DNA from: Natronolimnobius baerhuensis
GTDB taxonomy: Archaea > Halobacteriota > Halobacteria > Halobacteriales > Natrialbaceae
Length of the DNA: 64,000 bases
NCBI RefSeq assembly: GCF_002177135.1
Contig: NZ_MWPH01000003.1
Span: 124,001-188,000 of the forward strand
Direction: 5' to 3'
Part shown: one piece after another, positions 1 to 64,000 of the stretch
How positions within the stretch are numbered: position 1 is the first letter of the stretch
Layout of the letters: each line of letters begins with the position of its first letter
Program-made: the position numbers and the translations under genes
Notes under the pieces: generated by a model
The model's database searches: none
What the model was told of the DNA's origin: nothing
What the model saw: the letters and a program-made list of their open reading frames with translations, nothing else

Positions 1-188
1 GTCAACTGCGGTGCAGCGACGAGCAAGCCGAGCAAGACACCCGAGAGCCCGAGGACGTTCTCGAACTCGCTTGCGACAGGCCCGTAGACGACCACGCCGG
101 CAAACCCAACGAAGTAGCCAAAGGTCAGGATCGAAAGCGCTCGTTTCGGTGATCCACGAATCGTTGGACCGGGTTCTGCGCCACTCAT
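1..188 (-). CDS. narK: Nitrate/nitrite MFS transporter, N-terminal part (cut by window edge)
   Basis: Only the first 62 codons are in the window; the gene runs off the left edge. The translation begins MSGAEPGPTIRGSPKRAL and enters a hydrophobic first membrane helix (LTFGYFVGFAGVVVYGPVA), then the start of a second (LSGVLLGLLVAAPQLT), as in NarK-type major-facilitator nitrate/nitrite transporters. It lies downstream of nasA on the same strand, the order known from haloarchaeal assimilatory nitrate gene groups, which supports a role in nitrate import. The distance to nasA is about 490 bases, so it may have its own promoter. The family call rests on the N-terminus and context only. Confidence 0.75.
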   Translation of the reverse strand, partial: MSGAEPGPTIRGSPKRALSILTFGYFVGFAGVVVYGPVASEFENVLGLSGVLLGLLVAAPQL

Positions 189-680
189 GGGACGCTCCGG
201 GCGGAGTCACCCATGATAGCACGTCGCGGTTGACCCTGACTGATCGACGAACCGAGCGCCGACTGGTTAGACACCATATCCGACCACCTCGCTCGGACAA
301 TCCAAACGAGAATTGGGAAGGAGGTTCCCAAACATAACACAACTCACGCATCATCATCATGTCTATCCATCATATAACAGTATTCGTTTATAAAGAGGGA
401 ATTTTAGGCGCGTTTCAGTCGGAAACGACGGGTATCAAATCATATACGAACTATATTAGGACATATATTCGGCGTACTCGCGGGAGTCAATTGTGGATTT
501 TCAACGACGAACGTGGAACAGCGTCGCGAAAACAGTCAGTAACCCACGACTGAAGTCGTGGGCTTCCTCCTTGCATTTCTGTGAAACCGGAGCCGAGACG
601 CGACGCTGGTCTCCTGATGAGTGCCCGTGAAAAAAGAACGAACGCGACGATGAATGGATGTATTCGGGACCGGGACCGGC
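189..680. other. Gene-free stretch between nasA and narK
   Basis: This 492-base gap is much more AT-rich than its surroundings between about 345 and 480. No ORF here has haloarchaeal codon character; the 64-codon frame at 359-553 is basic and rich in Ile, Tyr and Thr and looks non-coding. The gap holds the IS605-type hairpin at 543-562 and presumably the narK promoter. Confidence 0.6.
541..575 (-). repeat. Solitary IS200/IS605-type terminal hairpin
   Basis: A perfect 8-bp palindrome with a TGAA loop (CCCACGAC 543-550, GTCGTGGG 555-562) is followed on the plus strand by GCTTCCTCC. Read on the minus strand it gives GGAGGAAGC followed by the hairpin, the signature I know from right ends (omega-RNA 3' part) of haloarchaeal IS200/IS605-family tnpB elements. 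No tnpB or tnpA reading frame is attached, so it is either a relic or a palindrome-associated miniature element. Confidence 0.55.
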
Positions 681-2846
681 TTATGCGCTCACTTCGGCAA
701 CAGCCGATAGCTCTCGCTCGGGCAGCGATTCGAGGCGAACGGCACACTGCTTGTAGTTCGGCTCCTTCGAGCGCGGATCGACGTCGGACACGGTTAGATC
801 GTTGACCGCAGGATGGTGAATCGGCAGCCAAACGACGCCATCGGGAATCGCCTCGTCAGTGTCGACGCGAACAGTTACCGACGCGCGACGAGAGACGACG
901 CGACCGTACGTCGTGGATTCGTCGTCCCCTTCCTCGTCCTCGAGACCGGTCATTTCGATATGCTCGAGTTCGTCGACCAGGGCAGCGGCCGTCGCGGGGC
1001 TGACGCGGGCGACCGGCGGGGCCGACTCGCGCGTCCGGACGCCAGTGTTGTACGCGTCCGGTCGTCGCCCGGTCGTCAGCGTCAACGGGTACGAGTCATC
1101 GGTCGACTCCGGGAGCGGGTGAGCGATCCCACTCGAGAATCGCGCGCGACCGGACGGTGTTGGGAACGTCCACGAGTCGCCACCGTCCGTCGTCTCAGTC
1201 GCCGAGTCACTCTCCGCTTGATCCGGCCCCTCGTAATAGCGGTAGCCAGCCGACACGTCCGGCGCGGGTGCGGGCCAGCGAACGGCCGACTCGGCCTCGA
1301 GGCGAGGGTAACTGATCCCCGACAGATCAGCCGGTGTGCCCGCAGTGAGGGCGGCAAGTTCGTTGAAGATTGCTTCGGGCTCAGGCATGTCGTCGAACAG
1401 ATCTGGGGCGGTTCGGTCCGCAATCGCACCGATAAGCTCGAGATCCGTCTTGATGCCACTTGGCGTCTCCGTCGCCGCGCGAACGCGGGCAACAGTGCGC
1501 TCCATGTTGGTCGTTGTCCCCTCGGACTCCCCCCAGGTCGCTGCCGGCAGGACGACGTCCGCGAGTTCAACCGTCTCGCTTCGGAACGAATCCTGGACGA
1601 CAAGGAACGCCTCCTCGAGTTGCTCGCGGACGTGGGTCGTATCGGGCATCCCCGCAACGGGGTTCGTCGCAACCGCGTAGACGGCCTCGACGTCGTCGCC
1701 AATCGCGTCGACGATGCCCACGGGACCGGGACCCGGTGTCTCAGGGAGTCGGGATTCGGGCACGTCCCAGGCGTCTGCAACCGCGTGGCGGTGTGCCGAC
1801 TCGTCGAACGGCCGGTGACCCGGCCAACTCCCTTTCGACGAGCAGACACGCGTCCCCATCGAATTCGCCTGCCCGGTCAGCGAGAACGGGCCGGACCCGG
1901 GTCGGAGATTGCCCGTCGCAAGACACAGATCGATCAGCGCGCCCGCGGCCGCGGTGCCGTTGACGCTCTGGTTGATGCCCATCCCCCAGTAGACGAGCGT
2001 CGGGTCCTCGAGTGCGCGCGCGATGTGTTCGATATCGTCCATCGAGACGCCAGCGCGCTCTGCGGCGGCTTCGGCGTCGGGCAGCTCCGCACGCAACTCG
2101 TCGAAGCCCTCGGTCACCTCGGAAACGAACGCCTCGTCGACGCGGTCGGTCTCGAGTACGTGTGCGAGAACCGCTCGAGCGAGCGCGAGATCGCCGCCGG
2201 GCTCGAGTGGGACGTGATGGTCTGCGACCTCGGCCGTCTCGCTCGCGACGGGATCGACGACGATCAGTTCCGAGTCGTCCTCGGCGGCGGACTGATTGAT
2301 CCAGCGAAACATGACCGGATGGGCAGCAGCCGGGTTCGCGCCCCAGACGAGATGCGTCTTCGCTTCGGGAATGTCGTCGTACGTCGGCGGCGGCGCGTCG
2401 CTGCCGAAGGCGTCGTAGTAGGCGGTGACCGCCGAGGCCATACACAGCGTCGTGTTAGCGTCGTAGTACGGCGTCCCGAACCCGCCACGAGCCAATTTCC
2501 CAAGCGCGTAGGCCGCCTCGTTGGTCTGTTGTCCGCTGCCCAGCACCGCGACGCGTTCAGAGCCCCCCTCGAGCGCCCCGTCGAGGCCCTCCGCGGCACG
2601 TTCGAGGGCGTTCTCGAGCGTCGTCGGCACGAGGTCGCCGTCACGGCGAACGAGCGGACGAGTCAGCCATTCGCCGCCAGGGTCGGCGGTTTCGCTGATG
2701 CCGCGCTGGCAGGCGAGGCCGTTGTTCACCGGATGCGTCGCATCGCCACGGACCACGTCGAGGCCATACCCCTTCTCGACGGGCCGTTGGACGTGCCCAC
2801 AGCCGACCGCACACCGCATACACGTCGTCGGCACGAGATCAGTCAC
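681..2846 (-). CDS. nasA: Assimilatory nitrate reductase, molybdopterin oxidoreductase
   Basis: This 721-residue protein reduces nitrate to nitrite in the cytoplasm for nitrogen assimilation. The N-terminus carries the [4Fe-4S] motif C9-x2-C12-x3-C16-x29-C46. C135 (in NTTLCMAS) is the likely molybdenum ligand. A SLTGQANSMG segment and the C-terminal molybdopterin dinucleotide-binding domain (TTGRRPDAYNTG; WLPIHHPAVNDL) fit the Nas/Nap branch. No signal peptide is present, as expected for the assimilatory enzyme. It is co-oriented with the narK start, and an AT-rich gap of about 350 bases upstream should hold the promoter. The length fits the haloarchaeal NasA family. A long plus-strand frame (813-2891) is its antisense shadow. 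Confidence 0.93.
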   Translation of the reverse strand: MTDLVPTTCMRCAVGCGHVQRPVEKGYGLDVVRGDATHPVNNGLACQRGISETADPGGEWLTRPLVRRDGDLVPTTLENALERAAEGLDGALEGGSERVAVLGSGQQTNEAAYALGKLARGGFGTPYYDANTTLCMASAVTAYYDAFGSDAPPPTYDDIPEAKTHLVWGANPAAAHPVMFRWINQSAAEDDSELIVVDPVASETAEVADHHVPLEPGGDLALARAVLAHVLETDRVDEAFVSEVTEGFDELRAELPDAEAAAERAGVSMDDIEHIARALEDPTLVYWGMGINQSVNGTAAAGALIDLCLATGNLRPGSGPFSLTGQANSMGTRVCSSKGSWPGHRPFDESAHRHAVADAWDVPESRLPETPGPGPVGIVDAIGDDVEAVYAVATNPVAGMPDTTHVREQLEEAFLVVQDSFRSETVELADVVLPAATWGESEGTTTNMERTVARVRAATETPSGIKTDLELIGAIADRTAPDLFDDMPEPEAIFNELAALTAGTPADLSGISYPRLEAESAVRWPAPAPDVSAGYRYYEGPDQAESDSATETTDGGDSWTFPTPSGRARFSSGIAHPLPESTDDSYPLTLTTGRRPDAYNTGVRTRESAPPVARVSPATAAALVDELEHIEMTGLEDEEGDDESTTYGRVVSRRASVTVRVDTDEAIPDGVVWLPIHHPAVNDLTVSDVDPRSKEPNYKQCAVRLESLPERELSAVAEVSA

Positions 2847-3197
2847 GAGGCGACACCTCCGACCGCCTTCGGACAGGCCGGCAGCGAATAGTCAGGTCCG
2901 CACTCGAGAGCGTACAATATCATACGGTAGTCCTGTATAGTCGGAAAGTATGCACCTACTAAACCGTACTCGTTTAACTACCACACATATATGGTGTATT
3001 CGATACCATATGGCCAATAGTGGTACAGATAGATACAATATAAGGATGGACAACTCGGAAACGGATTCACCAATTCAACGAGTGTCCATCCCGCGTTCAC
3101 CCCCGTGTAAGCAGTTGTCATACAGTCGCGACCAGCGCTCGAGTGAGGAAAATCGGTGGAACGAAACTGATGGCGAGAACGCGAGTGGGGTGACCGA
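2847..3197. promoter_or_regulatory. AT-rich upstream region of nasA; no gene
   Basis: This 351-base gap lies between nasA (leftward) and the 3' end of tatC. The part at about 2920-3060 is AT-rich with several TATA-like stretches (ATATCATA near 2920, TTTAAC near 2973, ATATAAGG near 3038) and CCATATGG at 3006-3013. It probably holds the nasA promoter and nitrogen-responsive sites, but I could not define a convincing symmetric operator. Confidence 0.35.
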
Positions 3198-4214
3198 TTA
3201 CTCCTTGCCGACCCACTTCAGGATCAACAGGGTGCCTTCGAACAGCAGGATCATGGTGATCGCGACGAAGATGGGTGCCATCATCGTTGGGTCCATGGTG
3301 AACATGAACGACAGCCCCAAGAAGCCGGCCCAGAAGTACAGGCGCTTGTCCGCGAGCCAGCGCCGCGTCGTCACGCCCATCATGATTGCGAGCATCATGA
3401 ACAGCGGAATCTGGAAGACAATGGCGAGGAAGCCAGTCAGCGTGATAACCAGATCGAACGTCTCACCGAGCGCGTAGGCGATGTCCGCACTGCCTTCGGC
3501 GTAGAACGTGAAGTACTCGAACAACAGCGGCAACACGAGCACGTACGAGAACAACATCCCGAGCGCGCCGAGCACGACACTCGTCGGGACCGCCGCGAGG
3601 TAGTACTTGCGCTCGTGAGGGTACAGCCCCGGTTTCATGAACTTATAGCACTGGTAGACAAAGGCCGGCAAGCCGACCATGATGCCAAGCAGCGCCGAGA
3701 GTTTGATCCGGGTCAGCCACAACTCGAGTGGGTGATAAATGTGTGGCGGCGGGGCCTCATCGGCCGATGCGGGGAAGATATCCGCCCAGATATAGCCGAT
3801 TGCATCCGAGGCAAACAGCAGTCCAATGGCCGTCCCGGCGGACGCGAACAACAGGACGAACGCCAGCCGAAGCACCATCTCCTCGATGTGGTCGGCCAGT
3901 GGCATCTCCTGGTCGTCCGGCGGCGTCTCGAGGCCGCCGAGATCGTCGTCTTCCTCAGGGTCCGGATAGTCAGGATACGACGGCTCGCCGGTTTCTGCCT
4001 CCGGGCTCACGACGCCTTCGCCGTCGGTTTCGACTGGCGGAGTCTCGTCGCTGTCCGCGTCTCCGTCTGCATTGAGATCCTCGTCCGCGTCCGCGTCATC
4101 ATCGGACTCGGGGTGCCCGCCATCGGGGAGGACACGCTCATCAGCCCGTTCGTGTGGCTGGGAGCGGGCACTCGCTGGGTCGGGGTCCCCCGAAGCCGCC
4201 AACTCATCCGACAT
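3198..4214 (-). CDS. tatC: Sec-independent protein translocase TatC (single-domain, TatCo type)
   Basis: TatC is the substrate-receptor subunit of the twin-arginine translocase, the main export route for folded proteins in haloarchaea. The 338-residue protein has an unusually long, very acidic cytosolic N-terminus (about residues 1-100) and then six membrane helices. TatC signatures are visible: PLADHIEEMVLRL before helix 1, and the YKFMKPGLYPHERK segment. It is divergent from the double TatC gene at 4412, the arrangement known for tatCo/tatCt in Halobacterium and Haloferax. The start MSDELAASG leaves about 200 bases of shared promoter region. Confidence 0.93.
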   Translation of the reverse strand: MSDELAASGDPDPASARSQPHERADERVLPDGGHPESDDDADADEDLNADGDADSDETPPVETDGEGVVSPEAETGEPSYPDYPDPEEDDDLGGLETPPDDQEMPLADHIEEMVLRLAFVLLFASAGTAIGLLFASDAIGYIWADIFPASADEAPPPHIYHPLELWLTRIKLSALLGIMVGLPAFVYQCYKFMKPGLYPHERKYYLAAVPTSVVLGALGMLFSYVLVLPLLFEYFTFYAEGSADIAYALGETFDLVITLTGFLAIVFQIPLFMMLAIMMGVTTRRWLADKRLYFWAGFLGLSFMFTMDPTMMAPIFVAITMILLFEGTLLILKWVGKE

Positions 4215-4411
4215 CTATCGGGATATAGATAGGCCACTGGTTATAGGCCTTTTTCTTACGTCCATCTCGCACACCCCACAATGACTCCCTACCCGACGCC
4301 CGCGAGACGGCTTCCCCACCCTGATACAGACGCAACGACGTATATGGCTCATTTCCAGGGTACGGGACTCGAAAGGTTGATAACGGGATGTCAGTTACCC
4401 ATGGACACCAA

Positions 4412-6946
4412 ATGAGTTCTGCCGTTGACGAGGACACCGTCCGCGCAGTTCACTCCGGACGGGAAACGCTCGGTGCAATCTTTTCGAGTGCGCAAACACA
4501 CCTGCAGAAGGTCTTTATCGTCTTCGTTATCGGCTTTATCGGCTCGTTTTACGCCCTTCGCATCTTCATCTGGGACTTCCTCGAGGCGACAGCGAAAGCG
4601 GAGATGGACCAGTACGTCGCCGATGCGACCTCCATTATTACGCGGACGCCGTTCGAAGTCATCCTCTTGCAGGCGAAAATCGGGATGCTCGTCGGTGTTC
4701 TCCTTGCGATTCCGGCGTTGCTGTACTATTCGCGCGGTGCGCTTCGCGAGCGCGGCATCGACTCTGTCGTGCCAGTCTCACGAACGTATCTGGCGGCACT
4801 CGTCCTGACGTCGGTGACGCTGTTCTGTATCGGCGTTACCTACGCGTACGCAGTCTTCTTTCCCTTTGCATTCGACTTCCTCGGGGCCGTTGCGTTCGAT
4901 GCTGGCGTGACGCCGAGTTGGGGTATTACTGAGTTTACCGAGTTCATTGCCCTGCTAACGCTGTCGTTCGGACTGGCGGCGCAACTGCCGCTGTTTATGA
5001 GCGTCCTCTCCTACACTGAGATCATCTCTTATGAGACCTTCCGCGATAAGTGGCGCCACGCAATCGTCGGAATCACTGTCTTCGGCGCGCTGTTCTCCCC
5101 GCCGGACCCGTTCACCCTGATCATGTGGACGCTGCCACTGGTTGCCCTCTATGCGTTCAGCCTTGGTCTCGCGAAAATCGTCGCCAACGTCCGCCGACGC
5201 GGCGCGGCCGAACTCGACGGCGGCACCGCCCTGATGAAACGGCGCGTCATCCAGTTCGTTGGGGTCCTCGGACTCACGACCACTGCAGTGTCGATCTATC
5301 TCAATCAGAACGGCCTCGAGCGCACGGAAGAACTCCTCTACCCACTGCTTCCGGCTGGGCTCCGACCAAGCAGCTCGCTCGAATTGAGCTTCGGCCTCGA
5401 GGCGCTTCCAGCCGAATACGGCCTGCTCGGTGACGTTGCCGTCGCGGGCATCATCGCCCTCGGACTCGGGCTGGTGTTGCTGGTCGGCTACATGGTCAAC
5501 ATCCTGCAGTCGCCGGTCTACCCACGGGAGGGCGACATTCGTGCGGCCGAAACCCCAGACGATATCGACTTCAACACGCTCGCAGTCGGCGATATCGAGG
5601 AGGTTCCAGCGCCGGTCTTCCTCGCGATGACCGAAGACGAGGCGATGGACTACGCCCGGCAGGCGATGTACGACGATAACCGGGAGAAAGCCCAGACCAT
5701 CATCGACCGCTTCGATACGCTGCACGAACAGCAGAAGACGGCCGACAACCCGGACGATGTCAACTTCGAGGCCCTCGACGCCGACGAGATCGGCGACCTC
5801 TCTGATTCGGTCTTCCTCGCAATGACCGAAGACGACGCCCTCGAGCACTCTCGGCAGGCCATGCACGACGAGAACCGCGCGAAAGCCGAGGCGATTCTCA
5901 ACCGCTTCGACGCACTCGAAGAGGAACGCGAGGAAGCCGACCTCGAGGATGTCAGCGGTGAAACGGCGGCCGCAGGCGATGCCGGCGACGGTGACGATGA
6001 CGACGGCAGCCTCTTCTCGAGTACCGCCGCGGGGATGCTCGATCCGTTCACTGAAGAGGAGACGACCGAAGACGACATCGGCGGCTATGCCTACGATCTG
6101 GCCTTTATTGTGGACAGCCTGACCTCGAAGACGATCTACATCGTCGGTGTGTTCATGGCCGTCCTCGGTGGGACGTTCCTCGCGATGTACCAGGGCGGAT
6201 TCGGAATCGTCCTCGAGCAGTTCGTTGATCGCGTGCCGCGGGACGTGCTGGATGAAGTCACCGAGGAGCCGCTTGGAACGGAGGATGTGACAACGGAGGT
6301 CCTCGGCGAACTCGGGTTAGTCATCGCCTTACACCCCGTTGAAGTGCTGATCTTCATGGTGAAGGTGAGTACGATCCTCGCGATCATCTCCGTGCTGCCG
6401 ATGATCCTCTATTGGGCGTGGCCCGCAGCCAGAGAGCGCGGCCTCGTCCGCGGTGACCCGCGCGTGTTCCTCGTCTGGGGTGGCACCATCTTCGCCGGCT
6501 TCGGGATGGGGCTGTTCCTTGGCTTCTACTGGATCGCGCCGACGGTCATCTCGTATCTCATCACTGACGCCCTCCGGAACCAGATGGAAGTCACCTATCG
6601 GATCAACAGCTTCTCGTGGCTCGTGATCTACACGACCATCGGCGTTGGCTTCCTCTTTAACATCATCGTCACGATGGCGATGTTCCACGTCGGCAAAATC
6701 GTCAACTACCGCACGATGCTCAAAGCGTGGCGGCCGGTCGTCGTCGGTATCTTCGTCGTCGCTGCAATCGCCAGCCCGAAGGGCATCCTGACGATGTTGC
6801 TCGTCGCCATCCCGATTGCGCTGACGTACATGCTCGGACTCGCTATTCTGTACGTCTTCACCGCAGGTGGCCGCCTGTTCGGTGGCGGCGGTGGCGGGAG
6901 CGCAACCGAGCCGGAGCCAGAGACGGACGCAACGGCGGCGAATTGA
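4412..6946 (+). CDS. tatCt: Double-domain Sec-independent translocase TatC (TatCt type)
   Basis: About 844 residues holding two complete TatC domains (roughly residues 25-290 and 560-830) joined by extra membrane helices and a long acidic linker, the 14-TM TatCt form specific to haloarchaea. I start at the ATG giving MSSAVDEDTVRA, which matches the usual N-terminus; an in-frame ATG at 4388 adds eight residues. The linker carries two tandem copies of a 65-residue unit (5555-5749 and 5750-5944) with the core VFLAMTEDxA...RQAMxDxNRxKA. A Gly-rich, Glu-rich tail closes the protein. It is divergent from tatC, and the two probably act together in Tat export. Confidence 0.93.
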   Translation: MSSAVDEDTVRAVHSGRETLGAIFSSAQTHLQKVFIVFVIGFIGSFYALRIFIWDFLEATAKAEMDQYVADATSIITRTPFEVILLQAKIGMLVGVLLAIPALLYYSRGALRERGIDSVVPVSRTYLAALVLTSVTLFCIGVTYAYAVFFPFAFDFLGAVAFDAGVTPSWGITEFTEFIALLTLSFGLAAQLPLFMSVLSYTEIISYETFRDKWRHAIVGITVFGALFSPPDPFTLIMWTLPLVALYAFSLGLAKIVANVRRRGAAELDGGTALMKRRVIQFVGVLGLTTTAVSIYLNQNGLERTEELLYPLLPAGLRPSSSLELSFGLEALPAEYGLLGDVAVAGIIALGLGLVLLVGYMVNILQSPVYPREGDIRAAETPDDIDFNTLAVGDIEEVPAPVFLAMTEDEAMDYARQAMYDDNREKAQTIIDRFDTLHEQQKTADNPDDVNFEALDADEIGDLSDSVFLAMTEDDALEHSRQAMHDENRAKAEAILNRFDALEEEREEADLEDVSGETAAAGDAGDGDDDDGSLFSSTAAGMLDPFTEEETTEDDIGGYAYDLAFIVDSLTSKTIYIVGVFMAVLGGTFLAMYQGGFGIVLEQFVDRVPRDVLDEVTEEPLGTEDVTTEVLGELGLVIALHPVEVLIFMVKVSTILAIISVLPMILYWAWPAARERGLVRGDPRVFLVWGGTIFAGFGMGLFLGFYWIAPTVISYLITDALRNQMEVTYRINSFSWLVIYTTIGVGFLFNIIVTMAMFHVGKIVNYRTMLKAWRPVVVGIFVVAAIASPKGILTMLLVAIPIALTYMLGLAILYVFTAGGRLFGGGGGGSATEPEPETDATAAN

Positions 6947-7045
6947 CTCCCTGTTTCTGCTCAATCAGTCTCAGTCTCGGATAGCCCACCAAAAGCGCAC
7001 AGCGGTTCGTATAAGCGTGGGGACTGCAAACTGGTAGCTAGACTG

Positions 7046-7225
7046 ATGCCAAAGATTAGCGTGGAAATCCCACAGGAACTGCTCGAGGACCTCGATGCAC
7101 ACGTCGGTGATGACGGCAAGTTCGTCAATCGGAGCGACGCGATCCGTGCCTCGATCCGGAAAAATCTCGATATTCTCGACGAGATCGACGAGCGCCACGA
7201 CCGGTTGACCGACGAGGACGCTTAA
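7046..7225 (+). CDS. Ribbon-helix-helix (CopG-type) DNA-binding protein
   Basis: This 59-residue protein begins MPKISVEIPQELLEDLDAHV and continues with FVNRSDAIRASIRKNL, the beta-strand/helix/helix pattern of MetJ/Arc/CopG regulators. The N-terminal strand KISVEIP would insert into the DNA major groove as a dimer. It was found by reading frames directly. Its TAA overlaps the TAA of the convergent rlmE gene through a shared TTAA. No toxin partner follows, so it is more likely a stand-alone regulator than an antitoxin. Its target is unknown; autoregulation is only a guess. Confidence 0.85.
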   Translation: MPKISVEIPQELLEDLDAHVGDDGKFVNRSDAIRASIRKNLDILDEIDERHDRLTDEDA

Positions 7226-8001
7226 GACTCGAGTCGCTGTGCAAACCCGAAGTTGGGTTTGACGTCGTCAACACGAACCGTGACAGTCTCGCCTTCTTCG
7301 GCTCCCGGAACGAACAGCCGATAGCCTTCGACGGAGGCAATGCCATCTCCCTCGCCGCCGACGTCGATAATCTCGACCTCGAGTTCGTCGCCGATGCGGA
7401 CGGGCGCGGTGAGGCGTCCTTTCGCGATAAAGTAGACTTCAGACGAGGATTTTCGGGATGCCTTGGGGCTCGTGACGCGGACGTACTGGAAATCGTCCTC
7501 AACATCGGATTTGAACTCGTCGACATCCGGTCCCTCGAAGATTTTCACGATGAAATCGCCGTCCGGACCGAGCAACTCGAGTGACGTTTCGTAGGCCTGA
7601 CGGGCAAGATGCAGCGAGCGGGCCTGGTCCAGCGAGTACTCGCCGGACATGTTGGGTGCCATATCAGAGACGACCACGTCCACGTCGCCGCCTGCTGCGT
7701 CCATAACGCGTTCGCGCGTGCGCTCTTGGGTCATGTCGCCGCGAAGCGTCTCGATGCGCTCGTCGATGTCGTCGTCGAAGTCCTTGATTCGCTGGAGGTC
7801 GACGCCGATTACCGTTCCGTTGGAGCCGACTTTCTCTGCAGCAATCTGCAGCCAGCCACCGGGTGCCGCTCCGAGGTCGACAACCGTATCGCCCTCGTCG
7901 ATGACGTTCTCGAGTTCGTCGAGTTGTTTGAGTTTGTACGCCGCTCGAGAGCGGTAGCCTTGCTGTTTCGCCCGGTTGTAGTAGTCGTCTTTTCGTGTCA
8001 T
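7222..8001 (-). CDS. rlmE: 23S rRNA uridine-2'-O-methyltransferase RlmE (FtsJ family) with TRAM domain
   Basis: This SAM-dependent enzyme methylates the 2'-OH of a uridine in the 23S rRNA A-loop. The 259-residue protein begins MTRKDDYYNRAKQQGYRSRAAYKL. It shows the SAM site VVDLGAAPGGW, the VVVSDMAPN motif and FIVKIFEG, which together supply the K-D-K-E tetrad of FtsJ enzymes. The last 60 residues form a TRAM domain (VRIGDELEVEIIDVGGEGDG), a fusion seen in haloarchaea that adds RNA affinity. The frame could extend upstream to 8082, but that extension lacks family similarity. It converges with the ribbon-helix-helix gene. Confidence 0.92.
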   Translation of the reverse strand: MTRKDDYYNRAKQQGYRSRAAYKLKQLDELENVIDEGDTVVDLGAAPGGWLQIAAEKVGSNGTVIGVDLQRIKDFDDDIDERIETLRGDMTQERTRERVMDAAGGDVDVVVSDMAPNMSGEYSLDQARSLHLARQAYETSLELLGPDGDFIVKIFEGPDVDEFKSDVEDDFQYVRVTSPKASRKSSSEVYFIAKGRLTAPVRIGDELEVEIIDVGGEGDGIASVEGYRLFVPGAEEGETVTVRVDDVKPNFGFAQRLES

Positions 8002-8139
8002 GGGTTTCTCAGCCGACGCGGTCGTGGTCTCGCCCCACTGCATCGAGACGCGTGAGAGACGAGTCGGCAGGGATAGACGCATAGAGGAGGCTGATGCTGA
8101 AAGGGTTGACGTACTTGATCGACACCAAAGTGTCTCTCG

Positions 8140-8907
8140 TTACTCGTACTTCCAGACTCGCTCGGTCTCCACCCGGTCGTCACCATCCGATTCGAATACG
8201 TCGAATTCGAACAGATAGATGTCGCCTTCGTGGAGTTTGACCGCGAGCGTTCGGACGGCGTCAGGATACCGCTCCTTGTTCTCGATGCCTCGAGTGTTTC
8301 GAATCAACTGATTACGGTTCAGCGTCTCCCCCTCTCCCTTCGCTTCGACTGCGAGTGCGTAATGGTCCCCAGCGTCGTCGACGCCCACAGAGAGGTCGTC
8401 AAGTTCGGCCTCGCGACCGCGCACCCGGAATCGGAGGTGACTAGTCAGGTGATAGCACTCGAGTCCAGTGAAGTCGTCAAGTAGTCCAGCGTACCGCGTC
8501 TGGGTCAGTACACCCTGCTCATCGTCAGCGATGTACGGGCGAACAGCCTCGGGGAGCGCTGAGAGGCTCGTCTGGTGTGTCTCGTCGACAACCTCCGGGA
8601 CAGCGATGAGCTGGTTTCGCTTCGTGAACAGATATGTCGGGTCCTCTCCCTCGCGAGTATCGTCGATAATGACGGCAGAGTAGCCGTGTTGAGACACCGT
8701 CTCGGGAAGCGGTCGGCGCGACCGATACGCGTATGGAATGTCGGGAACGTTCCCGACGCTGATATCGAGTTCGTCCATCGCAGCCTCGAGATCATCTCGA
8801 TGAAACGGGATGTCTTCGTCGAGGGCCGACCCCTCGATTTCGTCGTCCAGTGCTGCGACCCGCTGTTTGAAGACCCATTCAATGATGCGCCGATATTTGC
8901 CTGCCAT
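8140..8907 (-). CDS. Putative Type II restriction endonuclease, PD-(D/E)XK fold
   Basis: This 255-residue protein has the core ELDDLSVGVD...VEAKGEG, giving the candidate active site D171-x16-E188-x-K190, followed by Q200 in LNRNQLIRNTRG. That is the D...E-x-K...Q arrangement of PD-(D/E)XK nucleases. The N-terminus (MAGKYRRIIEWVFKQR) resembles uncharacterised restriction-like endonucleases. The likely role is double-strand cleavage of DNA that lacks the mark made by the methyltransferase at 9548. It is downstream of a winged-helix gene on the same strand, 125 bases away, with its own AT-rich promoter. The region is visibly less GC-rich than its neighbours, consistent with transfer. The recognition sequence cannot be deduced. 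Confidence 0.72.
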   Translation of the reverse strand: MAGKYRRIIEWVFKQRVAALDDEIEGSALDEDIPFHRDDLEAAMDELDISVGNVPDIPYAYRSRRPLPETVSQHGYSAVIIDDTREGEDPTYLFTKRNQLIAVPEVVDETHQTSLSALPEAVRPYIADDEQGVLTQTRYAGLLDDFTGLECYHLTSHLRFRVRGREAELDDLSVGVDDAGDHYALAVEAKGEGETLNRNQLIRNTRGIENKERYPDAVRTLAVKLHEGDIYLFEFDVFESDGDDRVETERVWKYE

Positions 8908-8953
8908 TGTCCACGTTGCTCTCGGAGGGACGAGTGAATGTATCGACCATTAG

Positions 8954-8966
8954 ATATTTATTAAAA
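8954..8966 (-). promoter_or_regulatory. TATA-like promoter of the nuclease gene
   Basis: On the minus strand this reads TTTTAATAAATAT, a strong archaeal TATA-like element about 47-59 bases before the nuclease ATG at 8907. It suggests that the nuclease can be transcribed separately from the winged-helix gene upstream. Confidence 0.45.
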
Positions 8967-9032
8967 GGTATTCGTCTGGTATCTAAGCAGACATTCGATA
9001 TACTACCGACACACCCAACGGCTACAGGTCAC

Positions 9033-9371
9033 TCAGTCCTGTGGGAGGGCCGGTTCGCGGAGAGAAAATTCGTAGTCCCCATCTTTCACTATCTCGAGCG
9101 TGAGCGTCCTTCCATTCCCTGCTAATTCGAATTCCTTTCGAGGGCGTTTGTACGGGCCTTGGACACTCTTTGATTCAAGAAATCCTGCGCTCTCTAAGAT
9201 ATTTAGGTGGTACAGAATAGACTCCCCAGAGATAGCGAACTCATCTTTCTCTGCAAGGTCGGGTGCGGCGACCGGGCCATCTACTGCATACTCGAGAATA
9301 CGGAGGCGCTTCTCGTCCGCGATTTTATCCAATACTGCCGCTTGCTCTGCAAAACTCATCTCCTCAGCCAT
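9033..9371 (-). CDS. Winged-helix (ArsR-like) regulator, possible controller of the restriction-modification locus
   Basis: This 112-residue protein has an ArsR/HTH-20-like fold: KIADEKRLRILEYAVDG (helices 1-2), then a recognition region SGESILYHLNILESAGFLESK and a wing (GPYKRPRKEFELAGNGR). No metal-binding cysteine pair is present, so it is not a classical metal sensor. It lies upstream of the nuclease on the same strand and is divergent from the methyltransferase, the position held by C (controller) genes in many Type II systems. A role in timing nuclease expression is inference from position. Classical C proteins are small HTH proteins of the Xre/lambda-repressor type, so a winged helix would be a substitute. 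The start could be Met5. Confidence 0.7.
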   Translation of the reverse strand: MAEEMSFAEQAAVLDKIADEKRLRILEYAVDGPVAAPDLAEKDEFAISGESILYHLNILESAGFLESKSVQGPYKRPRKEFELAGNGRTLTLEIVKDGDYEFSLREPALPQD

Positions 9372-9547
9372 TACTAAAATATCTTACTAGGCTTCCGGAT
9401 AGTCTCTTCTTCAAAATCGAAAGGTTACTTAGATGTGTATCGAAAGGCTCTATAGATATTAGATAGGTATACAAACCGTTCCCCGTCCGAAACAAAAAAG
9501 ACCTAACCCTAAGCCATGCCACGAGAGAATACAGGACGACACCGAAT
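9372..9547. promoter_or_regulatory. Divergent promoter region of the restriction-modification locus
   Basis: This 176-base gap lies between the winged-helix gene (leftward) and the methyltransferase (rightward). It is AT-rich, with TATA-like runs near 9373-9385 (leftward) and 9451-9465 (TATAGATATTAGATA, rightward). A 14-codon frame starting at 9516 ends inside the methyltransferase start and could be a leader, but it may be chance. Confidence 0.4.
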
Positions 9548-10906
9548 ATGGAGCATATGAGCAATGTCGCTCGTCTCTCGGACACGAGCATCCACGACTG
9601 GTATCGCCACGTCTTCGCATACAGCGACCAGATAATCGTCGACCTCGTGAACGAGTTTGAGATTGAAGACGACGACGTCATTCTCGACCCGTTCAACGGG
9701 ACGGGGACGACCACGCTGACGGCAAAGCGCCTCGGCATCGATTCTATTGGGGTTGACGCGAACCCGGTGGCCGTCCTTGCCGGGCAAGTCAAAACCACGT
9801 GGGACATCGACCTCGAGGAGTTCACACAGCGACGAAACGACTTGTTAGGGACGGTTGAACCCGTTTTCGATAGGATCAGTGCAGAGGGGAACGTAACTCT
9901 CGATTCGTACACGGACACGGGCAGTGACGAGACGGCCGTCTCTCTTGACCAGTATGACTTTACAGAACCCGAGAAGACGCCGAAAGACTGGCTCAGTGAG
10001 AAGCCACTGAAGAAGATGCTCGTGCTCCGGCACCACGTCGACGAGATGCCGGCCGACGAGATTACGGACATCTTCCGGCTCGCGATGCTTGCCATTTTAC
10101 CGGAAGATGTCGCGAACATCGGGTTCGGCCCCGAGGCGTACAAGGTCTCGATGCAAGACGACGTGGATGTCTACACGACGTATCGAACGAAACTCGACGC
10201 CATCGAGCGAGACCTCCGGACGACCCAGGACGCACTCGAGGATGGGATGGCCGTCGGTGAGACAGAACATCTCGGTGGTGATGCTCGCAAGGTTGGAGAG
10301 ATTCTTCAGGAAGAGTCGACGCTCCTCAACACGGACAAACACGAGGGCGAAATTGACTATCTCATTACGTCGCCGCCGTACCCTGCTGAACACGACTATA
10401 CCCGCAACCAGCGCCTCGAGCTCATATGGATGGGCGTCCTCGAGGACAACAGCGATCTGCAGAAGATCAAGAAGACGAACATCCGGTCGAACACGAAGAA
10501 CATCTACGTGGATGACGACGACGCCAAACAGACGAATATCCGAGAGAACGAGCGCATTGACACCATCGTCACTCGGATGGAGCAAATCATCGAAGAAGAG
10601 GACATTCAACACGGGTTCGGCCAATACTACCCGCGAGTCGTTGCGGAGTATTTCGCGGGAATGCTACGACACTTCGAGCAGGTATACGACATCATGGCTC
10701 CCGGTGGAAAGGCCTGTTACGTCGTCGCGGACTCGGGGTCGTACTGGCAGGTTCCCATTGAGACGGGAGAAATTCTCGAGGAACTCGCGGAGAGCCGAGT
10801 CGGATTCGTCGAGACGGAGATCCTGCCATGGCGGAAAGTTCACGCCACGACTGGTTCACACGACGGATTGGATGAGGAAATTCTCGTTCTGACGAAACCT
10901 GAGTAG
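9548..10906 (+). CDS. DNA methyltransferase, probable N4-cytosine type, of a Type II restriction-modification system
   Basis: This 452-residue protein has the SAM-binding motif I DPFNGTGTT (residues 47-55) and the catalytic motif IV TSPPY (274-278). SPPY rather than DPPY is typical of N4-cytosine enzymes. Motif I precedes motif IV, with about 220 residues between them that should hold the target-recognition region, an alpha-like motif order. C-terminal motifs (MAPGGKACYVVADS) complete the Rossmann fold. It should protect host DNA against the nuclease at 8140, from which it is divergently transcribed. ATGs at 9548 and 9557 are both possible starts. The target base is inferred, not seen. Confidence 0.85.
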   Translation: MEHMSNVARLSDTSIHDWYRHVFAYSDQIIVDLVNEFEIEDDDVILDPFNGTGTTTLTAKRLGIDSIGVDANPVAVLAGQVKTTWDIDLEEFTQRRNDLLGTVEPVFDRISAEGNVTLDSYTDTGSDETAVSLDQYDFTEPEKTPKDWLSEKPLKKMLVLRHHVDEMPADEITDIFRLAMLAILPEDVANIGFGPEAYKVSMQDDVDVYTTYRTKLDAIERDLRTTQDALEDGMAVGETEHLGGDARKVGEILQEESTLLNTDKHEGEIDYLITSPPYPAEHDYTRNQRLELIWMGVLEDNSDLQKIKKTNIRSNTKNIYVDDDDAKQTNIRENERIDTIVTRMEQIIEEEDIQHGFGQYYPRVVAEYFAGMLRHFEQVYDIMAPGGKACYVVADSGSYWQVPIETGEILEELAESRVGFVETEILPWRKVHATTGSHDGLDEEILVLTKPE

Positions 10907-11004
10907 GTCATTTACCCGCCGATACAGGCACTCTCCCAGCCATCACTCCCCAGTCGGCAGTGTCGTGCACATCGTTTAGGAGTGGTGGGCACCTCACCTC
11001 GAGT

Positions 11005-11310
11005 ATGGAAACACCACCCGAACTCGAAGTTGCGGCCGGAGACAACGACGAGATCCGCATTGCGAACCGCGAGTACGACGGAGAACACATTATCGCGGTC
11101 GATTTCGGCCCAGTCGTCGGCGAGCCGTCGCTGGATATCGTCGATGGGATCGCAATCGTCGTCATCGAGCGTGTGAGCGACGAAGGTGGCGGTCTGGCGA
11201 CTGCATCGGAGTCCAGTGGGAGTGATCAGTTTGAGTTTGCCATACCGACCGACGCGAGCGACGTAACGGTCAACGACGGCATGTTGACGATTACGTCGGA
11301 GCAGTCGTAA
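11005..11310 (+). CDS. Small alpha-crystallin-like protein, haloarchaeal family
   Basis: This 101-residue acidic protein begins METPPELEVAAGDNDE. It shows the alternating pattern of a small beta-sandwich (IIAVDFGPVVGEPSLDIVDGIAIVVIE; FEFAIPTDASDVTVNDGMLTI), ending in a strand like the VxDGxLTI element of Hsp20 domains. I recall similar haloarchaeal proteins grouped as an Hsp20-like DUF (possibly DUF7127). It is short for a full small heat-shock protein and lacks the C-terminal I-x-I motif, so chaperone activity is uncertain. It stands alone between the restriction-modification locus and the convergent glycosyltransferase. Confidence 0.75.
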   Translation: METPPELEVAAGDNDEIRIANREYDGEHIIAVDFGPVVGEPSLDIVDGIAIVVIERVSDEGGGLATASESSGSDQFEFAIPTDASDVTVNDGMLTITSEQS

Positions 11311-11353
11311 CCGACTGTGGGCCGCCCTCGAGTTGGACATGAGTCCGCTCGGT

Positions 11354-12916
11354 TCAGTCGGACTCGAGAAGATTCGTCGCCACGGGGTCGTGATCGGCGT
11401 CGTCGGAGCGGGATTGTTCGACGCGTTTCGCGCTGGTCCAGTCGAGGTCGCGGTCAGTGAGCACGTCGAGCAGACAGCGCAGATTCAACGCGTCGTGGAA
11501 CTGTTTGTAACCGATGACAAGCAGCGGTGCGTAGACGAGCAAGCGCCAGTCTTCGCCTTCGATCTGGATGCCGAGGGCGGCGATCAAGAGGACGATGCTC
11601 GTAAAGAAGACGAACACCGCGAGGACAGTCACCAGATATCCTGTGAGGGCGAGCCAGCCGATGTACGCGAGGACGACGAAACTCGCCACCGGGATGAAGA
11701 ACATCTCGACGAGTCGGAACGGCAGCGCAATCCGGTTGAGGTAGCCGTAGGAGCCGTCAGTGACAACGGACCAGTGTTTGAGGATCGTCATGTAGTTGCC
11801 GCGGTACCAGCGCAGACGCTGGCGATGGAGGTCCGCCCAAGTCGAGGGCGCTTCAGTGTAGACGCGGGCGTCGCTCACCGTGACGCGGTAGCCCGCTCGC
11901 AACACCTTCATTGTCACGTCGAAATCCTCAGTGAGCGTGTCCGGATCGTACGCGAACACCTCGTCTAACACCTCGCGGCGATACGCGCCGAGGCAGCCGG
12001 GGACGACCATCACGATCCCGAAGTAATCCAGCGCCCGGCGGTAGATGTTCACCCCGATAGTGTACTCGAGTTGCTGACAGCGCGTGACTAGCGAGTCACG
12101 ATTCCAGATGGTGACGTTACTCGCAACCGCGCCGACTTCCGCATCGTCGCGGAAGGGCGCGACGATGTGTTTCAGAGCGTCTTCGGCAACGATGCTGTCG
12201 GCGTCGACGGTGACGATAATCTCGCTCGAGGCGAACAGCAGGCCGTAGTTCAGCGCGGAGTACTTGCCGCCATTTTCCTTGGTGACGACGCGAACCCGGT
12301 CGGAGACGGCGGCGTAGGCGCTGGCTTCGGCGTAGGTGTCGTCGGTGCTGCCGTCGTCAATCGCGATGATCTCGAGGCGGTCGGTTGGGTAGTCGGCGTC
12401 GAGCAGCGCCTGAATCGTTCGGCCAACGTAGCCTTCCTCGTTGTACGCGGGGATCAAGACGGTGAGGTCAGGGTAGGGCGGGCCGGCCTCGAACGTCGAA
12501 CGGCCAATCTGGTCGTGGAAGAACGCGATGAACGCGATGAACCAGTAGTAGATAAAGATCAACACGACCGCGCCGAGGTGGACGAACGCGAGTGGCGAGG
12601 GCTCGAGCCAGCCGAGTGCGACGATCACGACGGCGTAGCCGACGAGCGAGAGCGCGAGCGCCCGTGGCCCGAAAAGGTTCATATACCGGGGAACACGCTC
12701 GACAACGATGTACGACCAGAGCAGGTAGACCGCAAGCAGGCTGGTCAGTAACATGATAGCTGCGAGGACGCCAGGCCCCATCACGTCGATCAACAGTGCG
12801 AACGGGACCAGCGCTGAGAGAAACAGCGCGAGCGTGCGCCATTTGACCGCCCGGAGTCCACGATAGACCGTCTGGCCGTGCTCGAGGCCGACCGCCACGG
12901 GAAACAGCGGGATCAT
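11354..12916 (-). CDS. Membrane glycosyltransferase family 2 (processive, BcsA/IcaA-like)
   Basis: This 520-residue protein has N-terminal membrane helices, a cytosolic GT-A domain and further helices at the C-terminus. GT2 signatures are visible: VLIPAYNEEGYV, IIAIDDGSTDDT (first catalytic Asp), VTVDADSIV (the DxD), TEDFDVTMK (TED, catalytic base) and QRLRWYRGN (Q/RxxRW). That set is typical of processive synthases such as N-acetylglucosamine, hyaluronan or cellulose synthases. Its start overlaps the stop of the deacetylase gene by 4 bases (ATGA), so the two are translationally coupled. The likely role is surface polysaccharide synthesis; the sugar cannot be read from sequence. Confidence 0.88.
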   Translation of the reverse strand: MIPLFPVAVGLEHGQTVYRGLRAVKWRTLALFLSALVPFALLIDVMGPGVLAAIMLLTSLLAVYLLWSYIVVERVPRYMNLFGPRALALSLVGYAVVIVALGWLEPSPLAFVHLGAVVLIFIYYWFIAFIAFFHDQIGRSTFEAGPPYPDLTVLIPAYNEEGYVGRTIQALLDADYPTDRLEIIAIDDGSTDDTYAEASAYAAVSDRVRVVTKENGGKYSALNYGLLFASSEIIVTVDADSIVAEDALKHIVAPFRDDAEVGAVASNVTIWNRDSLVTRCQQLEYTIGVNIYRRALDYFGIVMVVPGCLGAYRREVLDEVFAYDPDTLTEDFDVTMKVLRAGYRVTVSDARVYTEAPSTWADLHRQRLRWYRGNYMTILKHWSVVTDGSYGYLNRIALPFRLVEMFFIPVASFVVLAYIGWLALTGYLVTVLAVFVFFTSIVLLIAALGIQIEGEDWRLLVYAPLLVIGYKQFHDALNLRCLLDVLTDRDLDWTSAKRVEQSRSDDADHDPVATNLLESD

Positions 12917-14325
12917 CGGTGCAGGCCTCGCTGTGCGGTCGCGATCAGGTCGCGGAAATTACCGTTCGAGCGCTCCGCGGCCGCGTCGGTGGACGCCGTT
13001 TCATCGCCGGCGTCCGAGAGCGGCTCGAGGACGCGCCAGCCGTCGTCGGTCTCCTCGAGCGTGCCCTGCTCGAGACCGAGCGCGAACTGCTCGAGCGTGA
13101 GGAAAGCGGTGTCCTCACCCTTCATGTGCTGGATGAGCGACTCGAGCAACTCGAGGTCCTCCTCGGTCGTGAAGTACTGGTAGTGAAGCATCACGACCTG
13201 AACGCCGTTCTCGGCGTGGGACTCATCGAACTGATTGGTCAGCGACTCGAGATCCTGGAGTGGGACGTCGGTTGCGTCGGCAGTTTCGTTGTTGCCGGAG
13301 TCGGCTGCAGCGTCCTCGTCCGCGTAGGCGCTCCAGTTCTCCATCGCCGTGTTCTCGGGGACGTGAACGAGCCCACCCTCGTCGAATCGGCCGGGTTCGT
13401 CGAAGTAGTCAGCGGTGAACCACTCGCCGCCGGAGACTGTCGTGTAGTTGGCATCCGCGAGGACCTCGACGGTCGTCTCGTCGTAGGTGTTCATCGGCGG
13501 GATGAACGTCGAAGACGGCGAGTCGACGCAGTCAGCGAGGATTTCCTCGCCTGCAGCGAGTCGCTCGCGTTGCTCGTCAGCCGAGAGGTCGCCGAACTCG
13601 CTCGCGCCGTAGAAATCCGTGACGGGCTCGTGCGTGTAGCCGTGCAACGCCATCTCGAACTGCCCGGGATGGTCCGCCTCGAGCGAGCGGAGGTACGCAC
13701 AGGTTTGTTCGTCGTCGGTCAGTGGAGCCTCGCCTTCGACCATCGGGATGACACCGAGCGTGACCGGCACGTCCTCGTCGATGAACACCTGGTTGACCGC
13801 CCGAAGTTCATCGGGGAGGTACCACGGCTGGATGTCGTCGTTCCTGAAGATGACGACTGAGTCGTACTCCTCCCAGGACTGCTCGACCGAGACTGGCTCC
13901 GGTTCGCTCTCGAGGAGCGGCGAGACCGACAATGCACCGGCAACTCCGGAAATCAGAACCAGCACGACGAGAATCGAGGTCATAAACTGTCGCATCGCCC
14001 CGGATTCGGGCAGGAACCGTGCTGGCATCCACGCCCAGTGGTCATCCGGCGACGGCAGTGTCGGGAACGTCACCGGCTCCGGACCGTCTCCGGCGGGTGC
14101 CGCCGACTCGAGGTCGGTTACCGTTCGGTGGCCACACGCGAGACAGTGAGCGGCCGTCCCGACCGACCGGAGCGTGTCGTCCTCGGTTTCGTGGCCGCAC
14201 TTGACACAGCGGTCAGCAAACGCATCGCTGGGTGCGACGTGTCCACAGTCGTGTTCGACAATGTGTTCGGGTGCGAGCGAGTCGGACCGACACCGCTCGC
14301 AGACGTGTTCCGTGACATCACTCAT
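12913..14325 (-). CDS. Membrane-anchored polysaccharide deacetylase-like protein with N-terminal zinc-ribbon region
   Basis: This 470-residue protein starts MSDVTEHVCERCRSD. The first 70 residues hold CxxC pairs (CERC, CVKCGH, CLACGH) plus EHDCGH, likely two zinc sites reminiscent of the TackOD1 metal-binding domain. A membrane helix follows (MTSILVVLVLISGVAGAL, about residue 115). The outer part begins VVIFRNDDIQPW, with ALHGYTHEP and FIPPMNTYD, the D-D / H-x-x-x-H arrangement of the NodB/DUF2334 deacetylase superfamily. It is coupled to the glycosyltransferase, so removal of acetyl groups from the exported polymer is plausible. The longer frame to 14670 lacks similarity and was not used. 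Confidence 0.8.
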   Translation of the reverse strand: MSDVTEHVCERCRSDSLAPEHIVEHDCGHVAPSDAFADRCVKCGHETEDDTLRSVGTAAHCLACGHRTVTDLESAAPAGDGPEPVTFPTLPSPDDHWAWMPARFLPESGAMRQFMTSILVVLVLISGVAGALSVSPLLESEPEPVSVEQSWEEYDSVVIFRNDDIQPWYLPDELRAVNQVFIDEDVPVTLGVIPMVEGEAPLTDDEQTCAYLRSLEADHPGQFEMALHGYTHEPVTDFYGASEFGDLSADEQRERLAAGEEILADCVDSPSSTFIPPMNTYDETTVEVLADANYTTVSGGEWFTADYFDEPGRFDEGGLVHVPENTAMENWSAYADEDAAADSGNNETADATDVPLQDLESLTNQFDESHAENGVQVVMLHYQYFTTEEDLELLESLIQHMKGEDTAFLTLEQFALGLEQGTLEETDDGWRVLEPLSDAGDETASTDAAAERSNGNFRDLIATAQRGLHR

Positions 14326-14539
14326 AGTTGAAACAGAGGTGAGACAGGGTCCAATGGAGGCTGCGACCTCGAGGTAGCCCCAGCAGCGTACCTCGAGGAA
14401 ACCGACCGGCTGCGTCGCCAGCACCGCTTCGTCGTCACCACACATCGAACAGGGAAGCGACCGTCTCGATAGACAGAGAGTCACGCACACATGTTTATTC
14501 CCCGACATTGGTATTGCGCTCGCTGTCGTAGTGAGTCCA

Positions 14540-17500
14540 ATGAGTTCGACCCTGACACAGCCACTCTCCGAACTCGCACTCTCGGTCGGGGCTGTGGCCA
14601 CCCAGTCTGCGACCACTGCCGGTATCCTAGCTGCGTACCACGACCACCTCGAGTGTGACGTCGTTGCCATCTACACGCGGACAGCCGCCTCAAACGGAGC
14701 CGTAAACTACCGTCGACGAGCCGCAGTCCCGGCGTCGGCACCTGATCACGACGCCTTTCAAGCCGTCATCGCTCGGTTGCCAACGAATCGCGAGGACGAT
14801 GAGCGCTTCCGAGCGACCCTCCCCCTCGTCGACACCGTTGAGGACACGCAGTACTACATCCTCGAGTTGCCCGGCGTCGGCGTACTCGTGTTGCTCGCAC
14901 CGGAGCGGCTGTCGGCCGGGGCGATAGCTGCACTCGAGCCGCTGAACGAACGGGTCGCCGGACTCGTCGCACGCTCGAGTGACTCAGTTACCGCGAGCGA
15001 GGACGACGGCGTTGGGCAACCGGGGAGACGCCACGAACCGGAGAGCTACGACCAACTCCGCTGGATTATCGATCTATTTCCCCAGCCCGTGTTCGTCAAG
15101 GACGAGACAGGGCAATACCTGGTCGCAAACGAGGCGCTCGCAGAGATGTTCGGAACGACTGTCGAGGACATTGAAGGGTCCACGGACGACGAAGTCCTTG
15201 CCTCACGAACCGAAGTGACTCGAGTTCAAGAACACGATATGTCGGTCATCGAGGCAAACAAGCCAATCGAGATCACGGGCGAACGCGTCACGGATGCGGC
15301 GGGAAAACGACGCGTCTTCGATACGACGAAAGTTCCCTACGACACCCTCGATGACGGCCGCCGTGCAGTCCTTGGCGTTGCAAACGACGTCACCGAGCGC
15401 CGCGAACGCGAAATCGAACTCGAGCGAAACCGGGATTTCCTCGAGAAGGTACAAGAGAGCGCCTCAATTGGGGCTTGGGAGGTCGATCACAACGCGGAGA
15501 CGCTGCGCTGGGAAGACGAAGTGGCACGGATAACCGGCTACCCACTCGCGTACGAACCAAGTATCACAGACACGATTTCGCTGTATCATCCCGAGGATCG
15601 GCCGACAATCGAAGCAGCGTTCGAGACGCTCATGGCCAACGGGACGCCGTTTGACCTCGAGTTACGGATCATCACGACCGACGACGACGTTCGCTGGGTT
15701 CGAACCCGGGCAGATCCGCGATACGACGACGAGGAATCGTTTATCGGCGCACGCGGGATCGTTCAGGACATCCACGAGCGCAAAGCGCGCGAACTCGAAC
15801 TCGAGCAACTCAAGAATCGGTTCGAACGGTTCGCTGGCGCAGTCAGATACGGGTTCACGTTGATCCGCCCGGACTACTCGGAAATGCTGTATCAGAACCC
15901 GGCAGCGGCCGACGTGTATGGCGTCTCCGAGGACGCCCTCCGCGACGATCCGTTAGTGTGGCTCGAGTCCGTCCATCCCGACGACCGCGACCGCGTGGAA
16001 CACTGGTTCGAGACCCAAGAGCCAGCGACGCTCGATGGCACACAGAAACTCGAGTTTCGGCTCGACCATCCCGACCGTGGCCGCCGATGGCTGTTGATCC
16101 GCTCACATGCAGTCATGGACAACGGGAACGTTGCCCACCTCGCGAGCGTGACGACCGACATTACCGAGCGCCGGCGACTCGAGGACGAACTCCGGGCGAG
16201 CGAAGACTCACTCCGTCGGCTGGTCAAAATCGCCTCGGATACGGATCGGTCCGTCGGGGAGAAACGCTCGCGATTACTGGCACTTGGCTGTGACTATCTC
16301 GACCTCCCATACGGGTTTTTGAACCGACTCGAGGGCGACGAGTGGACGCTTGTCGATGCCGAGGGGACACATCCGTCGCTTCGGGTTGGCGGACCGGCAC
16401 CGGCAGGCAGGCCATGTCGCCGACAGCCCCACGGACAGGAGAGTGTCGTCGCAATCGAGGATATTCGACGTGACGAGGGGAGTGTGACGAGTGCCGAGCA
16501 ACGGCCATTCGACTGCTATCTCGGCTCGACAGTGATCGTCGACGGCGAGCGATACGGGACGCTCTGTTTCGCCGACGAGTCACCGCGAACACGTGAGTTT
16601 GGCCCCAGCGAGCGCGCGTTCGTCGAACTGCTCGTGCAGTGGCTCGGCTACGAACTCACCGGGCAGAAGTTCGAACGACGGCTCCGGGAACTCAACGAGA
16701 CCGCGCGGGAACTGATGGCCACCGAGACACCGGCCGAAATCGCCGCCGTCGCCACCGAGAGTGCAGACGATGTCCTCGAGATTCCCGAGACAGCCATCTG
16801 GGCGTACGACGACAGACGGGAGGCACTCGTTCCGCAAGCGGTAGCTGCGGACGAGCAGATGGGAATTAACGAGTTGCCGACGTTCGAACGAACCGACAGG
16901 AACGGTGCGGGCGACGAAAGTCGAGGCGAGACACTCGTCTGGAACGCGTTCAACTCCGGCAAGCGATTCGTCTGTGATGACAGCGACACCGTGTTGCGCA
17001 CAGCAACCGACGAGCCGGAAATTCGCTCGCAACTCCTGCTCCCGCTTGGCACCCACGGCTTACTCGTTGCCGGCTCGAGCGACCGCTCGGCGTTCTCCGA
17101 AACCGACCGGAACCTCCTCGAGGTCCTCGCAGCGACCGTCGAAGCAGCGCTGGATCGAGCCGAACACGAACAGCTCCTGCGGAGCGCGCGAGCAGACCTC
17201 GAGCGCTCGAACCAGAAACTCGAGGAGTTCGCCTACGCTGCCTCACACGACATGAAAGAGCCGCTGCGCTCGACGGCAAACTACCTCACGCTGTTCGAAG
17301 AACTCTACGAACCCGGAGAGACGCTCGACGAAGCGGGATGCAACCTCCTCGAGCAGGCAGTCGCGGGAACCACTCGCCTGCGCTCGATGATCGACGGCCT
17401 GTTGGAGTACTCACGGGTCGAAGCTATCGCAGAGTGGACGGACTCCGTCGCACTCGAGACGGTTGTCGATCGGGCAATTCTCAACCTCTCCGTTCGGGTG

Positions 17501-17938
17501 AACGAAACCGACGGAACGGTGACTCGAGACTCGCTGCCGACCGTTCAGGGCGACAGCAGGCTGTTGGTCCAACTGTTTCAGAACCTGCTCGATAACGGGT
17601 TGAAGTACAGCGATGCGGACCAGCCACAGGTCCACGTCGCGCTCGTCGATGAGGTGGCACAATCGCCCGACACCGTCGCGAGCGAGACTGGGACGAATGT
17701 TGCAACCGACTGCTATCACCTCCGCGTCGAAGACAACGGCACTGGAATGGACGCGAGTGCCGTCGCTCGAGCGTTCGACGTGTTCGAGCGCCATGGCCGA
17801 CGAGACGACGACGGCACAGGCATGGGCCTGCCGCTGTGTCAGCGTATCGTCGAACATCACGGCGGCGCAATAACAATTGAGTCAGAACCCGGCAGTGGAA
17901 CGGCGGTGAACCTCTGGTTGCCGGCAGCCGAGTCATGA
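14540..17938 (+). CDS. Multi-PAS/GAF sensor histidine kinase
   Basis: This cytoplasmic sensor kinase has about 1132 residues and no membrane helices. The order is an N-terminal GAF-like part (1-150), three PAS domains (about 170-290, 300-420 and 430-550, each ending in a PAC segment such as GVANDVTERRERE or TTDITERRRLE), two GAF domains (about 560-720 and 730-880), HisKA with the phospho-acceptor in AASHDMKEPL (about residue 900), and HATPase_c (NLLDNGLKYS, DNGTGM, GTGMGLPLC). It resembles bacterio-opsin-activator and phytochrome-like kinases. I start at the ATG (MSSTLTQPL); a GTG at 14531 is in frame. The signal is unknown; regulators follow downstream. Confidence 0.9.
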   Translation: MSSTLTQPLSELALSVGAVATQSATTAGILAAYHDHLECDVVAIYTRTAASNGAVNYRRRAAVPASAPDHDAFQAVIARLPTNREDDERFRATLPLVDTVEDTQYYILELPGVGVLVLLAPERLSAGAIAALEPLNERVAGLVARSSDSVTASEDDGVGQPGRRHEPESYDQLRWIIDLFPQPVFVKDETGQYLVANEALAEMFGTTVEDIEGSTDDEVLASRTEVTRVQEHDMSVIEANKPIEITGERVTDAAGKRRVFDTTKVPYDTLDDGRRAVLGVANDVTERREREIELERNRDFLEKVQESASIGAWEVDHNAETLRWEDEVARITGYPLAYEPSITDTISLYHPEDRPTIEAAFETLMANGTPFDLELRIITTDDDVRWVRTRADPRYDDEESFIGARGIVQDIHERKARELELEQLKNRFERFAGAVRYGFTLIRPDYSEMLYQNPAAADVYGVSEDALRDDPLVWLESVHPDDRDRVEHWFETQEPATLDGTQKLEFRLDHPDRGRRWLLIRSHAVMDNGNVAHLASVTTDITERRRLEDELRASEDSLRRLVKIASDTDRSVGEKRSRLLALGCDYLDLPYGFLNRLEGDEWTLVDAEGTHPSLRVGGPAPAGRPCRRQPHGQESVVAIEDIRRDEGSVTSAEQRPFDCYLGSTVIVDGERYGTLCFADESPRTREFGPSERAFVELLVQWLGYELTGQKFERRLRELNETARELMATETPAEIAAVATESADDVLEIPETAIWAYDDRREALVPQAVAADEQMGINELPTFERTDRNGAGDESRGETLVWNAFNSGKRFVCDDSDTVLRTATDEPEIRSQLLLPLGTHGLLVAGSSDRSAFSETDRNLLEVLAATVEAALDRAEHEQLLRSARADLERSNQKLEEFAYAASHDMKEPLRSTANYLTLFEELYEPGETLDEAGCNLLEQAVAGTTRLRSMIDGLLEYSRVEAIAEWTDSVALETVVDRAILNLSVRVNETDGTVTRDSLPTVQGDSRLLVQLFQNLLDNGLKYSDADQPQVHVALVDEVAQSPDTVASETGTNVATDCYHLRVEDNGTGMDASAVARAFDVFERHGRRDDDGTGMGLPLCQRIVEHHGGAITIESEPGSGTAVNLWLPAAES

Positions 17939-18099
17939 TCCCCATCGCGAGTGAGACGATTGCTGTACCGATTCGTCGAAACGACCGCAAGACGGCTCAC
18001 AATCCCTCCAGAAATGACGCACCGTAGTCCGTCCAAAACAGTTCGATCCAGCACTTATTACCGTCGGTCACGTGCTGTAGATGACGCACAGACAGACTC

Positions 18100-19014
18100 A
18101 TGACCGACACCGACCCAGCGGAATCAGTCGCGCGGTCGCTTCTCGGCACCAAGTGGAAACCGCGCGTCATCCACGCGCTCGCAACCACCTCGAGACTGGG
18201 TTTTGGCGATCTCCAGCGCGAACTCGAGGGCGTCTCGAGTAAGGTTCTCGCAGCCAATCTCGATGACTTGCTCGAACACGACGTCATTACGCGCGACGTT
18301 GTCCGCGAGAACCCGCGCCGGGTTGAGTACGAACTCACCGCTGCCGGCCACGACCTGTACGCGATCCTCGAGTCGATGGCCGAGTGGGACGAGCGATACG
18401 TCGAGGGGGAGGGGTTCCCACGCGTGTTGCTGGCCGACGACGATCACCGACTGCTCGAGATGTACACGCTGTGGCTTTCGGCTGACTACGACGTGGTGAC
18501 GGCGAACAACGGCCGCGAAGCACTCACGCTGCTCGATGACTCGATTGCGGTTGCGATACTCGACCGGAACATGCCAGAACTGACTGGTGAGGAAGTCGCG
18601 ACAGCCATCAGAGAGAGCGGCCAGACGACACCACTTGCGTTTCTCACGGCAGCACAGGTTTCGCCCACTGACGTCTCGTTGCCCGCTGACCGCCTGCTTC
18701 GAAAGCCAGTGCGCAAAGACGAACTCCGCGCTGCAATCGAGGACGTACGTGCACTCACTGACCAGTCACCAATTGGGCGGGCAGTCGACGCACGACGACA
18801 CCGCCTCGAGTTCGTCGAACACCATCTCGGATCGAGCGTCACCGGGACCGATGCCTACGAACAGGCACGCACAGAACTCGAGGCCATCGAAGAGGAACGG
18901 GCGGCTGATCTCGAGAAACGCCAGCCGTGGCGGCGATATCTTGCAGCGGGGATCGCAACCAGTGCCGGCGAGACCGAACCGGACTCTCCAGGTGACTCGA
19001 ATGCGAGGGAGTAA
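18100..19014 (+). CDS. HxlR-type winged-helix / receiver / HalX response regulator
   Basis: This 304-residue protein has three parts. Residues 1-100 form an HxlR/PadR-like winged helix (LLGTKWKPRVIHAL, LGFGDLQRELEGVSSKVLAANL). Residues 105-225 form a receiver (VLLADDDHRLLEMY; phospho-acceptor D155 in AILDRNMPEL; conserved K in LLRKPVRKDEL). Residues 225-285 form a HalX-like helical domain. DNA-binding domains usually follow the receiver, so this order is unusual. It lies between a histidine kinase and another receiver and overlaps the next gene by 14 bases, so it is likely an output of this signalling block. DNA binding through the winged helix is inferred. Confidence 0.88.
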   Translation: MTDTDPAESVARSLLGTKWKPRVIHALATTSRLGFGDLQRELEGVSSKVLAANLDDLLEHDVITRDVVRENPRRVEYELTAAGHDLYAILESMAEWDERYVEGEGFPRVLLADDDHRLLEMYTLWLSADYDVVTANNGREALTLLDDSIAVAILDRNMPELTGEEVATAIRESGQTTPLAFLTAAQVSPTDVSLPADRLLRKPVRKDELRAAIEDVRALTDQSPIGRAVDARRHRLEFVEHHLGSSVTGTDAYEQARTELEAIEEERAADLEKRQPWRRYLAAGIATSAGETEPDSPGDSNARE

Positions 19015-19477
19015 TCCAAACACAGCGACAGACAGCGCGTTTCCAGAAACGCTCTCCAACGTCGTTTACGTCGAAGACAGTGACGACGATGCGGCGATGA
19101 TCGAACTCGTTGCCACCCAGACCGGGTGTGTGGACACCCTCGAGCGAGCCCACAACGTCGAAACTGCACTCGAAATACTCGAGGTGATTGAAGCCGGTGA
19201 GCGTGACCGGCCGAGCGTGCTCCTTGTCGATATTAACCTCGGTGATGGCTCGGGAATCACCGTCGTGCACCGAGCCAGAGCAACGTTCTCGCGGACGGCG
19301 CTCCCTATCGTCGTCTTCAGCGGCTCTGACTCGGAAACGGATGTCAAGCAGGCATACGCCGCGGGAGCGAATCTGTACGTCGTCAAACCGATGCGGTTCA
19401 GGGAGTTTCGCCGGCGGCTGGTCAGTGCGTGTCGATTCCTGGCTGTGACAGCCGCCCGTCCGCAACGCCACTACTGA
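19001..19477 (+). CDS. Single-domain response regulator (Rcp1/CheY-like)
   Basis: This 158-residue protein holds one receiver domain: acidic pocket in VVYVEDSDDDAAMIEL, phospho-acceptor D77 in LLVDINLGDGSG, switch residues in IVVFSGSD, and Lys in LYVVKPMRF. The long loop after the first helix and the NLGDGSG segment resemble the Rcp1 receivers that pair with phytochrome-type kinases. The ATG at 19001 lies within the last codons of the preceding regulator gene (14-base overlap), implying coupled translation. It has no output domain, so it probably shuttles phosphate among the neighbouring kinases. Confidence 0.88.
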   Translation: MRGSNPNTATDSAFPETLSNVVYVEDSDDDAAMIELVATQTGCVDTLERAHNVETALEILEVIEAGERDRPSVLLVDINLGDGSGITVVHRARATFSRTALPIVVFSGSDSETDVKQAYAAGANLYVVKPMRFREFRRRLVSACRFLAVTAARPQRHY

Positions 19478-19530
19478 AGTGAGAACCGTATGACCCCCGA
19501 AGATTAGGGGCTATAACACGTTAGCAGCGT

Positions 19531-20667
19531 ATGGTCGCGGATCGCCAGGCGACACAGCGGGTCCTGCTCGTCGAAGACGACGACGCCGATGCACAGCTGT
19601 ATCGAACGATGCTCCAGCAACTGCAAGCCGATTCATTCACCGCGATGTACACCCCGTCGGTCGCCGTCGAACACGTCGAAACGCTTGAGGCTGCACTCTC
19701 CACGCTTCGGGCGGATTCCGGGTCGATAGACGTCGTCCTCCTCGATCTGAACTTATCCGATTCTGTGGCGTTTGCGACGCTCGAGGCCGTCCTCGAGGCG
19801 GAGGCGGACGTTGCTGTAGTCGTCCTAACGGGGATCGATGACGGCTCGCTTGGACTCGAGGCCGTCGAGCGAGGCGCACAGGACTTTCTCGTCAAAGATC
19901 ACGTCACACCGCGGGTGTTGACCCGGACAGTCACGTACGCCATCGAGCGCAAGCGCCAAACGCTCGAACTCGAGCAAAAGCGCCGGGAACTCGCGGTGTT
20001 GAACTGGCTTGTCCGCCACGAAATCAGAGACGACGCTGCCGTCGTCCTCGGCTGGGCGGGCGAACTCGACCCCGACGGACCCGCCGAAGAGCGAATCATC
20101 TCGCGAATCGCCGAGGCCGGCGACCACATCGTCGAACTAACTGAATCCGTCGGTGCGATGGTCCAGGCACTTGAGGAGTCCACGGCTCCCCTCAAGTCAA
20201 TCGACCTCCGGGACGTTCTCGAGGAGGAAATCGAACGGCTCGAGGAGCGCCACGACGGCATCAGCGTGGCTCTCGAAGCGGAAAATGCGACGCGAGTTCG
20301 TGCCGACCGATTTCTCAACGTCGTCGTTCGAAACGTGCTGACGAACGCTGTCGTCCACGATGATACGGGGTCGCCCGAACTCACAGTGACCGTACAGGGG
20401 GACGAACCCGACCCTGAGGACTCCGCCGACTCGAGCGACGCCATGGTCTGTCTCGAGGTGAGCGATACCGGCCCTGGGATTCCGGCAGCAGAACGTCGCA
20501 CCGTCACCGATCCCGGCAAGTCCGGTCAGAACGGCGGAACCGGCCTCGGACTGTATCTCGTCCGAACGTTCGTCGAGCGCTACGGCGGCCACCTCGAGAT
20601 CAAGGACAACCAGCCCCGCGGGACGACCGTTCGAATCTGGCTCGAACGAGCGGCGTACCCACCGTAA
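19531..20667 (+). CDS. Receiver-linked histidine kinase
   Basis: This 378-residue protein has an N-terminal receiver ([15 protein letters not shown]72 in [11 protein letters not shown] in FLVKDHVTP). A coiled linker ([19 protein letters not shown]) leads to an H-box with H163 in [14 protein letters not shown], typical of haloarchaeal kinases. The HATPase_c domain follows ([27 protein letters not shown]). No sensor domain is present, so it probably relays signals delivered to its receiver, perhaps from the kinase at 14540. It closes the signalling block and is followed after about 90 bases by pcn, which has its own promoter. Confidence 0.9.
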
Positions 20668-20722
20668 CTCGAGGCCGGTCCATCCGGGCGACGGTCGCCC
20701 GTTGCCCGCGCGTAAAGGGTGG

Positions 20723-20730
20723 CTTTTTAT
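20723..20730 (+). promoter_or_regulatory. TATA box of pcn
   Basis: CTTTTTAT is centred 30 bases before the pcn ATG, the spacing of a leaderless haloarchaeal transcript. It supports the start at 20756 rather than the upstream in-frame starts. Confidence 0.55.
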
Positions 20731-20755
20731 GTCGACCGTTCGTAGCCCGACGCAT

Positions 20756-21499
20756 ATGTTCAAGGCCATCGTGAGCGCAGAAACGCTCACCAGCGCGCTC
20801 GATTCGATCAGCGTGCTGGTCGACGAGTGTAAGATCCACCTCGAGGAAGACGGACTCGAAATTCGGGCCGTCGATCCCGCCAACGTTGGGATGGTCGATC
20901 TCTCGCTCGACGCGGCTGCGTTCGAATCGTACGAAGCCGACGGCGGACTGATCGGCGTCGACCTTTCGCGACTCGAGGACATCGCAGGGATGGCCGAATC
21001 CGGCCAGCTCATCCAACTCGAACTCGACGAAGAGACACGCAAACTCCACATCCAGATCGACGGGCTCGAGTACACCCTCGCGCTGATCGACCCCGATTCG
21101 ATCCGCCAGGAACCCGACATTCCGGATCTGGACCTGCCCGCCGAGGTCATCCTCGAGGGCAAAGACGTCAACCGCTCCGTGACGGCAGCCGATATGGTTT
21201 CGGACCACATCGCACTGGGCGTCGAGGAAGGCGAGGAGTACTTCTATGTCGATGCAGAGGGCGACACCGACGATGTCCACCTCGAACTCACACAAGAGGA
21301 TCTGATCGACCTGCAGCTTGGGCCTGCCCACTCGCTGTTCTCGCTTGACTATCTCAAGGACATGAACAAGGCGATTCCCTCTGACACCGAAGTGACGCTC
21401 GCACTCGGCGAGGAGTTCCCCGTCAAAATCTACTTCGGCTTCAGTGAAGGGAAAGGACAGGTCACCTACATGCTCGCGCCGCGGATCCAGAGCGACTGA
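20756..21499 (+). CDS. pcn: DNA polymerase sliding clamp PCNA
   Basis: This 247-residue clamp protein begins [27 protein letters not shown] and ends in MLAPRIQSD, the typical archaeal PCNA length and termini. The trimeric ring encircles DNA and tethers polymerases, ligase, Fen1 and other PIP-box proteins. The interdomain loop and the LAPRI-type C-terminus that hold PIP boxes are present. It is one of several replication genes in the window (priL, polC, hef). It is transcribed alone from a TATA box 30 bases upstream. Confidence 0.97.
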
Positions 21500-21671
21500 A
21501 GCTACCGCATAAACGACCACGGGTCGGGTGACCCGTGGAACTCTCGCTGTTTTCTTTAGAGGCCAGTTGGAAATTCTCCAAGCGCCAATCCAGACGCTCT
21601 CAGCCACTCGAGTGTCGTACGAAGTGACGGATCCCCGCCTTTATTTCGGTCGATCTCGTCATCGAATCCTA

Positions 21672-22346
21672 ATGGCGACCCTCGTCGAGTTTTCTGTCTC
21701 CACGGAGCAATTTCCCTTTGGAACGCTGTTTGGAACCATTCCGGGCGTGTCGGTCGAACTCGAGCGCCTCGTGCCGACGACCGAGTCACTGTTTCCGTAC
21801 GTCTGGATCCGCGGGGCCAGTAGCTCCGAGGCAGAGGCTGCACTCAAGGCAGCGCCTGAGACGGCCGGATTTACGCAAATTGACGATCTTGGCACCGATG
21901 GCATCCTGTATCGCACCGCCTGGAACCCTGACATTGATGGCATTCTCGAGGCCATCGTCGACTCGAGCGTGACGCTTCTGTCCGCAACTGGCAAGCGAGA
22001 TCAGTGGCTGTTTCGGCTCCGGGTTAGCAGCCACGGCGCACTCAGTGAGTTCCGCAGGCGCTGTCAGGACCGTGGCATCGAGATCGAGGTCGCTCGCGTC
22101 CAGCCACTCCAGCCAACCGACCGAACCGATGGCCTCACTCCCGCACAGTTCGAAGCGCTCGAGTTGGCGTATCGGCGGGGCTACTTCGATGAGCCACGGC
22201 GGGCAACACTCGACGAACTCGCGAGCGAACTCGAGATCACGCGCCAGTCACTTGCGGGGCGACTCAAACGTGGCCATCGAAACCTGTTGGCCGGGCTGTT
22301 CGACCTGACGCAGGCGGCTGATCGGCTCCAGGAGTCACCGTCGTAA
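21672..22346 (+). CDS. HTH-10 family (bacterio-opsin activator-like) transcription regulator
   Basis: This 224-residue protein has a C-terminal HTH-10 domain: LTPAQFEALELAYRRGYFDEPRRATLDELA followed by ITRQSLAGRLKRGHRNLL, the halophile-specific Bat-type DNA-binding domain. Residues 1-150 form the accompanying sensor-like region of this family (MATLVEFSVSTEQFPFGTL; LFRLRVSSHGALSEFRRRC). There is no PAS or receiver domain. Such one-domain Bat-like regulators typically control single metabolic or stress genes. The target is unknown; the HalOD1 gene downstream is a candidate by position only. Confidence 0.88.
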   Translation: MATLVEFSVSTEQFPFGTLFGTIPGVSVELERLVPTTESLFPYVWIRGASSSEAEAALKAAPETAGFTQIDDLGTDGILYRTAWNPDIDGILEAIVDSSVTLLSATGKRDQWLFRLRVSSHGALSEFRRRCQDRGIEIEVARVQPLQPTDRTDGLTPAQFEALELAYRRGYFDEPRRATLDELASELEITRQSLAGRLKRGHRNLLAGLFDLTQAADRLQESPS

Positions 22347-22440
22347 CGAGGCGAACGTCGCGCATACTCTGCGAGAATATATTTAAAAATACTACATAGT
22401 AAGGATTGCACCTACCACCCTCCTCACGGTATGTGTGGGT

Positions 22441-22758
22441 ATGTCCTCCACCGACGACACGACGGATTCGAGTGACGGCCACGATGGCACGTATATTACG
22501 ACGGTCGACCCCACCGGACCCGAACGTGTAAGCGACGCCGTCATCTCGAGCGTTGCCACAGTCTGTGAGACAGAGCCAACGCGTCTCGAGCCACTCTATG
22601 ATGCAATCGACCCTGACGCACTCAATGCACTCGTTTCTCACGCTCACCGAGTTGGCAGCGAAGGCACTCACGAACTGTGGTTCGTCTACGAAGGACACGA
22701 TATTGGCGTCCGAACTGACGGCGAGATTCACGTTTGCGAGCGCACGGAAGCGAACTGA
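22441..22758 (+). CDS. HalOD1 output-domain protein
   Basis: This 105-residue acidic protein is, from about residue 33, the haloarchaeal output domain HalOD1 (VISSVATVCETEPTRLEPLYDAIDPDALNALV, and VWF-like FVYEGHDIGVRTDGEIHV). HalOD1 occurs alone or behind sensor domains and is thought to act in signalling, but its molecular role is not established. A good TATA-like element (ATATTTAAAA) lies near 22378-22387. An in-frame GTG at 22435 would add two residues; the ATG is preferred. Confidence 0.85.
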   Translation: MSSTDDTTDSSDGHDGTYITTVDPTGPERVSDAVISSVATVCETEPTRLEPLYDAIDPDALNALVSHAHRVGSEGTHELWFVYEGHDIGVRTDGEIHVCERTEAN

Positions 22759-22774
22759 CTGCTACACTGCTGAT

Positions 22775-23689
22775 CTATGTGCGTCGGGGCGAAGCCATGT
22801 CATCGACAGCAGTGGCCGCCTCGAGTCCCTCCTCGAGTGCTGTTCGGATGAGCGTCGCGACGTGGTCGTCGTTCTCGATGAAGACACAGTGAGACCCACC
22901 CTCGAGCAGTTCCAGTTGTGTGTTGGGAATACGTTCTGCGAGCAGGCGAGCGTTCGTTGCCGGACTCACGCGGTCGTCAGTACCGTGGATAACAAGTGTT
23001 GGAACGGTGAGCTGTGGCAGTCGGTCGCTGACGGAACCGCCTGTCAGGGCGGCTGCCTGTGCCGTCCGCGCCGCGCCGGTCGCATCCTGTTCGCGCCGCC
23101 ATTCGATAATGCGATCCATCAGATGCGGATTCCGGTTCGTAAACCGCTCGGAGAAGGCCGGGCGCATTCGATTGCGAAGCGTCTCACGATCTGAGCCCGA
23201 GGGCGCGCCGAACAGTTGCTCGCGGGTTTCCTCAGGCATCGGCGCAGCGTCCGGCCCGCCGTGTGTCGAGCCGATGAGCGTCAGCGACGCCGCACGCGTA
23301 TACTCGAGGGCGTACTCCTGGGCGATCAGGCCGCCGAGGTCGGCCCCGACGAGGTGGGCGTGTCGGACGCCGGCATCCTGCAGGATAGCGTCGAGATCGG
23401 CCGCTAACCCGGCGAGCGAGTAGCCCGCGACTCGAGAAATGAGGGGGTTCCGAAGGCGGCGTGGGAGTCGGGAAACGAGTGGTGGAAGCCCCGCGTCAGA
23501 CCGGCCCGTCCCGCGCGTATCTGGTGCGATGATGTCGTACTCGTCGCTGAGTGCCTGGCGCTGCCAGCGCCACAGCCAGCGGCCGAATCCCAGCCCCTGC
23601 AGGAAGACGATTGTCTCGCTCGATCCGTCGCTGTCTGCACGCTCGTGGTCGTAGGACAGAGACACGCCGTCCCGCGTCGCCCGTGGCAT
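22775..23689 (-). CDS. Alpha/beta-hydrolase with aspartate at the nucleophile elbow
   Basis: This 304-residue alpha/beta-hydrolase has an oxyanion segment (FLQGLGFGRWLW), the nucleophile elbow LVGADLGGLIA, an acid-bearing loop (VIHGTDDRVSP) and the catalytic His in LEGGSHCVF. The elbow has D117 where lipases and esterases have Ser (G-x-S-x-G). Asp at this position is the hallmark of epoxide hydrolases and haloalkane dehalogenases, although those usually read DWGG. The substrate is unknown. I chose MPRATRDGVSL as the start; 26 more codons upstream lack fold similarity. It converges with the HalOD1 gene. Confidence 0.82.
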   Translation of the reverse strand: MPRATRDGVSLSYDHERADSDGSSETIVFLQGLGFGRWLWRWQRQALSDEYDIIAPDTRGTGRSDAGLPPLVSRLPRRLRNPLISRVAGYSLAGLAADLDAILQDAGVRHAHLVGADLGGLIAQEYALEYTRAASLTLIGSTHGGPDAAPMPEETREQLFGAPSGSDRETLRNRMRPAFSERFTNRNPHLMDRIIEWRREQDATGAARTAQAAALTGGSVSDRLPQLTVPTLVIHGTDDRVSPATNARLLAERIPNTQLELLEGGSHCVFIENDDHVATLIRTALEEGLEAATAVDDMASPRRT

Positions 23690-23834
23690 ACTCGAGTCGA
23701 TGTGTCGTATCCCCTTGTAATCGACCCTCGAGGAAAGTGATTGGGTACCGAGTGGAACGGTGGTCACGACCCATACTAAAACGTGAACTGGACAATCAGG
23801 GTGTTTATCCCATCGGAGTCACATCGTTTCACCG

Positions 23835-24947
23835 ATGCAGCGACTGCACGCTCGGTACCCGTTTCTCGAGGCTGCCCGCGACACTGTGGCGACGGAGACG
23901 GTCGACCTGGCCACCGTCGTCGAACAGGACCGCGCAGTCGTCGACCGAGCGCGCCAGCGCGTGATCGCCGCGCTCGACGACGGCACCGTCGGCGACGCTC
24001 ACCGCGACCCCCGGATCGAACTCCTCTCCTATCCCGTCGCTCGCGTGCTGGTCTCGATGGTCGACGAACGCGTCCTCGTGCGCAAGTACGCCCGCGCCGA
24101 ATCCGCGACCGCCTACGAACGCTTTACCACCGACCTCGAGGATACGACCGAACTCAAAAGCGTCGAGACCACCGGCCTCGACCTCGACGAACTACTCGCC
24201 GAGTTCGACCTCGAGGACGCAGTCGAGGACGTCACCCCTATAGAGAGCGACGACACCACCTATCGGATCGACGTGGGGCAGTACCTGTTGCTCGCCGAGG
24301 ACCTGTACGACGACCGCTGGCGACTCGTGAATCAGCCCCTCAATCGGGGTGCGGTCCCAGTGTCCGAAGCCGATCTGCTAACGCTCCTGCGGGAAGCGAT
24401 CCGCAGTCGCATTGATGAGGGGCTTCCCTTCGACGTTCCCGAGACAATCGCCGCCAGTCTCGAGGCCGACGCCGAAGAGATCCGGGACGTACTCGCCGAT
24501 CTCGATCTGACGCGCGAGATCGACACGGTCGTCCCCGACCTGTTCCCGCCGTGTATGAAGGCGCTGCTGGACCAGATTCAGAAAGGCGAGCACCTGCCCC
24601 ATCACTCGCGATTTGCGATTACCGCCTTCCTGACGAGCATCGGCATGTCGACCGACGATATCGTCGACCTCTACCGGGTGAACTCCTCGTTCGGCGAGGA
24701 GATGACGCGCTACCAGACCGACCACATCGGCGGCGAAACGTCGCCAACGGAGTACTCCCCGCCCTCGTGTGCCACGATGCAATCGTACGGCGACTGCGTG
24801 AACAAAGACGACCTCTGTGAGCAAATCCCGCATCCGATGGCCTACTACGAAGAACGGATCGACGACGCCGATGACGACGAACTCGAGGACTGGCGCGGGA
24901 ATGACGATGACGGCGAGGAGGAGACGGCGTCGGCCAGCAGCGAGTGA
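23835..24947 (+). CDS. priL: DNA primase large subunit PriL
   Basis: This 370-residue subunit pairs with PriS to make RNA/DNA primers for replication. The N-terminus MQRLHARYPFLEAARD and the C-terminal iron-sulfur region identify it: C in LFPPCMKALL, then CATMQSYGDC...LCEQIPHPMAYY supplies further cysteines, and the HHSRFAITAFL segment is the conserved helix of the Fe-S domain. The end is a very acidic tail. A TATA-like TTTATC lies about 29 bases before the ATG, consistent with a leaderless mRNA. The window holds no priS. Confidence 0.93.
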   Translation: MQRLHARYPFLEAARDTVATETVDLATVVEQDRAVVDRARQRVIAALDDGTVGDAHRDPRIELLSYPVARVLVSMVDERVLVRKYARAESATAYERFTTDLEDTTELKSVETTGLDLDELLAEFDLEDAVEDVTPIESDDTTYRIDVGQYLLLAEDLYDDRWRLVNQPLNRGAVPVSEADLLTLLREAIRSRIDEGLPFDVPETIAASLEADAEEIRDVLADLDLTREIDTVVPDLFPPCMKALLDQIQKGEHLPHHSRFAITAFLTSIGMSTDDIVDLYRVNSSFGEEMTRYQTDHIGGETSPTEYSPPSCATMQSYGDCVNKDDLCEQIPHPMAYYEERIDDADDDELEDWRGNDDDGEEETASASSE

Positions 24948-24968
24948 GTCTATTTTGAACCGATTCGA

Positions 24969-25445
24969 TTACTCTTGATGCGACTCCTCGAGTTCGTCGG
25001 CCTGTTCTTGAATCTCTTGCAGTGCCTGCTCTTGCTCGCCGCGAGCGAGGCCACCCGATTCGACGTGACGACCACCGTACTGCCAGGACGGAATGGCGTT
25101 CCAGACGCTCGAGTCGCCACCATCGTCGCCATCGCGGTCGCGGTCCTGATCCTGATCCGGAGTCTCGTCGCTGCTCGAGCGGGACGACCAGAGGACTGCA
25201 AGCAAGACGAGTACGGCAGTGCCAGCGAGCAGGACCGACGCGGGGTCGCTCAGTGACCCGCTGTCGATGACCGACGAGCGCATGAGCACCGAGGTGACGA
25301 GCAAGACGGCGACAGCGGCGAGTCCGACGCGACGGAACCGCGAGCGCCGTGGCGAGGTGCTGGCTGTGCTGTCAGCGTCGGAATCAGAACTCACCGCATC
25401 GCGAGTCTCACCGGGAGGGTCAGTATCGGACGCCGGAGGTGACAT
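24969..25445 (-). CDS. Membrane protein with C-terminal coiled segment, haloarchaeal
   Basis: This 158-residue protein has a Ser/Asp-rich N-terminus, two membrane helices (VGLAAVAVLLVTSVLM; SVLLAGTAVLVLLAVLW), a charged linker (DQDQDRDRDGDD) and an amphipathic Glu/Gln-rich C-terminal helix (EQEQALQEIQEQADELE). The WNAIPSWQYGGRHVESGGLAR segment before the helix looks like the conserved part of a halophile family and could be a short oligomerisation (SHOCT-like) unit. The function is unknown. It converges with priL and is followed on the same strand by two more membrane-protein genes upstream in the map (25515, 25837). Confidence 0.75.
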   Translation of the reverse strand: MSPPASDTDPPGETRDAVSSDSDADSTASTSPRRSRFRRVGLAAVAVLLVTSVLMRSSVIDSGSLSDPASVLLAGTAVLVLLAVLWSSRSSSDETPDQDQDRDRDGDDGGDSSVWNAIPSWQYGGRHVESGGLARGEQEQALQEIQEQADELEESHQE

Positions 25446-25514
25446 AGTCCCTCTCGAGTAGCGATGGTAAAAAAGAGCGAGGCGCGGTTACTGGCAGTGA
25501 AACAACAAGATTGG

Positions 25515-25781
25515 TTAGTACGCGTTCTGTGCCTCGAGGTCGTCACTATCGTCTTCAATCTCGTCACTCGGATCGTTCAGGACGAACGCGAGCAAGATGC
25601 CAATGACGGTCATGAGGATGATAAATCCGATGATGGTGTAGACGAGGAGTTCGCCGCCGTCAGACTGGAGGACACCGCTTTCGTCGCCATAGGTTGTGCC
25701 GATCCAGATCATCGTGCCGAGCATTGCGAGGACGGCACTGACGGAGACGACGATTTCGATGAGTTGCTCTCGGTCGAGCAT
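25515..25781 (-). CDS. Small two-helix membrane protein, haloarchaeal family
   Basis: This 88-residue protein starts MLDREQLIEIVVSVSAVLAMLGTMIWIG, with a second helix (LLVYTIIGFIILMTVIGILLAF) and an acidic tail (NDPSDEIEDDSDDLEAQ). I recall close small haloarchaeal proteins under a DUF74xx number but cannot name it firmly. It lies 55 bases downstream of htpX on the same strand, so it may be co-transcribed with the protease. No catalytic motif is visible. Confidence 0.75.
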   Translation of the reverse strand: MLDREQLIEIVVSVSAVLAMLGTMIWIGTTYGDESGVLQSDGGELLVYTIIGFIILMTVIGILLAFVLNDPSDEIEDDSDDLEAQNAY

Positions 25782-25836
25782 TACTGCAAGGATTTCGTCG
25801 GACAGGCCAAAAGCGCTTCGAAGCGCGTGGGCGGGT

Positions 25837-26730
25837 CTAGATCGTCGCCATCTGTTTCTCGAGGTCGCGCAGTTGCTCGACTCGGTTTTCGGTCGAGGGG
25901 TGGGTGCTGAACAGTTGCCCGACGACGCCGGACTTGATTGGGATGATGAAGAAGGCGTTCATCTCGGCTTCCTCGCGCATGTCGTCTTTTGGCACCTGAT
26001 CCATTTTCCCGGAGATTTTCATGAGCGCGGAGGCGAGCGCACCGGGGTTTCCCGTGATCGCTGCGGCACCGCGGTCGGCGGCATACTCGCGATAGCGTGA
26101 GAGCGCTCTGATCAGCAGGTAGCTGATAATCCAGACGACCAGCGAGACGAGGATTGCAACGACGATGCCACCGCCGCCCTTGCCGCCGCGATTGCCGCCG
26201 CCACCGAAGAACGCGCCCCAACGAACGATCATGAACGCGATTGTCGAGAGGAACGACGCAATAGTCATTACCATCATGTCGCGGTTCTTGACGTGGGCGA
26301 GTTCGTGGGCGATGACGCCATCGAGTTCGTCTCGCTCGAGGGTGTCCATCAACCCGGTCGTCACCGCGACGACGGCGTTTTTCTGATTGCGCCCGGTCGC
26401 GAAGGCGTTTGGAACGTTCGAGTCGATAACTGCAACTTGGGGTTTCGGCACATCGGCTTGCTGTGAGAGGCGTTCGACCGAGCCGTGGAGTTGCGGGTAC
26501 TCGTCGGCTGAGACCTTCTGTGCGCCCATGCTGCGCAGCGCGAGTGTGTCGCTGTAGTAGTACTGCACGAGAGACATGCTGCCGAACAACGCAGCGAAGA
26601 TGAAGAGACTCCCTGCACCGTCTGTGAGATATAGTGTGAGCACGCCTGCAAAGACGATGTACAGTGCAAACAGCAGAAACATCGTCAGAAACATTCGGAA
26701 CCGAAGCCCCCAGTCCGCCTGCCAGTTCAT
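25837..26730 (-). CDS. htpX: HtpX-like membrane zinc metalloprotease (M48)
   Basis: This 297-residue membrane protease of family M48 degrades misfolded membrane proteins. It has two N-terminal membrane helices (MFLTMFLLFALYIVF; SLFIFAALFGSMSLV), the zinc-binding IAHELAHVKNRD (HExxH), two further helices and the downstream zinc ligand in EYAADRGAAAITG. A Gly-rich loop (GGGGNRGGKGGGG) sits between helices 3 and 4. The C-terminus LFSTHPSTENRVEQL is the conserved M48 end. It begins a leftward group with the two small membrane proteins. The gap upstream carries origin-recognition-box-like repeats. Confidence 0.95.
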   Translation of the reverse strand: MNWQADWGLRFRMFLTMFLLFALYIVFAGVLTLYLTDGAGSLFIFAALFGSMSLVQYYYSDTLALRSMGAQKVSADEYPQLHGSVERLSQQADVPKPQVAVIDSNVPNAFATGRNQKNAVVAVTTGLMDTLERDELDGVIAHELAHVKNRDMMVMTIASFLSTIAFMIVRWGAFFGGGGNRGGKGGGGIVVAILVSLVVWIISYLLIRALSRYREYAADRGAAAITGNPGALASALMKISGKMDQVPKDDMREEAEMNAFFIIPIKSGVVGQLFSTHPSTENRVEQLRDLEKQMATI

Positions 26731-26821
26731 AGTTCGTGTACGTGCTCAGGCGGAATAAGTGTCACCAACGGAACGCTCTCGATATATTCGATAGTTGAAT
26801 ATTCTCGAGGCGATGATTGAC

Positions 26822-27008
26822 AACCCCTTCGTTTCGCATGGAGACCACGGGACACGGGGCTGTCTGACACGCTCTATGTGGTCCGTGTCTGACGGGTGGC
26901 TGACACAGCGCTCCGGGTTTGAGGGATGGGCCAGGTTACCCCTTACGGCCGAACCCACTCGAGCACCAGAGAGACACCAGCAACGGAACCCCCTCGTTTC
27001 GCATGGAG
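26822..27008. repeat. Pair of direct repeats resembling archaeal origin recognition boxes
   Basis: Two 22-base copies (26822-26843 and 26987-27008) differ at one position and are 165 bases apart in the same orientation. On the minus strand the unit reads CTCCATGCGAAACGAAGGGG, which fits the haloarchaeal ORB pattern: a CCA, then GAAAC, then AA and a G-string. They lie in the 364-base gene-free gap between the divergent htpX and nmd3, which has no other gene. No orc1/cdc6 gene is adjacent. They could be Orc1/Cdc6 binding sites or a minor origin. Confidence 0.45.
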
Positions 27009-27094
27009 TTCTCAACTCGTGTGAATTGATGCCACAGAACATCGGTGGCGAACGGAGCGGGCCGTTTAACTCGCTCAGTCCGTAAGGATGGCTA

Positions 27095-28288
27095 ATGAGT
27101 GACTCTCGAGCGTTCTGTCCGCGCTGTGGGGACCCCGTCCCCGAGCGAACGGACAGCGATGATTCAGCAGGTGAGGGCGGTGCACCAGATCCACTGCGAC
27201 CCGGTGCGGAGGTCGAACTCTGCGATTCGTGTTACTTCGACGACTTCGACTTTATCGACGCGCCGGATCGGATCGACGTGCAGGTCTGTGCCCGCTGTGG
27301 TGCGGTCCACAAAGGGAATCGGTGGGTCGATATCGGTGCCGAAGATTACACCGATATCGCCATCGAGAAAGTCAGCGAAGTGCTTTCCGTCCACGTCGAC
27401 GTCGACGACGTCGCCTGGCAGGTCGAGCCGGAACAGGTCGGCGAGAACACGATCCGGATGTACGCCTACTTCACGGGCGTCGTCCGCGATACGCCCGTCG
27501 AAGAGCAGGTGATGATTCCCGTCAAAATCGCCCGCCAGACCTGCCAGCGCTGTGGCCGGATCGCTGGCGACTACTACGCGAGCATCGTCCAGATACGCGC
27601 CGAAGACCGGACGCCGACGAGCGAAGAACTCGAGCGTGCAAAAGAGATTGCCCACCAGACGGTCGCGGATATGGAGGCGACGGGCGACCGCAATGCCTTC
27701 GTCACGGAAATCAGCGAGGACGCAGACGGGCTGAATATCAGGGTCTCGACCAACAAAATCGGCAAGAAAATTTCGAACAAGATGATCGAGGAATTCGGCG
27801 GCTCCGTCAACGACGCCGAAACGCTCGTCACCGAAGACGAAGACGGCAACGAGGTCTACCGCGTCACCTTCGCCGTCCGCCTCCCACCCTATATTCCCGG
27901 CGATATCATCGACCTCACCGACGACGGCGGCCCCGTGCTCGTCCGCAGCGCCCACGGCAACCTCAAAGGCACCCGCATCACGACGGGCGACCGCTACGAA
28001 GCGAGCTACGAGGAGGGGAACTCACCCGAAGCGCGCAGACTCGGCCGACTCGAGGACGGCGAGAAAACGACGGTCGTCACCGTCGAAGACGACAACGCCG
28101 TCCAGGTGCTCGACCCCGAAACGTTTCAGGCGACGACGGTCGCGCGCCCAGAGTATTTCGAGCCTGATGCCGAGACAGTGCCCGTCCTGAAGAGTCGCGC
28201 CGGGCTGCACGTTCTCCCGGATCCGGACCCCGACACCGGCGAGGAGAATCCAGCGCCCTACGATCCCTACTCCCACACCGATGCCTGA
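27095..28288 (+). CDS. nmd3: NMD3-family ribosome biogenesis protein
   Basis: This 397-residue protein has an N-terminal set of CxxC zinc pairs (FCPRCGDPV, LCDSCYF, VCARCGAVHKG, TCQRCGRIAGDYYAS), as in Nmd3, the large-subunit biogenesis and export adaptor of eukaryotes. In archaea it is taken to act in 50S maturation. The middle part (NKIGKKISNKMIEEFGGSV) and the beta-rich C-terminus follow the family. The start MSDSRAFCPRCG lies 28 bases behind a TTTAAC box (27064-27069). The 3' end overlaps taw2 by 8 bases, so both genes act in RNA or ribosome maturation from one transcript. Confidence 0.92.
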   Translation: MSDSRAFCPRCGDPVPERTDSDDSAGEGGAPDPLRPGAEVELCDSCYFDDFDFIDAPDRIDVQVCARCGAVHKGNRWVDIGAEDYTDIAIEKVSEVLSVHVDVDDVAWQVEPEQVGENTIRMYAYFTGVVRDTPVEEQVMIPVKIARQTCQRCGRIAGDYYASIVQIRAEDRTPTSEELERAKEIAHQTVADMEATGDRNAFVTEISEDADGLNIRVSTNKIGKKISNKMIEEFGGSVNDAETLVTEDEDGNEVYRVTFAVRLPPYIPGDIIDLTDDGGPVLVRSAHGNLKGTRITTGDRYEASYEEGNSPEARRLGRLEDGEKTTVVTVEDDNAVQVLDPETFQATTVARPEYFEPDAETVPVLKSRAGLHVLPDPDPDTGEENPAPYDPYSHTDA

Positions 28289-29435
28289 GGAGTTCGACGA
28301 CGTTCCCGGTCTCGAGGCAGCCGATGCCCCGCTTGCAGTCATCGTCGAAAAACAGCGGACCGAAACCGCAATCGAGTCGCTGCGAGCCGAAGGCGTCTAC
28401 GACGACTCGCGGCGCGTCCGGACGGACCGCGGCGAAGCCGGACGCGAAGAGCCCGATGAACCTGAGCGAATCGCGCTTCCGGTCACCGAACCGCCGACGG
28501 GAACGCGCGTGCTCGAGGTCGTGCGCCAGTTCGACCCCGAGTTTCGGACGACGGATCTCGCGGACGTGCTCGCCGAACGCGGCTGGAGCGAGGCCGAAAT
28601 CGAGACGGCCCCGAGTTCGTGGGCGGTCATCGGCTCGGTGATCCTCGTGACGATGCCAGCCGAGTGTCCGGACGAGACCGCCGTCGCGGAGGCGCTCCTC
28701 GAGATTCACGGCGAGGCAGACAGCGTGTTGGCAGACGAGGGAATCGCAAATACCGGCGAGGCGGGAACCCATCGTGAGCCACGGACGCGACTGCTCGCAG
28801 GCGAGTCAGACACTGAAACGATCCACGCAGAACACGGCACTCGGTACGGACTCGACCCTGCGAAAGTCATGTTTTCGCCGGGGAACCAAGCCGAACGCGC
28901 GCGGATGGGCGACGCTGTCAGCGGCGACGAGCACGTCTTCGATATGTTCGCCGGAATCGGCTACTTCACCCTCCCGATGGCTCGTGCCGGCGCGCGAGTC
29001 AGTGCGACCGAGATCAACCCCACTGCCTTTCGCTATCTGCTCGAGAACGCCGTGCTCAACGACGTCAGCGACCGCGTCGAGGCCTACATGTCCGACTGCA
29101 GGGATCTTGCGAGTGAGATCGACGCCGACCGCGTCGTGATGGGCTACTACGGCAGTTCGGCGAGCGCCGACAACAGTGAAAACGCAGACAGCACAGCCTC
29201 GCGTGCGAACGAAGCCCACGAGTTCCTGCCCGCCGCACTCGAGGCACTCGTCCCCGGCGGCGTCGTCCACTACCACGAGGCAACACCGGAGTCACGGCTC
29301 TGGGACCGGCCGCTCGAGCGCCTCGAGCGCGCGTCGGACACGGCCGAGAGCGACCTCGAGATTCTCGAGAAACGACGAGTGAAAAGCCACAGTGCAGGGG
29401 TGGCTCACGTCGTAGTCGACGTGCGCTTCGAGTAA
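28281..29435 (+). CDS. taw2: tRNA wybutosine-pathway aminocarboxypropyltransferase Taw2 (Trm5-like fold)
   Basis: This 384-residue enzyme is of the Trm5/Taw2 group. The SAM-binding site is VFDMFAGIGYFTLPMA, with acid NP in ATEINPTAF. Motif IV reads DRVVMGYYG rather than the N-P-P/N-L-P of the Trm5 m1G37 methyltransferases. The hydrophobic MGY form points to Taw2, which transfers the 3-amino-3-carboxypropyl group of SAM to 4-demethylwyosine at tRNA-Phe position 37. The N-terminal D1/D2 region carries an Arg/Glu-rich linker. It is coupled to nmd3 by an 8-base overlap. Trm5 remains the alternative. Confidence 0.82.
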   Translation: MPEEFDDVPGLEAADAPLAVIVEKQRTETAIESLRAEGVYDDSRRVRTDRGEAGREEPDEPERIALPVTEPPTGTRVLEVVRQFDPEFRTTDLADVLAERGWSEAEIETAPSSWAVIGSVILVTMPAECPDETAVAEALLEIHGEADSVLADEGIANTGEAGTHREPRTRLLAGESDTETIHAEHGTRYGLDPAKVMFSPGNQAERARMGDAVSGDEHVFDMFAGIGYFTLPMARAGARVSATEINPTAFRYLLENAVLNDVSDRVEAYMSDCRDLASEIDADRVVMGYYGSSASADNSENADSTASRANEAHEFLPAALEALVPGGVVHYHEATPESRLWDRPLERLERASDTAESDLEILEKRRVKSHSAGVAHVVVDVRFE

Positions 29436-29487
29436 CGCTGCCAGCGATGGTCGTGACATTCATACTGGCGCAGTGAGACTCGCATAT

Positions 29488-29574
29488 ATGGACAAGAATC
29501 AGGTTATCGCGCTTCTGTTTGCGCTCCTCATGGTGACGTCGATGATCGCCTGGGGGGCACTGGCGGCGTTCTGA
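29488..29574 (+). CDS. 28-residue single-helix membrane peptide
   Basis: A short frame encodes MDKNQVIALLFALLMVTSMI followed by AWGALAAF: a charged N-terminus and one hydrophobic helix. It lies 52 bases after taw2 on the same strand and is preceded by ATATATGG. Short, Lys- and Met-containing one-helix peptides of this kind occur conserved in haloarchaea, and codon use fits a coding frame. No function can be given; it may be a small membrane regulator or chance. Confidence 0.5.
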   Translation: MDKNQVIALLFALLMVTSMIAWGALAAF

Positions 29575-29645
29575 TACACACGGGGCACGCACACGCGACG
29601 TATCTTTTCGAACGCGTCCTCGAGCGTGGTGACTCGAGGACCCGG

Positions 29646-31532
29646 CTATCGTTCCGTATCCCAGACGTCCGCAAGCGGCGAGGAGTCGGAGGATCGACCG
29701 CGCCGTGAGCGACGAGATCGGCTGGTCGACGACCCCGACCCTGTACTCGAGGTGGAACCACCGGAGTCGGTCGAGCCGGACGAGCGGGTGCGGCCGCCGC
29801 CGGTCGCGTTCGAACCCGAACTCGAGGATCGACCACTATGACCCCCACCAGAAAGCGCCGCACGCGGCTCGAACGGCGGCAACTCGGGTGTGCTCATCCG
29901 GTCGACCTGCGCTTCGAACCAGTCGGGCATGTCCGTCTGTGCACGGTCGAACAGGTCGACCAGACTCGAGTCGGCGATATACGTCGAGCCGTAGTCCTCG
30001 GGCGCGCGAATCACCCGGCCGCAGGCCTGGATGACGGTTCGCAGAGACGAGCGGTAGTACCACGCCCACTGGCCCTCCTCGAGTCGGTGGGCGACTCTCG
30101 AGTCACCCGTGTTGAGAAACGGCGCTTTACAGAGGACCTGCCAGCGACAGAGATCGCCTTTCAGGTCGAGCGCTTCCTCCATTTTCACGGAGATGAAGAC
30201 GTCTGGGTCGTCACAGGCTTTCCACTCCTCTAGGTCGGCGTCGCGGCTATCCCGGTCGTGGACGCGGATGCGCTCGCCGACGCCGAAATCCCGGAGGAGA
30301 TCGGCCAGTTGCTCCTGAATCGCGTAGGAGTGTGCGTGGATCAACCCCTTCTCGTCGGGGTGTTCCTGCATGATGCGGACGATAGTGCGTGCGATTTTCG
30401 GCGTGGTGTCGTCGCGGTGCTCGTAGGTCATCTTCCCCTGTGTCACGTCGTACAGCGGGCGATTTTCGACGGGGAAGGTGTGGGAAACGTCGACCAGTGC
30501 GACGTCGTCCGGGGTGAGTCCGACCTGCCGACAGAACGCTGCCTTGTTCAAAATCGTCGCCGAGAGGAGTGCGAACTTGTTCCCGCGGTCCCAGACCGTA
30601 TGCTGGAGGTACTTCTCGGGATTCATCGGCTTGATCGTCAGCGGCCCGCCCGCCGGCTCGTCACTGTCATTGTTCTCGCGGGTGCTCGCCGACGGCTCGG
30701 ACTGATCGACCAGCCACGTCGTCGGACTCTGTGGATCACGATAATCCGAGACGAACCACTCGAGTTCGCCGATCAGTTCCTGTAAGCGGTCGCGTTCGCG
30801 CACCTCCGCGGGGGAAAACGCCTCCTGGGCGAGCAGGTCGTCCTTGCGCCGTTCGCACGTGCTCGCGAGGTTCTCCGCGTAGCGCACGGCGCGGTCGATG
30901 CCCTCGTCCTCGAGGTCGGGAACGCGAAGATCCTCCCAGAACGGGACCGTTCGCGGGCCTAACTGGATCGTCGCGTACATTTCGGCCCATTCGGCAAGGC
31001 CGTGGGCCTCGTCGACGACGACCACGTCACGTTTGCGAAACACCTCGCTGCCCGCGGTCTGCATAAAGTACGCGAGCGTCATCGCCGCAATCGACCGATT
31101 CGAGGCAATTGCGCGGTCGGAAAAGTACGGACAACGGTGTTTGACGGAACAGTCGTAGCCCCGTTCGCGGACGCAGGGAGCCTGATTGACCGGCGTATTG
31201 CGCTCTTCGGGGAGAATGCAGGTGTAGTTCGATTTCCCGCGGATCACGTTGAGATCGGCCAGTAGGTCGTCGGAGGCAACGTCGTCTAACTGCGAGACCT
31301 GTGGCGTCGTGTAGTACGCGCCCGAGGCCTCGACCGGGTCGGCCTCATCAATTGTGCGCGCACAGCCCGCGATTGCTCGTGCGAGCAGCGACTTTCCGCT
31401 GCCGGTCGGCGCGCGCACTAACACGACATCGTTGCCGGCCGCGAAGGCGTCACGAATGTCACGGAGGGCCTGCTCCTGATTCCCGCGATAGCTCGGCGCG
31501 GGAAACGACTCGAAGATCCGCTCGGGGTTCAC
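29646..31532 (-). CDS. Rad3/XPD/DinG-type ATP-dependent DNA helicase with Fe-S cluster
   Basis: This 628-residue superfamily-2 helicase has Walker A VRAPTGSGKS, Walker B/DEAH VVVDEAHGLAEW and motif VI QACGRVIRAPEDYG. Four cysteines between motifs I and II (YTCILPEE, APCVRERGYDC, RCPYF) form the [4Fe-4S] site of XPD/DinG helicases, which move 5' to 3' on DNA. The last 70 residues are a Ser/Gly/Arg low-complexity tail. Homologues act in excision repair or R-loop and replication-fork processing. It stands alone, leftward from a 533-base gene-free, structured region. Confidence 0.92.
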   Translation of the reverse strand: MNPERIFESFPAPSYRGNQEQALRDIRDAFAAGNDVVLVRAPTGSGKSLLARAIAGCARTIDEADPVEASGAYYTTPQVSQLDDVASDDLLADLNVIRGKSNYTCILPEERNTPVNQAPCVRERGYDCSVKHRCPYFSDRAIASNRSIAAMTLAYFMQTAGSEVFRKRDVVVVDEAHGLAEWAEMYATIQLGPRTVPFWEDLRVPDLEDEGIDRAVRYAENLASTCERRKDDLLAQEAFSPAEVRERDRLQELIGELEWFVSDYRDPQSPTTWLVDQSEPSASTRENNDSDEPAGGPLTIKPMNPEKYLQHTVWDRGNKFALLSATILNKAAFCRQVGLTPDDVALVDVSHTFPVENRPLYDVTQGKMTYEHRDDTTPKIARTIVRIMQEHPDEKGLIHAHSYAIQEQLADLLRDFGVGERIRVHDRDSRDADLEEWKACDDPDVFISVKMEEALDLKGDLCRWQVLCKAPFLNTGDSRVAHRLEEGQWAWYYRSSLRTVIQACGRVIRAPEDYGSTYIADSSLVDLFDRAQTDMPDWFEAQVDRMSTPELPPFEPRAALSGGGHSGRSSSSGSNATGGGRTRSSGSTDSGGSTSSTGSGSSTSRSRRSRRGRSSDSSPLADVWDTER

Positions 31533-31701
31533 CGTTCACTCCACCGACCGGCGGCTTCCTAAAGGCTACGAACCGTCTCCGAGAGTGACCTGGAATGGCC
31601 CGGCCTCGAGTGTCGATTCCGGGGGAGAAATCACCTGCTACCGAGAATCAGGGAGGGCATCACAGTACACAGGTGGCGGCTACCGGCGGGTAACTGGCTG
31701 A

Positions 31702-31710
31702 TTACAAATA
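31702..31710 (+). promoter_or_regulatory. Candidate TATA box before the tRNA-like element
   Basis: TTACAAATA is centred about 31 bases before the first base of the tRNA-like fold at 31737, an acceptable archaeal spacing. It is the only AT-rich stretch in this part of the gap. Confidence 0.35.
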
Positions 31711-31736
31711 CGAAACCCGCCATCAGGAATCAATGT

Positions 31737-31824
31737 GGAAGGGTCGCTCAGCGGTAGAGCACCGCGGTGCCATCTGGCCCGCGGCGGCCTCACAGCCTCG
31801 TGGCGTTCAAATCCCACCCCTTCC
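31737..31824 (+). other. tRNA-like fold (non-canonical or degenerate tRNA)
   Basis: An 88-base stretch folds like a tRNA. The 7-bp acceptor is perfect (GGAAGGG 31737-31743 with CCCTTCC 31818-31824). The 4-bp D stem is perfect (GCTC/GAGC, loop AGCGGTA), and a TTCAAAT T-loop is at 31806-31812. Three things are wrong for a normal tRNA. The anticodon arm is a closed hairpin (CCGCGG-T-GCC-ATCT-GGC-CCGCGG) with no 7-base loop. A 15-base variable arm contains GGC/GCC. The T stem (GTGG/CCAC) has a bulged C. No anticodon can be assigned. It may be a pseudo-tRNA, a tRNA-mimic domain of a longer RNA, or an undescribed element. Confidence 0.5.
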
Positions 31825-32042
31825 GCTTGCGGTCTGCGGCTTTCGGTCCCGCACCGGCTGCGGGCACCGTCATGGTTGTGATTGTGGTTGTGGTCGCGAT
31901 GCGGTCGCAGTGACAGTATCACAGCACGCAACACGCTCCATCGTGGCTCCCCATCACGATGCTGTGATACGGGGCGGACTCCCCACCGCCCCAGTTCATG
32001 GTCAGGTTCCAGCGGTCGTCACCGCCCACCACGAATTTTTTT
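31825..32042 (+). ncRNA. Candidate structured non-coding RNA downstream of the tRNA-like fold
   Basis: The rest of this gene-free gap is dense in hairpins: CCCGCA/TGCGGG (31848-31864), an 11-bp perfect inverted repeat GTATCACAGCA/TGCTGTGATAC (31916-31926, 31960-31970) enclosing ATCGTG/CACGAT, then GGGGCGG/CCGCCCC (31971-31992). A run of seven T at 32036-32042 could end a plus-strand transcript. With the tRNA-like part, the transcript would be about 306 bases. I saw no C/D, H/ACA, SRP or RNase P signatures. Transcription is unproven. Confidence 0.35.
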
Positions 32043-32065
32043 GAGAGTCACCCGGACAGCGCCGT

Positions 32066-32311
32066 CTACAACGCGCCCACGCGAGAGGTCTCTCCGTCCA
32101 CCTGCTCGAGTCGGTCGACGTCTTCGGCCGTCGGATTATCCGGCAGCGCCTCGATACAGGGGTAACAGAGCAGGTGCTCCGTGCCGTCCTCGAACTCGAG
32201 GGTCATCGCGGTGCCGTCGCTGCCGTCGTTCTCGCCGAACGTCCAGATGTTGGCGATGCCGCCGGCAACTGAGACCGTTCGACCGCAGCCGTCACAGGAG
32301 GTCTTACCCAT
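32066..32311 (-). CDS. Small zinc-ribbon-like protein, haloarchaeal family
   Basis: This 81-residue protein begins MGKTSCDGCGRTVSVAGG, giving a CxxC knuckle, and carries a second CxxC (LLCYPCIEAL) about 40 residues later. Together they form one zinc site around a beta-hairpin (MTLEFEDGTEHLL). The C-terminus is acidic. This layout matches a small halophile-only family, perhaps DUF7561 by memory. The function is unknown; zinc-ribbon proteins of this size often bind nucleic acid or protein partners. It is a single gene, divergent from the YkgJ-type gene. Confidence 0.75.
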   Translation of the reverse strand: MGKTSCDGCGRTVSVAGGIANIWTFGENDGSDGTAMTLEFEDGTEHLLCYPCIEALPDNPTAEDVDRLEQVDGETSRVGAL

Positions 32312-32430
32312 ACGTAGCCCTGGGAATCGAACGGTGAAAGTCGTTCCCCCAAGCGGATGCGTCGGCTCGGGAACTCACGCTGCCTGCCGCCGGGCGAGCG
32401 GTTATCCGTCCTGACACGATACCCTCGCAT

Positions 32431-33360
32431 ATGGAGGTCAACTGCGAGGGCTGTGCAGGCTGTTGTATGGACTGGCGACCGCTGCTCGCAGAGGCTGGCA
32501 ACGACGAGAGCGCCAACAAGCGACGCGCAGAGCCACTGCGCGACGACGCGACTCGAGCACCCCTCGACGGCGACACCAACTTCGTCCCGCTCACCCGCGA
32601 CGAGGTCCGGGCGTTTCTCGAGGCGGAGATGGCCGACGCGCTGACACCGCGATTCTGGCGGGCTGCAGACGAACACGAGGCCGTCGCAATCGATGGCTAC
32701 GAAGTGGCGTCCGTCGCTGATCGCCCCGTGTTCTTTGTCGGCTTGCGAAAGCCGCCGAAGCCGGTTGCTCCCTTCGATCTCGAGGACGAATCGTGGCTGC
32801 CGGCCTGCGTCTTTCTCGATCCGACGACGCTGCAGTGTCGCATCCACGACAGCGACCTGCTCCCCGACGAGTGCAGCGCGTACCCGGCGCACAATATCGC
32901 CCTCGAGCAGGAAACCGAGTGCGAACGCGTCGAGGCGGCGTTTGGCGGCGACCGCCTCGTCGACAACTCTGTTCCCGAGGATCTCGACGGGCTCTTGCTC
33001 GGCTCGCAGGCCCTCGGCGAGAAGCTGTTCTGCCATCCCCGACCCGAGCGACTCGAGGGCGTCGTCGAACGCACGGCGAGCGGGAATCTTACGCGGGAGG
33101 ATCGTGCGGAGTGTCTCGCCGTCGCCGCGGCCTCGAGCGCCGGCACGGTCGCGATTTCAGACTATCATTACGAGTGGGGCAAAGAACAGGCGCTCGAGGA
33201 GAGCGATTCGTGGGTCACGGACGCACTCGAGGAGTGGGAGTCGCGCCGCGAGGATGCCGACGGCGTTCCGTCAGCGGCCATCGCCGATGCCGTCGAAACT
33301 GCTCGCGGCGCACCAGAAACGCCGGGCTGGGATGCCCTCGAGGAGTATAGTAGCCACTGA
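32431..33360 (+). CDS. YkgJ-family cysteine-cluster protein
   Basis: This 309-residue protein begins MEVNCEGCAGCCMDW, the C-x2-C-x2-CC signature of the YkgJ (zinc or iron-chelating CxxCxxCC) family. Further cysteines at LPACVFLDPTTLQCRIHD and PDECSAYPAHN complete the cluster, as in this family. The remaining 170 residues are a haloarchaeal extension rich in Glu and Arg (CHPRPERLEGVV). The biochemical role is not known; metal-cluster binding is assumed. A strong hairpin follows the stop codon and separates it from the convergent esterase. Confidence 0.85.
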   Translation: MEVNCEGCAGCCMDWRPLLAEAGNDESANKRRAEPLRDDATRAPLDGDTNFVPLTRDEVRAFLEAEMADALTPRFWRAADEHEAVAIDGYEVASVADRPVFFVGLRKPPKPVAPFDLEDESWLPACVFLDPTTLQCRIHDSDLLPDECSAYPAHNIALEQETECERVEAAFGGDRLVDNSVPEDLDGLLLGSQALGEKLFCHPRPERLEGVVERTASGNLTREDRAECLAVAAASSAGTVAISDYHYEWGKEQALEESDSWVTDALEEWESRREDADGVPSAAIADAVETARGAPETPGWDALEEYSSH

Positions 33361-33370
33361 AAGTCAGTGC

Positions 33371-33406
33371 ACACCCAATCGCATGACGGCTATGCGATTG
33401 GTGTGT
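33371..33406. terminator. Long stem-loop between convergent genes
   Basis: CACACC-C-AATCGCAT (33371-33385) pairs with ATGCGATTGGTGTG (33393-33406) over 14 bp with one bulged C and a 7-base loop GACGGCT. It lies between the stops at 33360 and 33432 and can fold from either strand, so it may serve as a bidirectional terminator or mRNA 3'-end stabiliser. It is also part of a dispersed repeat with a second copy near 49961. Confidence 0.5.
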
Positions 33407-33431
33407 AAACAGTTTCAGTTGTTACTATAGG

Positions 33432-34364
33432 TTAGGCCTCGAGTGCGTCCGCGAGATCGGCGGCGACGTCTGCGATGGCCTCGCGGGCGCGGTCGACCTC
33501 GCGCATCGTCATGAAGCCGTGAACCATGGCCTCGTAGTTTTCATACCGTGTGGCGACACCGTCCCGAACGAGCTGTTCGGCGTAGGCCCGGCCGCCGTCG
33601 CGAAGCGGATCGAAGCCCGCGGTGAGGACAGTCGCGGGGGCGACGCCGGAAAGATCACAGGCGTTCGACGGATCGGCGTAGGGATTGCGCCGATGAATCT
33701 CGTTGCCGTAGTAGCACGCCTCAAACCAGCGCATATCCTCCTTCTCGAGGACGAGCCCGGCGTGTTCCTCGACGGATGGCTGGCCCTCCTCGACGCCGAT
33801 GGCGGGGTAGATGAGCGCCTGATAGTCAACCTCGGGACCGTCGCGTTCGGCGGCCATCAGTGCGCTCACGGCGGCGAGCGTCCCACCGGCGGAGTCGCCT
33901 GCAACCGCGACGCGTCCGTTCCCGGCGATTGCGTCGGACTTTGCGGCCGCCCACTCGAGGGCGGCGTAGGCGTCGTCGACCGCTGCGGGGAAGGGGTGTT
34001 CAGGCGCGAGTCGGTAGTCGACGGAGAGGACGGCACAGCCGCTCTCTCGTGTGAGATGTCGGCAGAGCCAATCGTGCGTCGCGATGCTTCCGAGGACGAA
34101 CCCGCCGCCGTGGAAGAAGACGACCGTGGGGAACGGCCCGTTCGCTTCGGGAAGGTAGAGCCGAGCGTCGATATCGCCTGCCGGGCCGGGGATCGTCCGG
34201 TCGATAGTCGCCCCGACGCTCAGGGCGTTTCGGTTCTGAATCCACATCGCACCCCGGCTGAGCAGCCGGAGGAGTTTCAGTCCGTGGCGGCTGTGAGGGA
34301 GCGAGAACCGCCCCTGGCGATCCATTGCGTCCCTGGCCTGCGGATCGATCTCGTTGGCCTGCAT
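33432..34364 (-). CDS. Alpha/beta-hydrolase, hormone-sensitive-lipase family esterase
   Basis: This 310-residue esterase has the HSL oxyanion motif FFHGGGFVLGS, the nucleophile elbow VAGDSAGGTLA (Ser), the acid in TAGFDPLRDGG and His in MVHGFMTM. These define family IV carboxylesterases, which hydrolyse short-chain esters. No signal peptide is present, so it is cytosolic. The start MQANEIDPQARDAM agrees with archaeal homologues. It converges with the YkgJ gene and is otherwise isolated. The natural substrate is unknown. Confidence 0.92.
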   Translation of the reverse strand: MQANEIDPQARDAMDRQGRFSLPHSRHGLKLLRLLSRGAMWIQNRNALSVGATIDRTIPGPAGDIDARLYLPEANGPFPTVVFFHGGGFVLGSIATHDWLCRHLTRESGCAVLSVDYRLAPEHPFPAAVDDAYAALEWAAAKSDAIAGNGRVAVAGDSAGGTLAAVSALMAAERDGPEVDYQALIYPAIGVEEGQPSVEEHAGLVLEKEDMRWFEACYYGNEIHRRNPYADPSNACDLSGVAPATVLTAGFDPLRDGGRAYAEQLVRDGVATRYENYEAMVHGFMTMREVDRAREAIADVAADLADALEA

Positions 34365-34553
34365 ACACTATCGTTCGGCGAACCGAGGCTAAGCCTTCCG
34401 GACTCGAGTAGGTGGTCTTGCTGGTCAGGCGCGCTCGCTGTTCGTCTCGAGCAAGTGCTCCCATACTAACTGATTCAGTCACAGTTGCGCCTCAGTGGCC
34501 TCTGTGGGATTGGCAAAAAGGATGCCCCGCGGGTCTCGAGTCGGTCGAGTTCG

Positions 34554-34727
34554 CTACTTCGATTTGATCTCTTCGAACTGACTCAGTAAATCCTCGGTCG
34601 ACTCGCCGGAATCATACTCCACTTCACCGTGATAGATCGTCCGCTCGTCGTCGAAATCGGCATCCACTCTCGAGGATTGGGCTTCGCGTCGCTCGTGTTC
34701 ATCTTCGTCATAGGCACCCATTGACAT
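34554..34727 (-). CDS. DUF5786-type small acidic protein
   Basis: This 57-residue protein starts MSMGAYDEDEHERREAQSSR and ends LLSQFEEIKSK. The layout (charged head, DDERTIYHGEVEYD centre, amphipathic C-terminal helix) matches the halophile-only DUF5786 family as I know it. The in-frame extension to 34757 (MVLPYVCLST) is not conserved. The gene is divergent from the DUF5784 gene at 34836, with a TATA-like CTTAAA near 34790 on the minus strand. The function is unknown. Confidence 0.85.
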   Translation of the reverse strand: MSMGAYDEDEHERREAQSSRVDADFDDERTIYHGEVEYDSGESTEDLLSQFEEIKSK

Positions 34728-34835
34728 GGTAGACAGACACACATAGGGCAGAACCATACATCAATGTAACGGTTACCCATACCACACTTTAAGCGCGCAC
34801 GTAAGACGTATGTTTGCCTGTTCCGTAGCATACCT

Positions 34836-35843
34836 GTGGCACAGCCGCTTCGCTTTCGATACTCGCCCGAGACCTGGAGCGAGCAACGAGTTCGACAGGA
34901 CATTTTACAGCCGCTCAGGTCGAATATCGGGGCTCGAGCCGTCACGCCGACACACGAAATCGGCGCACACTGGACGACACACCGATTCGAGATGCAAAAC
35001 GGCGACGTAGCACTGTTCGCACGCGACGACTCTGAAGCCTACTGGATGGGGAACACCGAAACGCCGTCATCGCTGTGGCGAACCGACAAACATGGCTGGA
35101 CCGAGATTCCGTATCACGTCTCCCGGTGGGCCCAGCGGGAACTCCTCGAGATACTTCACGAGGAAGATCCGTGGCTCGCCGATTACCCTCATATTTCGTG
35201 GTTTTTCTTGCCCGTGTTCATGTCCAAAGATGGGCGTGAATCGACGCGTGCGTTTTTCCGACAACACGCCGCTGGCTTCCCCGATGCGAGTCGGCGCGAG
35301 ACGACACGGTACTTCGAGGACTTTCTCACAACTGGCGCGCTCGATGAGTACCGACACGTAATGTCCGGGAAACTGGGCACGAGTGACCACGTCGACCGGG
35401 TTCGCATGAGCGCAACGATGGGCGAGTTCATCGCCGCGAAAATCCTCACCGACGCCGGCTACGAGGTCGTCCCTGAAATCGAGGTGACGACGGGACACTC
35501 ACTCGACTACCGCGCCAAAGACGATGAGACGAACACACTCGTCGAAGTAACGCGACCGCAACCGCCGATGAACCGCGCCGCAGAAGGGCCGGTCGCCGCC
35601 GTTCGCGACACCGCCGAAACGAAAGTTAACGGCCAACTCGCCAACCACGGCGGCGGCGCAGTGTTGTTCGTCGACTGCTCGAGTTTCCGTGATGACGCCT
35701 GGGCCGCCGTCCGCGGCGAGCAACCCGACGTACGTCACCGCCCGGCCGTCGTCTATCGCGCCCGGCCGAACGGCCACGTCGAAGCCTACCAGAAGGGGTC
35801 GGTCCCGCTCGAGTTTGGGGACAGCCTCGAGTTCGTGGACTGA
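34836..35843 (+). CDS. DUF5784-type protein with nuclease-like core
   Basis: This 335-residue protein uses a GTG start (MAQPLRFRYSPETWSEQRVRQ, the family's usual N-terminus). It matches the halophile-specific DUF5784. The C-terminal half contains HSLDYRAKDDETNTLVEVTRPQ, an arrangement of the PD-(D/E)XK kind (LDYR...LVEV) in which the usual Lys is replaced by Thr, so catalysis is doubtful. Preceding helices (MGEFIAAKILTDAGYEVVPEIEV) also fit that fold. A role in DNA metabolism is a guess. It is a single gene, followed by a cluster of palindromes. Confidence 0.82.
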   Translation: MAQPLRFRYSPETWSEQRVRQDILQPLRSNIGARAVTPTHEIGAHWTTHRFEMQNGDVALFARDDSEAYWMGNTETPSSLWRTDKHGWTEIPYHVSRWAQRELLEILHEEDPWLADYPHISWFFLPVFMSKDGRESTRAFFRQHAAGFPDASRRETTRYFEDFLTTGALDEYRHVMSGKLGTSDHVDRVRMSATMGEFIAAKILTDAGYEVVPEIEVTTGHSLDYRAKDDETNTLVEVTRPQPPMNRAAEGPVAAVRDTAETKVNGQLANHGGGAVLFVDCSSFRDDAWAAVRGEQPDVRHRPAVVYRARPNGHVEAYQKGSVPLEFGDSLEFVD

Positions 35844-35919
35844 AGGTGGAGGCGGGCGCTTGAGGCGACTGTATAATTTACCGAGTTCTACCAGTGCCCT
35901 GGTTGGCTTAGTTGAGAAT

Positions 35920-36057
35920 ACCGCTCGCAAAGCGAGCGGTTTCACCGAGTGCGCCGACGGCGCACTCGGCCTTTTCATCGAAGTTTTTGCGCGAGTGGTT
36001 CGCCTACGGCGAACCCGACGCGGAAAAAGTTCGTTCTTAGAACGAAACGGCGTCGGG
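35920..36057. repeat. Cluster of four short-loop palindromes between convergent genes
   Basis: Four palindromes with 3-base loops follow one another: ACCGCTCGC/GCGAGCGGT (35920-35940, loop AAA); CCGAGTGCGCC/GGCGCACTCGG (35945-35969, loop GAC); GGTTCGCC/GGCGAACC (35997-36015, loop TAC); TTCGTTC/GAACGAA (36030-36046, loop TTA). The last is enclosed by CCCGACGC (36014-36021) and GCGTCGGG (36050-36057). It overlaps the 3' end of the DUF5789 gene, whose stop codon forms the loop TTA. T-runs at 35972-35975 and 35984-35988 suggest terminator function. Confidence 0.65.
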
Positions 36058-36324
36058 AGCGTATGGGCTACCGACCGGCGTCGGATCGCGGTCGCTGTAG
36101 CCGACGCGGCCAATCGCCTTCTCGCTCACGGCCGTATAGATCGCAAAGCGAGCTTCCTCAGGGTTGTTGAAGGTTTCCGACTCGAGACGAGCGAGTACGT
36201 CACCGACCTGTTCCGATCCGTTTGGGAGTTCGAGCGTGTGATCGCCGTAGTCGGCAATCAGGTCCTCGGTCGTTGCAGGGTAGTCGTAGTCGTCGATGAC
36301 GTCGCCGGTACCATTGAGCAGCAT
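36037..36324 (-). CDS. DUF5789-type small protein
   Basis: This 95-residue protein starts MLLNGTGDVIDDYDYPATTEDL and ends SDRDPTPVGSPYAPDAVSF, matching the haloarchaeal DUF5789 pattern, including LPNGSEQVGDVLARL and AIYTAVSEKAIGRVGY. The extension to 36360 (MFIIIVHTVAGV) is hydrophobic and AT-rich and is not part of the family. The stop codon lies in the loop of a palindrome. The function is unknown; these small alpha/beta proteins are conserved and probably housekeeping. Confidence 0.85.
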   Translation of the reverse strand: MLLNGTGDVIDDYDYPATTEDLIADYGDHTLELPNGSEQVGDVLARLESETFNNPEEARFAIYTAVSEKAIGRVGYSDRDPTPVGSPYAPDAVSF

Positions 36325-36485
36325 TACACCTGCAACTGTGTGAACAATGATTATAAACATTGTCCATGATCAACCTCTAGCGATTGGGAAGACCTAATAT
36401 GCCTAGAGTGGGGCATGCCAGAAAACCACAAGACGAAGCAGCGGACACAGAAACGGCTTTCCGCGCAGGGACGCTCGAGTGAGCT

Positions 36486-37301
36486 ATGCCCTATGCGGAT
36501 TTGCACGTGCACACAACCCGCTCGGATGGCAGTCTCGAGCGGGGCGAGGTGCCTGCCGTTGCGAACGAGTACGGCGTGTCGGTCGTCGCGTTGACGGACC
36601 ACGACCGATTGCAGCCGGTCGCAGAACCAGTCGTCGAACGCGAGGGCGTCACGATCATCAACGGAATCGAGCTTCGGGTCGAAGTTGACGAAGACAACGC
36701 AAACGCCAGCGCCGATGGCCGACGCGGTGGGCAACGCGTCGACCTGCTCGGCTACGGCGTCGAACAGACGAGCGACCTCGAGTCACTGGTCGAACGCATC
36801 CAGATCAATCGGATCGAACGCGGACGGGCGATTGTCGAAAACGTTGAGGACCGACTCGGCATCGAGTTGCTGGTGACCGTCGACGACGGCTTCGGTCGAC
36901 CCCACGTCGCCCGCGCAATCGATGCCCATCCTGAAACCGAGTACGACTACGAGGGTGCGTTCGACGACCTCATCGGCAACGACGGCCCGTGTTTCGTCCC
37001 GCGGGATATTCCCACGTTCGACCACGGACAGGCAGTCCTCGCTGACGCCTGTTCCCTCGTCGGCCTCGCACACCCACTCCGCTATCCCGATCCCGAAGCC
37101 GCACTTGCACTAACTGCCGACCTCGAGGCTGTCGAACGCTGGTATCCCTACACCACCGATGTCGACCACTCGCTCGTCGAGGAGGCACTCGAACGCCACG
37201 ATCTGTTCCCGACTGGTGGGAGCGACGCTCACGAAACGGAACTCGGCATTGCTGGCCTCTCTCGAGCGGCGTATCAACGGCTTTCGTTGTCAGAAGAGTA
37301 A
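36486..37301 (+). CDS. PHP-domain metal-dependent phosphoesterase
   Basis: This 271-residue protein starts MPYADLHVHTTRSDGSLERG. The PHP metal ligands are visible in order: DLHVHT, LTDHDR, the NGIEL Glu, GLAHPLRYP and GGSDAHETELG. This trinuclear-metal fold cleaves phosphoesters; related small PHP proteins act on nucleotides such as 3',5'-bisphosphates or as phosphatases. The exact substrate is unclear. A second, distinct PHP protein is at 49064. It is a single gene, followed on the same strand by a small zinc-finger gene. Confidence 0.9.
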   Translation: MPYADLHVHTTRSDGSLERGEVPAVANEYGVSVVALTDHDRLQPVAEPVVEREGVTIINGIELRVEVDEDNANASADGRRGGQRVDLLGYGVEQTSDLESLVERIQINRIERGRAIVENVEDRLGIELLVTVDDGFGRPHVARAIDAHPETEYDYEGAFDDLIGNDGPCFVPRDIPTFDHGQAVLADACSLVGLAHPLRYPDPEAALALTADLEAVERWYPYTTDVDHSLVEEALERHDLFPTGGSDAHETELGIAGLSRAAYQRLSLSEE

Positions 37302-37357
37302 TACAAATTCCCGCCGAGAGCGGAGGGTTCAATGCACCTGAGCCCATACAGTGGTCT

Positions 37358-37522
37358 ATGAACTGCCACTACTGTGACCGTGAAGCGGCCTTCGCAGCTG
37401 ACTCCGACGGCCTCAAAGTCGGACTCTGTGAAGACCACTTTCGGGAACGGTTGCAGGAACTCGCAGAAGCAGATGGGCTCGAGACACTCAAAGAACAAGT
37501 CGACGTTGATCGAGCCGAATAA
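37358..37522 (+). CDS. Small treble-clef-like zinc protein (DUF6757-type)
   Basis: This 54-residue protein reads MNCHYCDREAAFAADSDGLK and then VGLCEDHFRERLQEL. The C3-x2-C6 pair and a later C-x2-H (LCEDH) form one zinc site, and an amphipathic Leu/Glu helix follows. It matches the short haloarchaeal family I know as DUF6757. It lies 56 bases after the PHP gene on the same strand and converges with the ferredoxin gene. The function is unknown. Confidence 0.75.
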   Translation: MNCHYCDREAAFAADSDGLKVGLCEDHFRERLQELAEADGLETLKEQVDVDRAE

Positions 37523-37570
37523 CGACGCTCGCAGTTCTTTTCGCTGTGTGTACTCCGCCCACAGCGACGG

Positions 37571-39037
<1,467 letters not shown>

Positions 39038-39410
39038 TCCACTCGAGTCGACCCCGATTTTGACGAACGTCAATCCGCGTACTCGAGCGATGCGGGCGTG
39101 GCAACATCTGCCGCGCGCGAGCAGATTCGATGTCACGAGCCGTGATTTCGTGCCAAATCGCTACTCGAGCCAGCACACACTGCAAAGAACCGGTGGACGA
39201 ACGGCCAATATATAACGACTATCGAAAACGAGGGTAAAGTTCAACACCATAATACACATTATATCTGTTTTAAATTCTGACGATGATACCTATTACACGC
39301 TATTTTTCGACGAATATCAACGCTAACCCTTATATTGGGTAAGTCCATGCCAGTCAAACGTGATTCAGAACACAAGCGGATGCGGATTGGGAGAAATGGT
39401 GGACAAACGT

Positions 39411-39427
39411 CTATCGATATTCGATAG
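39411..39427 (+). promoter_or_regulatory. Palindromic candidate operator at the amt promoter
   Basis: CTATCGA-TAT-TCGATAG is a perfect 7-bp inverted repeat with a 3-base spacer, lying 28-44 bases before the amt ATG, where the TATA box of a leaderless gene is expected. A further TATA-containing symmetric site, ACCC-TTATATT-GGGT, is at 39326-39340, and a half site CTATCGA is near 39222. The surrounding 417-base gap (39038-39454) is AT-rich and holds no gene. A regulator bound here would block or tune transcription; nitrogen control is inference from the gene. Confidence 0.45.
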
Positions 39428-39454
39428 TGTAACGGGTTCCATGGGGGCACACGA

Positions 39455-41221
39455 ATGATCGAGCTACTCGAGCCGGTCACCCTGCAGGCAGAAGGCGACC
39501 TCGAGTCGCTCGCGACCGGGATGAACCTGATGTGGGCGCTGACGGTCACGTTCCTGATCTTCTTCATGCACGCCGGCTTCGCGATGCTCGAGGCGGGCCA
39601 GGTTCGTTCGAAGAACGTCGCAAACCAGTTGACGAAGAACATGCTGACCTGGGCAATTGGCATCTTCGCGTTCTTCGTGATCGGGATGGGGATTTCGAAC
39701 AACGTCGGCTCGATGCTCGGCGGTGGCGAGTCCTCGCCGCTGACGATGTTCGGTGAAGGATCGTTCGACTGGGCAATGTGGCTGTTCAGCGCGGTGTTCG
39801 CGATGACAGCTGCAACGATTGTTTCTGGTGCTGTCGCTGGTCGCGCGAAACTCCGCGCGTACGTGGCCTACACCTTCCTGCTTGCAGCACTGATCTACCC
39901 AGTCGTCGCAGCGATGGTCTGGTACGCCCCTGGTGGCGAACCGATCCTCGCACAGTTCGGCTTCGCTGACTTCGCGGGCGGCATGGTCGTCCACGGCGTC
40001 GGCGGTGTTGCCGGCCTCACCGCAGCGTGGATCCTCGGCGCTCGCATGGACAAATACAACGACGACGGCAGCGTCAACATCATCCCCGGCCACTCAATGA
40101 CCTTCGCCGTCCTCGGGACGCTCATCCTCTGTTTCGGCTGGTTCGGCTTCAACGTCGGAACCGCCGCAACGGTCATCGACCCCGCAACGCTCGAGTTGGC
40201 TGACTTCGACTACGTCGGCAGCGTCGCGATGGTCACCGCTCTCGGCATGGGTCTGGGCGCACTGGGTGCCTCGACCGTCTCGATTGTGATGAACGGCAAA
40301 GTCGATACGCTCTACGTCGCAAACGGCATGCTCGCAGGCCTCGTCGGTGTCACCGGTCCAACGGACCTCATCACGCCGATGGGCGCAATCGCGATTGGCT
40401 TCCTCGCTGGCGCACAGCTCCCAATCGTCTTCAAATTCGTCGAGCAGAAACTCAAGATCGACGACGTCTGTGCAGTCTTCCCGGTCCACGGATCTGCCGG
40501 GATGCTCGGCCTGATCATCTACCCGCTCTGGTCCATCGAGGGCACGGCAATCGGCGGTGGCGTCATCGCCGGCGGCATCTTCTCGATTGAAGCAAGCGCG
40601 TTCGTCCCACAGATCGTCGGCGTCGCCGTCATCACGATCTGGACGGTCGTCGCAACCGCAGCCGTCTGGGGCGCGTTCAAGGCAATCGGCCAGGCACGCG
40701 TCACTACCGATCACGAACGTGACGGACTCGACCTCTCCGAACACGGCGTCGATACCTACCCCGAATTCGGCAAACCTGACGTCGCCACCGACGGCGGCAT
40801 GACAACTGACGACGACATGGAAGACAAAATCATTCGTACTGACGGTGGAGAACCAACCGACGACGACCCCAACGACGGCGAACTCAAGATGGTCACCGCG
40901 ATCATCCGCCCGGACCGCCTCGGTGCAGTGAAAAAGAGCCTCGCAGAGACTGGTGCGCCGTCACTAACCGTCACCAACGTCTCCGGTCGCGGCTCCCAGC
41001 CCGCAAAGAAGGGCCAATGGCGCGGCGAGGAGTACACCGTCGACCTCCACCAGAAGGTCAAAATCGAGTGCGTCGTCGCCGACATCCCAGCGGAGGAAGT
41101 CGTCGAAGCAATCGGTGAGGCTGCAAACACCGGCGAACCCGGCGACGGCAAAATATTCGTCCTCCCCGTTGATGGGGCCTACCAGGTCCGTACCGGCAAC
41201 ACCGGACAGGACGCAGTCTAA
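39455..41221 (+). CDS. amt: Ammonium transporter fused to a P-II (GlnK) signalling domain
   Basis: Residues 1 to about 415 are an Amt/Rh channel with eleven membrane helices ([54 protein letters not shown] with the pore histidine). An acidic linker of about 60 residues follows. Residues 476-588 form a complete P-II domain: [13 protein letters not shown]-loop with GRGSQ...WRGEEY, B-loop [11 protein letters not shown] and C-loop VRTGN. ATP and 2-oxoglutarate elements are kept, but W522 replaces the tyrosine uridylylated in enteric GlnK. The fused domain should gate ammonium uptake in cis. No separate glnK gene is nearby. Confidence 0.94.
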
Positions 41222-41247
41222 GAACACGGACTCGAGGTCGTCACACG

Positions 41248-41266
41248 CGCGTGTCGCCGACACGCG
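41248..41266 (+). terminator. Stem-loop after amt
   Basis: CGCGTGTC/GACACGCG with loop GCC forms a perfect 8-bp hairpin 27 bases after the amt stop. T-rich runs (TTTTACTTTTCTTG) follow at 41327-41340. Together they are the likely end of the amt transcript before the hemL promoter. Confidence 0.45.
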
Positions 41267-41468
41267 TTCGCGAGCATCGACTCGCCGACCCACACGAACA
41301 TCTTGGCTGGCTTCGGCACACTGACGTTTTACTTTTCTTGACAAACTGGATGTAAATCGATTGAATCGACTCACCTCGAGCAGGAGACCCTGCATACGAC
41401 GGGGCGACTCGAGGTGTCGACAATCGCACCCCGGTACTACTTTCCCGACGGATTGCTTACGGCCAGCT

Positions 41469-42743
41469 ATGAACGACGACAATTCACGCGAGCTGTATGA
41501 CCGAGCGCTGTCGGTCATGCCTGGCGGGGTCAACTCGGCCGTTCGTGCGGCAATCGAACCCTATCCGTTCTTTGTCCAGAAAGGCGACGGCGGGCACATT
41601 ATCGACGCGGACGGCAACCGCTACATTGACTGGGTGATGGGTCTGGGGCCGCTCATGCTGGGCCATGACCTCCCACAGCCAGTCAAGTCGAGCATTCAGC
41701 AGAAAGCAAGTGAGGGACCGATGTACGGTATGCCGACCGAAATCGAGGTCGATCTGGCGGAGTTCGTCGTGCGTCATGTGCCAAGCGTCGAGAAGATTCG
41801 GTTCGTCAATTCGGGCACCGAAGCGACCACCTCCGCGGTGCGCCTCGCACGCGGCTACACTGGCCGGAACAAAATCGTCATCAATCAGGGCGGCTACCAC
41901 GGTGCACAGGAGTCGACGCTGGTCGAGGGCGACGCCGAGAACACCGCGCCATCCTCGGCGGGTGTGCCACAGGCCTTCGCCGAACACACCCTTCCCGTAC
42001 CCTTTAACGACGAGGAAGCCGTCCGCAAGGTCTTTGAAAAACACGGCGACGACATCGCAGCCGTGATGACCGAGCCGATTCTGGGCAACTATGGCATCGT
42101 CCATCCCACCGACGGCTATCACGACTTTTTGCGGGAGATCACCGAGGATCACGGCTCGCTGTTGATCTTCGACGAGGTCATCACCGGCTTCCGCGTTGGC
42201 GGTCTCGGCTGTGCCCAGAGCGAGTTCGGCGTCACCCCCGACCTTACCACGTTCGGCAAGATCATCGGTGGCGGCTTCCCCGTCGGCGCAATCGGCGGCA
42301 AAGCAGAGATCATCGAACAGTTCGCCCCCTCCGGCCCCGTCTTCCAGGCCGGAACCTTCTCCGGCCACCCCGTGACGATGGCTGCCGGCCTCGAGACCCT
42401 CAAATTTGCCGCCGAAAACGACGTCTACGACCACATCGACGGACTGGGCGACCGTCTGCGCTCTGGCCTCTCCGACATCGTCGCCGAGCAGGCACCGGAG
42501 TACACCGTCGCCGGCACCGCGGGCATGTTCAAGGTGATTTTCACCCGCGATGGCGAGGCTCCACAGAACGCTGCCGACGTGAAAAACGCCGAAACCGACC
42601 GCTGGCGACGCGTCTTCTGGGGTCAGATGAAAGACCAGGGAATCGTCCTCTCGCAAAACCAGTTCGAGTGCCAGTTCGTCAGCTACAACCACACCGACGA
42701 AGACGTCGAGGAAACGCTCGAGGCGTACAAGGAAGCACTCTAA
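41469..42743 (+). CDS. hemL: Glutamate-1-semialdehyde 2,1-aminomutase
   Basis: HemL converts glutamate-1-semialdehyde to 5-aminolevulinate with PLP. The 424-residue enzyme starts [27 protein letters not shown], the standard N-terminus. It shows [17 protein letters not shown], the PLP Asp in [13 protein letters not shown] and the Schiff-base Lys in [15 protein letters not shown]. The frame extends upstream to 41361 without similarity. It is co-oriented with amt but separated by a terminator-like hairpin, so it is probably transcribed separately. It supplies the substrate of HemB, encoded 3.4 kb upstream. Confidence 0.96.
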
Positions 42744-42810
42744 TAGCGACTGGGAGCAGACAGGACGTCGCCCCTCCTTCTTTTTATACGATAGATTACT
42801 AGGCTAACGT

Positions 42811-43491
42811 ATGGCGACAACACCGGCCAACTATGGCCGAGTCGATTCGAAATGGCTGCAACCCCTCGAGTACTGTCTGTTCGCGACAGCAGCGATATTC
42901 GGATTGCTGGTGCTCCTTCCGGTACTTGTTGAGAGTGGCCTCGTCGGGAGTCTGGCCGTCGTCTATTCGATGGGACTGCTGGCGCTCGTTCCGCTCGGAT
43001 TCGTCTTCGGCCTCATCGTCGCAGTGTTGCTGTATCTGGACTCGAGGCACGTGCGCACGGCGGGCCTCGAGTGGGCACCGTCACCGGGGCTGTACGGAGT
43101 CCTCGGATTGCTCTTTTCGGGGCTCGCGGTAATCGATTACCTGTACAAGCGAAACGAACACGCAACCGGCCTCCCGACGAGTTCGCGGTGGTGGTACGGC
43201 GTCGTCGGGCTGGCGGTACTTGCACTCCTCACCGCCGGACTCCAATCCGTCACGTCTACGTGGCTCACCCGACTCCCGGAGTTGCTCGTTACCGGACTGC
43301 CAATCTGTCTGTACAGGGACAGTGGCTACCTGCGGGAAACGACTGACTGGCGCCCAAATCCGGCAACGTACTTCACAGCCGCGTGGGTCGTCCTCCTCGT
43401 GTTTATTCTGTTTTCGACCATCGGTGCGGTACTCGTTGTGACACTCCTTGCCGTCTACGGCATCCAGCGCCACCGGGCGCTCGAGCACTGA
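42811..43491 (+). CDS. Multi-helix membrane protein with W-x-P-x-P/YxxxR repeats (copy 1)
   Basis: This 226-residue protein has about six membrane helices. Two internal units each consist of a Trp-Pro motif before a helix pair ending in an aromatic/Arg segment: LEWAPSPGLYG...DYLYKRNEHATG and TDWRPNPATYF...YGIQRHRALEH. The same unit occurs in the next gene (43560), so both belong to one halophile family built from duplicated modules. The W-P-N-P motif probably sits at the membrane surface. The function is unknown; there is no signal peptide and no catalytic motif. Position inside the heme block may be incidental. Confidence 0.8.
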   Translation: MATTPANYGRVDSKWLQPLEYCLFATAAIFGLLVLLPVLVESGLVGSLAVVYSMGLLALVPLGFVFGLIVAVLLYLDSRHVRTAGLEWAPSPGLYGVLGLLFSGLAVIDYLYKRNEHATGLPTSSRWWYGVVGLAVLALLTAGLQSVTSTWLTRLPELLVTGLPICLYRDSGYLRETTDWRPNPATYFTAAWVVLLVFILFSTIGAVLVVTLLAVYGIQRHRALEH

Positions 43492-43559
43492 ACAGCACTG
43501 CGAGTGCGACCGCGTTTCAAGAGTTACTATACCGCTCGAAAAACGAACCACCATAGAGA

Positions 43560-44246
43560 GTGACTGAAGTCACACGACTGACTGCCGTCTCGAGTGAGTG
43601 GGCGCGCCTGCTCGAGCGACTGCTGTATCTCTTTCCGCCGGTGATCGGCGTCGGTATCGTCGGTGTGCTACAGGACGCTGAGCCCGGCGTACCGGGGCTC
43701 CAGCAGGGGTTGATCCTGTTCGGAACGTTCGGCTATACGGTGTTGACTCTCGGCGTGACGGCGACGGTCGTCCTCGATGCGCGGCGGGTGAGACGCCAGC
43801 CGCGTGCGAGTGGGAACTGGCGACCGCGCGTGTGGCTCTACGGCGGGGCAGCAGTGCTTTCGCCGGCGATTGCGGGCGTCATCTACCTCATCCAGCGTCA
43901 TCGTCAGTTCGGCACGCCATCGGGCTGGTCCGGCTGGTGGATCGTCGTCGCGATCTCGCTCGCCTCGACGCTGTTCGGGATCGTCGCGGCGACAGTTGCG
44001 CTCGTATTCGCCATGCCCGGCCTCTTTACGACCGCAGTCGGCCTCGCGGGTGCGATTGCCTTCGGCTCGTTTCCGGTTGCGATCCACCAGGACGCGGCGT
44101 ACGTCAGCACCGAACGCACGAACTGGCGGCCAAATCCCGGCTTCTATCTGGGCGTCGCGTTTTTGAGCCTGTCTATACCGCCGCTGCAGCCGCTGGTCGC
44201 AGGCTACTATCTGTACAACCGCCACAGGGCAATCGGGACACTGTGA
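43560..44246 (+). CDS. Multi-helix membrane protein with W-x-P-x-P/YxxxR repeats (copy 2)
   Basis: This 228-residue paralogue of the preceding gene uses a GTG start (MTEVTRLTAVSSEWARLLERLL). It has two units of the same type: SGNWRPRVWLYG...YLIQRHRQFGTP and RTNWRPNPGFYL...YLYNRHRAIGTL. About six helices are predicted by hydrophobicity. The pair is a tandem duplication separated by 68 bases. The function is unknown. It converges with the truncated globin gene, with 30 bases between stops. Confidence 0.78.
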   Translation: MTEVTRLTAVSSEWARLLERLLYLFPPVIGVGIVGVLQDAEPGVPGLQQGLILFGTFGYTVLTLGVTATVVLDARRVRRQPRASGNWRPRVWLYGGAAVLSPAIAGVIYLIQRHRQFGTPSGWSGWWIVVAISLASTLFGIVAATVALVFAMPGLFTTAVGLAGAIAFGSFPVAIHQDAAYVSTERTNWRPNPGFYLGVAFLSLSIPPLQPLVAGYYLYNRHRAIGTL

Positions 44247-44276
44247 TCGCACTGCACACTCGAGTCGAAATCGGAT

Positions 44277-44642
44277 TCAATCCGCCGCAGTCACAATCGC
44301 ACCGCGATAGCTCGCAATCTCCTCGAGGACGGCCTCCCGGTCCTCCTCGGGCACGTCATACTCGGCAAGTGTCTCCTCGAGGTGGGTTGCAATCGCCCCG
44401 AACTCCGAGGGTGTGATACCCATTCCGGCGTGGGCGGATTCCATCTCATCGCCGGTGTAGTCGACCGGGCCGCCGGTGACGGAACTGATGAACTGGGTCT
44501 GGTGGGCGCGTTGTTTCTGCATGTCGGTGTCTTCAAAGTAGTATGCGACCTGTTCATCTGCGAGGACGCGGTCGTAAAACGAGTCGACGACGGCTGCAAT
44601 CGCGTCTTCGCCACCGAGTCGTTCGTACAGTGTATCGCTCAT
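44277..44642 (-). CDS. Group I truncated hemoglobin
   Basis: This 121-residue 2-on-2 globin begins MSDTLYERLGGEDAIAAVVDSFYDRVLAD, the typical trHb1 (HbN) start. The B10 region FYDRV, the CD/E region YYFEDTDMQKQRAHQ, the QTQFISSVTGGP segment and the proximal histidine in MESAHAGMGI are present. Such globins bind O2 or NO; NO detoxification is common, which would suit a nitrate-assimilating cell. A TATA-like CTTATACTG (minus strand, 44667-44675) sits about 30 bases before the ATG and supports this start over the frame beginning at 44771. It is divergent from hemC. Confidence 0.93.
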   Translation of the reverse strand: MSDTLYERLGGEDAIAAVVDSFYDRVLADEQVAYYFEDTDMQKQRAHQTQFISSVTGGPVDYTGDEMESAHAGMGITPSEFGAIATHLEETLAEYDVPEEDREAVLEEIASYRGAIVTAAD

Positions 44643-44794
44643 CCGGTCATATGTAGCCGTTTGATACAGTATAAGTCGCGTCCCGAACACCTTCGAATGG
44701 TAGTTGATAACTCGCCCCTTCGTTCGTGGCAACTGCCCGACGGGCGCGTCGGACAAGCGTGCGCTTTTCATACTCGAGGCGACGACTCATTCCT

Positions 44795-45934
44795 ATGAAA
44801 ACGCGTGGGACGTTACGACTGGCGACGCGAGGGTCAGATCTCGCCCGGCGCCAAGCCGGCCTCGTCAAAGAGGCCCTCGAGGATCGCCGATACGAGGTCG
44901 AACTCGTGACCATCGAGACAACGGGCGACGAAATTCAGGACGAACTCATCCACCGACTGGGGAAGACGGGCGCGTTCGTCCGCGAACTCGACGAGCGTGT
45001 CTTAGAGGGCGACCTCGACGGCGCGATTCACTCGATGAAGGATATGCCGACCGAACAGCCCGACGAACTCGTCACGGCTGGCGTGCCCCAGCGTGGCCAG
45101 CCGGGCGACGCACTCGTCACACCTGACGGAACGACGCTCGAGGACCTGCCCGAAGGCGCACTCGTCGGCACCTCGAGTCTGCGCCGGCGCGCACAACTGC
45201 TCTCGGAACGGCCGGATCTCGAGGTCGAACCGCTGCGGGGCAATGTCGATACGCGCCTCGAGAAACTGCTCGCGCCCGCGCTGCAAGCAGAACACGAGGC
45301 GCGAACTGACGCCGACAAAGAGCGCAAGGGCAACACCGGTGACGAGGACTTCGAACCCGAATACGACCAGACGGTCGATGAGTGGTTCGACGGGCTTTCC
45401 GAACTCGAGAAGCAGGCGCTCGGCCGTGAGATCGAAACGGAGTACGATGCAATTGTCCTCGCCGAGGCCGGCCTCGAGCGCAGCGGACTCACTCACTACG
45501 TCGAGTATCAGGAACTGCCGACGGACACGTTCGTTCCTGCACCGGGTCAGGGCGCACTTGCCGTGACCGCACTCGAGGACGAGACGGCTCGCGAGATACA
45601 GAGCGTACTCGATCACCCGCGAACGCGTGTCGAGACAACTGTCGAGCGAAGCGTGCTCGCAGAACTCGGCGGCGGCTGTATCGCACCAATCGGCGTCTAC
45701 GCCGTTGTCCAGGGCGAGTACGTCAATACCGCAGTCACCGTCTTCGACCAAGACGGAGACGAATCGGTCATCGCAAACCGCGACCTGTCTGTCGAGAACC
45801 ACGCCGAGGCTGCCCGCGAGTTCGCACGCGATCTCGGCGAGCGTGGCGCGACAGAACTGATCAAACGTGCAGAACGCGACGAAGACGGCGCGGATACTGC
45901 CGTCTCCGAGGAAGATAAGCCATCGGGCAAGTAG
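44795..45934 (+). CDS. hemC: Hydroxymethylbilane synthase (porphobilinogen deaminase)
   Basis: HemC polymerises four porphobilinogens into hydroxymethylbilane. The 379-residue protein starts MKTRGTLRLATRGSDLARRQA and shows HSMKDMPTEQP, TSSLRRRAQL, RGNVDTRLEKL, PAPGQGALAV and the dipyrromethane-carrying Cys in LGGGCIAPIG. Between LEKLLAPALQ and the DAIVLAEAGL strand is an acidic insertion of about 55 residues, which accounts for the extra length over the usual 310 residues. It begins the tight group hemC-cobA-hemD (gaps of 15 and 28 bases), clearly one operon. Confidence 0.95.
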   Translation: MKTRGTLRLATRGSDLARRQAGLVKEALEDRRYEVELVTIETTGDEIQDELIHRLGKTGAFVRELDERVLEGDLDGAIHSMKDMPTEQPDELVTAGVPQRGQPGDALVTPDGTTLEDLPEGALVGTSSLRRRAQLLSERPDLEVEPLRGNVDTRLEKLLAPALQAEHEARTDADKERKGNTGDEDFEPEYDQTVDEWFDGLSELEKQALGREIETEYDAIVLAEAGLERSGLTHYVEYQELPTDTFVPAPGQGALAVTALEDETAREIQSVLDHPRTRVETTVERSVLAELGGGCIAPIGVYAVVQGEYVNTAVTVFDQDGDESVIANRDLSVENHAEAAREFARDLGERGATELIKRAERDEDGADTAVSEEDKPSGK

Positions 45935-45949
45935 AGAGAGCGTACGACA

Positions 45950-46771
45950 ATGTCAGGAACCGACTTCGGAACCGAGCCGGACGCTGGGACCGTCTATCTC
46001 GTCGGTAGCGGCCCCGGCGATCCTGAACTGCTGACCTGCAAGGCCAGACGCCTGCTCGAGCAGGCGGATTTCGTCCTCCACGACAAGCTTCCGGGGCCGA
46101 AGATTATCGACTTGCTGCCCGACGACCGTCGAAAAGATGTGGGCAAACGTGCACACGGCGACCGCACGCCACAGTCCGAAATCAACGAACTGCTGGTCCA
46201 ACATGCCCGCGACGGCCAGTCCGTCGTGCGGCTCAAAGGCGGCGACTCGTTCGTCTTTGGCCGCGGCGGCGAGGAAGCCGAGTATCTCGCGGCCCACGGC
46301 ATCCCCTTCGAGGTCGTTCCCGCAGTCACCTCAGCAGTCGCCGCACCCGCTGTCGCCGGTATTCCCGTCACCCACCGCGATCACGCCTCGAGCGTCTCGT
46401 TTGTGACCGGTCACGAAGATCCGACCAAACCCGAATCGACGGTCAACTGGGCCGCACTGGCCGACACCGGCGGAACCATCGTCGTCCTCATGGGCGTCAC
46501 CCGCCTGCCCGACTACACCGACGCGCTGCTCGAGGCCGGCATGCCCGCGGAGACGCCCGTTGCACTCGTTGAACGCGCGACCTGGCCGAACCAGCAGGTC
46601 GCAACGGGCACCCTCGAGACGATTGTCGATGCACGGGATTCGGTCGGGATTGAACCACCCGCAATCACCGTTATCGGCGACGTTGCGGGCACGCGCGAGT
46701 CAGTTGTCGAGTTCCTTGCGAACGAGTCCGCTGCCGGAGCCAGCGACTCAGCGACATCGACTCGAGAGTGA
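45950..46771 (+). CDS. cobA: Uroporphyrinogen-III C-methyltransferase
   Basis: This enzyme methylates uroporphyrinogen III at C2 and C7 with SAM, giving precorrin-2, the branch point to siroheme, cobalamin and the alternative heme path used by archaea. The 273-residue protein has the SUMT motifs TVYLVGSGPGDPELLTCKA, VVRLKGGDSFVFGRGGEEAEYL, VVPAVTSAVAAPAVAGIPVTHR and VVLMGVTRLPD. It starts 15 bases after hemC and precedes hemD by 28 bases. No siroheme synthase gene is in the window. Confidence 0.95.
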   Translation: MSGTDFGTEPDAGTVYLVGSGPGDPELLTCKARRLLEQADFVLHDKLPGPKIIDLLPDDRRKDVGKRAHGDRTPQSEINELLVQHARDGQSVVRLKGGDSFVFGRGGEEAEYLAAHGIPFEVVPAVTSAVAAPAVAGIPVTHRDHASSVSFVTGHEDPTKPESTVNWAALADTGGTIVVLMGVTRLPDYTDALLEAGMPAETPVALVERATWPNQQVATGTLETIVDARDSVGIEPPAITVIGDVAGTRESVVEFLANESAAGASDSATSTRE

Positions 46772-46799
46772 CAAAAGTCCTGAGACCGAACTGCGAGCA

Positions 46800-47537
46800 A
46801 TGACTCCCGCTCCCACCGTCGCCGTCTTCCGACCCGATGATAACCGCATCGATGACGCCACCTCATTGCTCGAGTCACTCGGCGCAGAGCCGATTCCAGA
46901 TCCGATGTTAGCCATCGAGCCGACCGGCCAGACGCCGCGAACCGACGCCGACTACGTCGTCCTGACGAGCAAGACCGGCGCGGAACTCGTCGCCGAGGCG
47001 GGCTGGGCCCCTGGCGAGCAGACCGTCTGTGCAATCGGCCCCGCAACGGCCGACGCGCTCGAGGCTGTCGGCTACGACGTGGATTTCATTCCTGAAGAAT
47101 ACACCTCGAGTGGTCTCGTTGCCGATCTCGAAGCCGACGTCGACGGCGCGCGTATCGAAGTCGCCCGCAGCGATCACGGCAGCCCAGTCCTGCTCGAGGG
47201 ACTCGAGGGCGCAGGCGCGTACGTTCACGAGACGGTTCTCTACCGGCTGGTCCGACCCGAGGGAAGCGGCAGATCAGCCGAGTTGGCCGCCGCAGGCGAC
47301 CTCGATGCGGCCTGTTTCACCTCCTCGCTGACTGTCGAACACTTCCTCGAGGCTGCCGGCGTTCGCGGCGGACGCAACGCGGCACTCGCTGGCCTCGAGA
47401 ATGCTGTTGTCGGCGTTATCGGCGAACCAACCGCGGAAACCGCGCGGGAACTGGGTGTCGACGTCGATCTGGTCGCGAGCGAAGCGACGTTCGACGCGCT
47501 CGCGCGCGAAACGGTCACTGCGCTCGCCGAGCGCTGA
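46800..47537 (+). CDS. hemD: Uroporphyrinogen-III synthase
   Basis: HemD cyclises hydroxymethylbilane with inversion of ring D. The 245-residue protein starts MTPAPTVAVFRPDDNR and has the two-domain, weakly conserved HemD pattern: DYVVLTSKTGAELV, VCAIGPATADALEAVGY, FIPEEYTSSGLVADL, ETVLYRLVRPEG, ACFTSSLTVEHFLEAAG and VGVIGEPTAETARELG. It is the last gene of hemC-cobA-hemD. The upstream frame to 46560 overlaps cobA and is not used. The next gene has its own promoter. Confidence 0.92.
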   Translation: MTPAPTVAVFRPDDNRIDDATSLLESLGAEPIPDPMLAIEPTGQTPRTDADYVVLTSKTGAELVAEAGWAPGEQTVCAIGPATADALEAVGYDVDFIPEEYTSSGLVADLEADVDGARIEVARSDHGSPVLLEGLEGAGAYVHETVLYRLVRPEGSGRSAELAAAGDLDAACFTSSLTVEHFLEAAGVRGGRNAALAGLENAVVGVIGEPTAETARELGVDVDLVASEATFDALARETVTALAER

Positions 47538-47585
47538 CCCAAGAGACCGCGACTTTATCAGGAAAGGCGCACCAAGAGAGTGTCG

Positions 47586-49067
47586 ATGGCCGGGCCGATT
47601 CCCGAACTCGAGGAGCGAGCGACGCGTTGTGCACAGCGGCTGTGTGAGGCCGACCGCGTCCTGCTGGCCTCGCATATCGACGCCGACGGACTCACGAGCG
47701 GCGCAATCGCAACGCAGGCACTCGAGCGCGCGTCGATTCCCGTCGAAACCATTTTCGAGAAGCAACTCGACGACGACGCAATTGCCGCGATTGCGGCGAC
47801 TGAGTACGACACTGTCTGCTTTACTGACTTCGGGAGCGGCCAACTCGATAGTATCGCCGAACACGAAGACGCAGGCGCATTTACGCCGATCATCGCCGAC
47901 CACCACCAGCCCGCCGACAGCGACACGGAGTATCACCTCAATCCACTGCTGTTCGGCATCGACGGTGCCTCCGAACTTTCCGGTGCGGGCGCGAGTTACG
48001 TCCTCGCTCGGGCGCTCGCAGACGTTGCAGACGAAACCGGCCTTGCGACCGACGGCGGCACTTCGGGTGCAACGACAGACACAGCGACCGATGCTCGCGC
48101 CGACAACCGCGACCTCGCCGCACTGGCCGTCGTCGGCGCTGTCGGCGACATGCAAGCGTCCGGCGGCAAACTCCAGGGCGCAAACGAGAAAATCGTCGCT
48201 GAGGGTGTCGACGCCGGCGTCCTCGAGACCGGGAAGGACCTCGCACTCTATGGCAAACAGACCCGGCCGCTCCCGAAACTCCTCGAGTACGCAAGCGATG
48301 TCCACATTCCAGGCATTTCGAACAACGAGGCAGGAGCACTCCAGTTTCTCGAGGATCTCGACCTCGAACTCAAAGCCGACGGCGAGTGGCGACGGTGGTC
48401 CGGGCTGACCAACGACGAGAAACAGACTGTCGCGAGCGCGCTCGTCCGAAAGGCCGTCTCGACAGGCGTTCCCGCGGGCAAAATCGACGGCCTCGTCGGC
48501 ACTGCCTACGTGCTGAGCGAGGAACCCGTCGGCACCGAACTGCGCGATGCAAGCGAGTTTTCGACCCTGCTCAATGCGACCGCTCGCTACGAGCGCGCCG
48601 ACGTCGGTCTCGGGGTCTGTCTCGGCGACCGGGAGGGCGCACTCGAGCAAGCCCGAACGTTGCTTCGAAATCACCGCCGAAACCTCTCGGAAGGGATCAC
48701 CCTCATCACGAACGAAGGCGTCACCCACGAGGAACACGTCCAGTGGTTCGACGCCGGCGACCGCATCCGCGAGACTATCGTCGGCATCGTCGCCGGCATG
48801 GCAATGGGCAACGACGGCGTCAGCCACTCGAAACCGATCTTCGCGTTCGCCGCGAAAAACGACGAGGAGACGAAGGTTTCAGCGCGTGGCACGCACAATC
48901 TGGTCCGACAGGGACTCGATCTCTCGAGCGTGATGAGCGAGGCGTCACAGGCTGTCGGCGGCGACGGCGGCGGTCACAACGTGGCGGCCGGGGCAACGGT
49001 TCCCGCAGGCGAAGAATCCGAGTTCATCGAGCATGCCAACGAACTCGTTGGCGAGCAACTGGGTTAG
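47586..49067 (+). CDS. DHH-family phosphoesterase (RecJ-like)
   Basis: This 493-residue protein has the DHH domain motifs LLASHIDADGLTSGA, CFTDFGSGQ and IIADHHQP, and the C-terminal DHHA1 motif GGDGGGHNVAAGA. This set is that of RecJ-type single-strand nucleases and their archaeal relatives (GAN/RecJ-like), which in archaea can associate with the CMG helicase or degrade nanoRNA. The OB domain typical of bacterial RecJ is not evident. A TTTATC box lies about 30 bases before the ATG at 47586; a GTG at 47580 is in frame. It overlaps the convergent PHP gene by 4 bases at the stops. Confidence 0.88.
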   Translation: MAGPIPELEERATRCAQRLCEADRVLLASHIDADGLTSGAIATQALERASIPVETIFEKQLDDDAIAAIAATEYDTVCFTDFGSGQLDSIAEHEDAGAFTPIIADHHQPADSDTEYHLNPLLFGIDGASELSGAGASYVLARALADVADETGLATDGGTSGATTDTATDARADNRDLAALAVVGAVGDMQASGGKLQGANEKIVAEGVDAGVLETGKDLALYGKQTRPLPKLLEYASDVHIPGISNNEAGALQFLEDLDLELKADGEWRRWSGLTNDEKQTVASALVRKAVSTGVPAGKIDGLVGTAYVLSEEPVGTELRDASEFSTLLNATARYERADVGLGVCLGDREGALEQARTLLRNHRRNLSEGITLITNEGVTHEEHVQWFDAGDRIRETIVGIVAGMAMGNDGVSHSKPIFAFAAKNDEETKVSARGTHNLVRQGLDLSSVMSEASQAVGGDGGGHNVAAGATVPAGEESEFIEHANELVGEQLG

Positions 49068-49816
49068 GACCGATCCATCGACGCCGGAACGGTCGGGATC
49101 AGTGGTGCACGCGAGGTGAGCAGATACGTCGATTTTCGGACCGCTCCCTTGGCGTACTGTACCGTGCTCTTGTGGACCGGCGTGCGCTTGCCACGAATCT
49201 GGGTCCGCCCCTCGAGGATGGCGTCGACGAGGTCGTCACCGTCGATCTCGGCTTTCGTCGGCGTGTCTGCAGTAGGTTCAACGAGGATTTCGGTGTAGGC
49301 TTTGCCGACGTTTGGCAGGTAGTGTGCATCGCTGGCACCGATTTCGGGGTATGCTCGACGGCGAGCAAACGTTCGAGCGCGACGGTTACGATAGCCGGTA
49401 AAGAGCATCGAGTTGTACGTTTCGATGGCATCGGCATCCTGAATATGACGTTTTCTGACGCCGTGGCGACTGCGCTGGAACGGATGGGGGACAACAGCGA
49501 TGCCGCCGAGTTCCCGGACCGTTTCGACGGTCTCCATGAACGGCTGGCCGGGTTCAGGCCGTTCCTCGACACCGATTGCCAGAAGATGGCCGTGTCTGGT
49601 CGAGACCTCAACACCGGGAATGCCGACAAGTCCGTACTCAGGGGCGATTTCGGCAGCACGGAGGGATTCGCCGATCTCGTCGTGATCGGTGATGACGACC
49701 CCATCAAGACCGATATCAGCTGCGTGTTCTAACACGAGTTCAATCGGTTCGTGTCCGTCGTAAGAATCGTCAGAGTGAACGTGGAAATCGATTGCAAACG
49801 GAATCTGAGACGTCAT
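49064..49816 (-). CDS. PHP-domain phosphoesterase (second copy, different subfamily)
   Basis: This 250-residue protein starts MTSQIPFAIDFHVHSDDSYDGHEP. Metal ligands are seen in DFHVHSDDS, VITDHDEI, GVEVSTRHGHLLAIG, VVPHPFQRSRHG and GASDAHYLPNVG. The C-terminal 60 residues (TSRAPLIPTVPASM end) are specific to a haloarchaeal branch resembling PHP proteins that carry an extra C-terminal helix. The substrate is unknown. The upstream frame to 49957 runs through AT-rich non-coding sequence and is excluded. It is tail-to-tail with the DHH gene (overlapping stops), so expression of the two is probably independent. Confidence 0.9.
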   Translation of the reverse strand: MTSQIPFAIDFHVHSDDSYDGHEPIELVLEHAADIGLDGVVITDHDEIGESLRAAEIAPEYGLVGIPGVEVSTRHGHLLAIGVEERPEPGQPFMETVETVRELGGIAVVPHPFQRSRHGVRKRHIQDADAIETYNSMLFTGYRNRRARTFARRRAYPEIGASDAHYLPNVGKAYTEILVEPTADTPTKAEIDGDDLVDAILEGRTQIRGKRTPVHKSTVQYAKGAVRKSTYLLTSRAPLIPTVPASMDRS

Positions 49817-49960
49817 CGAAGGGATAGCAGCACTACCTCGTTGACCAGTATAAACACTGTGCTGTCGAGATGACCAGCACGACCGTATTTGATATAACAA
49901 TATGCAGTTTATTGGGTTTGGCAGCACACGATAGATCCATAACAGAAGCTGTGTCATACT

Positions 49961-50002
49961 AATCGCATAGCATCGCTCGATTGGGCGTACACTGCTTTCA
50001 GT
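49961..50002. repeat. Second copy of a dispersed intergenic repeat
   Basis: AATCGCAT (49961), CGATTGG (49978) and TTTCAGT (49996) recur in the same order and nearly the same spacing as in the stem-loop region at 33378, 33396 and 33414 (offsets 17/35 against 18/36). Both copies lie at the 3' side of genes. The hairpin is weaker in this copy. Confidence 0.4.
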
Positions 50003-50017
50003 GGCTTATTGTGCTGA

Positions 50018-50407
50018 TTAGTCCGGCTTCGAGTCTGTCCCCGGGATAAAATCCGAGAGCGAAACCTGTTCTAACACCGCCGATACGTCGAACGGGTCCT
50101 CGAGCGCATCAGCACGCTCGTGAACTCGGTGCATACACTCAAGCAGGCCTTCGAGTGCGGCGTGGCGGGTCGAAACCCGGCCGATCTGGTCTGTGTGGAG
50201 GTAGTCACCAATCGAGTACCGATAGCGAAGTTCCCAGTAGCAGTGAAGGCCGAGACCGGGGTGACAGCGGTCAGCACTCGTCTCATCGGCGATCAGTTCG
50301 ATTGGAGGCTGTCGATATCGGTAGACGAATCGGCCCTGACAGAACTCGAGTGCACCCCATCCCGGCGGCAACGCTTCCGGTGGGATCGGACGCTGATCCG
50401 AGAGCAT
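50018..50407 (-). CDS. Conserved haloarchaeal protein of unknown function
   Basis: This roughly 129-residue protein, read from MLSDQRPIPPEALPPGWGAL, contains GRFVYRYRQPPIELIADET and LGLHCYWELRYRYSIGDY, followed by a helical C-terminus (HAALEGLLECMHRVHERADAL). The aromatic and Arg-rich beta segment plus a helix look like a small folded domain. An upstream in-frame ATG at 50458 is also possible. I do not recognise the family. It is divergent from the DUF5783 gene. Confidence 0.65.
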   Translation of the reverse strand: MLSDQRPIPPEALPPGWGALEFCQGRFVYRYRQPPIELIADETSADRCHPGLGLHCYWELRYRYSIGDYLHTDQIGRVSTRHAALEGLLECMHRVHERADALEDPFDVSAVLEQVSLSDFIPGTDSKPD

Positions 50408-50572
50408 GTGCGAGGGTATCGCGAGTGCAGCGGGAGTTCGTTCCCCTTGCGTACGCATCCACTGCTTAGGCCCCCAGATACGACATCACCCGTCGCGAGT
50501 GTCTCGTGTGCCGATTCATCGGCTACGGGACCAATCGTCCGACTTTTGTCCTCGCTCGCGCTGTACTCCGAT

Positions 50573-50890
50573 ATGGCTGACTTCGACCCCGAGAAATTCG
50601 AAGACAAGTACGCCAACTACTTCCCCGAACTCCAGCAGGCGTATAAAAACGCGTTCAACCGCATGAACGACCAATACGACTCCGAACTCGTCCATGCAAT
50701 CGATCAACAAGTTCTCAATGAGAGCGAGCCCTTTTATGACGGAAACGGCGAGTTCACCATCGAACTCCCCGATAATCCCTACGGGCGACTATCAGGTATC
50801 GTCGTCGAGCAAGACCGCTTCGAGGAACTCCTCGAGATCCACGTCGGCGAAATCGAAACTGAACTCGAGCGTATTTTCGAGTTCCAATAG
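50573..50890 (+). CDS. DUF5783-type small protein
   Basis: This 105-residue protein begins MADFDPEKFEDKYANYFPEL and continues QQAYKNAFNRMNDQYDSELVHAIDQ, with a beta-rich middle (FTIELPDNPYGRL) and a C-terminal helix (LLEIHVGEIETELERIFEFQ). The pattern is that of the halophile-only DUF5783 family as I know it. Helices flank a short beta sheet; no catalytic residues stand out. It is 77 bases upstream of the nifU-like gene on the same strand, and a functional link is possible but unproven. Confidence 0.85.
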   Translation: MADFDPEKFEDKYANYFPELQQAYKNAFNRMNDQYDSELVHAIDQQVLNESEPFYDGNGEFTIELPDNPYGRLSGIVVEQDRFEELLEIHVGEIETELERIFEFQ

Positions 50891-50967
50891 GGTGACGACC
50901 CCAGTGTACAGGTCGACCGAACACGAACGACGGAAGGTTTAGGGGCACTCACACCCAAGTGGCTCGT

Positions 50968-51339
50968 ATGAGTACCGAGACCCAGAACGACGGGGACGAC
51001 CTCGAGGAGCGCGTTTCGAACTTCCTGCGGCGAAACTTCCCGCAGATTCAGATGCACGGCGGTAGCGCGGCAATTCAGGATATCGACCGCGAGAGCGGCG
51101 AAGTCACCATCGCACTGGGCGGTGCCTGCAGTGGCTGTGGTATCTCGCCAATGACGATTCAGGCGATTAAGAGCCGAATGGTCAAAGAAATCCCCGAAAT
51201 CGAGAAGGTCAACGCCCACACTGGGATGGACGGCGGCATGGGCGGCGAGAGCGGTGGCGGTGGCATGGAGCCGTCGTTCCCCGGCGAAACCGTCGATGAC
51301 GACGGTGCAGCCGACGAAGGTCCTGAGGCCCCGTTCTAA
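50968..51339 (+). CDS. NifU-like iron-sulfur cluster scaffold (NifU C-terminal domain)
   Basis: This 123-residue protein has the Nfu fold: LEERVSNFLRRNFPQIQMHGGSAAI followed by the cluster-binding GGACSGCGISPMTIQAI (CxxC) and MVKEIPEIEKV. The CxxC holds a [4Fe-4S] cluster between two subunits for delivery to apoproteins; the window encodes many Fe-S proteins (NasA, ferredoxin, PriL, the helicase). The C-terminal 40 residues are a Gly/Met/Asp-rich disordered tail. The start MSTETQNDGDD is preferred over a GTG at 50959. Confidence 0.93.
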   Translation: MSTETQNDGDDLEERVSNFLRRNFPQIQMHGGSAAIQDIDRESGEVTIALGGACSGCGISPMTIQAIKSRMVKEIPEIEKVNAHTGMDGGMGGESGGGGMEPSFPGETVDDDGAADEGPEAPF

Positions 51340-51384
51340 CGTTTCATCAGTGTTTAGCAGTCGATACCGCTGTTTTCACACCTC

Positions 51385-52281
51385 TCAGCGAACGCCAGCA
51401 CCGGCTTCCCAGGTTCGGACGAGCGCCGCCAAGTGCCGATTCGCCGGCACCGCGACCGAGTCGGGGGCTTGCTCGAGCACATACCCGTTTATCGCGTCTA
51501 TTTCAGTCCGCTGACCGGCACGAACGTCCTGGGCCATCGACGACGTGTTCGCAGCTGTTTCGGTTGCGACTCGCTCGAGTGCGGTGAGTGCTGCCTGCTC
51601 CGAGAGCGAGATGCCGTTTGCACGGGCGACACGGGCAGTTTCGCGTGTTGCCGTGCGAGCGGGGTCTGCTGCTGGGTCCTCGAGAATCGCGCCGTTTGAC
51701 GTTCCAGTAAGCGCCGTAACCGGGTTGATTCCCGCGTTAACGGCGAGTTTCTCCCAGAGTCGACGCGGCATGTCGGTCGCGACAGTCGTTTCGATCCCAG
51801 CCGCCTCGAACGCTGTGCCGACCCCCTCGACGATGGGTGTTCGACCGCCGGATCGAGCGCCAAGGACGACGGTTCCCCGGCCTGTACACGCCACGACACC
51901 TGGCTCCTCAAGCAATGCGCCGTAGGAGACAGTTCCGGCGAGGATGGGACACTCGAGGCGGTCTGCGAGGAGGGTTTCGTTCCCCATTCCGTTCTGAACC
52001 GAGAGAACGGCATCGAACGAGCCGGTCGCCAGTTCGGCGGCGGCAGACGGGGTATCGAAGGCCTTGACGGCGACAATCGCGAGGTCAGCCGAGAGTCCGG
52101 TGATGTCGGTCGTCACCGCAGGGGTGACGTGATCATCGAACTCCCCCGTGAGCCGAAGGCCGCCGTCACGGAGCGTCCGGGCCTGTGCCGGACGAGCAAC
52201 AAGTGTGACCTCGTGCTCCCGGGCGAGCAGTCCACCGAGGAGACTCCCAAGGCTGCCAGCGCCGAACACGACGATATCCAT
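51385..52281 (-). CDS. panE: Ketopantoate reductase (2-dehydropantoate 2-reductase)
   Basis: This 298-residue enzyme has the NADP-binding MDIVVFGAGSLGSLLGGLLA. VVA-type strands lead to VAVKAFDT (catalytic Lys), SVQNGMGNE (substrate Asn), SYGALLEEPG and the C-terminal WEKLAVNAGINPVTALTGTSNG with the catalytic Lys-Asn pair. It reduces ketopantoate to pantoate in coenzyme A synthesis. It converges with the NifU-like gene. The start at 52281 is at the Rossmann strand, as in the family. Confidence 0.93.
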   Translation of the reverse strand: MDIVVFGAGSLGSLLGGLLAREHEVTLVARPAQARTLRDGGLRLTGEFDDHVTPAVTTDITGLSADLAIVAVKAFDTPSAAAELATGSFDAVLSVQNGMGNETLLADRLECPILAGTVSYGALLEEPGVVACTGRGTVVLGARSGGRTPIVEGVGTAFEAAGIETTVATDMPRRLWEKLAVNAGINPVTALTGTSNGAILEDPAADPARTATRETARVARANGISLSEQAALTALERVATETAANTSSMAQDVRAGQRTEIDAINGYVLEQAPDSVAVPANRHLAALVRTWEAGAGVR

Positions 52282-52404
52282 ACTCGAACGTGTGAGTACG
52301 GGATGAAAACAGATTCGGCCAGCGAGCCAGTGCTCGAGGACAAGACGACAAATCTGTGGGACAGTATATATGGTAAACCATAGAGTGCAATATAGAATAA
52401 CATC

Positions 52405-52599
52405 TTAGCGAGAAAGTCGTGAACGACGGTCAGGACCGTGTCGGCTTCTGCTCACGGGCCGCAGGCCCGTTCGCACGGCCCGAGTGATCTTCGATCCCTC
52501 GCTGTCCTCACCCACCCTACTCGCTTGTGCTTCCGCCGAACCGGAAGCCCGGCACTCCTTGAGGGTGGGGCCTCCGCCTCGTACTTGATGAATTACCAC
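52405..52599 (-). pseudogene. Right-end remnant of an IS200/IS605-type (tnpB) element
   Basis: On the minus strand the stretch reads GGCCCCACCCTCAAGGAG, an inner hairpin (GCTTCCG/CGGAAGC), then GAGTAGGGTGGGTGAGGAC. CCCACCCT/AGGGTGGG (52562-52569 with 52511-52518) forms the outer stem. This is the nested structure I know from the 3' end of tnpB genes and their omega-RNA in haloarchaea. An open frame over it (GGPTLKECRASGSAEAQ) resembles a TnpB C-terminal tail, but no catalytic TnpB core remains. A second GC-rich palindrome (ACGGGCC/GGCCCGT) is at 52453-52469. It lies in the 401-base gap between panE and the zinc-ribbon gene. Confidence 0.5.
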
Positions 52600-52682
52600 T
52601 GAATTCGATTTTCAGCGCTTCTAACGGGTGGACGAGGCGTTTAACACGACTCGAGACGTTCCAGTAAATGAGGTGTGTTAGT

Positions 52683-52889
52683 ATGACTCAAGAAATAGAT
52701 AGCAAACCCGCAAACAAAGAGGAGACAGAACTGCCAATCGGGGAGCCAACAGAGCCAGACGAGCGACCGCATCACTTCTGGCGCTGTTCGAACTGCGGCG
52801 AAACGGGCCGTCTGGCGGATGAATTACCCGCTACGTGTCCGAACTGCGGTGGCCCAAAAGAGGAGTTGTACTATCGAGAAGAGGACTGA
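52683..52889 (+). CDS. Small rubredoxin-like/zinc-ribbon protein
   Basis: This 68-residue protein starts MTQEIDSKPANKEETELPIG. Its second half, HHFWRCSNCGETGRL...TCPNCGGPKEELYY, holds two CxxCG knuckles 19 residues apart, the geometry of the rubredoxin-like domain at the end of rubrerythrins. It binds iron or zinc. The charged N-terminal 30 residues look disordered. Small halophile proteins of this design are, I believe, listed as DUF7130. It converges with polC. The role is unknown. Confidence 0.8.
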   Translation: MTQEIDSKPANKEETELPIGEPTEPDERPHHFWRCSNCGETGRLADELPATCPNCGGPKEELYYREED

Positions 52890-52974
52890 TCGACCCGGAG
52901 ATCGGATCGCTACCGTGTGCTCGCCCGAGCGTAGTCCAGTCTGCAGTTCAAACCTGAAGAGTCGGTGCTCGCCG

Positions 52975-55900
52975 CTACATGAAGTCCTCAATCCCGCTTT
53001 GTTTGTTTTTGTCGTTTTCAAACACACTCTCGAGAGCACCCTCTAAGACCTCGAGGCGCTGTTTCGTGTAGGGCCGGCAGTCGTACTCCTCGGCGACCTG
53101 AATCGCCGTCTGCATGTACTTGTTCACCGATCCCTGGTGGACGGTGAGATTGACGCGGCCACCACACTCCCGGCAGTCGCCGGTCAGGGGCATTCGGCGG
53201 AACTTCTCGCCGCAGTCGAGACACCGGGTTTCCTGTCGCGAAAAGGCTCGCAGATTCCCGATCAGGTCCGGTAGGAAGTGATATTCGATGACCCGCTCGG
53301 CCACGTCGGTCTCGTCGACCGCCTCGAGTTTGCGCGATAACTCGAGTTGAGCGTCCATCTTGTCCATCATCGAGCCGAGCGTCTTGTACGCCGAGAGGTC
53401 GGGCCCCATCGCGATGTCGGTGGTGTCGTGGGTGTGAGAGAAGCCGGTGTACTCGTCGTCGGTGCCGAGCGTATCCTCGCCGATCTGGATGTCGACGGAC
53501 TCGGGATCAGCCTGCTCACGACTGGCGAGGTAGAACTCGCGGGGGTACTGGCTGACGATGTCCATGTTGTGCGCCTCGTCGTCGATTTCGGCGGGATCGA
53601 TTCTCGAGGACATGACGAGCGGGGCATCCATTTTCCCCCCGCGCTGATCTGGCAGGAAACTTTTACTAAAGTTGAGAAGTCCGTCCATGAGCAACATCAC
53701 GCAGTCTTCGTCACCGTCACAGTTACGCCGCTTGGCGGCGTGAAAATACGGATGAGCGTATCCGACCGCCGCGCTCGTAAATCCAATCACTCTCCCGACA
53801 GTTGCCGCGCTCGTGTGGGGAGCCATCCCGAAGACGAGTTCACCGACGAGTTCCGTCCGATCCTCGAGTTCGTAGAACGGTTCGAGACCGTAATATTGCT
53901 CGAGTAAGTCGTCGATAAAGTCGGCGGTTTGCAGCATGTGCTCGGCTGCGCCATCGGAGAGGACGACGTCCTGGACTTTGAGTTCGACGAGTTGGTCCTC
54001 GTGGGTCAGCGGTTCGCCGTGGATATCTTCCTCGTAGCCAAGTGCCTGCAGTTGGCCAACGTCGACGTCGAGTTCGCTCGCCCGGACTGACGTGACCGGC
54101 AGGTCAGTCATGTCGTAGCGGACGGTGCCGTCTTTGAACGAGGAGACATCGTGTTTCGCCCGCAGGATCCCCTTCTCGATTGGTTCAGGGATTTTGGTCG
54201 CCGAGGAGAGCCCCTTGACGCCTTTCAGGATCTCGAAGGCATTCTCGCGTTCGCCGACCGACTCGAGGGCGTCGCGGAACTCCTCATTGATGTCGACCTC
54301 GCGGTTTTCGACGCAGGTTCCCTCGACTTCACAGTGGCCACATTCGACGCGGCCGGCGTCATCAGGCTCGAGTGTCTGCTCGCAGTCAGGACAGCGGTAG
54401 TCGGGTTTGGTTCGCTCGCCACAGTCCGGGCAGCGATTTTTGAAGGTTTCCTCGGCGTTACAGCTGGGGTTCGGACAGCGCTGTCGGCCAACCTGTATCT
54501 CGACGATGCCGGGCGTATCCTGCATCGTCTCGGCGTGTTTGGCCGCATCAGCGACGTTTCGCTGCGTGCCGCCGGCTTCGCCGATTGGAAAGAGCGTGTG
54601 GACGGCCGGACTCAGATCGCGGCTCTCTGACTTTTCGGGCCGGCCCATTCGATTGCCGACTCGAGTCGGCGCGCGTTCGCGAACCCGGAAGGGAGCAACT
54701 TCGTTGACCGCCTCCATGGCGTTGTCACCGTCTTTCTCGTGGCCCCACGTACGGGCGTGCTCGGAGAGGTCCTCGTCGCTCCAGGTGCGCTCGAGGTCGA
54801 TGGTTGGTTCTTCGCTCCGACCATCAGGTTCCAGTGCAGCCCCATCCGTCACCGCCTGGCGCGGGTCACAGCCGACCGTGTGTGCAAGTGGCCGCCACTC
54901 GTCGATCTCGAGGCGGTCCTCGTCCGGACGCTGGCGGTGTTCGATAACAATCGTCTCGAGGGAATCGCGGACGGCCTCTGTGTACTCGAGGACGAGCGTG
55001 CCGTCCCCGGCGTCGCCGTCGCTGTCGGTCTCGACGCGGCCGTGTGAGACGGCGGCTGCGAGCGTACAGAAGGCTTCGACGGAGATGTCGTGCCAGAGGT
55101 AGGTATATTCGGGGTGCAGCGGCGCGTCGTACTCGAGTGCCCACTCGAGGGCCTCCTCGGCGTCAGGGAACTCGAGGTCGATTCGAGGGTCGTCCTCGAG
55201 CGCCTGCGTATCCGCGCCGGCGGCCTCGAGGTCCTGGACCCACCACTCGTAGGTGTAGGAGGCGGGTGCGAGCGGGTGGTTGTTCTCGACGAACTCGCCG
55301 TAGTTGACGAGGTACTCGCCCAGATCAAGGATTTTCTCGACGCCGTTTCTGATCTCGAGGGCGTCCTCGGGGTCGTCGATCCGGCGCACGTCCCCGTTTG
55401 CGAGTTTGACGGTCGGGCCTTCGATGGAGTCGACGGGGACGACTCCTGCTGCTTTGCCGGGGCGTTCGGTCTTGATCTGCGTGCCGGTCGCGAGGAAGTC
55501 ATCCACGAGGTGCATTGCGGCGGGATGGACGCCCGCAGTCGCGAAGCCGTGATTGCGCGCACGGCCGTAGCGCAGGCGGAATCCGCCCTTCGCGCAGGGA
55601 TGGGAAAAGACGGGCCGACCGGCGATGAGGTCCCGAAGGAACTTCTGTGATTCTTCGACGCGCGGGGGACCCGCCGAGTCGTCACTTGCATCGTCCGCCT
55701 CGCCGCTCTCGTCACCGTCGCCATCCTCGTCGTCGGCCGCAGTGTCGTCGTTCTCCTCACCTTCGCCCTCGTTGTCGGCGTAATTGCCGTCGATCAGATC
55801 CTGCAGCCACGGCCAGTCGATCTCGTCGAGATTCCGGGTGTAGCGCTGGATCTTTGGGGCCTTGAGCGCGATCCCTTCAGCCATGACCAGACACATCCCG

Positions 55901-56616
55901 CCGCGGGCGCTGTTGGTATCGACGCGCTCGAGGTCACGAAAGCCAGAGACCTCCTCGTCGCCCGTCGCCTCGCCGTCGAGCATGATCGGCATGTGCTTGG
56001 CGATGAACTTCGTTTCCTTGTCCTTGGGCGTATACTGCAGGCCGGTTTCCTTGTCGTAGAGGCCGATCTCCTCGGCGTAGCGTTCGACCTCCTCGTCGCG
56101 GGCGTTGTACTGTCCCATGCCGACGAGCGCGCGGGTGTAGTCCGCGACGAGGACGGAGAGCGCCTGTGCGGTCCCGCCCGCAGAACGGATCGGCCCGGCG
56201 TAGTAGACGTTGACGAACTCCGAGCCGTCGTCGTTGGTGAGAATTTCAACTTTGTCGATGCCCTCGATGGGCGCGGCGACGACACCCTCCGTAAGGAGGG
56301 CAACGGCTGTGCGGACCGCGCCTTCGACCTTGCCCGCTTTCGTCTCGTAGTCGCCGACGCGGCCCTCCGCGAAGTCCTTCGCGAGTTCCAGTGCGGCCTC
56401 TTCACGAGACATCTCGCCCTCGAGTTCGCGCACGCGCTCGGCGACGCCGTCGATACCCAGAATGTTCTCGACGCGGTCGGCCATGTCCCGCGCGGTCGGA
56501 ATTTCGACCTCGGGTTTCGGATCGCCACCGCGTTCTTTGGCTTCCTCGGCGACGTCGAAGGCGTCCTCGAGTTGCGATTCGAGCCCTTCGAAGTACTGTT
56601 CGTCTTCCTCGCGCAT
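52975..56616 (-). CDS. polC: Archaeal family-D DNA polymerase, large catalytic subunit DP2
   Basis: This 1213-residue catalytic subunit of polymerase D works with the DP1 exonuclease subunit in replication. The N-terminal region (IDGVAERVRELEGEMSREEAALELA), the double-psi barrel core with the catalytic acids in RRNCDGDEDCVMLLMDGLLNFS and the C-terminal zinc sites (CLDCGEKFRRMP...CRECGG) are all present. Another cysteine-rich block (CPNPSC, CPDCGERTKPDYRCPDC) precedes the core. An acidic low-complexity insertion is near residues 270-320. No intein is present, although polC is an intein site in some haloarchaea. The PPC-domain gene lies one base upstream. The PIP-like C-terminus (KQSGIEDFM) should bind PCNA. 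Confidence 0.96.
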   Translation of the reverse strand: MREEDEQYFEGLESQLEDAFDVAEEAKERGGDPKPEVEIPTARDMADRVENILGIDGVAERVRELEGEMSREEAALELAKDFAEGRVGDYETKAGKVEGAVRTAVALLTEGVVAAPIEGIDKVEILTNDDGSEFVNVYYAGPIRSAGGTAQALSVLVADYTRALVGMGQYNARDEEVERYAEEIGLYDKETGLQYTPKDKETKFIAKHMPIMLDGEATGDEEVSGFRDLERVDTNSARGGMCLVMAEGIALKAPKIQRYTRNLDEIDWPWLQDLIDGNYADNEGEGEENDDTAADDEDGDGDESGEADDASDDSAGPPRVEESQKFLRDLIAGRPVFSHPCAKGGFRLRYGRARNHGFATAGVHPAAMHLVDDFLATGTQIKTERPGKAAGVVPVDSIEGPTVKLANGDVRRIDDPEDALEIRNGVEKILDLGEYLVNYGEFVENNHPLAPASYTYEWWVQDLEAAGADTQALEDDPRIDLEFPDAEEALEWALEYDAPLHPEYTYLWHDISVEAFCTLAAAVSHGRVETDSDGDAGDGTLVLEYTEAVRDSLETIVIEHRQRPDEDRLEIDEWRPLAHTVGCDPRQAVTDGAALEPDGRSEEPTIDLERTWSDEDLSEHARTWGHEKDGDNAMEAVNEVAPFRVRERAPTRVGNRMGRPEKSESRDLSPAVHTLFPIGEAGGTQRNVADAAKHAETMQDTPGIVEIQVGRQRCPNPSCNAEETFKNRCPDCGERTKPDYRCPDCEQTLEPDDAGRVECGHCEVEGTCVENREVDINEEFRDALESVGERENAFEILKGVKGLSSATKIPEPIEKGILRAKHDVSSFKDGTVRYDMTDLPVTSVRASELDVDVGQLQALGYEEDIHGEPLTHEDQLVELKVQDVVLSDGAAEHMLQTADFIDDLLEQYYGLEPFYELEDRTELVGELVFGMAPHTSAATVGRVIGFTSAAVGYAHPYFHAAKRRNCDGDEDCVMLLMDGLLNFSKSFLPDQRGGKMDAPLVMSSRIDPAEIDDEAHNMDIVSQYPREFYLASREQADPESVDIQIGEDTLGTDDEYTGFSHTHDTTDIAMGPDLSAYKTLGSMMDKMDAQLELSRKLEAVDETDVAERVIEYHFLPDLIGNLRAFSRQETRCLDCGEKFRRMPLTGDCRECGGRVNLTVHQGSVNKYMQTAIQVAEEYDCRPYTKQRLEVLEGALESVFENDKNKQSGIEDFM

Positions 56617-56617
56617 A

Positions 56618-57037
56618 TCAGAGCCAGAGATCCAGTTCGGTTGTCTCGTCGTACTCGCGCTCGAGTGGGTCCTCGAAGACGCGCATGTGTACCTCGCCGG
56701 CCCAGACGGTCGCCTCGTTCAGGTGACCGGCGTAGGTGGTGCCCTCATCGTCGGAGAGGACGGCGTGGGTGTGGGCGAATCGCTCACCCTTCAGAAGCGA
56801 GACATTGCCGACGCAGGCAGCGACCTCGAGCGGTTCGTCGAACGCGATGGGATAGTACTCACAGTCCGTTTGATCGTAAAACCAGAGTTCGGCGTCTTGG
56901 ACTGCACCGAGTGCGCTGAACCAGGCCGCATCAGCCTCGACCGCGTCCGCGAGCGACTCGATTTCGCTTCGCCAGTCGGCCCCCGTCTCGAGACGGGCCA
57001 CGTACTCGGCTGCCGTCTCGACCTCGCGATAATCCAT
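56618..57037 (-). CDS. PPC/DUF296-domain protein
   Basis: This 139-residue PPC-domain protein (plants and prokaryotes conserved, DUF296) reads ...WFSALGAVQDAELWFYDQ, PLEVAACVGNVSLLKGERFAHTHAVLSDDEG, TYAGHLNEATVWAGEVHMRVFE. The H-x-H pair and the later His fit the trimeric PPC fold, which can bind a metal. In plants the domain is linked to AT-hook DNA binding; prokaryotic versions lack the hook and their role is unclear. Its stop is one base from the polC ATG, so the two genes are an operon, suggesting co-expression with the replicative polymerase. Confidence 0.9.
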   Translation of the reverse strand: MDYREVETAAEYVARLETGADWRSEIESLADAVEADAAWFSALGAVQDAELWFYDQTDCEYYPIAFDEPLEVAACVGNVSLLKGERFAHTHAVLSDDEGTTYAGHLNEATVWAGEVHMRVFEDPLEREYDETTELDLWL

Positions 57038-57204
57038 ACGTTCAGGTGTCGCGGGACGCCATCAAAAAGGTTGAGGAACGCCACTCATCGGGACCGACTC
57101 GAGAAGTCTGTCGTGGTTGTTCATTCGAACGAATAAGAAGCGTAACCAACACGGTTTATCGGCGGAAAAATACTTATCCGTCTTGCAGCAGTATTTACTC
57201 ATGT

Positions 57205-57357
57205 ATGAGTAAGATACTCGCAATCCTGGCAGCGTACACGAAAACCGGCGCAAAAGTCCGACGAACAATCGAACACTCCCCGCAGTTTGGAGAGACAGAC
57301 CATGACGACGCAAGTCCAAGCGGGCGCATTCCACCCGGCGGCATGCTCACCGGGTAA
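57205..57357 (+). CDS. 50-residue hypothetical protein
   Basis: The frame begins MSKILAILAAYTKTGAKVRR and ends RIPPGGMLTG, a short amphipathic basic helix and a polar tail. It is preceded by a clear TATA-like AAAAATACTTA at 57167-57177, about 33 bases upstream, which supports transcription, and codon use is haloarchaeal. I do not recognise the family. The gene lies between the PPC gene (divergent) and a small minus-strand gene. Confidence 0.55.
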   Translation: MSKILAILAAYTKTGAKVRRTIEHSPQFGETDHDDASPSGRIPPGGMLTG

Positions 57358-57488
57358 CGGGGCGAAGACTGGTGAGTCCCACCACAGCACACGCTATTTT
57401 CAGGAGGTTATGAGCAGCCAGCGAGAAGTATTCCTCGAGGAGCGATATCGAAAGTGACAGCGACGCGACCCACAATTCCCCAGTCCCC

Positions 57489-57656
57489 TTATCGCCACGC
57501 TGGCAGCGTCGGCGCGTCTTTCGCTTCCATCGACAGCCAGGCGCCATCAGCCGTAATGTCGGCGATGACGTACTCGCCGCCGTTGCTCGCGTCGGCGTCA
57601 TCGATTGAGCCGACGATTGTCGTCTCGTCCGCCATGGCGTGGGGGTTCGTCGCCAT
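57489..57656 (-). CDS. Small acidic haloarchaeal protein
   Basis: This 55-residue protein reads MATNPHAMADETTIVGSIDD, then GGEYVIADITADGAWLSMEA and a C-terminal Trp-Arg. The VIADITADGAWLS core is a pattern I know from a halophile-only family (possibly DUF7556) of tiny beta proteins. An internal ATG at 57635 would remove seven residues. It was found by reading the strand directly. It is divergent from the CBS-domain gene. The function is unknown. Confidence 0.7.
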   Translation of the reverse strand: MATNPHAMADETTIVGSIDDADASNGGEYVIADITADGAWLSMEAKDAPTLPAWR

Positions 57657-57775
57657 GTATGAGAGTGTCTCCCACAGGCATATAAAGTCGTCGAATCGAA
57701 CTATCCGGCAAACGAGGAAGTCGTCCCGTCAGGGAAACACTGGGTTTATACTCATTTTCGCCGTAGCGTGGGGAC

Positions 57776-58630
57776 ATGAACGTAGCTGACGCGATGACGC
57801 CCCGCGAAGACGTGGTGACTGCCGAACTGCCAGGCACCCGCTCGGACATCCTCGAGTACCTTCAGGAACGCTCGTTTTCGGCCGTGCCGGTCGTCAAACC
57901 GACAGACGACAACGGGCCGGAGTACCGCGGCCTGATCTCACGCGAAGAACTGATCGAACAGCCAAACGAAGACCAACTCGTCATGCTGATGGACGATGTG
58001 CCGACGACGACGCGCGAGACGAATCTCGAGGATGTCGCGCGGACGATGGTCGAGGAAAACGCGCGTCGCGTCCCCGTCGTCGACGGCGATTTCGAGGGGA
58101 TCATCACGGTAACTGACGTGATCCACGCCATCGCGACTGGCGATCAGGCGACGGAGGGAACAGTCGGCGACTACGGCAGCACGAACGTCAACACGACCTA
58201 CGAGGGTGCACCACTGCCCGTCGCCGAGCGCGGCCTCTCCTATGCGAACGTCCCCTACACCGTTGCGCTCTCTGAGGACGGCGAGATGACCGGCGTCCTG
58301 ACTGAAGTCGACATCATCGACGTCGCCCGCATCGTCGAGGGTGAAGAAGAGACCGGCGACAACTTCCCAGATCAGGACTCGCAGTGGTCCTGGGAAGGAA
58401 TCAAAGGCGTCGGAAGCCGCTACCTGCCAACGCGTGACATCGAAATTCCGAACGGACCGGTCAGCGAGTTCATGACCGACGACGTCGTGACCGCGTCGGC
58501 CGAAACGTCGCTGCAGGACGCCGCACAGGACATGATCAGCAACGACATCGAACAGATTCCGATGGTGACCGGCGAGCAACTCGTCGGCATCGTCCGCGAC
58601 ATCGACATTCTCGAGGCACTCTATGAGTAA
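57776..58630 (+). CDS. CBS-domain protein (four CBS motifs)
   Basis: This 284-residue protein is built of four CBS motifs (two Bateman modules): MNVADAMTPREDVVTAEL, VPTTTRETNLEDVARTMVEENARRVPVVDGDFEGIITVTDVIHA, GLSYANVPYTVALSEDGEMTGVLTEVDIID and FMTDDVVTASAETSLQDAAQDMISNDIEQIPMV. Such proteins sense adenine nucleotides or SAM. There is no attached enzyme or channel. A TTTATAC box is centred 28 bases before the ATG. The 3' end overlaps glyS by 8 bases, an arrangement that suggests a link to translation or nucleotide status. Confidence 0.93.
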   Translation: MNVADAMTPREDVVTAELPGTRSDILEYLQERSFSAVPVVKPTDDNGPEYRGLISREELIEQPNEDQLVMLMDDVPTTTRETNLEDVARTMVEENARRVPVVDGDFEGIITVTDVIHAIATGDQATEGTVGDYGSTNVNTTYEGAPLPVAERGLSYANVPYTVALSEDGEMTGVLTEVDIIDVARIVEGEEETGDNFPDQDSQWSWEGIKGVGSRYLPTRDIEIPNGPVSEFMTDDVVTASAETSLQDAAQDMISNDIEQIPMVTGEQLVGIVRDIDILEALYE

Positions 58631-60398
58631 CGCAGACCCAGCAACGGAGACGGCAGAGGCAACGAGCGAGAAACTGGTCGAACTCGCAAAGCGCCGAGGG
58701 TACTTCTTCCAGTCCTCGGGTGCCTACGGCGGCGTCGGCGGCTTCTACACCTTCGGCCCGCAGGGCGCATCCCTGAAGGGCAACGTCGAGGACGCCTGGC
58801 GCGACCGCTTTGCCGTCGCCGAGGGCAACATGGAGATTGACGCGCCGACGATCATGCCCGAACCCGTCTTCGAGGCCTCGGGCCACCTCGACACCTTCGA
58901 TGACATGCTGATCGAGTGCCCCGAATGCGAGACGAGCACGCGGGCCGACCACCTCGTCGAGGACAACACTGAGTACGAGGACGCAGAGAGTCTCCCGATC
59001 CCCGAAGTCGAGGAAGTCATCGCGGAGTACGAACTCGTCTGCCCCGAGTGCGGTGCCGGACTGGCCGACGTCGCCGTCGAGAACTTCAACCTCATGTTCG
59101 CGACGAACATCGGCCCCGGCGACGCCGATCCGGGCTACTTGCGCCCAGAGACCGCACAGGGCATCTTCGTCGAGTTCCCGCGACTCAAAGAGTACGCGCG
59201 CAACCAGCTCCCCTTCGGCGTCACCCAGATCGGCCGCGCCTACCGCAACGAGATCAGCCCTCGCCGTTCCATTATTCGAACGCGGGAGTTCACACAGGCC
59301 GAACTCGAGTACTTCATCGACCCCGAGAACGACGAGCCGGACCTCTCGAGCGTCGAAGACGTTTCGGTCACGCTCTATCCCGCAAGTGAGCAAAACAGCG
59401 AGGACGGCGACGAACTCGAGACGACCATCGGCGAGGCAGTCAGCGAGGGCATCATCAGTGACGAGTGGGTTGCGTACTTCCTCGGCGTCGCCAAGCCGTG
59501 GTACGACGCCGTCGGCGTCGATATGGACCGATTCCGGTTCCGCCAGCACCTCTCGGGCGAGCGCGCCCACTACGCGGCCGACTGCTGGGACGCCGAAGGC
59601 GAAATTGATGGCAACTGGATCGAACTAGCTGGCTTTGCCAACCGAACCGACTACGACCTCTCGAAACACGCCGAGCACTCCGAGGACCGCTTTACCGTTT
59701 TCCGGCAGTACGACGAGCCACAAACCGTCGAACGCGCCACGGTCGATCCCGACATGAGCTATCTCGGTCCCGAATTCGGCGGCGACGCACAGGCTGTCGT
59801 CTCGGCACTTGAGACGCTCGCCGAACGGGATCGCACCGCCTTCGAGGGCGACACCGTCGAGATCGACCTCGAGGACGAGACCCACGAACTCCCCGTCGAG
59901 AAAACCGGTTTCGCAGTCGAAGAACAGACCGAGGCGGGCGAGCACATCCTGCCCCACGTCATCGAGCCCTCCTTCGGGGTGGACCGATTGGTCTACACCG
60001 TCCTGCACCACGCCTATCGCGAGGACGAAGTTGCGGGCGAGGAGCGCACGTACCTCGAGCTCGAGCCCGAAGTCGCGCCCATGTTCGTCGGTGTCTTCCC
60101 GCTCCAGAACGACGACGACCTCGAGGCGCAGGCCGACGACATCGTCGCCGCCCTGCGCGCGGAAGGACTCTCCGTCACGTACGACGATTCGGGCAACATC
60201 GGTCGACGCTACCGCCGACAGGACGAGGTCGGCACGCCGTTTTGCGTGACCGTCGACTTCGAGACGATTGAAAACGAGGAGACCACGGTCACGGTCCGCG
60301 AACGTGACTCGACCGAGCAGAAGCGGCTGCCGGTCGACGGGCTCGCCGAGACCCTCGCCGCGATTCGGGAAGGCGACCTCGAGTTCGACGAGCTGTAG
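58623..60398 (+). CDS. glyS: Glycyl-tRNA synthetase (alpha2, archaeal/eukaryotic type)
   Basis: This 591-residue class II synthetase charges tRNA-Gly. The N-terminus KLVELAKRRGYFFQSSGAYGGVGGF carries motif 1 surroundings. Two CxxC pairs (IECPECETS, LVCPECGAG) form a zinc site in the insertion. Motif 2 lies at IGRAYRNEISPRRSIIRTREF and motif 3 at EPSFGVDRLVYTVLHHAY. The C-terminal anticodon-binding domain runs from about residue 465. It overlaps the CBS gene by 8 bases and converges with the DedA-like gene 10 bases away. Confidence 0.97.
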   Translation: MSNADPATETAEATSEKLVELAKRRGYFFQSSGAYGGVGGFYTFGPQGASLKGNVEDAWRDRFAVAEGNMEIDAPTIMPEPVFEASGHLDTFDDMLIECPECETSTRADHLVEDNTEYEDAESLPIPEVEEVIAEYELVCPECGAGLADVAVENFNLMFATNIGPGDADPGYLRPETAQGIFVEFPRLKEYARNQLPFGVTQIGRAYRNEISPRRSIIRTREFTQAELEYFIDPENDEPDLSSVEDVSVTLYPASEQNSEDGDELETTIGEAVSEGIISDEWVAYFLGVAKPWYDAVGVDMDRFRFRQHLSGERAHYAADCWDAEGEIDGNWIELAGFANRTDYDLSKHAEHSEDRFTVFRQYDEPQTVERATVDPDMSYLGPEFGGDAQAVVSALETLAERDRTAFEGDTVEIDLEDETHELPVEKTGFAVEEQTEAGEHILPHVIEPSFGVDRLVYTVLHHAYREDEVAGEERTYLELEPEVAPMFVGVFPLQNDDDLEAQADDIVAALRAEGLSVTYDDSGNIGRRYRRQDEVGTPFCVTVDFETIENEETTVTVRERDSTEQKRLPVDGLAETLAAIREGDLEFDEL

Positions 60399-60407
60399 AG
60401 TGGGGGT

Positions 60408-60956
60408 TCACCACCAGGCTGCAGCGAGGTCGAGCAGTCCCCAGGCGACGGCGGTCAGGAGAGCGAGATAGAGGCCGTTCCCGATCATCGAACAGACGAG
60501 AAATCGACCGGCAGGATAACCGCTCAGTCCGGCTGGAATACTCAACAGCGACCGAACACCTGGAATTGCGTTCGTGACTACGAGTGCGGTTGCACCGAAC
60601 CGATCAAACAGTCGAGTGGCCACGCGCAACCGCCGTTCGCCGATCCGCTCGTGGATCACCACCGGGACCTGATCGGCGTACGGAACCCGTCTGCGGATCC
60701 CGAAGTATTCGGGACTATCCGCGTTGAAGCCGCGGTATAGGGTAAACTGTCCGAGCGTAGCCGCCAAGGCTGACAACCCTGCAGCCACGAACAGAGCCAA
60801 ATCAGTGGGAGAAACGAGGACGACGTAGGCGAGATAGAACGTCGCTGGCGGAGCGAGTTTGCCGATCACCATCCCGTCAAAATAAAATAACAACAGGAAA
60901 ATCGGAACCGCAAGAGCCTGCAACAGGACGACGATTCCCTCAATGGTGGCTATCAC
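60408..60956 (-). CDS. DedA/VTT-domain membrane protein
   Basis: This 182-residue membrane protein is read from a GTG start (MIATIEGIVVLLQALAVPIFL). It has a helix-rich N-terminus, a cytosolic segment (RRRVPYADQVPVVIHERIGERRL) and the VTT signature FDRFGATALVVTNAIPGVRSLLSIPAGLSGYPAGRF with the R-x3-S-I-x-A-G motif of DedA transporters/scramblases. Family members flip lipids such as undecaprenyl phosphate or phosphatidylethanolamine. An ATG at 61124 is in frame but adds a non-hydrophobic, Cys/Arg-rich stretch. It lies next to a dolichol-kinase-like gene, so a polyprenyl-lipid role is plausible. Confidence 0.78.
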   Translation of the reverse strand: MIATIEGIVVLLQALAVPIFLLLFYFDGMVIGKLAPPATFYLAYVVLVSPTDLALFVAAGLSALAATLGQFTLYRGFNADSPEYFGIRRRVPYADQVPVVIHERIGERRLRVATRLFDRFGATALVVTNAIPGVRSLLSIPAGLSGYPAGRFLVCSMIGNGLYLALLTAVAWGLLDLAAAWW

Positions 60957-61217
60957 GATGGATCGCGCCCCAGCATCGCCGTTCGAGACCGAACGGACAG
61001 AGGGACACGGACCCGACTCGAGGCAGACGCGACCACCGAGAGTGTACGAGAGAACTGTGTTGGTCGCTGAATCATACCGTTCGGTTCGGCGACAACGACA
61101 TAAGCTCACCGGCAGCTCGGCCATCGCTGAGTCCGGATTGACCGGGCGGCGTGGCTGGTATCAACTGACGATATGTAACCGACGGACTGAAGGTCACATC
61201 CTTCGAGGAGAGAGGTG

Positions 61218-61808
61218 ATGGCCGACGAACTCAAACGGCGACTCGTCCACGCAAGCGGCTCCGGGCTGGTCGCGCTCTATCTCCTCGCAAACTACCTCGA
61301 GCTCGGGCTCACCTGGGACTACTTCCGCGTGCTGATGGTCGTCCTCTCGCTCGGCGTCATCGGCCTCGAGTTCCTGCGGCTCCGCGTCGGCCTCGAGTGG
61401 GCGATTTATGACAAACTGACCCGCGACTACGAGCAGGACCAGTTCGCCGGCTACGGCTACTACATGGTGAGCATGACGGTGGCCGTCCTCGTCTTCCAGC
61501 CGGCGATTGCGCTGCCGGCGATGTTGATGCTCGCACTCGGCGATCCGATCAGCGGCGCGGTCTCTGATGACTCGCTCAAGACGGTCAAGGGACCGCAGGT
61601 GCTCGTGACGATGTTCGTCGTCAGCGCGATTATCGCCGCACCGTTTCTCTACGAGTCGCCGCTGGCCGTTTTCGCGGCCGCCCTCGGTGCGACCATCGCC
61701 GACGGCATCAAGGTCCGAATCGGCGACTTCATCGTCGACGACAACCTGACGATTCCGGTCTACGCGTCCGTGCTGGCGTGGCTCGCACTCGATCTTTCGC
61801 CGCTGTAG
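61218..61808 (+). CDS. Dolichol kinase/phosphatidate cytidylyltransferase-like membrane protein (SEC59 family)
   Basis: This 196-residue membrane protein begins MADELKRRLVHASGSGLVAL and has about six helices. The key segments LALGDPISGAVSDDSLKTVKGPQVL and ALGATIADGIKVRIGDFIVDDNLTIP match the CTP-dependent polyprenol/diacylglycerol kinase family (Sec59/DGK1/VTE5). In haloarchaea it would phosphorylate dolichol for N-glycosylation or another isoprenoid alcohol. A GTG three bases upstream is possible. It is divergent from the DedA-like gene. Confidence 0.85.
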   Translation: MADELKRRLVHASGSGLVALYLLANYLELGLTWDYFRVLMVVLSLGVIGLEFLRLRVGLEWAIYDKLTRDYEQDQFAGYGYYMVSMTVAVLVFQPAIALPAMLMLALGDPISGAVSDDSLKTVKGPQVLVTMFVVSAIIAAPFLYESPLAVFAAALGATIADGIKVRIGDFIVDDNLTIPVYASVLAWLALDLSPL

Positions 61809-61925
61809 GTCGCTGGCGGCTGAATTTCGGATTCCAGCGCAGACCATTGTACAAGCCAACGGCACCACCACTCGAGCCATGTTAATAGAAATGCATATAC
61901 GCTCTCCACAGAGTCACGAGTACCG

Positions 61926-63596
61926 ATGGCAACCGCCGGCTCCCCCCTCCGTCGAACGCTCCAGCGCACTCGAGCGTACCTCGAGCGGTGCGTTCGGATC
62001 GATACGCGGTCGCTCGCTGTTTTTCGGATCTTCGCGGCCTTCCTAATCCTCGCAGATCTCGCACTGCGCTCGCGGAACTTTACGTACTTTTACACCGACG
62101 AGGGCGTCGTGCCGCGCTCGCTCGTCTTTGAGGCGACAAGCGATCCCGGCTGGTCGATCTATCACCTGACGACGGATCCAACGCTCATCGCGGGGCTGTT
62201 CGTCCTGCAAGCGTTGTTCGCGATCCAGTTGCTCGTCGGCTACAAGACGCGCATCGCGACGATCATCTCGTTTCTGTTCGTCATCTCGCTCGATCATCAC
62301 AACCCGTTCGTCCTGAGCTACGCCGACACGCTGTTTCGGCTGTTGTTGTTCTGGGCGATCTTCCTCCCGCTGGGCGAACGCTGGTCGATTGATGCCGTCC
62401 ACAACGACCGTGATCCCCGCGTGGCCGTCTCGAGTCTCGCCAGCGCGTTCATCCTCGGCCAGATGCTCTACATGTACATCACGAACGGGCTGATCAAGTC
62501 CCAGTCCGACGTCTGGGGCACCGTCGACGCAGCCCCGCTCGTGCTCGGCCTCGACGAAATGACGTACCTGCTCGGCGATACGATCCGCGAGTTCCAGACC
62601 CTGCTCGGCTTCGGCGGCGTCCTGTGGTACTACATGCTCGTGTTCGCGTGGCTACTGCTCTTCCTGCGCGGACGCCTGCGGATGGCGATGGTCGGCCTGT
62701 TCGTCGGCGGCCACCTCTCGTTCGCGCTCACGGTCCGCATCGGCGCGTTCGCCTACGTCGCACTCGCTGGCCTCGTCCTGTTCCTCCAGCCGCAGTTCTG
62801 GCGGGACACAGCCGCCCTCTGCGAACGCCTCGGACTCGAGACCGAGCGATTAGCCGCGCGAACGGAGCCACTCGAGCGACTCGCGGCTCGCGTCCCCAAC
62901 CCCCGAATCGGCGGCGAGCGCGCAACTCGACTGCGCGAATCCGCCTACACGGTAAGCATCGGACTCGTCCTCGTGACGATCCTGTTCGTCGCCGTGATGA
63001 TGGTCGCAAACATCGGCTTCGTCGTCGCCGAGTCAGCGACCGGTACCGACGAACCCGACCGCGCACTCGAGTATCAGGTCGAAGACGCGGTTCAGGAGAC
63101 GTTAACGGAGACGGCGGGCGTGACACAGGTCGAATCGACGGCGTCGAAACTGGGGATCGATCAGCCGATTGGCTGGGGTGTCTTCGCCGGGCCCGATCCG
63201 CGGACAACGGATCGATATCACGTCTTCGCCGCGGAGACGGCAAACGGCGAGCGCCTCGACGTCTACAACGACCGGCCGCTCTCTTACGAGCGCCCCGGCC
63301 AGGAGTTACAGACTCAACACGGCACCTACCGCGAGCGCTTCTACATGAACAGCGTCCGTCGCGGCGGCACGACCGATCCGGTCGCCGAACACTTAGCCGC
63401 CCACCTCTGTGAGCAGTGGGCCGCCGACAACGGCGAGGAACTCGAGGCGATTTCGATGTACGTCGTCAACGAGGAGGTCACCCGCGAGACGATCACCGAT
63501 CCGACGGATCGCGACCGCACGGCATCGTATTTCTACCGGCACGGCTGTGGCGAGAACTCGCCGCGAATCATCCAAGAGCCGGGCGACGGTCTGTAG
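61926..63596 (+). CDS. HTTM-domain membrane protein
   Basis: This 556-residue protein begins MATAGSPLRRTLQRTRAYLE. It has the HTTM (horizontally transferred transmembrane) domain known from vitamin-K-dependent gamma-carboxylase relatives: SLAVFRIFAAFLILADLALR, FYTDEGVVPRSL, ALFAIQLLVGYKTRIATI and FVISLDHHNPFVLSYADTLFRLLLFW. After the last helix (near residue 355) an extracellular-looking domain of about 190 residues follows (VFAGPDPRTTDRYHVFAAET). Whether haloarchaeal members carboxylate anything is unknown. It is a single gene between the dolichol-kinase gene and hef. Confidence 0.88.
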   Translation: MATAGSPLRRTLQRTRAYLERCVRIDTRSLAVFRIFAAFLILADLALRSRNFTYFYTDEGVVPRSLVFEATSDPGWSIYHLTTDPTLIAGLFVLQALFAIQLLVGYKTRIATIISFLFVISLDHHNPFVLSYADTLFRLLLFWAIFLPLGERWSIDAVHNDRDPRVAVSSLASAFILGQMLYMYITNGLIKSQSDVWGTVDAAPLVLGLDEMTYLLGDTIREFQTLLGFGGVLWYYMLVFAWLLLFLRGRLRMAMVGLFVGGHLSFALTVRIGAFAYVALAGLVLFLQPQFWRDTAALCERLGLETERLAARTEPLERLAARVPNPRIGGERATRLRESAYTVSIGLVLVTILFVAVMMVANIGFVVAESATGTDEPDRALEYQVEDAVQETLTETAGVTQVESTASKLGIDQPIGWGVFAGPDPRTTDRYHVFAAETANGERLDVYNDRPLSYERPGQELQTQHGTYRERFYMNSVRRGGTTDPVAEHLAAHLCEQWAADNGEELEAISMYVVNEEVTRETITDPTDRDRTASYFYRHGCGENSPRIIQEPGDGL

Positions 63597-63690
63597 CGCC
63601 CGCATCTCACGCAGATCATAACCGCGACGGCGGCTTCACTTTCACCGCGGTTTCTCAACGCTTAACCTCGCCCGTAGTGAATCACCGCCA

Positions 63691-64000
63691 ATGGCAACGA
63701 CGGACGAGAGTGGGGATCCGCCCAAGATCGAGCACCCGCTCCTCGAGCCCGATTTTCTCGAGCGGCGTCTCTACCAGTTGAAACTCGCGGGCACGGCCGC
63801 GAACCACCACACGCTCGTCTGTCTTCCGACCGGACTGGGGAAGACGACCGTGAGCCTCCTCGTGACGGCCCGCCGGCTCGAGGAAGTCGGCGGAAAGTCG
63901 GTGATGCTCGCGCCGACGAAACCGCTCGTCCAGCAACACGCCGAGTTCTACCGCGAAGCCCTCCAGATCCCCGATGAGGAAATCGTCGTCTTTACTGGCG
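63691..64000 (+). CDS. hef: Hef helicase/nuclease, N-terminal part (cut by window edge)
   Basis: The first 103 codons are in the window. The translation begins MATTDESGDPPKIEHPLLEP, then the Q-motif-like LERRLYQLKLAGTAANHHTLV, Walker A CLPTGLGKTTVSLLV and motif Ia MLAPTKPLVQQHAEFYREAL. This is the N-terminus of Hef, the archaeal FANCM/MPH1 relative with an N-terminal SF2 helicase and a C-terminal XPF-type nuclease, acting on stalled replication forks. Only the helicase start can be seen, so the nuclease half is assumed. Confidence 0.88.
   Translation, partial: MATTDESGDPPKIEHPLLEPDFLERRLYQLKLAGTAANHHTLVCLPTGLGKTTVSLLVTARRLEEVGGKSVMLAPTKPLVQQHAEFYREALQIPDEEIVVFTG

What the first reader, a model, noticed from the sequence alone, without database searches (positions are those of the whole stretch)
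8140..10906. Compact restriction-modification locus with a winged-helix gene in the controller position
A PD-(D/E)XK protein (D171, E188, K190, Q200) and an SPPY-type DNA methyltransferase are encoded divergently. A small ArsR-like protein without metal-binding cysteines lies immediately upstream of the nuclease. In classical C-controlled Type II systems the controller is an Xre-like HTH; here the position is taken by a winged helix. The cassette is lower in GC than its neighbours and sits between housekeeping genes, so it was probably acquired.
Basis: partly seen in the sequence, partly recalled or inferred. Interest (0 to 1): 0.68.

Follow-up and report, generated by a model that had tools for sequence, protein, structure and literature searches.

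The report
Archaeal restriction system with dedicated winged-helix regulator
This is a mobile DNA-cutting defence cassette in a salt-loving archaeon, in which the switch that probably delays the cutting enzyme until the host DNA is protected is a different kind of DNA-binding protein (a winged helix) from the one known in bacteria, and it comes with its own conserved binding sites.

Summary
8140-8907(-) encodes a Type II restriction endonuclease-like protein (PADLOC REase_II, 2e-31). 9548-10906(+) encodes an SPPY amino-methyltransferase. 9033-9371(-) encodes an ArsR-fold winged helix (wHTH) without cysteines. In public genomes 77 of the 80 best nuclease loci lie beside a methyltransferase: 43 beside this type, 34 beside an unrelated m5C type. 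All 73 non-haloarchaeal ones are in the same direction and lack the wHTH. Seven haloarchaeal cassettes (window plus six; two nearly identical) are divergent and carry it.

The wHTH is part of the unit. In 384 Halobacteriales genomes its profile hits only the six cassette genomes, and its distances track those of the nuclease (Mantel r 0.93). A 19-bp motif found de novo occurs in both intergenic gaps of all seven cassettes, 74-78 nt before the nuclease start in all seven and 73-76 nt before the wHTH start in five. The host genome has no other near-exact copy. The cassette is inserted between rrmJ and a DUF7127 gene that are adjacent in a relative.

Best reading: a Type II restriction-modification system with a dedicated autoregulatory wHTH that works like a C protein but is not an Xre-family C protein. 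Activation versus repression, and the recognition sequence, remain unknown.

The parts
8140..8907 (-). Type II restriction endonuclease (R), 255 aa; N-terminal part resembling a winged helix (model residues 1-97), C-terminal PD-(D/E)XK nuclease domain (129-255) with D170, E188-x-K190, Q200
   Evidence: PADLOC REase_II PDLC03404 E 2e-31; 42-sequence alignment; AlphaFold2 model pLDDT 89.9, structural matches to NucS/EndoMS and Hjc nucleases; adjacent methyltransferase in 77/80 relatives
9033..9371 (-). winged-helix (ArsR-fold, no Cys) regulator, 112 aa, first gene of the wHTH-R pair
   Evidence: Pfam HTH_20 2.3e-6; profile matches Pyrococcus Phr 2p4w 1.8e-8; model HHHHEEEE with 2p4w as best Foldseek hit; strict co-occurrence with the cassette
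9548..10906 (+). DNA methyltransferase (M), 452 aa, motif I DPFxGTGT (47-54) before motif IV TSPPY (274-278): alpha-type order, probably m4C
   Evidence: Pfam N6_N4_Mtase 2.8e-12; PADLOC MTase_II 8.2e-37; alignment
8981..8999 (-). putative wHTH operator at the nuclease promoter, ATCGAATGTCTGCTTAGAT, about 75 nt upstream of the R start
9416..9434 (+). putative wHTH operator, copy 1, between the divergent M and wHTH genes, ATCGAAAGGTTACTTAGAT
9439..9457 (+). putative wHTH operator, copy 2, 23 bp from copy 1, ATCGAAAGGCTCTATAGAT; overlaps the site aligned with the other cassettes (76 nt upstream of the wHTH start)
8949..8965 (-). A+T-rich TATA-like element between the operator and the R start
   Evidence: read from the sequence; a similar element lies about 20-26 bp past the operator in the other six cassettes; not tested statistically

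Best explanation
A self-contained, horizontally acquired Type II restriction-modification cassette. M methylates the host's recognition sites (probably as N4-methylcytosine) and R cuts unmethylated invading DNA; shown: gene families, motifs, linkage. The winged-helix protein is a dedicated autoregulator that binds 19-bp sites in front of its own gene and in front of R; shown: conserved sites and spacing; inferred: that the wHTH is what binds them. It therefore couples R expression to its own build-up. Because the sites sit just upstream of TATA-like elements (clearest at R), the likeliest logic is activation of wHTH and R (a delayed positive loop, as in C-protein systems), with the divergent M promoter active from the start; this last step is inference, and repression is not excluded.
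For: R family: PADLOC REase_II 2e-31, M: MTase_II 8e-37. R-M linkage in 77/80 best genome loci and 22/23 viral-contig loci. Nuclease domain with ordered D170, E188-K190 strands. The wHTH is present in all seven haloarchaeal cassettes and nowhere else in 384 Halobacteriales genomes at E<=1e-8, and absent from 73 other loci (upstream ORFs also scanned). Distances of wHTH and R correlate at r 0.93 (1 of 5040 permutations). The de novo motif is in all 14 gaps; leave-one-out scans rank the two gap sites first and second in the whole locus in five of seven cassettes. Spacing to the R start is 74-78 nt in 7/7, and to the wHTH start 73-76 in 5/7 and 63-65 in 2/7. Only three copies with fewer than two mismatches exist in the 3.9 Mb host genome. 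Empty site in a relative.
Against: No binding, expression, cleavage or methylation data. In the window itself the cross-species motif is weak: with the window left out of the model, one gap site ranks third in 64 kb and the nuclease-side site is not in the top seven; the window case rests mainly on its own internal repeats. The wHTH model is only moderate (pLDDT 70). M distances correlate less well with those of the wHTH (r 0.66), so M may have been exchanged at least once. Position of an operator alone does not decide activation or repression.
Confidence: 0.8

Rival explanations
1. Same Type II cassette, but the wHTH is an autorepressor that keeps R (and perhaps M) low, like many ArsR-family repressors, rather than a delayed activator.
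For: ArsR-fold regulators and the closest structural relative, Phr of Pyrococcus, are mostly repressors (established knowledge). In L042 the site overlaps a TATA-like CTATAAAG. The site between M and wHTH could block either promoter.
Against: The sites lie upstream of, not on, the TATA-like element of R in all seven cassettes (read); a repressor of R alone does not give the delay that a new R-M cassette needs.
Confidence: 0.35
2. The wHTH is a passenger or a regulator of other host genes, and its place between M and R is incidental.
For: Small ArsR-like genes are common in haloarchaea (general knowledge; weaker paralogues exist in this genome).
Against: Family found only in cassettes; shared evolution with R; sites confined to the cassette in the host genome; cassettes sit in different genomic contexts yet keep the wHTH.
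Confidence: 0.05
3. The nuclease is not a restriction enzyme but another PD-(D/E)XK protein, for example a repair or modification-dependent nuclease, next to an orphan methyltransferase.
For: Best structural matches are to repair nucleases NucS/EndoMS and Hjc at middling Z 7-8; position 188 is E in haloarchaea but Q in the four bacterial homologues aligned.
Against: Persistent pairing with two unrelated methyltransferase families, typical of cognate R-M pairs, some with a Vsr gene; PADLOC REase model hit.
Confidence: 0.05

Closest known systems
C-protein-controlled Type II systems (PvuII, BamHI, Esp1396I, Csp231I; reviewed in PMC12707154)
   Same: Small DNA-binding protein gene directly before R; M divergent in many of them; binding sites upstream of the regulator's own promoter; sites sometimes duplicated; regulator inherited with R
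   Different: C proteins are Xre-type HTH; here an ArsR-fold winged helix. Here R has its own gap with its own operator instead of only read-through from the C promoter
Kpn2I (PMC6237814)
   Same: Divergent M, separate R promoter, small regulator
   Different: C.Kpn2I is Xre-like, binds inside its own gene and leaves the R promoter unaffected; here a site precedes R
Type II systems of the same R family in bacteria (PADLOC PDLC03404; Klebsiella/Salmonella ColRNAI plasmids, Paracoccus, cyanobacteria, Chloroflexota)
   Same: Homologous R (about 29-39% identity), about half with the same M family (29-38%)
   Different: M and R in the same direction, no wHTH, and in 34 of 80 an unrelated m5C methyltransferase instead
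Phr, heat-shock regulator of Pyrococcus furiosus (2p4w), and Csa3 CRISPR regulators
   Same: Closest structural and profile relatives of the wHTH
   Different: Phr is longer (about 200 aa) and acts on heat-shock genes; Csa3 carries a CARF domain; neither is known as an R-M regulator (from general knowledge)

Membership tests
Type II restriction-modification system | separate R and M genes, closely linked | tested here: met
Type II restriction-modification system | R cleaves a defined site protected by M | not testable with these tools
   no activity data; recognition sequence unknown
PD-(D/E)XK nuclease superfamily | D and (D/E)xK on consecutive strands of a conserved core | tested here: met
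   D170 invariant and K190 nearly invariant in 42 sequences, on strands 165-176 and 182-190 of a pLDDT 90 model; position 188 is E here, Q in bacterial homologues
PD-(D/E)XK nuclease superfamily | fold match to solved members | tested here: inconclusive
   most top rows for residues 114-255 are PD-(D/E)XK enzymes but Z is 5-8
N6/N4 amino-methyltransferase, alpha-type order | motif I (DPFxGTGT) before motif IV (SPPY) | tested here: met
N4-cytosine (m4C) methyltransferase | product is m4C | not testable with these tools
   SPPY is typical of m4C enzymes, but no methylome is available
ArsR-fold winged helix | winged-helix core of HTH_20/ArsR type | tested here: met
ArsR/SmtB metalloregulator | metal-binding cysteines | tested here: not met
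   no Cys in any of seven members; below the NCBIfam metalloregulator cut-off
C (controller) protein of Type II systems | Xre-type HTH protein | tested here: not met
   winged helix instead
C (controller) protein of Type II systems | gene before R, with own conserved operator upstream | tested here: met
   (sites are sequence predictions)
C (controller) protein of Type II systems | activates its own and R transcription | not testable with these tools
   needs expression data

The most novel reading that the evidence does not exclude
Haloarchaeal Type II systems evolved a second, non-homologous kind of controller: a winged-helix autoactivator with its own operator code that replaces Xre C proteins and reproduces the delayed-R circuit on an archaeal TBP/TFB promoter.
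Probability: 0.5. Interest if true: 0.65.

Novelty: new variant of a known kind. Interest (0 to 1): 0.5.

Why it matters
R-M systems must delay their nuclease in a new host; the known dedicated regulators for this are bacterial Xre-like C proteins. A winged-helix regulator with conserved operators in mobile archaeal cassettes would show that the same circuit was invented twice on a different transcription machinery, and gives exact DNA sites on which to test it. It also offers a small, possibly orthogonal regulator and operator pair for haloarchaeal genetics.

Tried and rejected
Sequence search of the R profile in the PDB gave nothing, as did phmmer. Foldseek alone gave no match below 0.001 for R. 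No R homologue in the phage collection. [quoted passage not shown] marismortui enzyme would lie if that plasmid is held, listed no Haloarcula or Haloferax record. Paper searches for a winged-helix or ArsR controller of a Type II system found none; the open-access library is incomplete. A wHTH relative upstream of bacterial M genes was looked for and not found. The idea that the shared site is a terminator of the wHTH gene was dropped because it also occurs between M and wHTH. A tally script stopped with an error in its second half; the viral-contig count is taken instead.

Full report
OBSERVATION. The 8140-8907 protein matches the PADLOC Type II restriction enzyme model PDLC03404 over almost its whole length (E 2e-31), and the 9548-10906 protein matches Type II methyltransferase models (best 8e-37) and Pfam N6_N4_Mtase. 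The 9033-9371 protein matches Pfam HTH_20 and, as a six-member profile, the Pyrococcus Phr structure 2p4w at 1.8e-8. The cassette has GC 0.546 against 0.614 for the window.

THE NUCLEASE. A 42-member alignment shows invariant D170, A189 and Q200 and nearly invariant K190. Position 188 is E in the haloarchaea but Q in the four bacterial plasmid homologues aligned. The AlphaFold2 model (pLDDT 89.9) places D170 and E188-x-K190 on consecutive strands followed by a helix with Q200. Residues 129-255 align with NucS/EndoMS, Hjc and other PD-(D/E)XK enzymes at Z 5-8, and residues 1-97 with the DNA-binding domain of Fur at Z about 6. These Z values are middling and are offered as support, not proof.

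LINKAGE. In the GTDB contig collection at least 479 places encode a relative. Of the 80 best, 43 lie beside a methyltransferase of the window's type, 34 beside an unrelated m5C methyltransferase (often with a Vsr gene) and 3 beside neither, two of these three cut by a contig end. All 73 non-haloarchaeal loci with M have M and R in the same direction and no wHTH; the four haloarchaeal ones in this set have M divergent and the wHTH. In 22 of 23 viral contigs R lies beside the m5C type. So R is a true partner of modification enzymes and has been combined with two unrelated ones.

THE wHTH BELONGS TO THE CASSETTE. Six further haloarchaeal cassettes were found besides the window: L038 to L042 and L070, Natrinema hispanicum. 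Those that could be named lie in Halomicroarcula, Haloplanus, Halarchaeum and Natrinema; all have the same order. L038 and L070 are nearly identical, so there are about six independent cases. A search of 384 Halobacteriales genomes with the wHTH profile hits exactly the six cassette genomes at E<=1e-8, at the cassettes. Identity matrices of R and wHTH agree (Mantel r 0.93, 1 of 5040 permutations); M agrees less (0.70 with R, 0.66 with wHTH), which points to an exchange of M, for example in L042. No member has a cysteine.

OPERATORS. Comparing the two gaps of each locus gave matches above shuffled sequence in most loci (clearest in L040, L041 and L042, weaker in the window and L039, absent in L038 and L070), and an unsupervised repeat search found 19-29-bp pairs across the two gaps in the window, L039, L040, L041 and L042. 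A 19-bp motif found de novo (ATCGAG..TCT..AAAG in one orientation) is present in all 14 gaps. With each locus left out of the model in turn, the two best sites in the entire 10.7-11.5 kb locus are the two gap sites in five cases and ranks 1 and 3 in L039. In the window, one gap site ranks third in 64 kb and the other is not in the top seven. In the window the evidence is its own three copies: 9416-9434 and 9439-9457 in direct repeat 23 bp apart, and 8981-8999 inverted, 79% alike in the repeat search. A pattern made from these three finds no further copy with 0 or 1 mismatch in the 3.9 Mb genome; because the pattern was derived from them, this shows absence elsewhere rather than significance. 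Spacing from the site to the R start codon is 74-78 nt in all seven, and to the wHTH start 73-76 nt in five and 63-65 in two. A TATA-like stretch follows the site by roughly 20-26 bp at R in all seven (read by eye); at the wHTH promoter it is clear only in some. A terminator would not explain the copy between M and wHTH.

ACQUISITION. The same-genus relative G001 matches the window at 87% DNA identity up to position 8123, 17 bp beyond the R stop codon, and then diverges. In the same-family genome G005, rrmJ and the DUF7127 gene are direct divergent neighbours 266 bp apart, whereas the window has the cassette between them. The other cassettes have none of these flanking genes.

MECHANISM. Shown: families, motifs, linkage, co-inheritance, shared sites with fixed geometry, insertion. 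Inferred: M protects host DNA (probably m4C), R cuts unprotected DNA, the wHTH binds the 19-bp sites and couples its own expression to that of R. Sites placed upstream of TATA-like elements suit an archaeal activator, hence a delayed positive loop, but autorepression remains possible (about one in three).

COMPARISON. It works like a C-controlled Type II system but fails the Xre-fold criterion for a C protein. Papers read here describe C proteins, methyltransferase-borne HTH domains, antisense RNA and promoter methylation as controls (PMC12707154, PMC6237814); no winged-helix controller was found in the open-access library. I therefore call it a new variant of a known kind.

Noticed in passing
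L062:3995-4267 (Halococcus dombrowskii plasmid); L003, L005: Stand-alone proteins of about 90 aa that match only residues 4-97 of the nuclease, the part that resembles a Fur-type winged helix; possible free domain or remnant.
   Followed up: partly
L063:4034-4339 (Haloarcula taiwanensis plasmid pNYT1); L019, L020: Stand-alone proteins of about 100-120 aa that match only the C-terminal nuclease domain (residues 156-254, 42%), without a full methyltransferase partner.
   Followed up: partly
L043 and L046 (genome G127): Short pieces of the nuclease (residues 130-180, one with a stop) and of the methyltransferase (323-360, 76%) on different contigs: probably a decayed cassette.
   Followed up: no
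Haloarcula virus HJTV-2, NC_062755.1 32124-33299: A haloarchaeal virus carries a distant relative (24%) of the cassette methyltransferase, annotated N4-cytosine methyltransferase; possibly anti-restriction.
   Followed up: no
window 9516: An upstream ATG near the position of the start used by other cassette methyltransferases is out of frame here (followed by a stop), so the window enzyme appears to start at 9548 with a shorter N-terminus.
   Followed up: partly

Follow-up and report, generated by a model that had tools for sequence, protein, structure and literature searches.

A conserved anticodon-less tRNA-like RNA gene of haloarchaea

The window, a 64,000-nucleotide stretch of Natronolimnobius baerhuensis DNA, carries a non-coding RNA gene of haloarchaea in which the anticodon loop is replaced by a closed hairpin and whose product cannot decode. 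We are highly confident that this feature is a conserved, stand-alone, anticodon-less tRNA-like RNA. The RNA probably does another job with the tRNA machinery, and we propose that it is an L-shaped tRNA mimic matured like a tRNA and acting as an off-ribosome decoy. That statement as a whole stands at even chances in our judgment, and the decoy mechanism taken alone at slightly less than even. The features on which the analysis draws are as follows.

31737..31825, + strand: anticodon-less tRNA-like RNA gene, 89 nt counting the discriminator-position G (from fold and conservation)
31737..31743, + strand: acceptor stem, 5' strand GGAAGGG, invariant across 29 aligned sequences
31818..31824, + strand: acceptor stem, 3' strand CCCTTCC, read from sequence and alignment
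31746..31760, + strand: D arm GCTC AGCGGTA GAGC, a perfect 4-bp stem and the loop AGCGGTA with a G18G19-type GG
31762..31784, + strand: closed hairpin replacing the anticodon arm, 9 bp and a 4-nt loop; five of nine pairs changed on both sides among 29 sequences
31785..31799, + strand: variable arm of 15 nt with an inner GGC/GCC stem; two of four modelled pairs changed on both sides
31800..31817, + strand: T arm GTGG-C-G TTCAAAT CCCAC with a bulged C at 31804, a 6-nt 5' strand facing a 5-nt 3' strand
31701..31711, + strand: TATA-like box ATTACAAATAC, at -36 to -26; strong conservation upstream of 83 C-bulge copies and in a 30-locus alignment
31681..31692, + strand: inverted repeat TACC-GGCG-GGTA, a candidate operator-like element about 10 bp upstream of the TATA-like box
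29646..31532, - strand: DinG/XPD-like helicase gene (Pfam Helicase_C_2, DEAD_2), divergent neighbour and synteny marker outside the RNA
32066..32311, - strand: DUF7561 small protein gene (Pfam), convergent neighbour and synteny marker

Structure and detection of the RNA

An earlier note on this DNA had described perfect acceptor and D stems with a normal TTCAAAT T loop, together with a closed 9-bp hairpin, a 15-nt variable arm and a bulged T stem, and direct reading and folding of the RNA bore out each of these. All seven acceptor pairs form between 31737-31743 and 31818-31824, and the hairpin at 31762-31784 folds as 6 bp, one bulged T, 3 bp and the 4-nt loop ATCT. The extent given there, 31737-31824, held for the start and the stems; its end lies one base further, at 31825, if the G that directly follows the acceptor and occupies the discriminator position is counted. 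The 533-base gap free of genes was recovered at 31533-32065, and the TATA-like box that had been placed upstream is the element listed above. The fold energy was -43.6 kcal/mol; 200 dinucleotide shuffles gave -32.0 ± 3.2 (z = -3.66), and not one of them equalled the RNA. A chance origin of the fold is excluded because it is conserved across genomes.

The 7-bp acceptor, the D arm and the T arm with its TTCRANY loop are features of the tRNA family (RF00005). In a search of 534 bases, the Rfam tRNA model matched the RNA from end to end at 34.2 bits (E = 1.9e-5; gathering score 29). The same model gave 42 tRNA matches in this genome at 44.0 to 71.3 bits; the RNA locus is not among them and scores below every one. 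When the 64-kb window was scanned as a whole, the fast Rfam filters lost the match, which may be why routine annotation overlooks the family. ARAGORN at default settings called neither a tRNA nor a tmRNA at the RNA, and at lowered thresholds its output was inconsistent, either '???' or Gln(ctg) with a 4-nt intron; it was likewise inconsistent on diverged copies. The RNA has no Rfam family of its own and is recognised there only as a weak tRNA.

The RNA was undescribed in the portions of open-licence papers covered by a literature search, and the main texts of three Haloferax transcriptome papers made no mention of the locus under sdhA or tRNA-like terms. An excerpt of the H. volcanii genome paper lists only rRNAs, RNase P RNA, 7S RNA, 51 tRNAs and one C/D box RNA.

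Selection on structure and distribution among haloarchaea

Selection on the structure was evident in an alignment of 29 sequences hand-picked to span the matches, in which 97.4% of the cells were paired and eight pairs had changed on both sides, five of them in the hairpin at the position of the anticodon arm. The covariation score was 0.122, compared with 0.066 in shuffles; none of 500 shuffles scored as high, and slid controls were clearly lower. Acceptor, D arm and T arm hardly change, and the hairpin varies in sequence and length yet keeps its pairing. In the 30-locus alignment, for example, GCC/GGC is swapped to GGC/GCC in one copy (L012) or GTCA/TGAC in another (L022), and the hairpin is longer by several bases in two more (L018 and L021).

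Folding the isolated middle part of the distinct RNAs, which gave no value for one of 166, yielded hairpin stems of 3 to 17 bp. The apical loop had 3 to 6 nt in 141 of the 165 RNAs, 7 nt in 8 and 8 to 15 nt in 16, and several of the larger loops were found by eye in family f4. Because so many of the loops have 3 to 6 nt, a 7-nt anticodon loop is not being maintained; the would-be anticodon is fixed neither in size nor in sequence.

The second constant departure from a decoding tRNA lies in the T stem, where six bases face five (CCCRC) in 181 of 181 distinct entries, always leaving one unpaired pyrimidine. These entries consist of the RNA with 20 nt upstream, form a set different from the 181 genomes described below, and were collected with a pattern that left the 5' strand of the T stem free. 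That strand reads GCGTGG in 95, GTGGCG in 83 and GTGTGG in 3. The uninterrupted 5-bp T stem of a decoding tRNA did not occur, with exceptions only among the GAAAGGG relatives. The base after the acceptor was G in 136 entries, A in 44 and C in 1, a variation that fits a role independent of any single synthetase.

A 471-base DNA query found the RNA in 55 of 100 relatives: in the window's family 49 of the 61 genomes matched, and beyond it 6 of the other 39. For most species of other genera, the match spans only the promoter and the RNA (query position 72 onward, i.e., 31671 onward). An exact pattern with both RNA ends fixed and the middle free, so that the acceptor sequence is built in and its constancy is partly by design, detected the RNA in 181 of the 391 haloarchaeal genomes searched, spread over 44 of 86 genera, and a reversed-pattern control gave 0. 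By this pattern, genomes hold one copy as a rule and at times two. In a sample of the phylum, it matched 24 of 294 genomes, all haloarchaeal, and none of the 241 from other classes. At least 120 stretches matched in a named collection, and the matches listed include Haloferax, Haloarcula, Natrialba, Natrinema, Natronococcus, Halorussus, Halorientalis, Halobellus and Halostella and one unplaced 'Euryarchaeota archaeon'; Haloferax is represented there by five species other than H. volcanii.

Mobile DNA was also searched. Viral contigs gave no exact-pattern match and the phage collection none at E 0.01, and a viral origin of the RNA was rejected on these grounds. A single plasmid record, from Halorientalis sp. 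IM1011 (NZ_CP019069.1), includes a copy. On this and one other plasmid-sized contig (L143 and L144), a short U-bulge copy lies about 0.4 to 0.5 kb upstream of a gene that by eye is putatively Orc1/Cdc6-like.

The remaining 210 of the 391 genomes gave no exact match. A looser model, R2, was run on 80 genomes, 78 chosen for absence of the exact pattern and two as positive controls, and it matched in 38, including both controls. R2 also catches true tRNAs: of 14 loci inspected, nine were anticodon-less tRNA-like and five were ordinary tRNAs. Two of the nine have the acceptor GGTAGGG and two have GAAAGGG with no T-stem bulge; the remainder are of GGAAGGG type, four of them damaged and one long. 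The damage consists of loss of the D arm (L311 and L312), a D-loop deletion (L305) or an acceptor mismatch (L306), and besides GGTAGGG and GAAAGGG one acceptor reads GGAAGTG. Relatives of the RNA thus diverge, and in some lineages the RNA is lost or decaying. It is dispensable in many lineages, since 210 of 391 genomes are without an exact match and degenerate copies exist. The GAAAGGG copies (L309/L160 and L310) look like a second anticodon-less kind, with an unbulged T stem and a tRNA-Gly (ARAGORN) directly after.

These data bear on the remaining claims of the earlier note. Its judgment that the fold is too ordered for decay agrees with retention in 181 of 391 genomes and with a hairpin held closed by compensatory changes. 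It had named absence of conservation in relatives as grounds against the feature; the sequence is conserved, within the family and across the class, at the counts given above. The other ground it named, identity with an intron-containing tRNA, did not apply either, as the hairpin loop sequence varies and leaves no constant anticodon. We also found, as it had stated, that no isotype can be assigned, the nearest tRNA differing between copies. When 51 copies were compared with the tRNAs of the window's genome, the closest was Lys for 18, Ala for 12, Leu for 6, Ser for 6, Arg for 4, Asn for 4 and Gly for 1; one match of model R1 (L163), a true tRNA-Ser, had been removed before the isotype and neighbour counts. 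Tracing the RNA back to one isotype gave no consistent ancestor over the 51 copies.

Lineages, neighbours and promoter

The copies fall into two lineages according to the bulged T-stem base, which is either U or C. The C-bulge form, to which the window copy belongs, sits at the window's locus in 81 of 83 cases, 76 of them by the DinG-like helicase gene and 5 by DUF7561 where the helicase match failed. Among the 98 U-bulge copies, 57 follow sdhA, which encodes the succinate dehydrogenase flavoprotein by Pfam, at a distance of up to 1.5 kb and in the same orientation; 38 lie elsewhere and 3 come without upstream sequence; a small MarR/TrmB-like gene is often next (12 loci). Both forms at times occur in one genome (G082, G131, G151 and G288). 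We infer that the sdhA-linked site is ancestral, since it is seen in several families, including two genera of the window's family (L175 and L176). The DinG and sdhA contexts have no gene in common, and the neighbours give no functional clue.

In the window, both flanking genes are on the strand opposite to the RNA, one running away from it and the other towards it, and the RNA is therefore not part of an mRNA. With the next genes on the other strand on both sides, the window copy is stand-alone, and probably a regulated gene. The sequence TACCN4GGTA occurs once on the given strand of the window. Across the C-bulge loci, TAC(C)N3-6GGTA was present at -60 to -31 in 49 of 83, compared with 0.34 expected from shuffles; it was absent from all 98 U-bulge loci and from 44 upstream regions of this genome's tRNAs. 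The tRNA genes of the genome have an AT-rich peak at a distance equal to that of the TATA-like box, and so, less pronounced, do the U-bulge copies.

Three further observations concern the surroundings of the RNA. Upstream of the RNA and just past the helicase gene, the window holds genes for NMD3 and a TRM5/TYW2-type tRNA methyltransferase (27095-29435), an order kept in many genomes and possibly just a coincidental tRNA/ribosome context. At a single second C-bulge copy (L040), the adjoining gene at about 5350-6390 is by eye a putative FemAB-like transferase, a class able to use aminoacyl-tRNA. Finally, tandem imperfect palindromes of about 100 to 130 bp follow the RNA at a number of loci (L069, 5211-5340; also L051, L171, L167, L169, L150, L177, L053, L178, L055, L151 and L175). 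They open on the T arm in reverse complement and finish by repeating the 3' end of the RNA, as if an element inserted at that end and re-created it, and their antisense reading gives spurious '..GFEP..' frames.

Proposed function and alternatives

The existence of the gene, its conservation, its structure with covariation, its conserved promoter and its synteny were observed directly. The RNA retains all that is recognised by elbow-binding proteins, the CCA enzyme, RNase P and tRNase Z, has lost the anticodon and has gained a bulge, a combination suggesting an RNA that is produced and processed in the way of a tRNA yet stands outside decoding. As we picture it, the RNA would be transcribed from its own TATA promoter, with a regulator acting on the TACC-N4-GGTA repeat probable in the window's family. 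RNase P and tRNase Z would then trim it and CCA would be added, a tRNA-like maturation that we propose from the retention of the acceptor/T-arm helix and of the D-loop/T-loop elbow. The closed hairpin would block codon reading, and the obligatory T-stem bulge would keep the RNA off aEF1A, which holds the T stem of tRNA and whose binding a bulge there would be expected to weaken, judging from tRNA biochemistry. Acting off the ribosome, the RNA would occupy or titrate an enzyme that recognises the acceptor/T-arm/elbow half, i.e., it would be a regulatory tRNA decoy. Our analysis found no partner protein, and the frozen acceptor might also point to aminoacylation, against a decoy role.

Aminoacylation is the basis of the main alternative, in which an amino acid, most plausibly serine, is loaded onto the RNA and passed on to a non-ribosomal reaction. 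Seryl-tRNA synthetase (SerRS) ignores the anticodon and reads the variable arm. Besides the frozen acceptor, the C-bulge form shows a class II-like variable arm that includes a stem, and a G after the acceptor, and the best non-self match of model R1 in the window's genome was tRNA-Ser(TGA), at 51.8 bits. However, the base after the acceptor may be G, A or C, which makes a donor less likely than a decoy; a clear variable stem is absent from most U-bulge copies; and the nearest isotype differs from copy to copy. Cyclodipeptide synthase (PF16715) was found in none of 50 genomes, with no match in the control genomes either, which leaves this absence uninformative. We consider such an amino-acid donor possible but rather doubtful. 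A dedicated carrier, charged by an anticodon-ignoring synthetase, barred from the ribosome by the T-stem bulge and serving solely as an amino-acid donor or as an amino-acid/charging sensor tied to central metabolism (ancestrally beside succinate dehydrogenase), appears unlikely.

A slightly less favoured reading takes the RNA as the by-product of an mRNA 3'-end processing signal in the style of the 5S t-element or MALAT1 mascRNA. The 57 U-bulge copies that closely follow sdhA in its own orientation are consistent with it, and an excerpt of PMC4326828 describes a tRNA-like element upstream of the 5S rRNA in H. volcanii that is a substrate of, and is cut by, tRNase Z. Like that t-element, our RNA has a tRNA-like fold in a haloarchaeon and would presumably be processed by RNase P and tRNase Z. 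The t-element, however, is joined to 5S rRNA as a signal for processing, whereas no rRNA was found in the 64-kb window at Rfam gathering scores, and the window RNA has its own promoter and a DinG-like helicase and DUF7561 as neighbours. The window form stands alone between divergent and convergent genes, with a conserved promoter and inverted repeat of its own, and the 38 U-bulge copies located elsewhere also speak against a signal for sdhA mRNA. Hölzle 2012 reportedly predicted 47 further tRNA-like elements in H. volcanii, and a copy of the RNA in that species, if any, may be among them. In mammals, mascRNA and MEN-beta RNA are tRNA-like RNAs cut from long non-coding RNAs and have no decoding function; the RNA shares this non-decoding, tRNA-like nature, but the window-type gene is stand-alone, with no longer same-strand transcript unit around it in the window.

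Less probable still is a scaffold RNA of a ribonucleoprotein, resembling YrlA/Y RNAs, with the variable hairpin as a tether. Bacterial YrlA/Y RNAs combine a tRNA-like domain with an extra hairpin, as does our RNA, whose hairpin ranges from a few to 17 bp with pairing retained, and they need a Ro/TROVE partner. Ro/TROVE (PF05731), however, was found in 2 of 25 genomes with the RNA and 5 of 25 without it, showing no correlation over the 50 genomes, and it is missing from the window's genome. tmRNA likewise has its anticodon arm replaced and keeps the T and acceptor arms, but it carries a tag reading frame and a resume codon; the RNA has neither and, at 89 nt, is far too short. Compared with the tRNAs of RF00005, the acceptor, D and T arms are alike; the anticodon loop is absent and a T-stem bulge is invariant. 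For t-elements, Y RNAs and tmRNA, the RNA thus fails a tested defining feature of each.

That the RNA is an ordinary tRNA carrying a small intron, or a tRNA pseudogene in decay, is very improbable: the low-threshold ARAGORN proposal and the Rfam score favour it, but the would-be anticodon varies by species, compensatory changes keep the hairpin closed, there is no 7-nt loop, folds inspected by eye have no bulge-helix-bulge, and the RNA has a long vertical history at one locus. Ordinary and split tRNAs were rejected by covariation, loop sizes and the inconstant hairpin sequence, and so was an intron-containing tRNA, unless splicing were to yield a constant anticodon in a loop of 7 nt. Equally improbable is an integration target kept by mobile elements and not for its RNA product, as the palindromic repeats re-creating the 3' end downstream of several copies might suggest, since the 5' half, D arm, promoter and hairpin pairing, all needless for an integration site, are also conserved and the window copy has no such repeats.

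Non-decoding tRNA-like RNAs are known mostly within larger RNAs or as viral mimics. The gene described here has been overlooked by current annotation, being missed by ARAGORN and seen as a weak tRNA in Rfam. It opens questions of charging without decoding, titration of tRNA enzymes and new ribonucleoproteins. As a class-wide, stand-alone and vertically inherited RNA in genetically tractable archaea, it offers a system for studying the non-anticodon half of tRNA outside translation.
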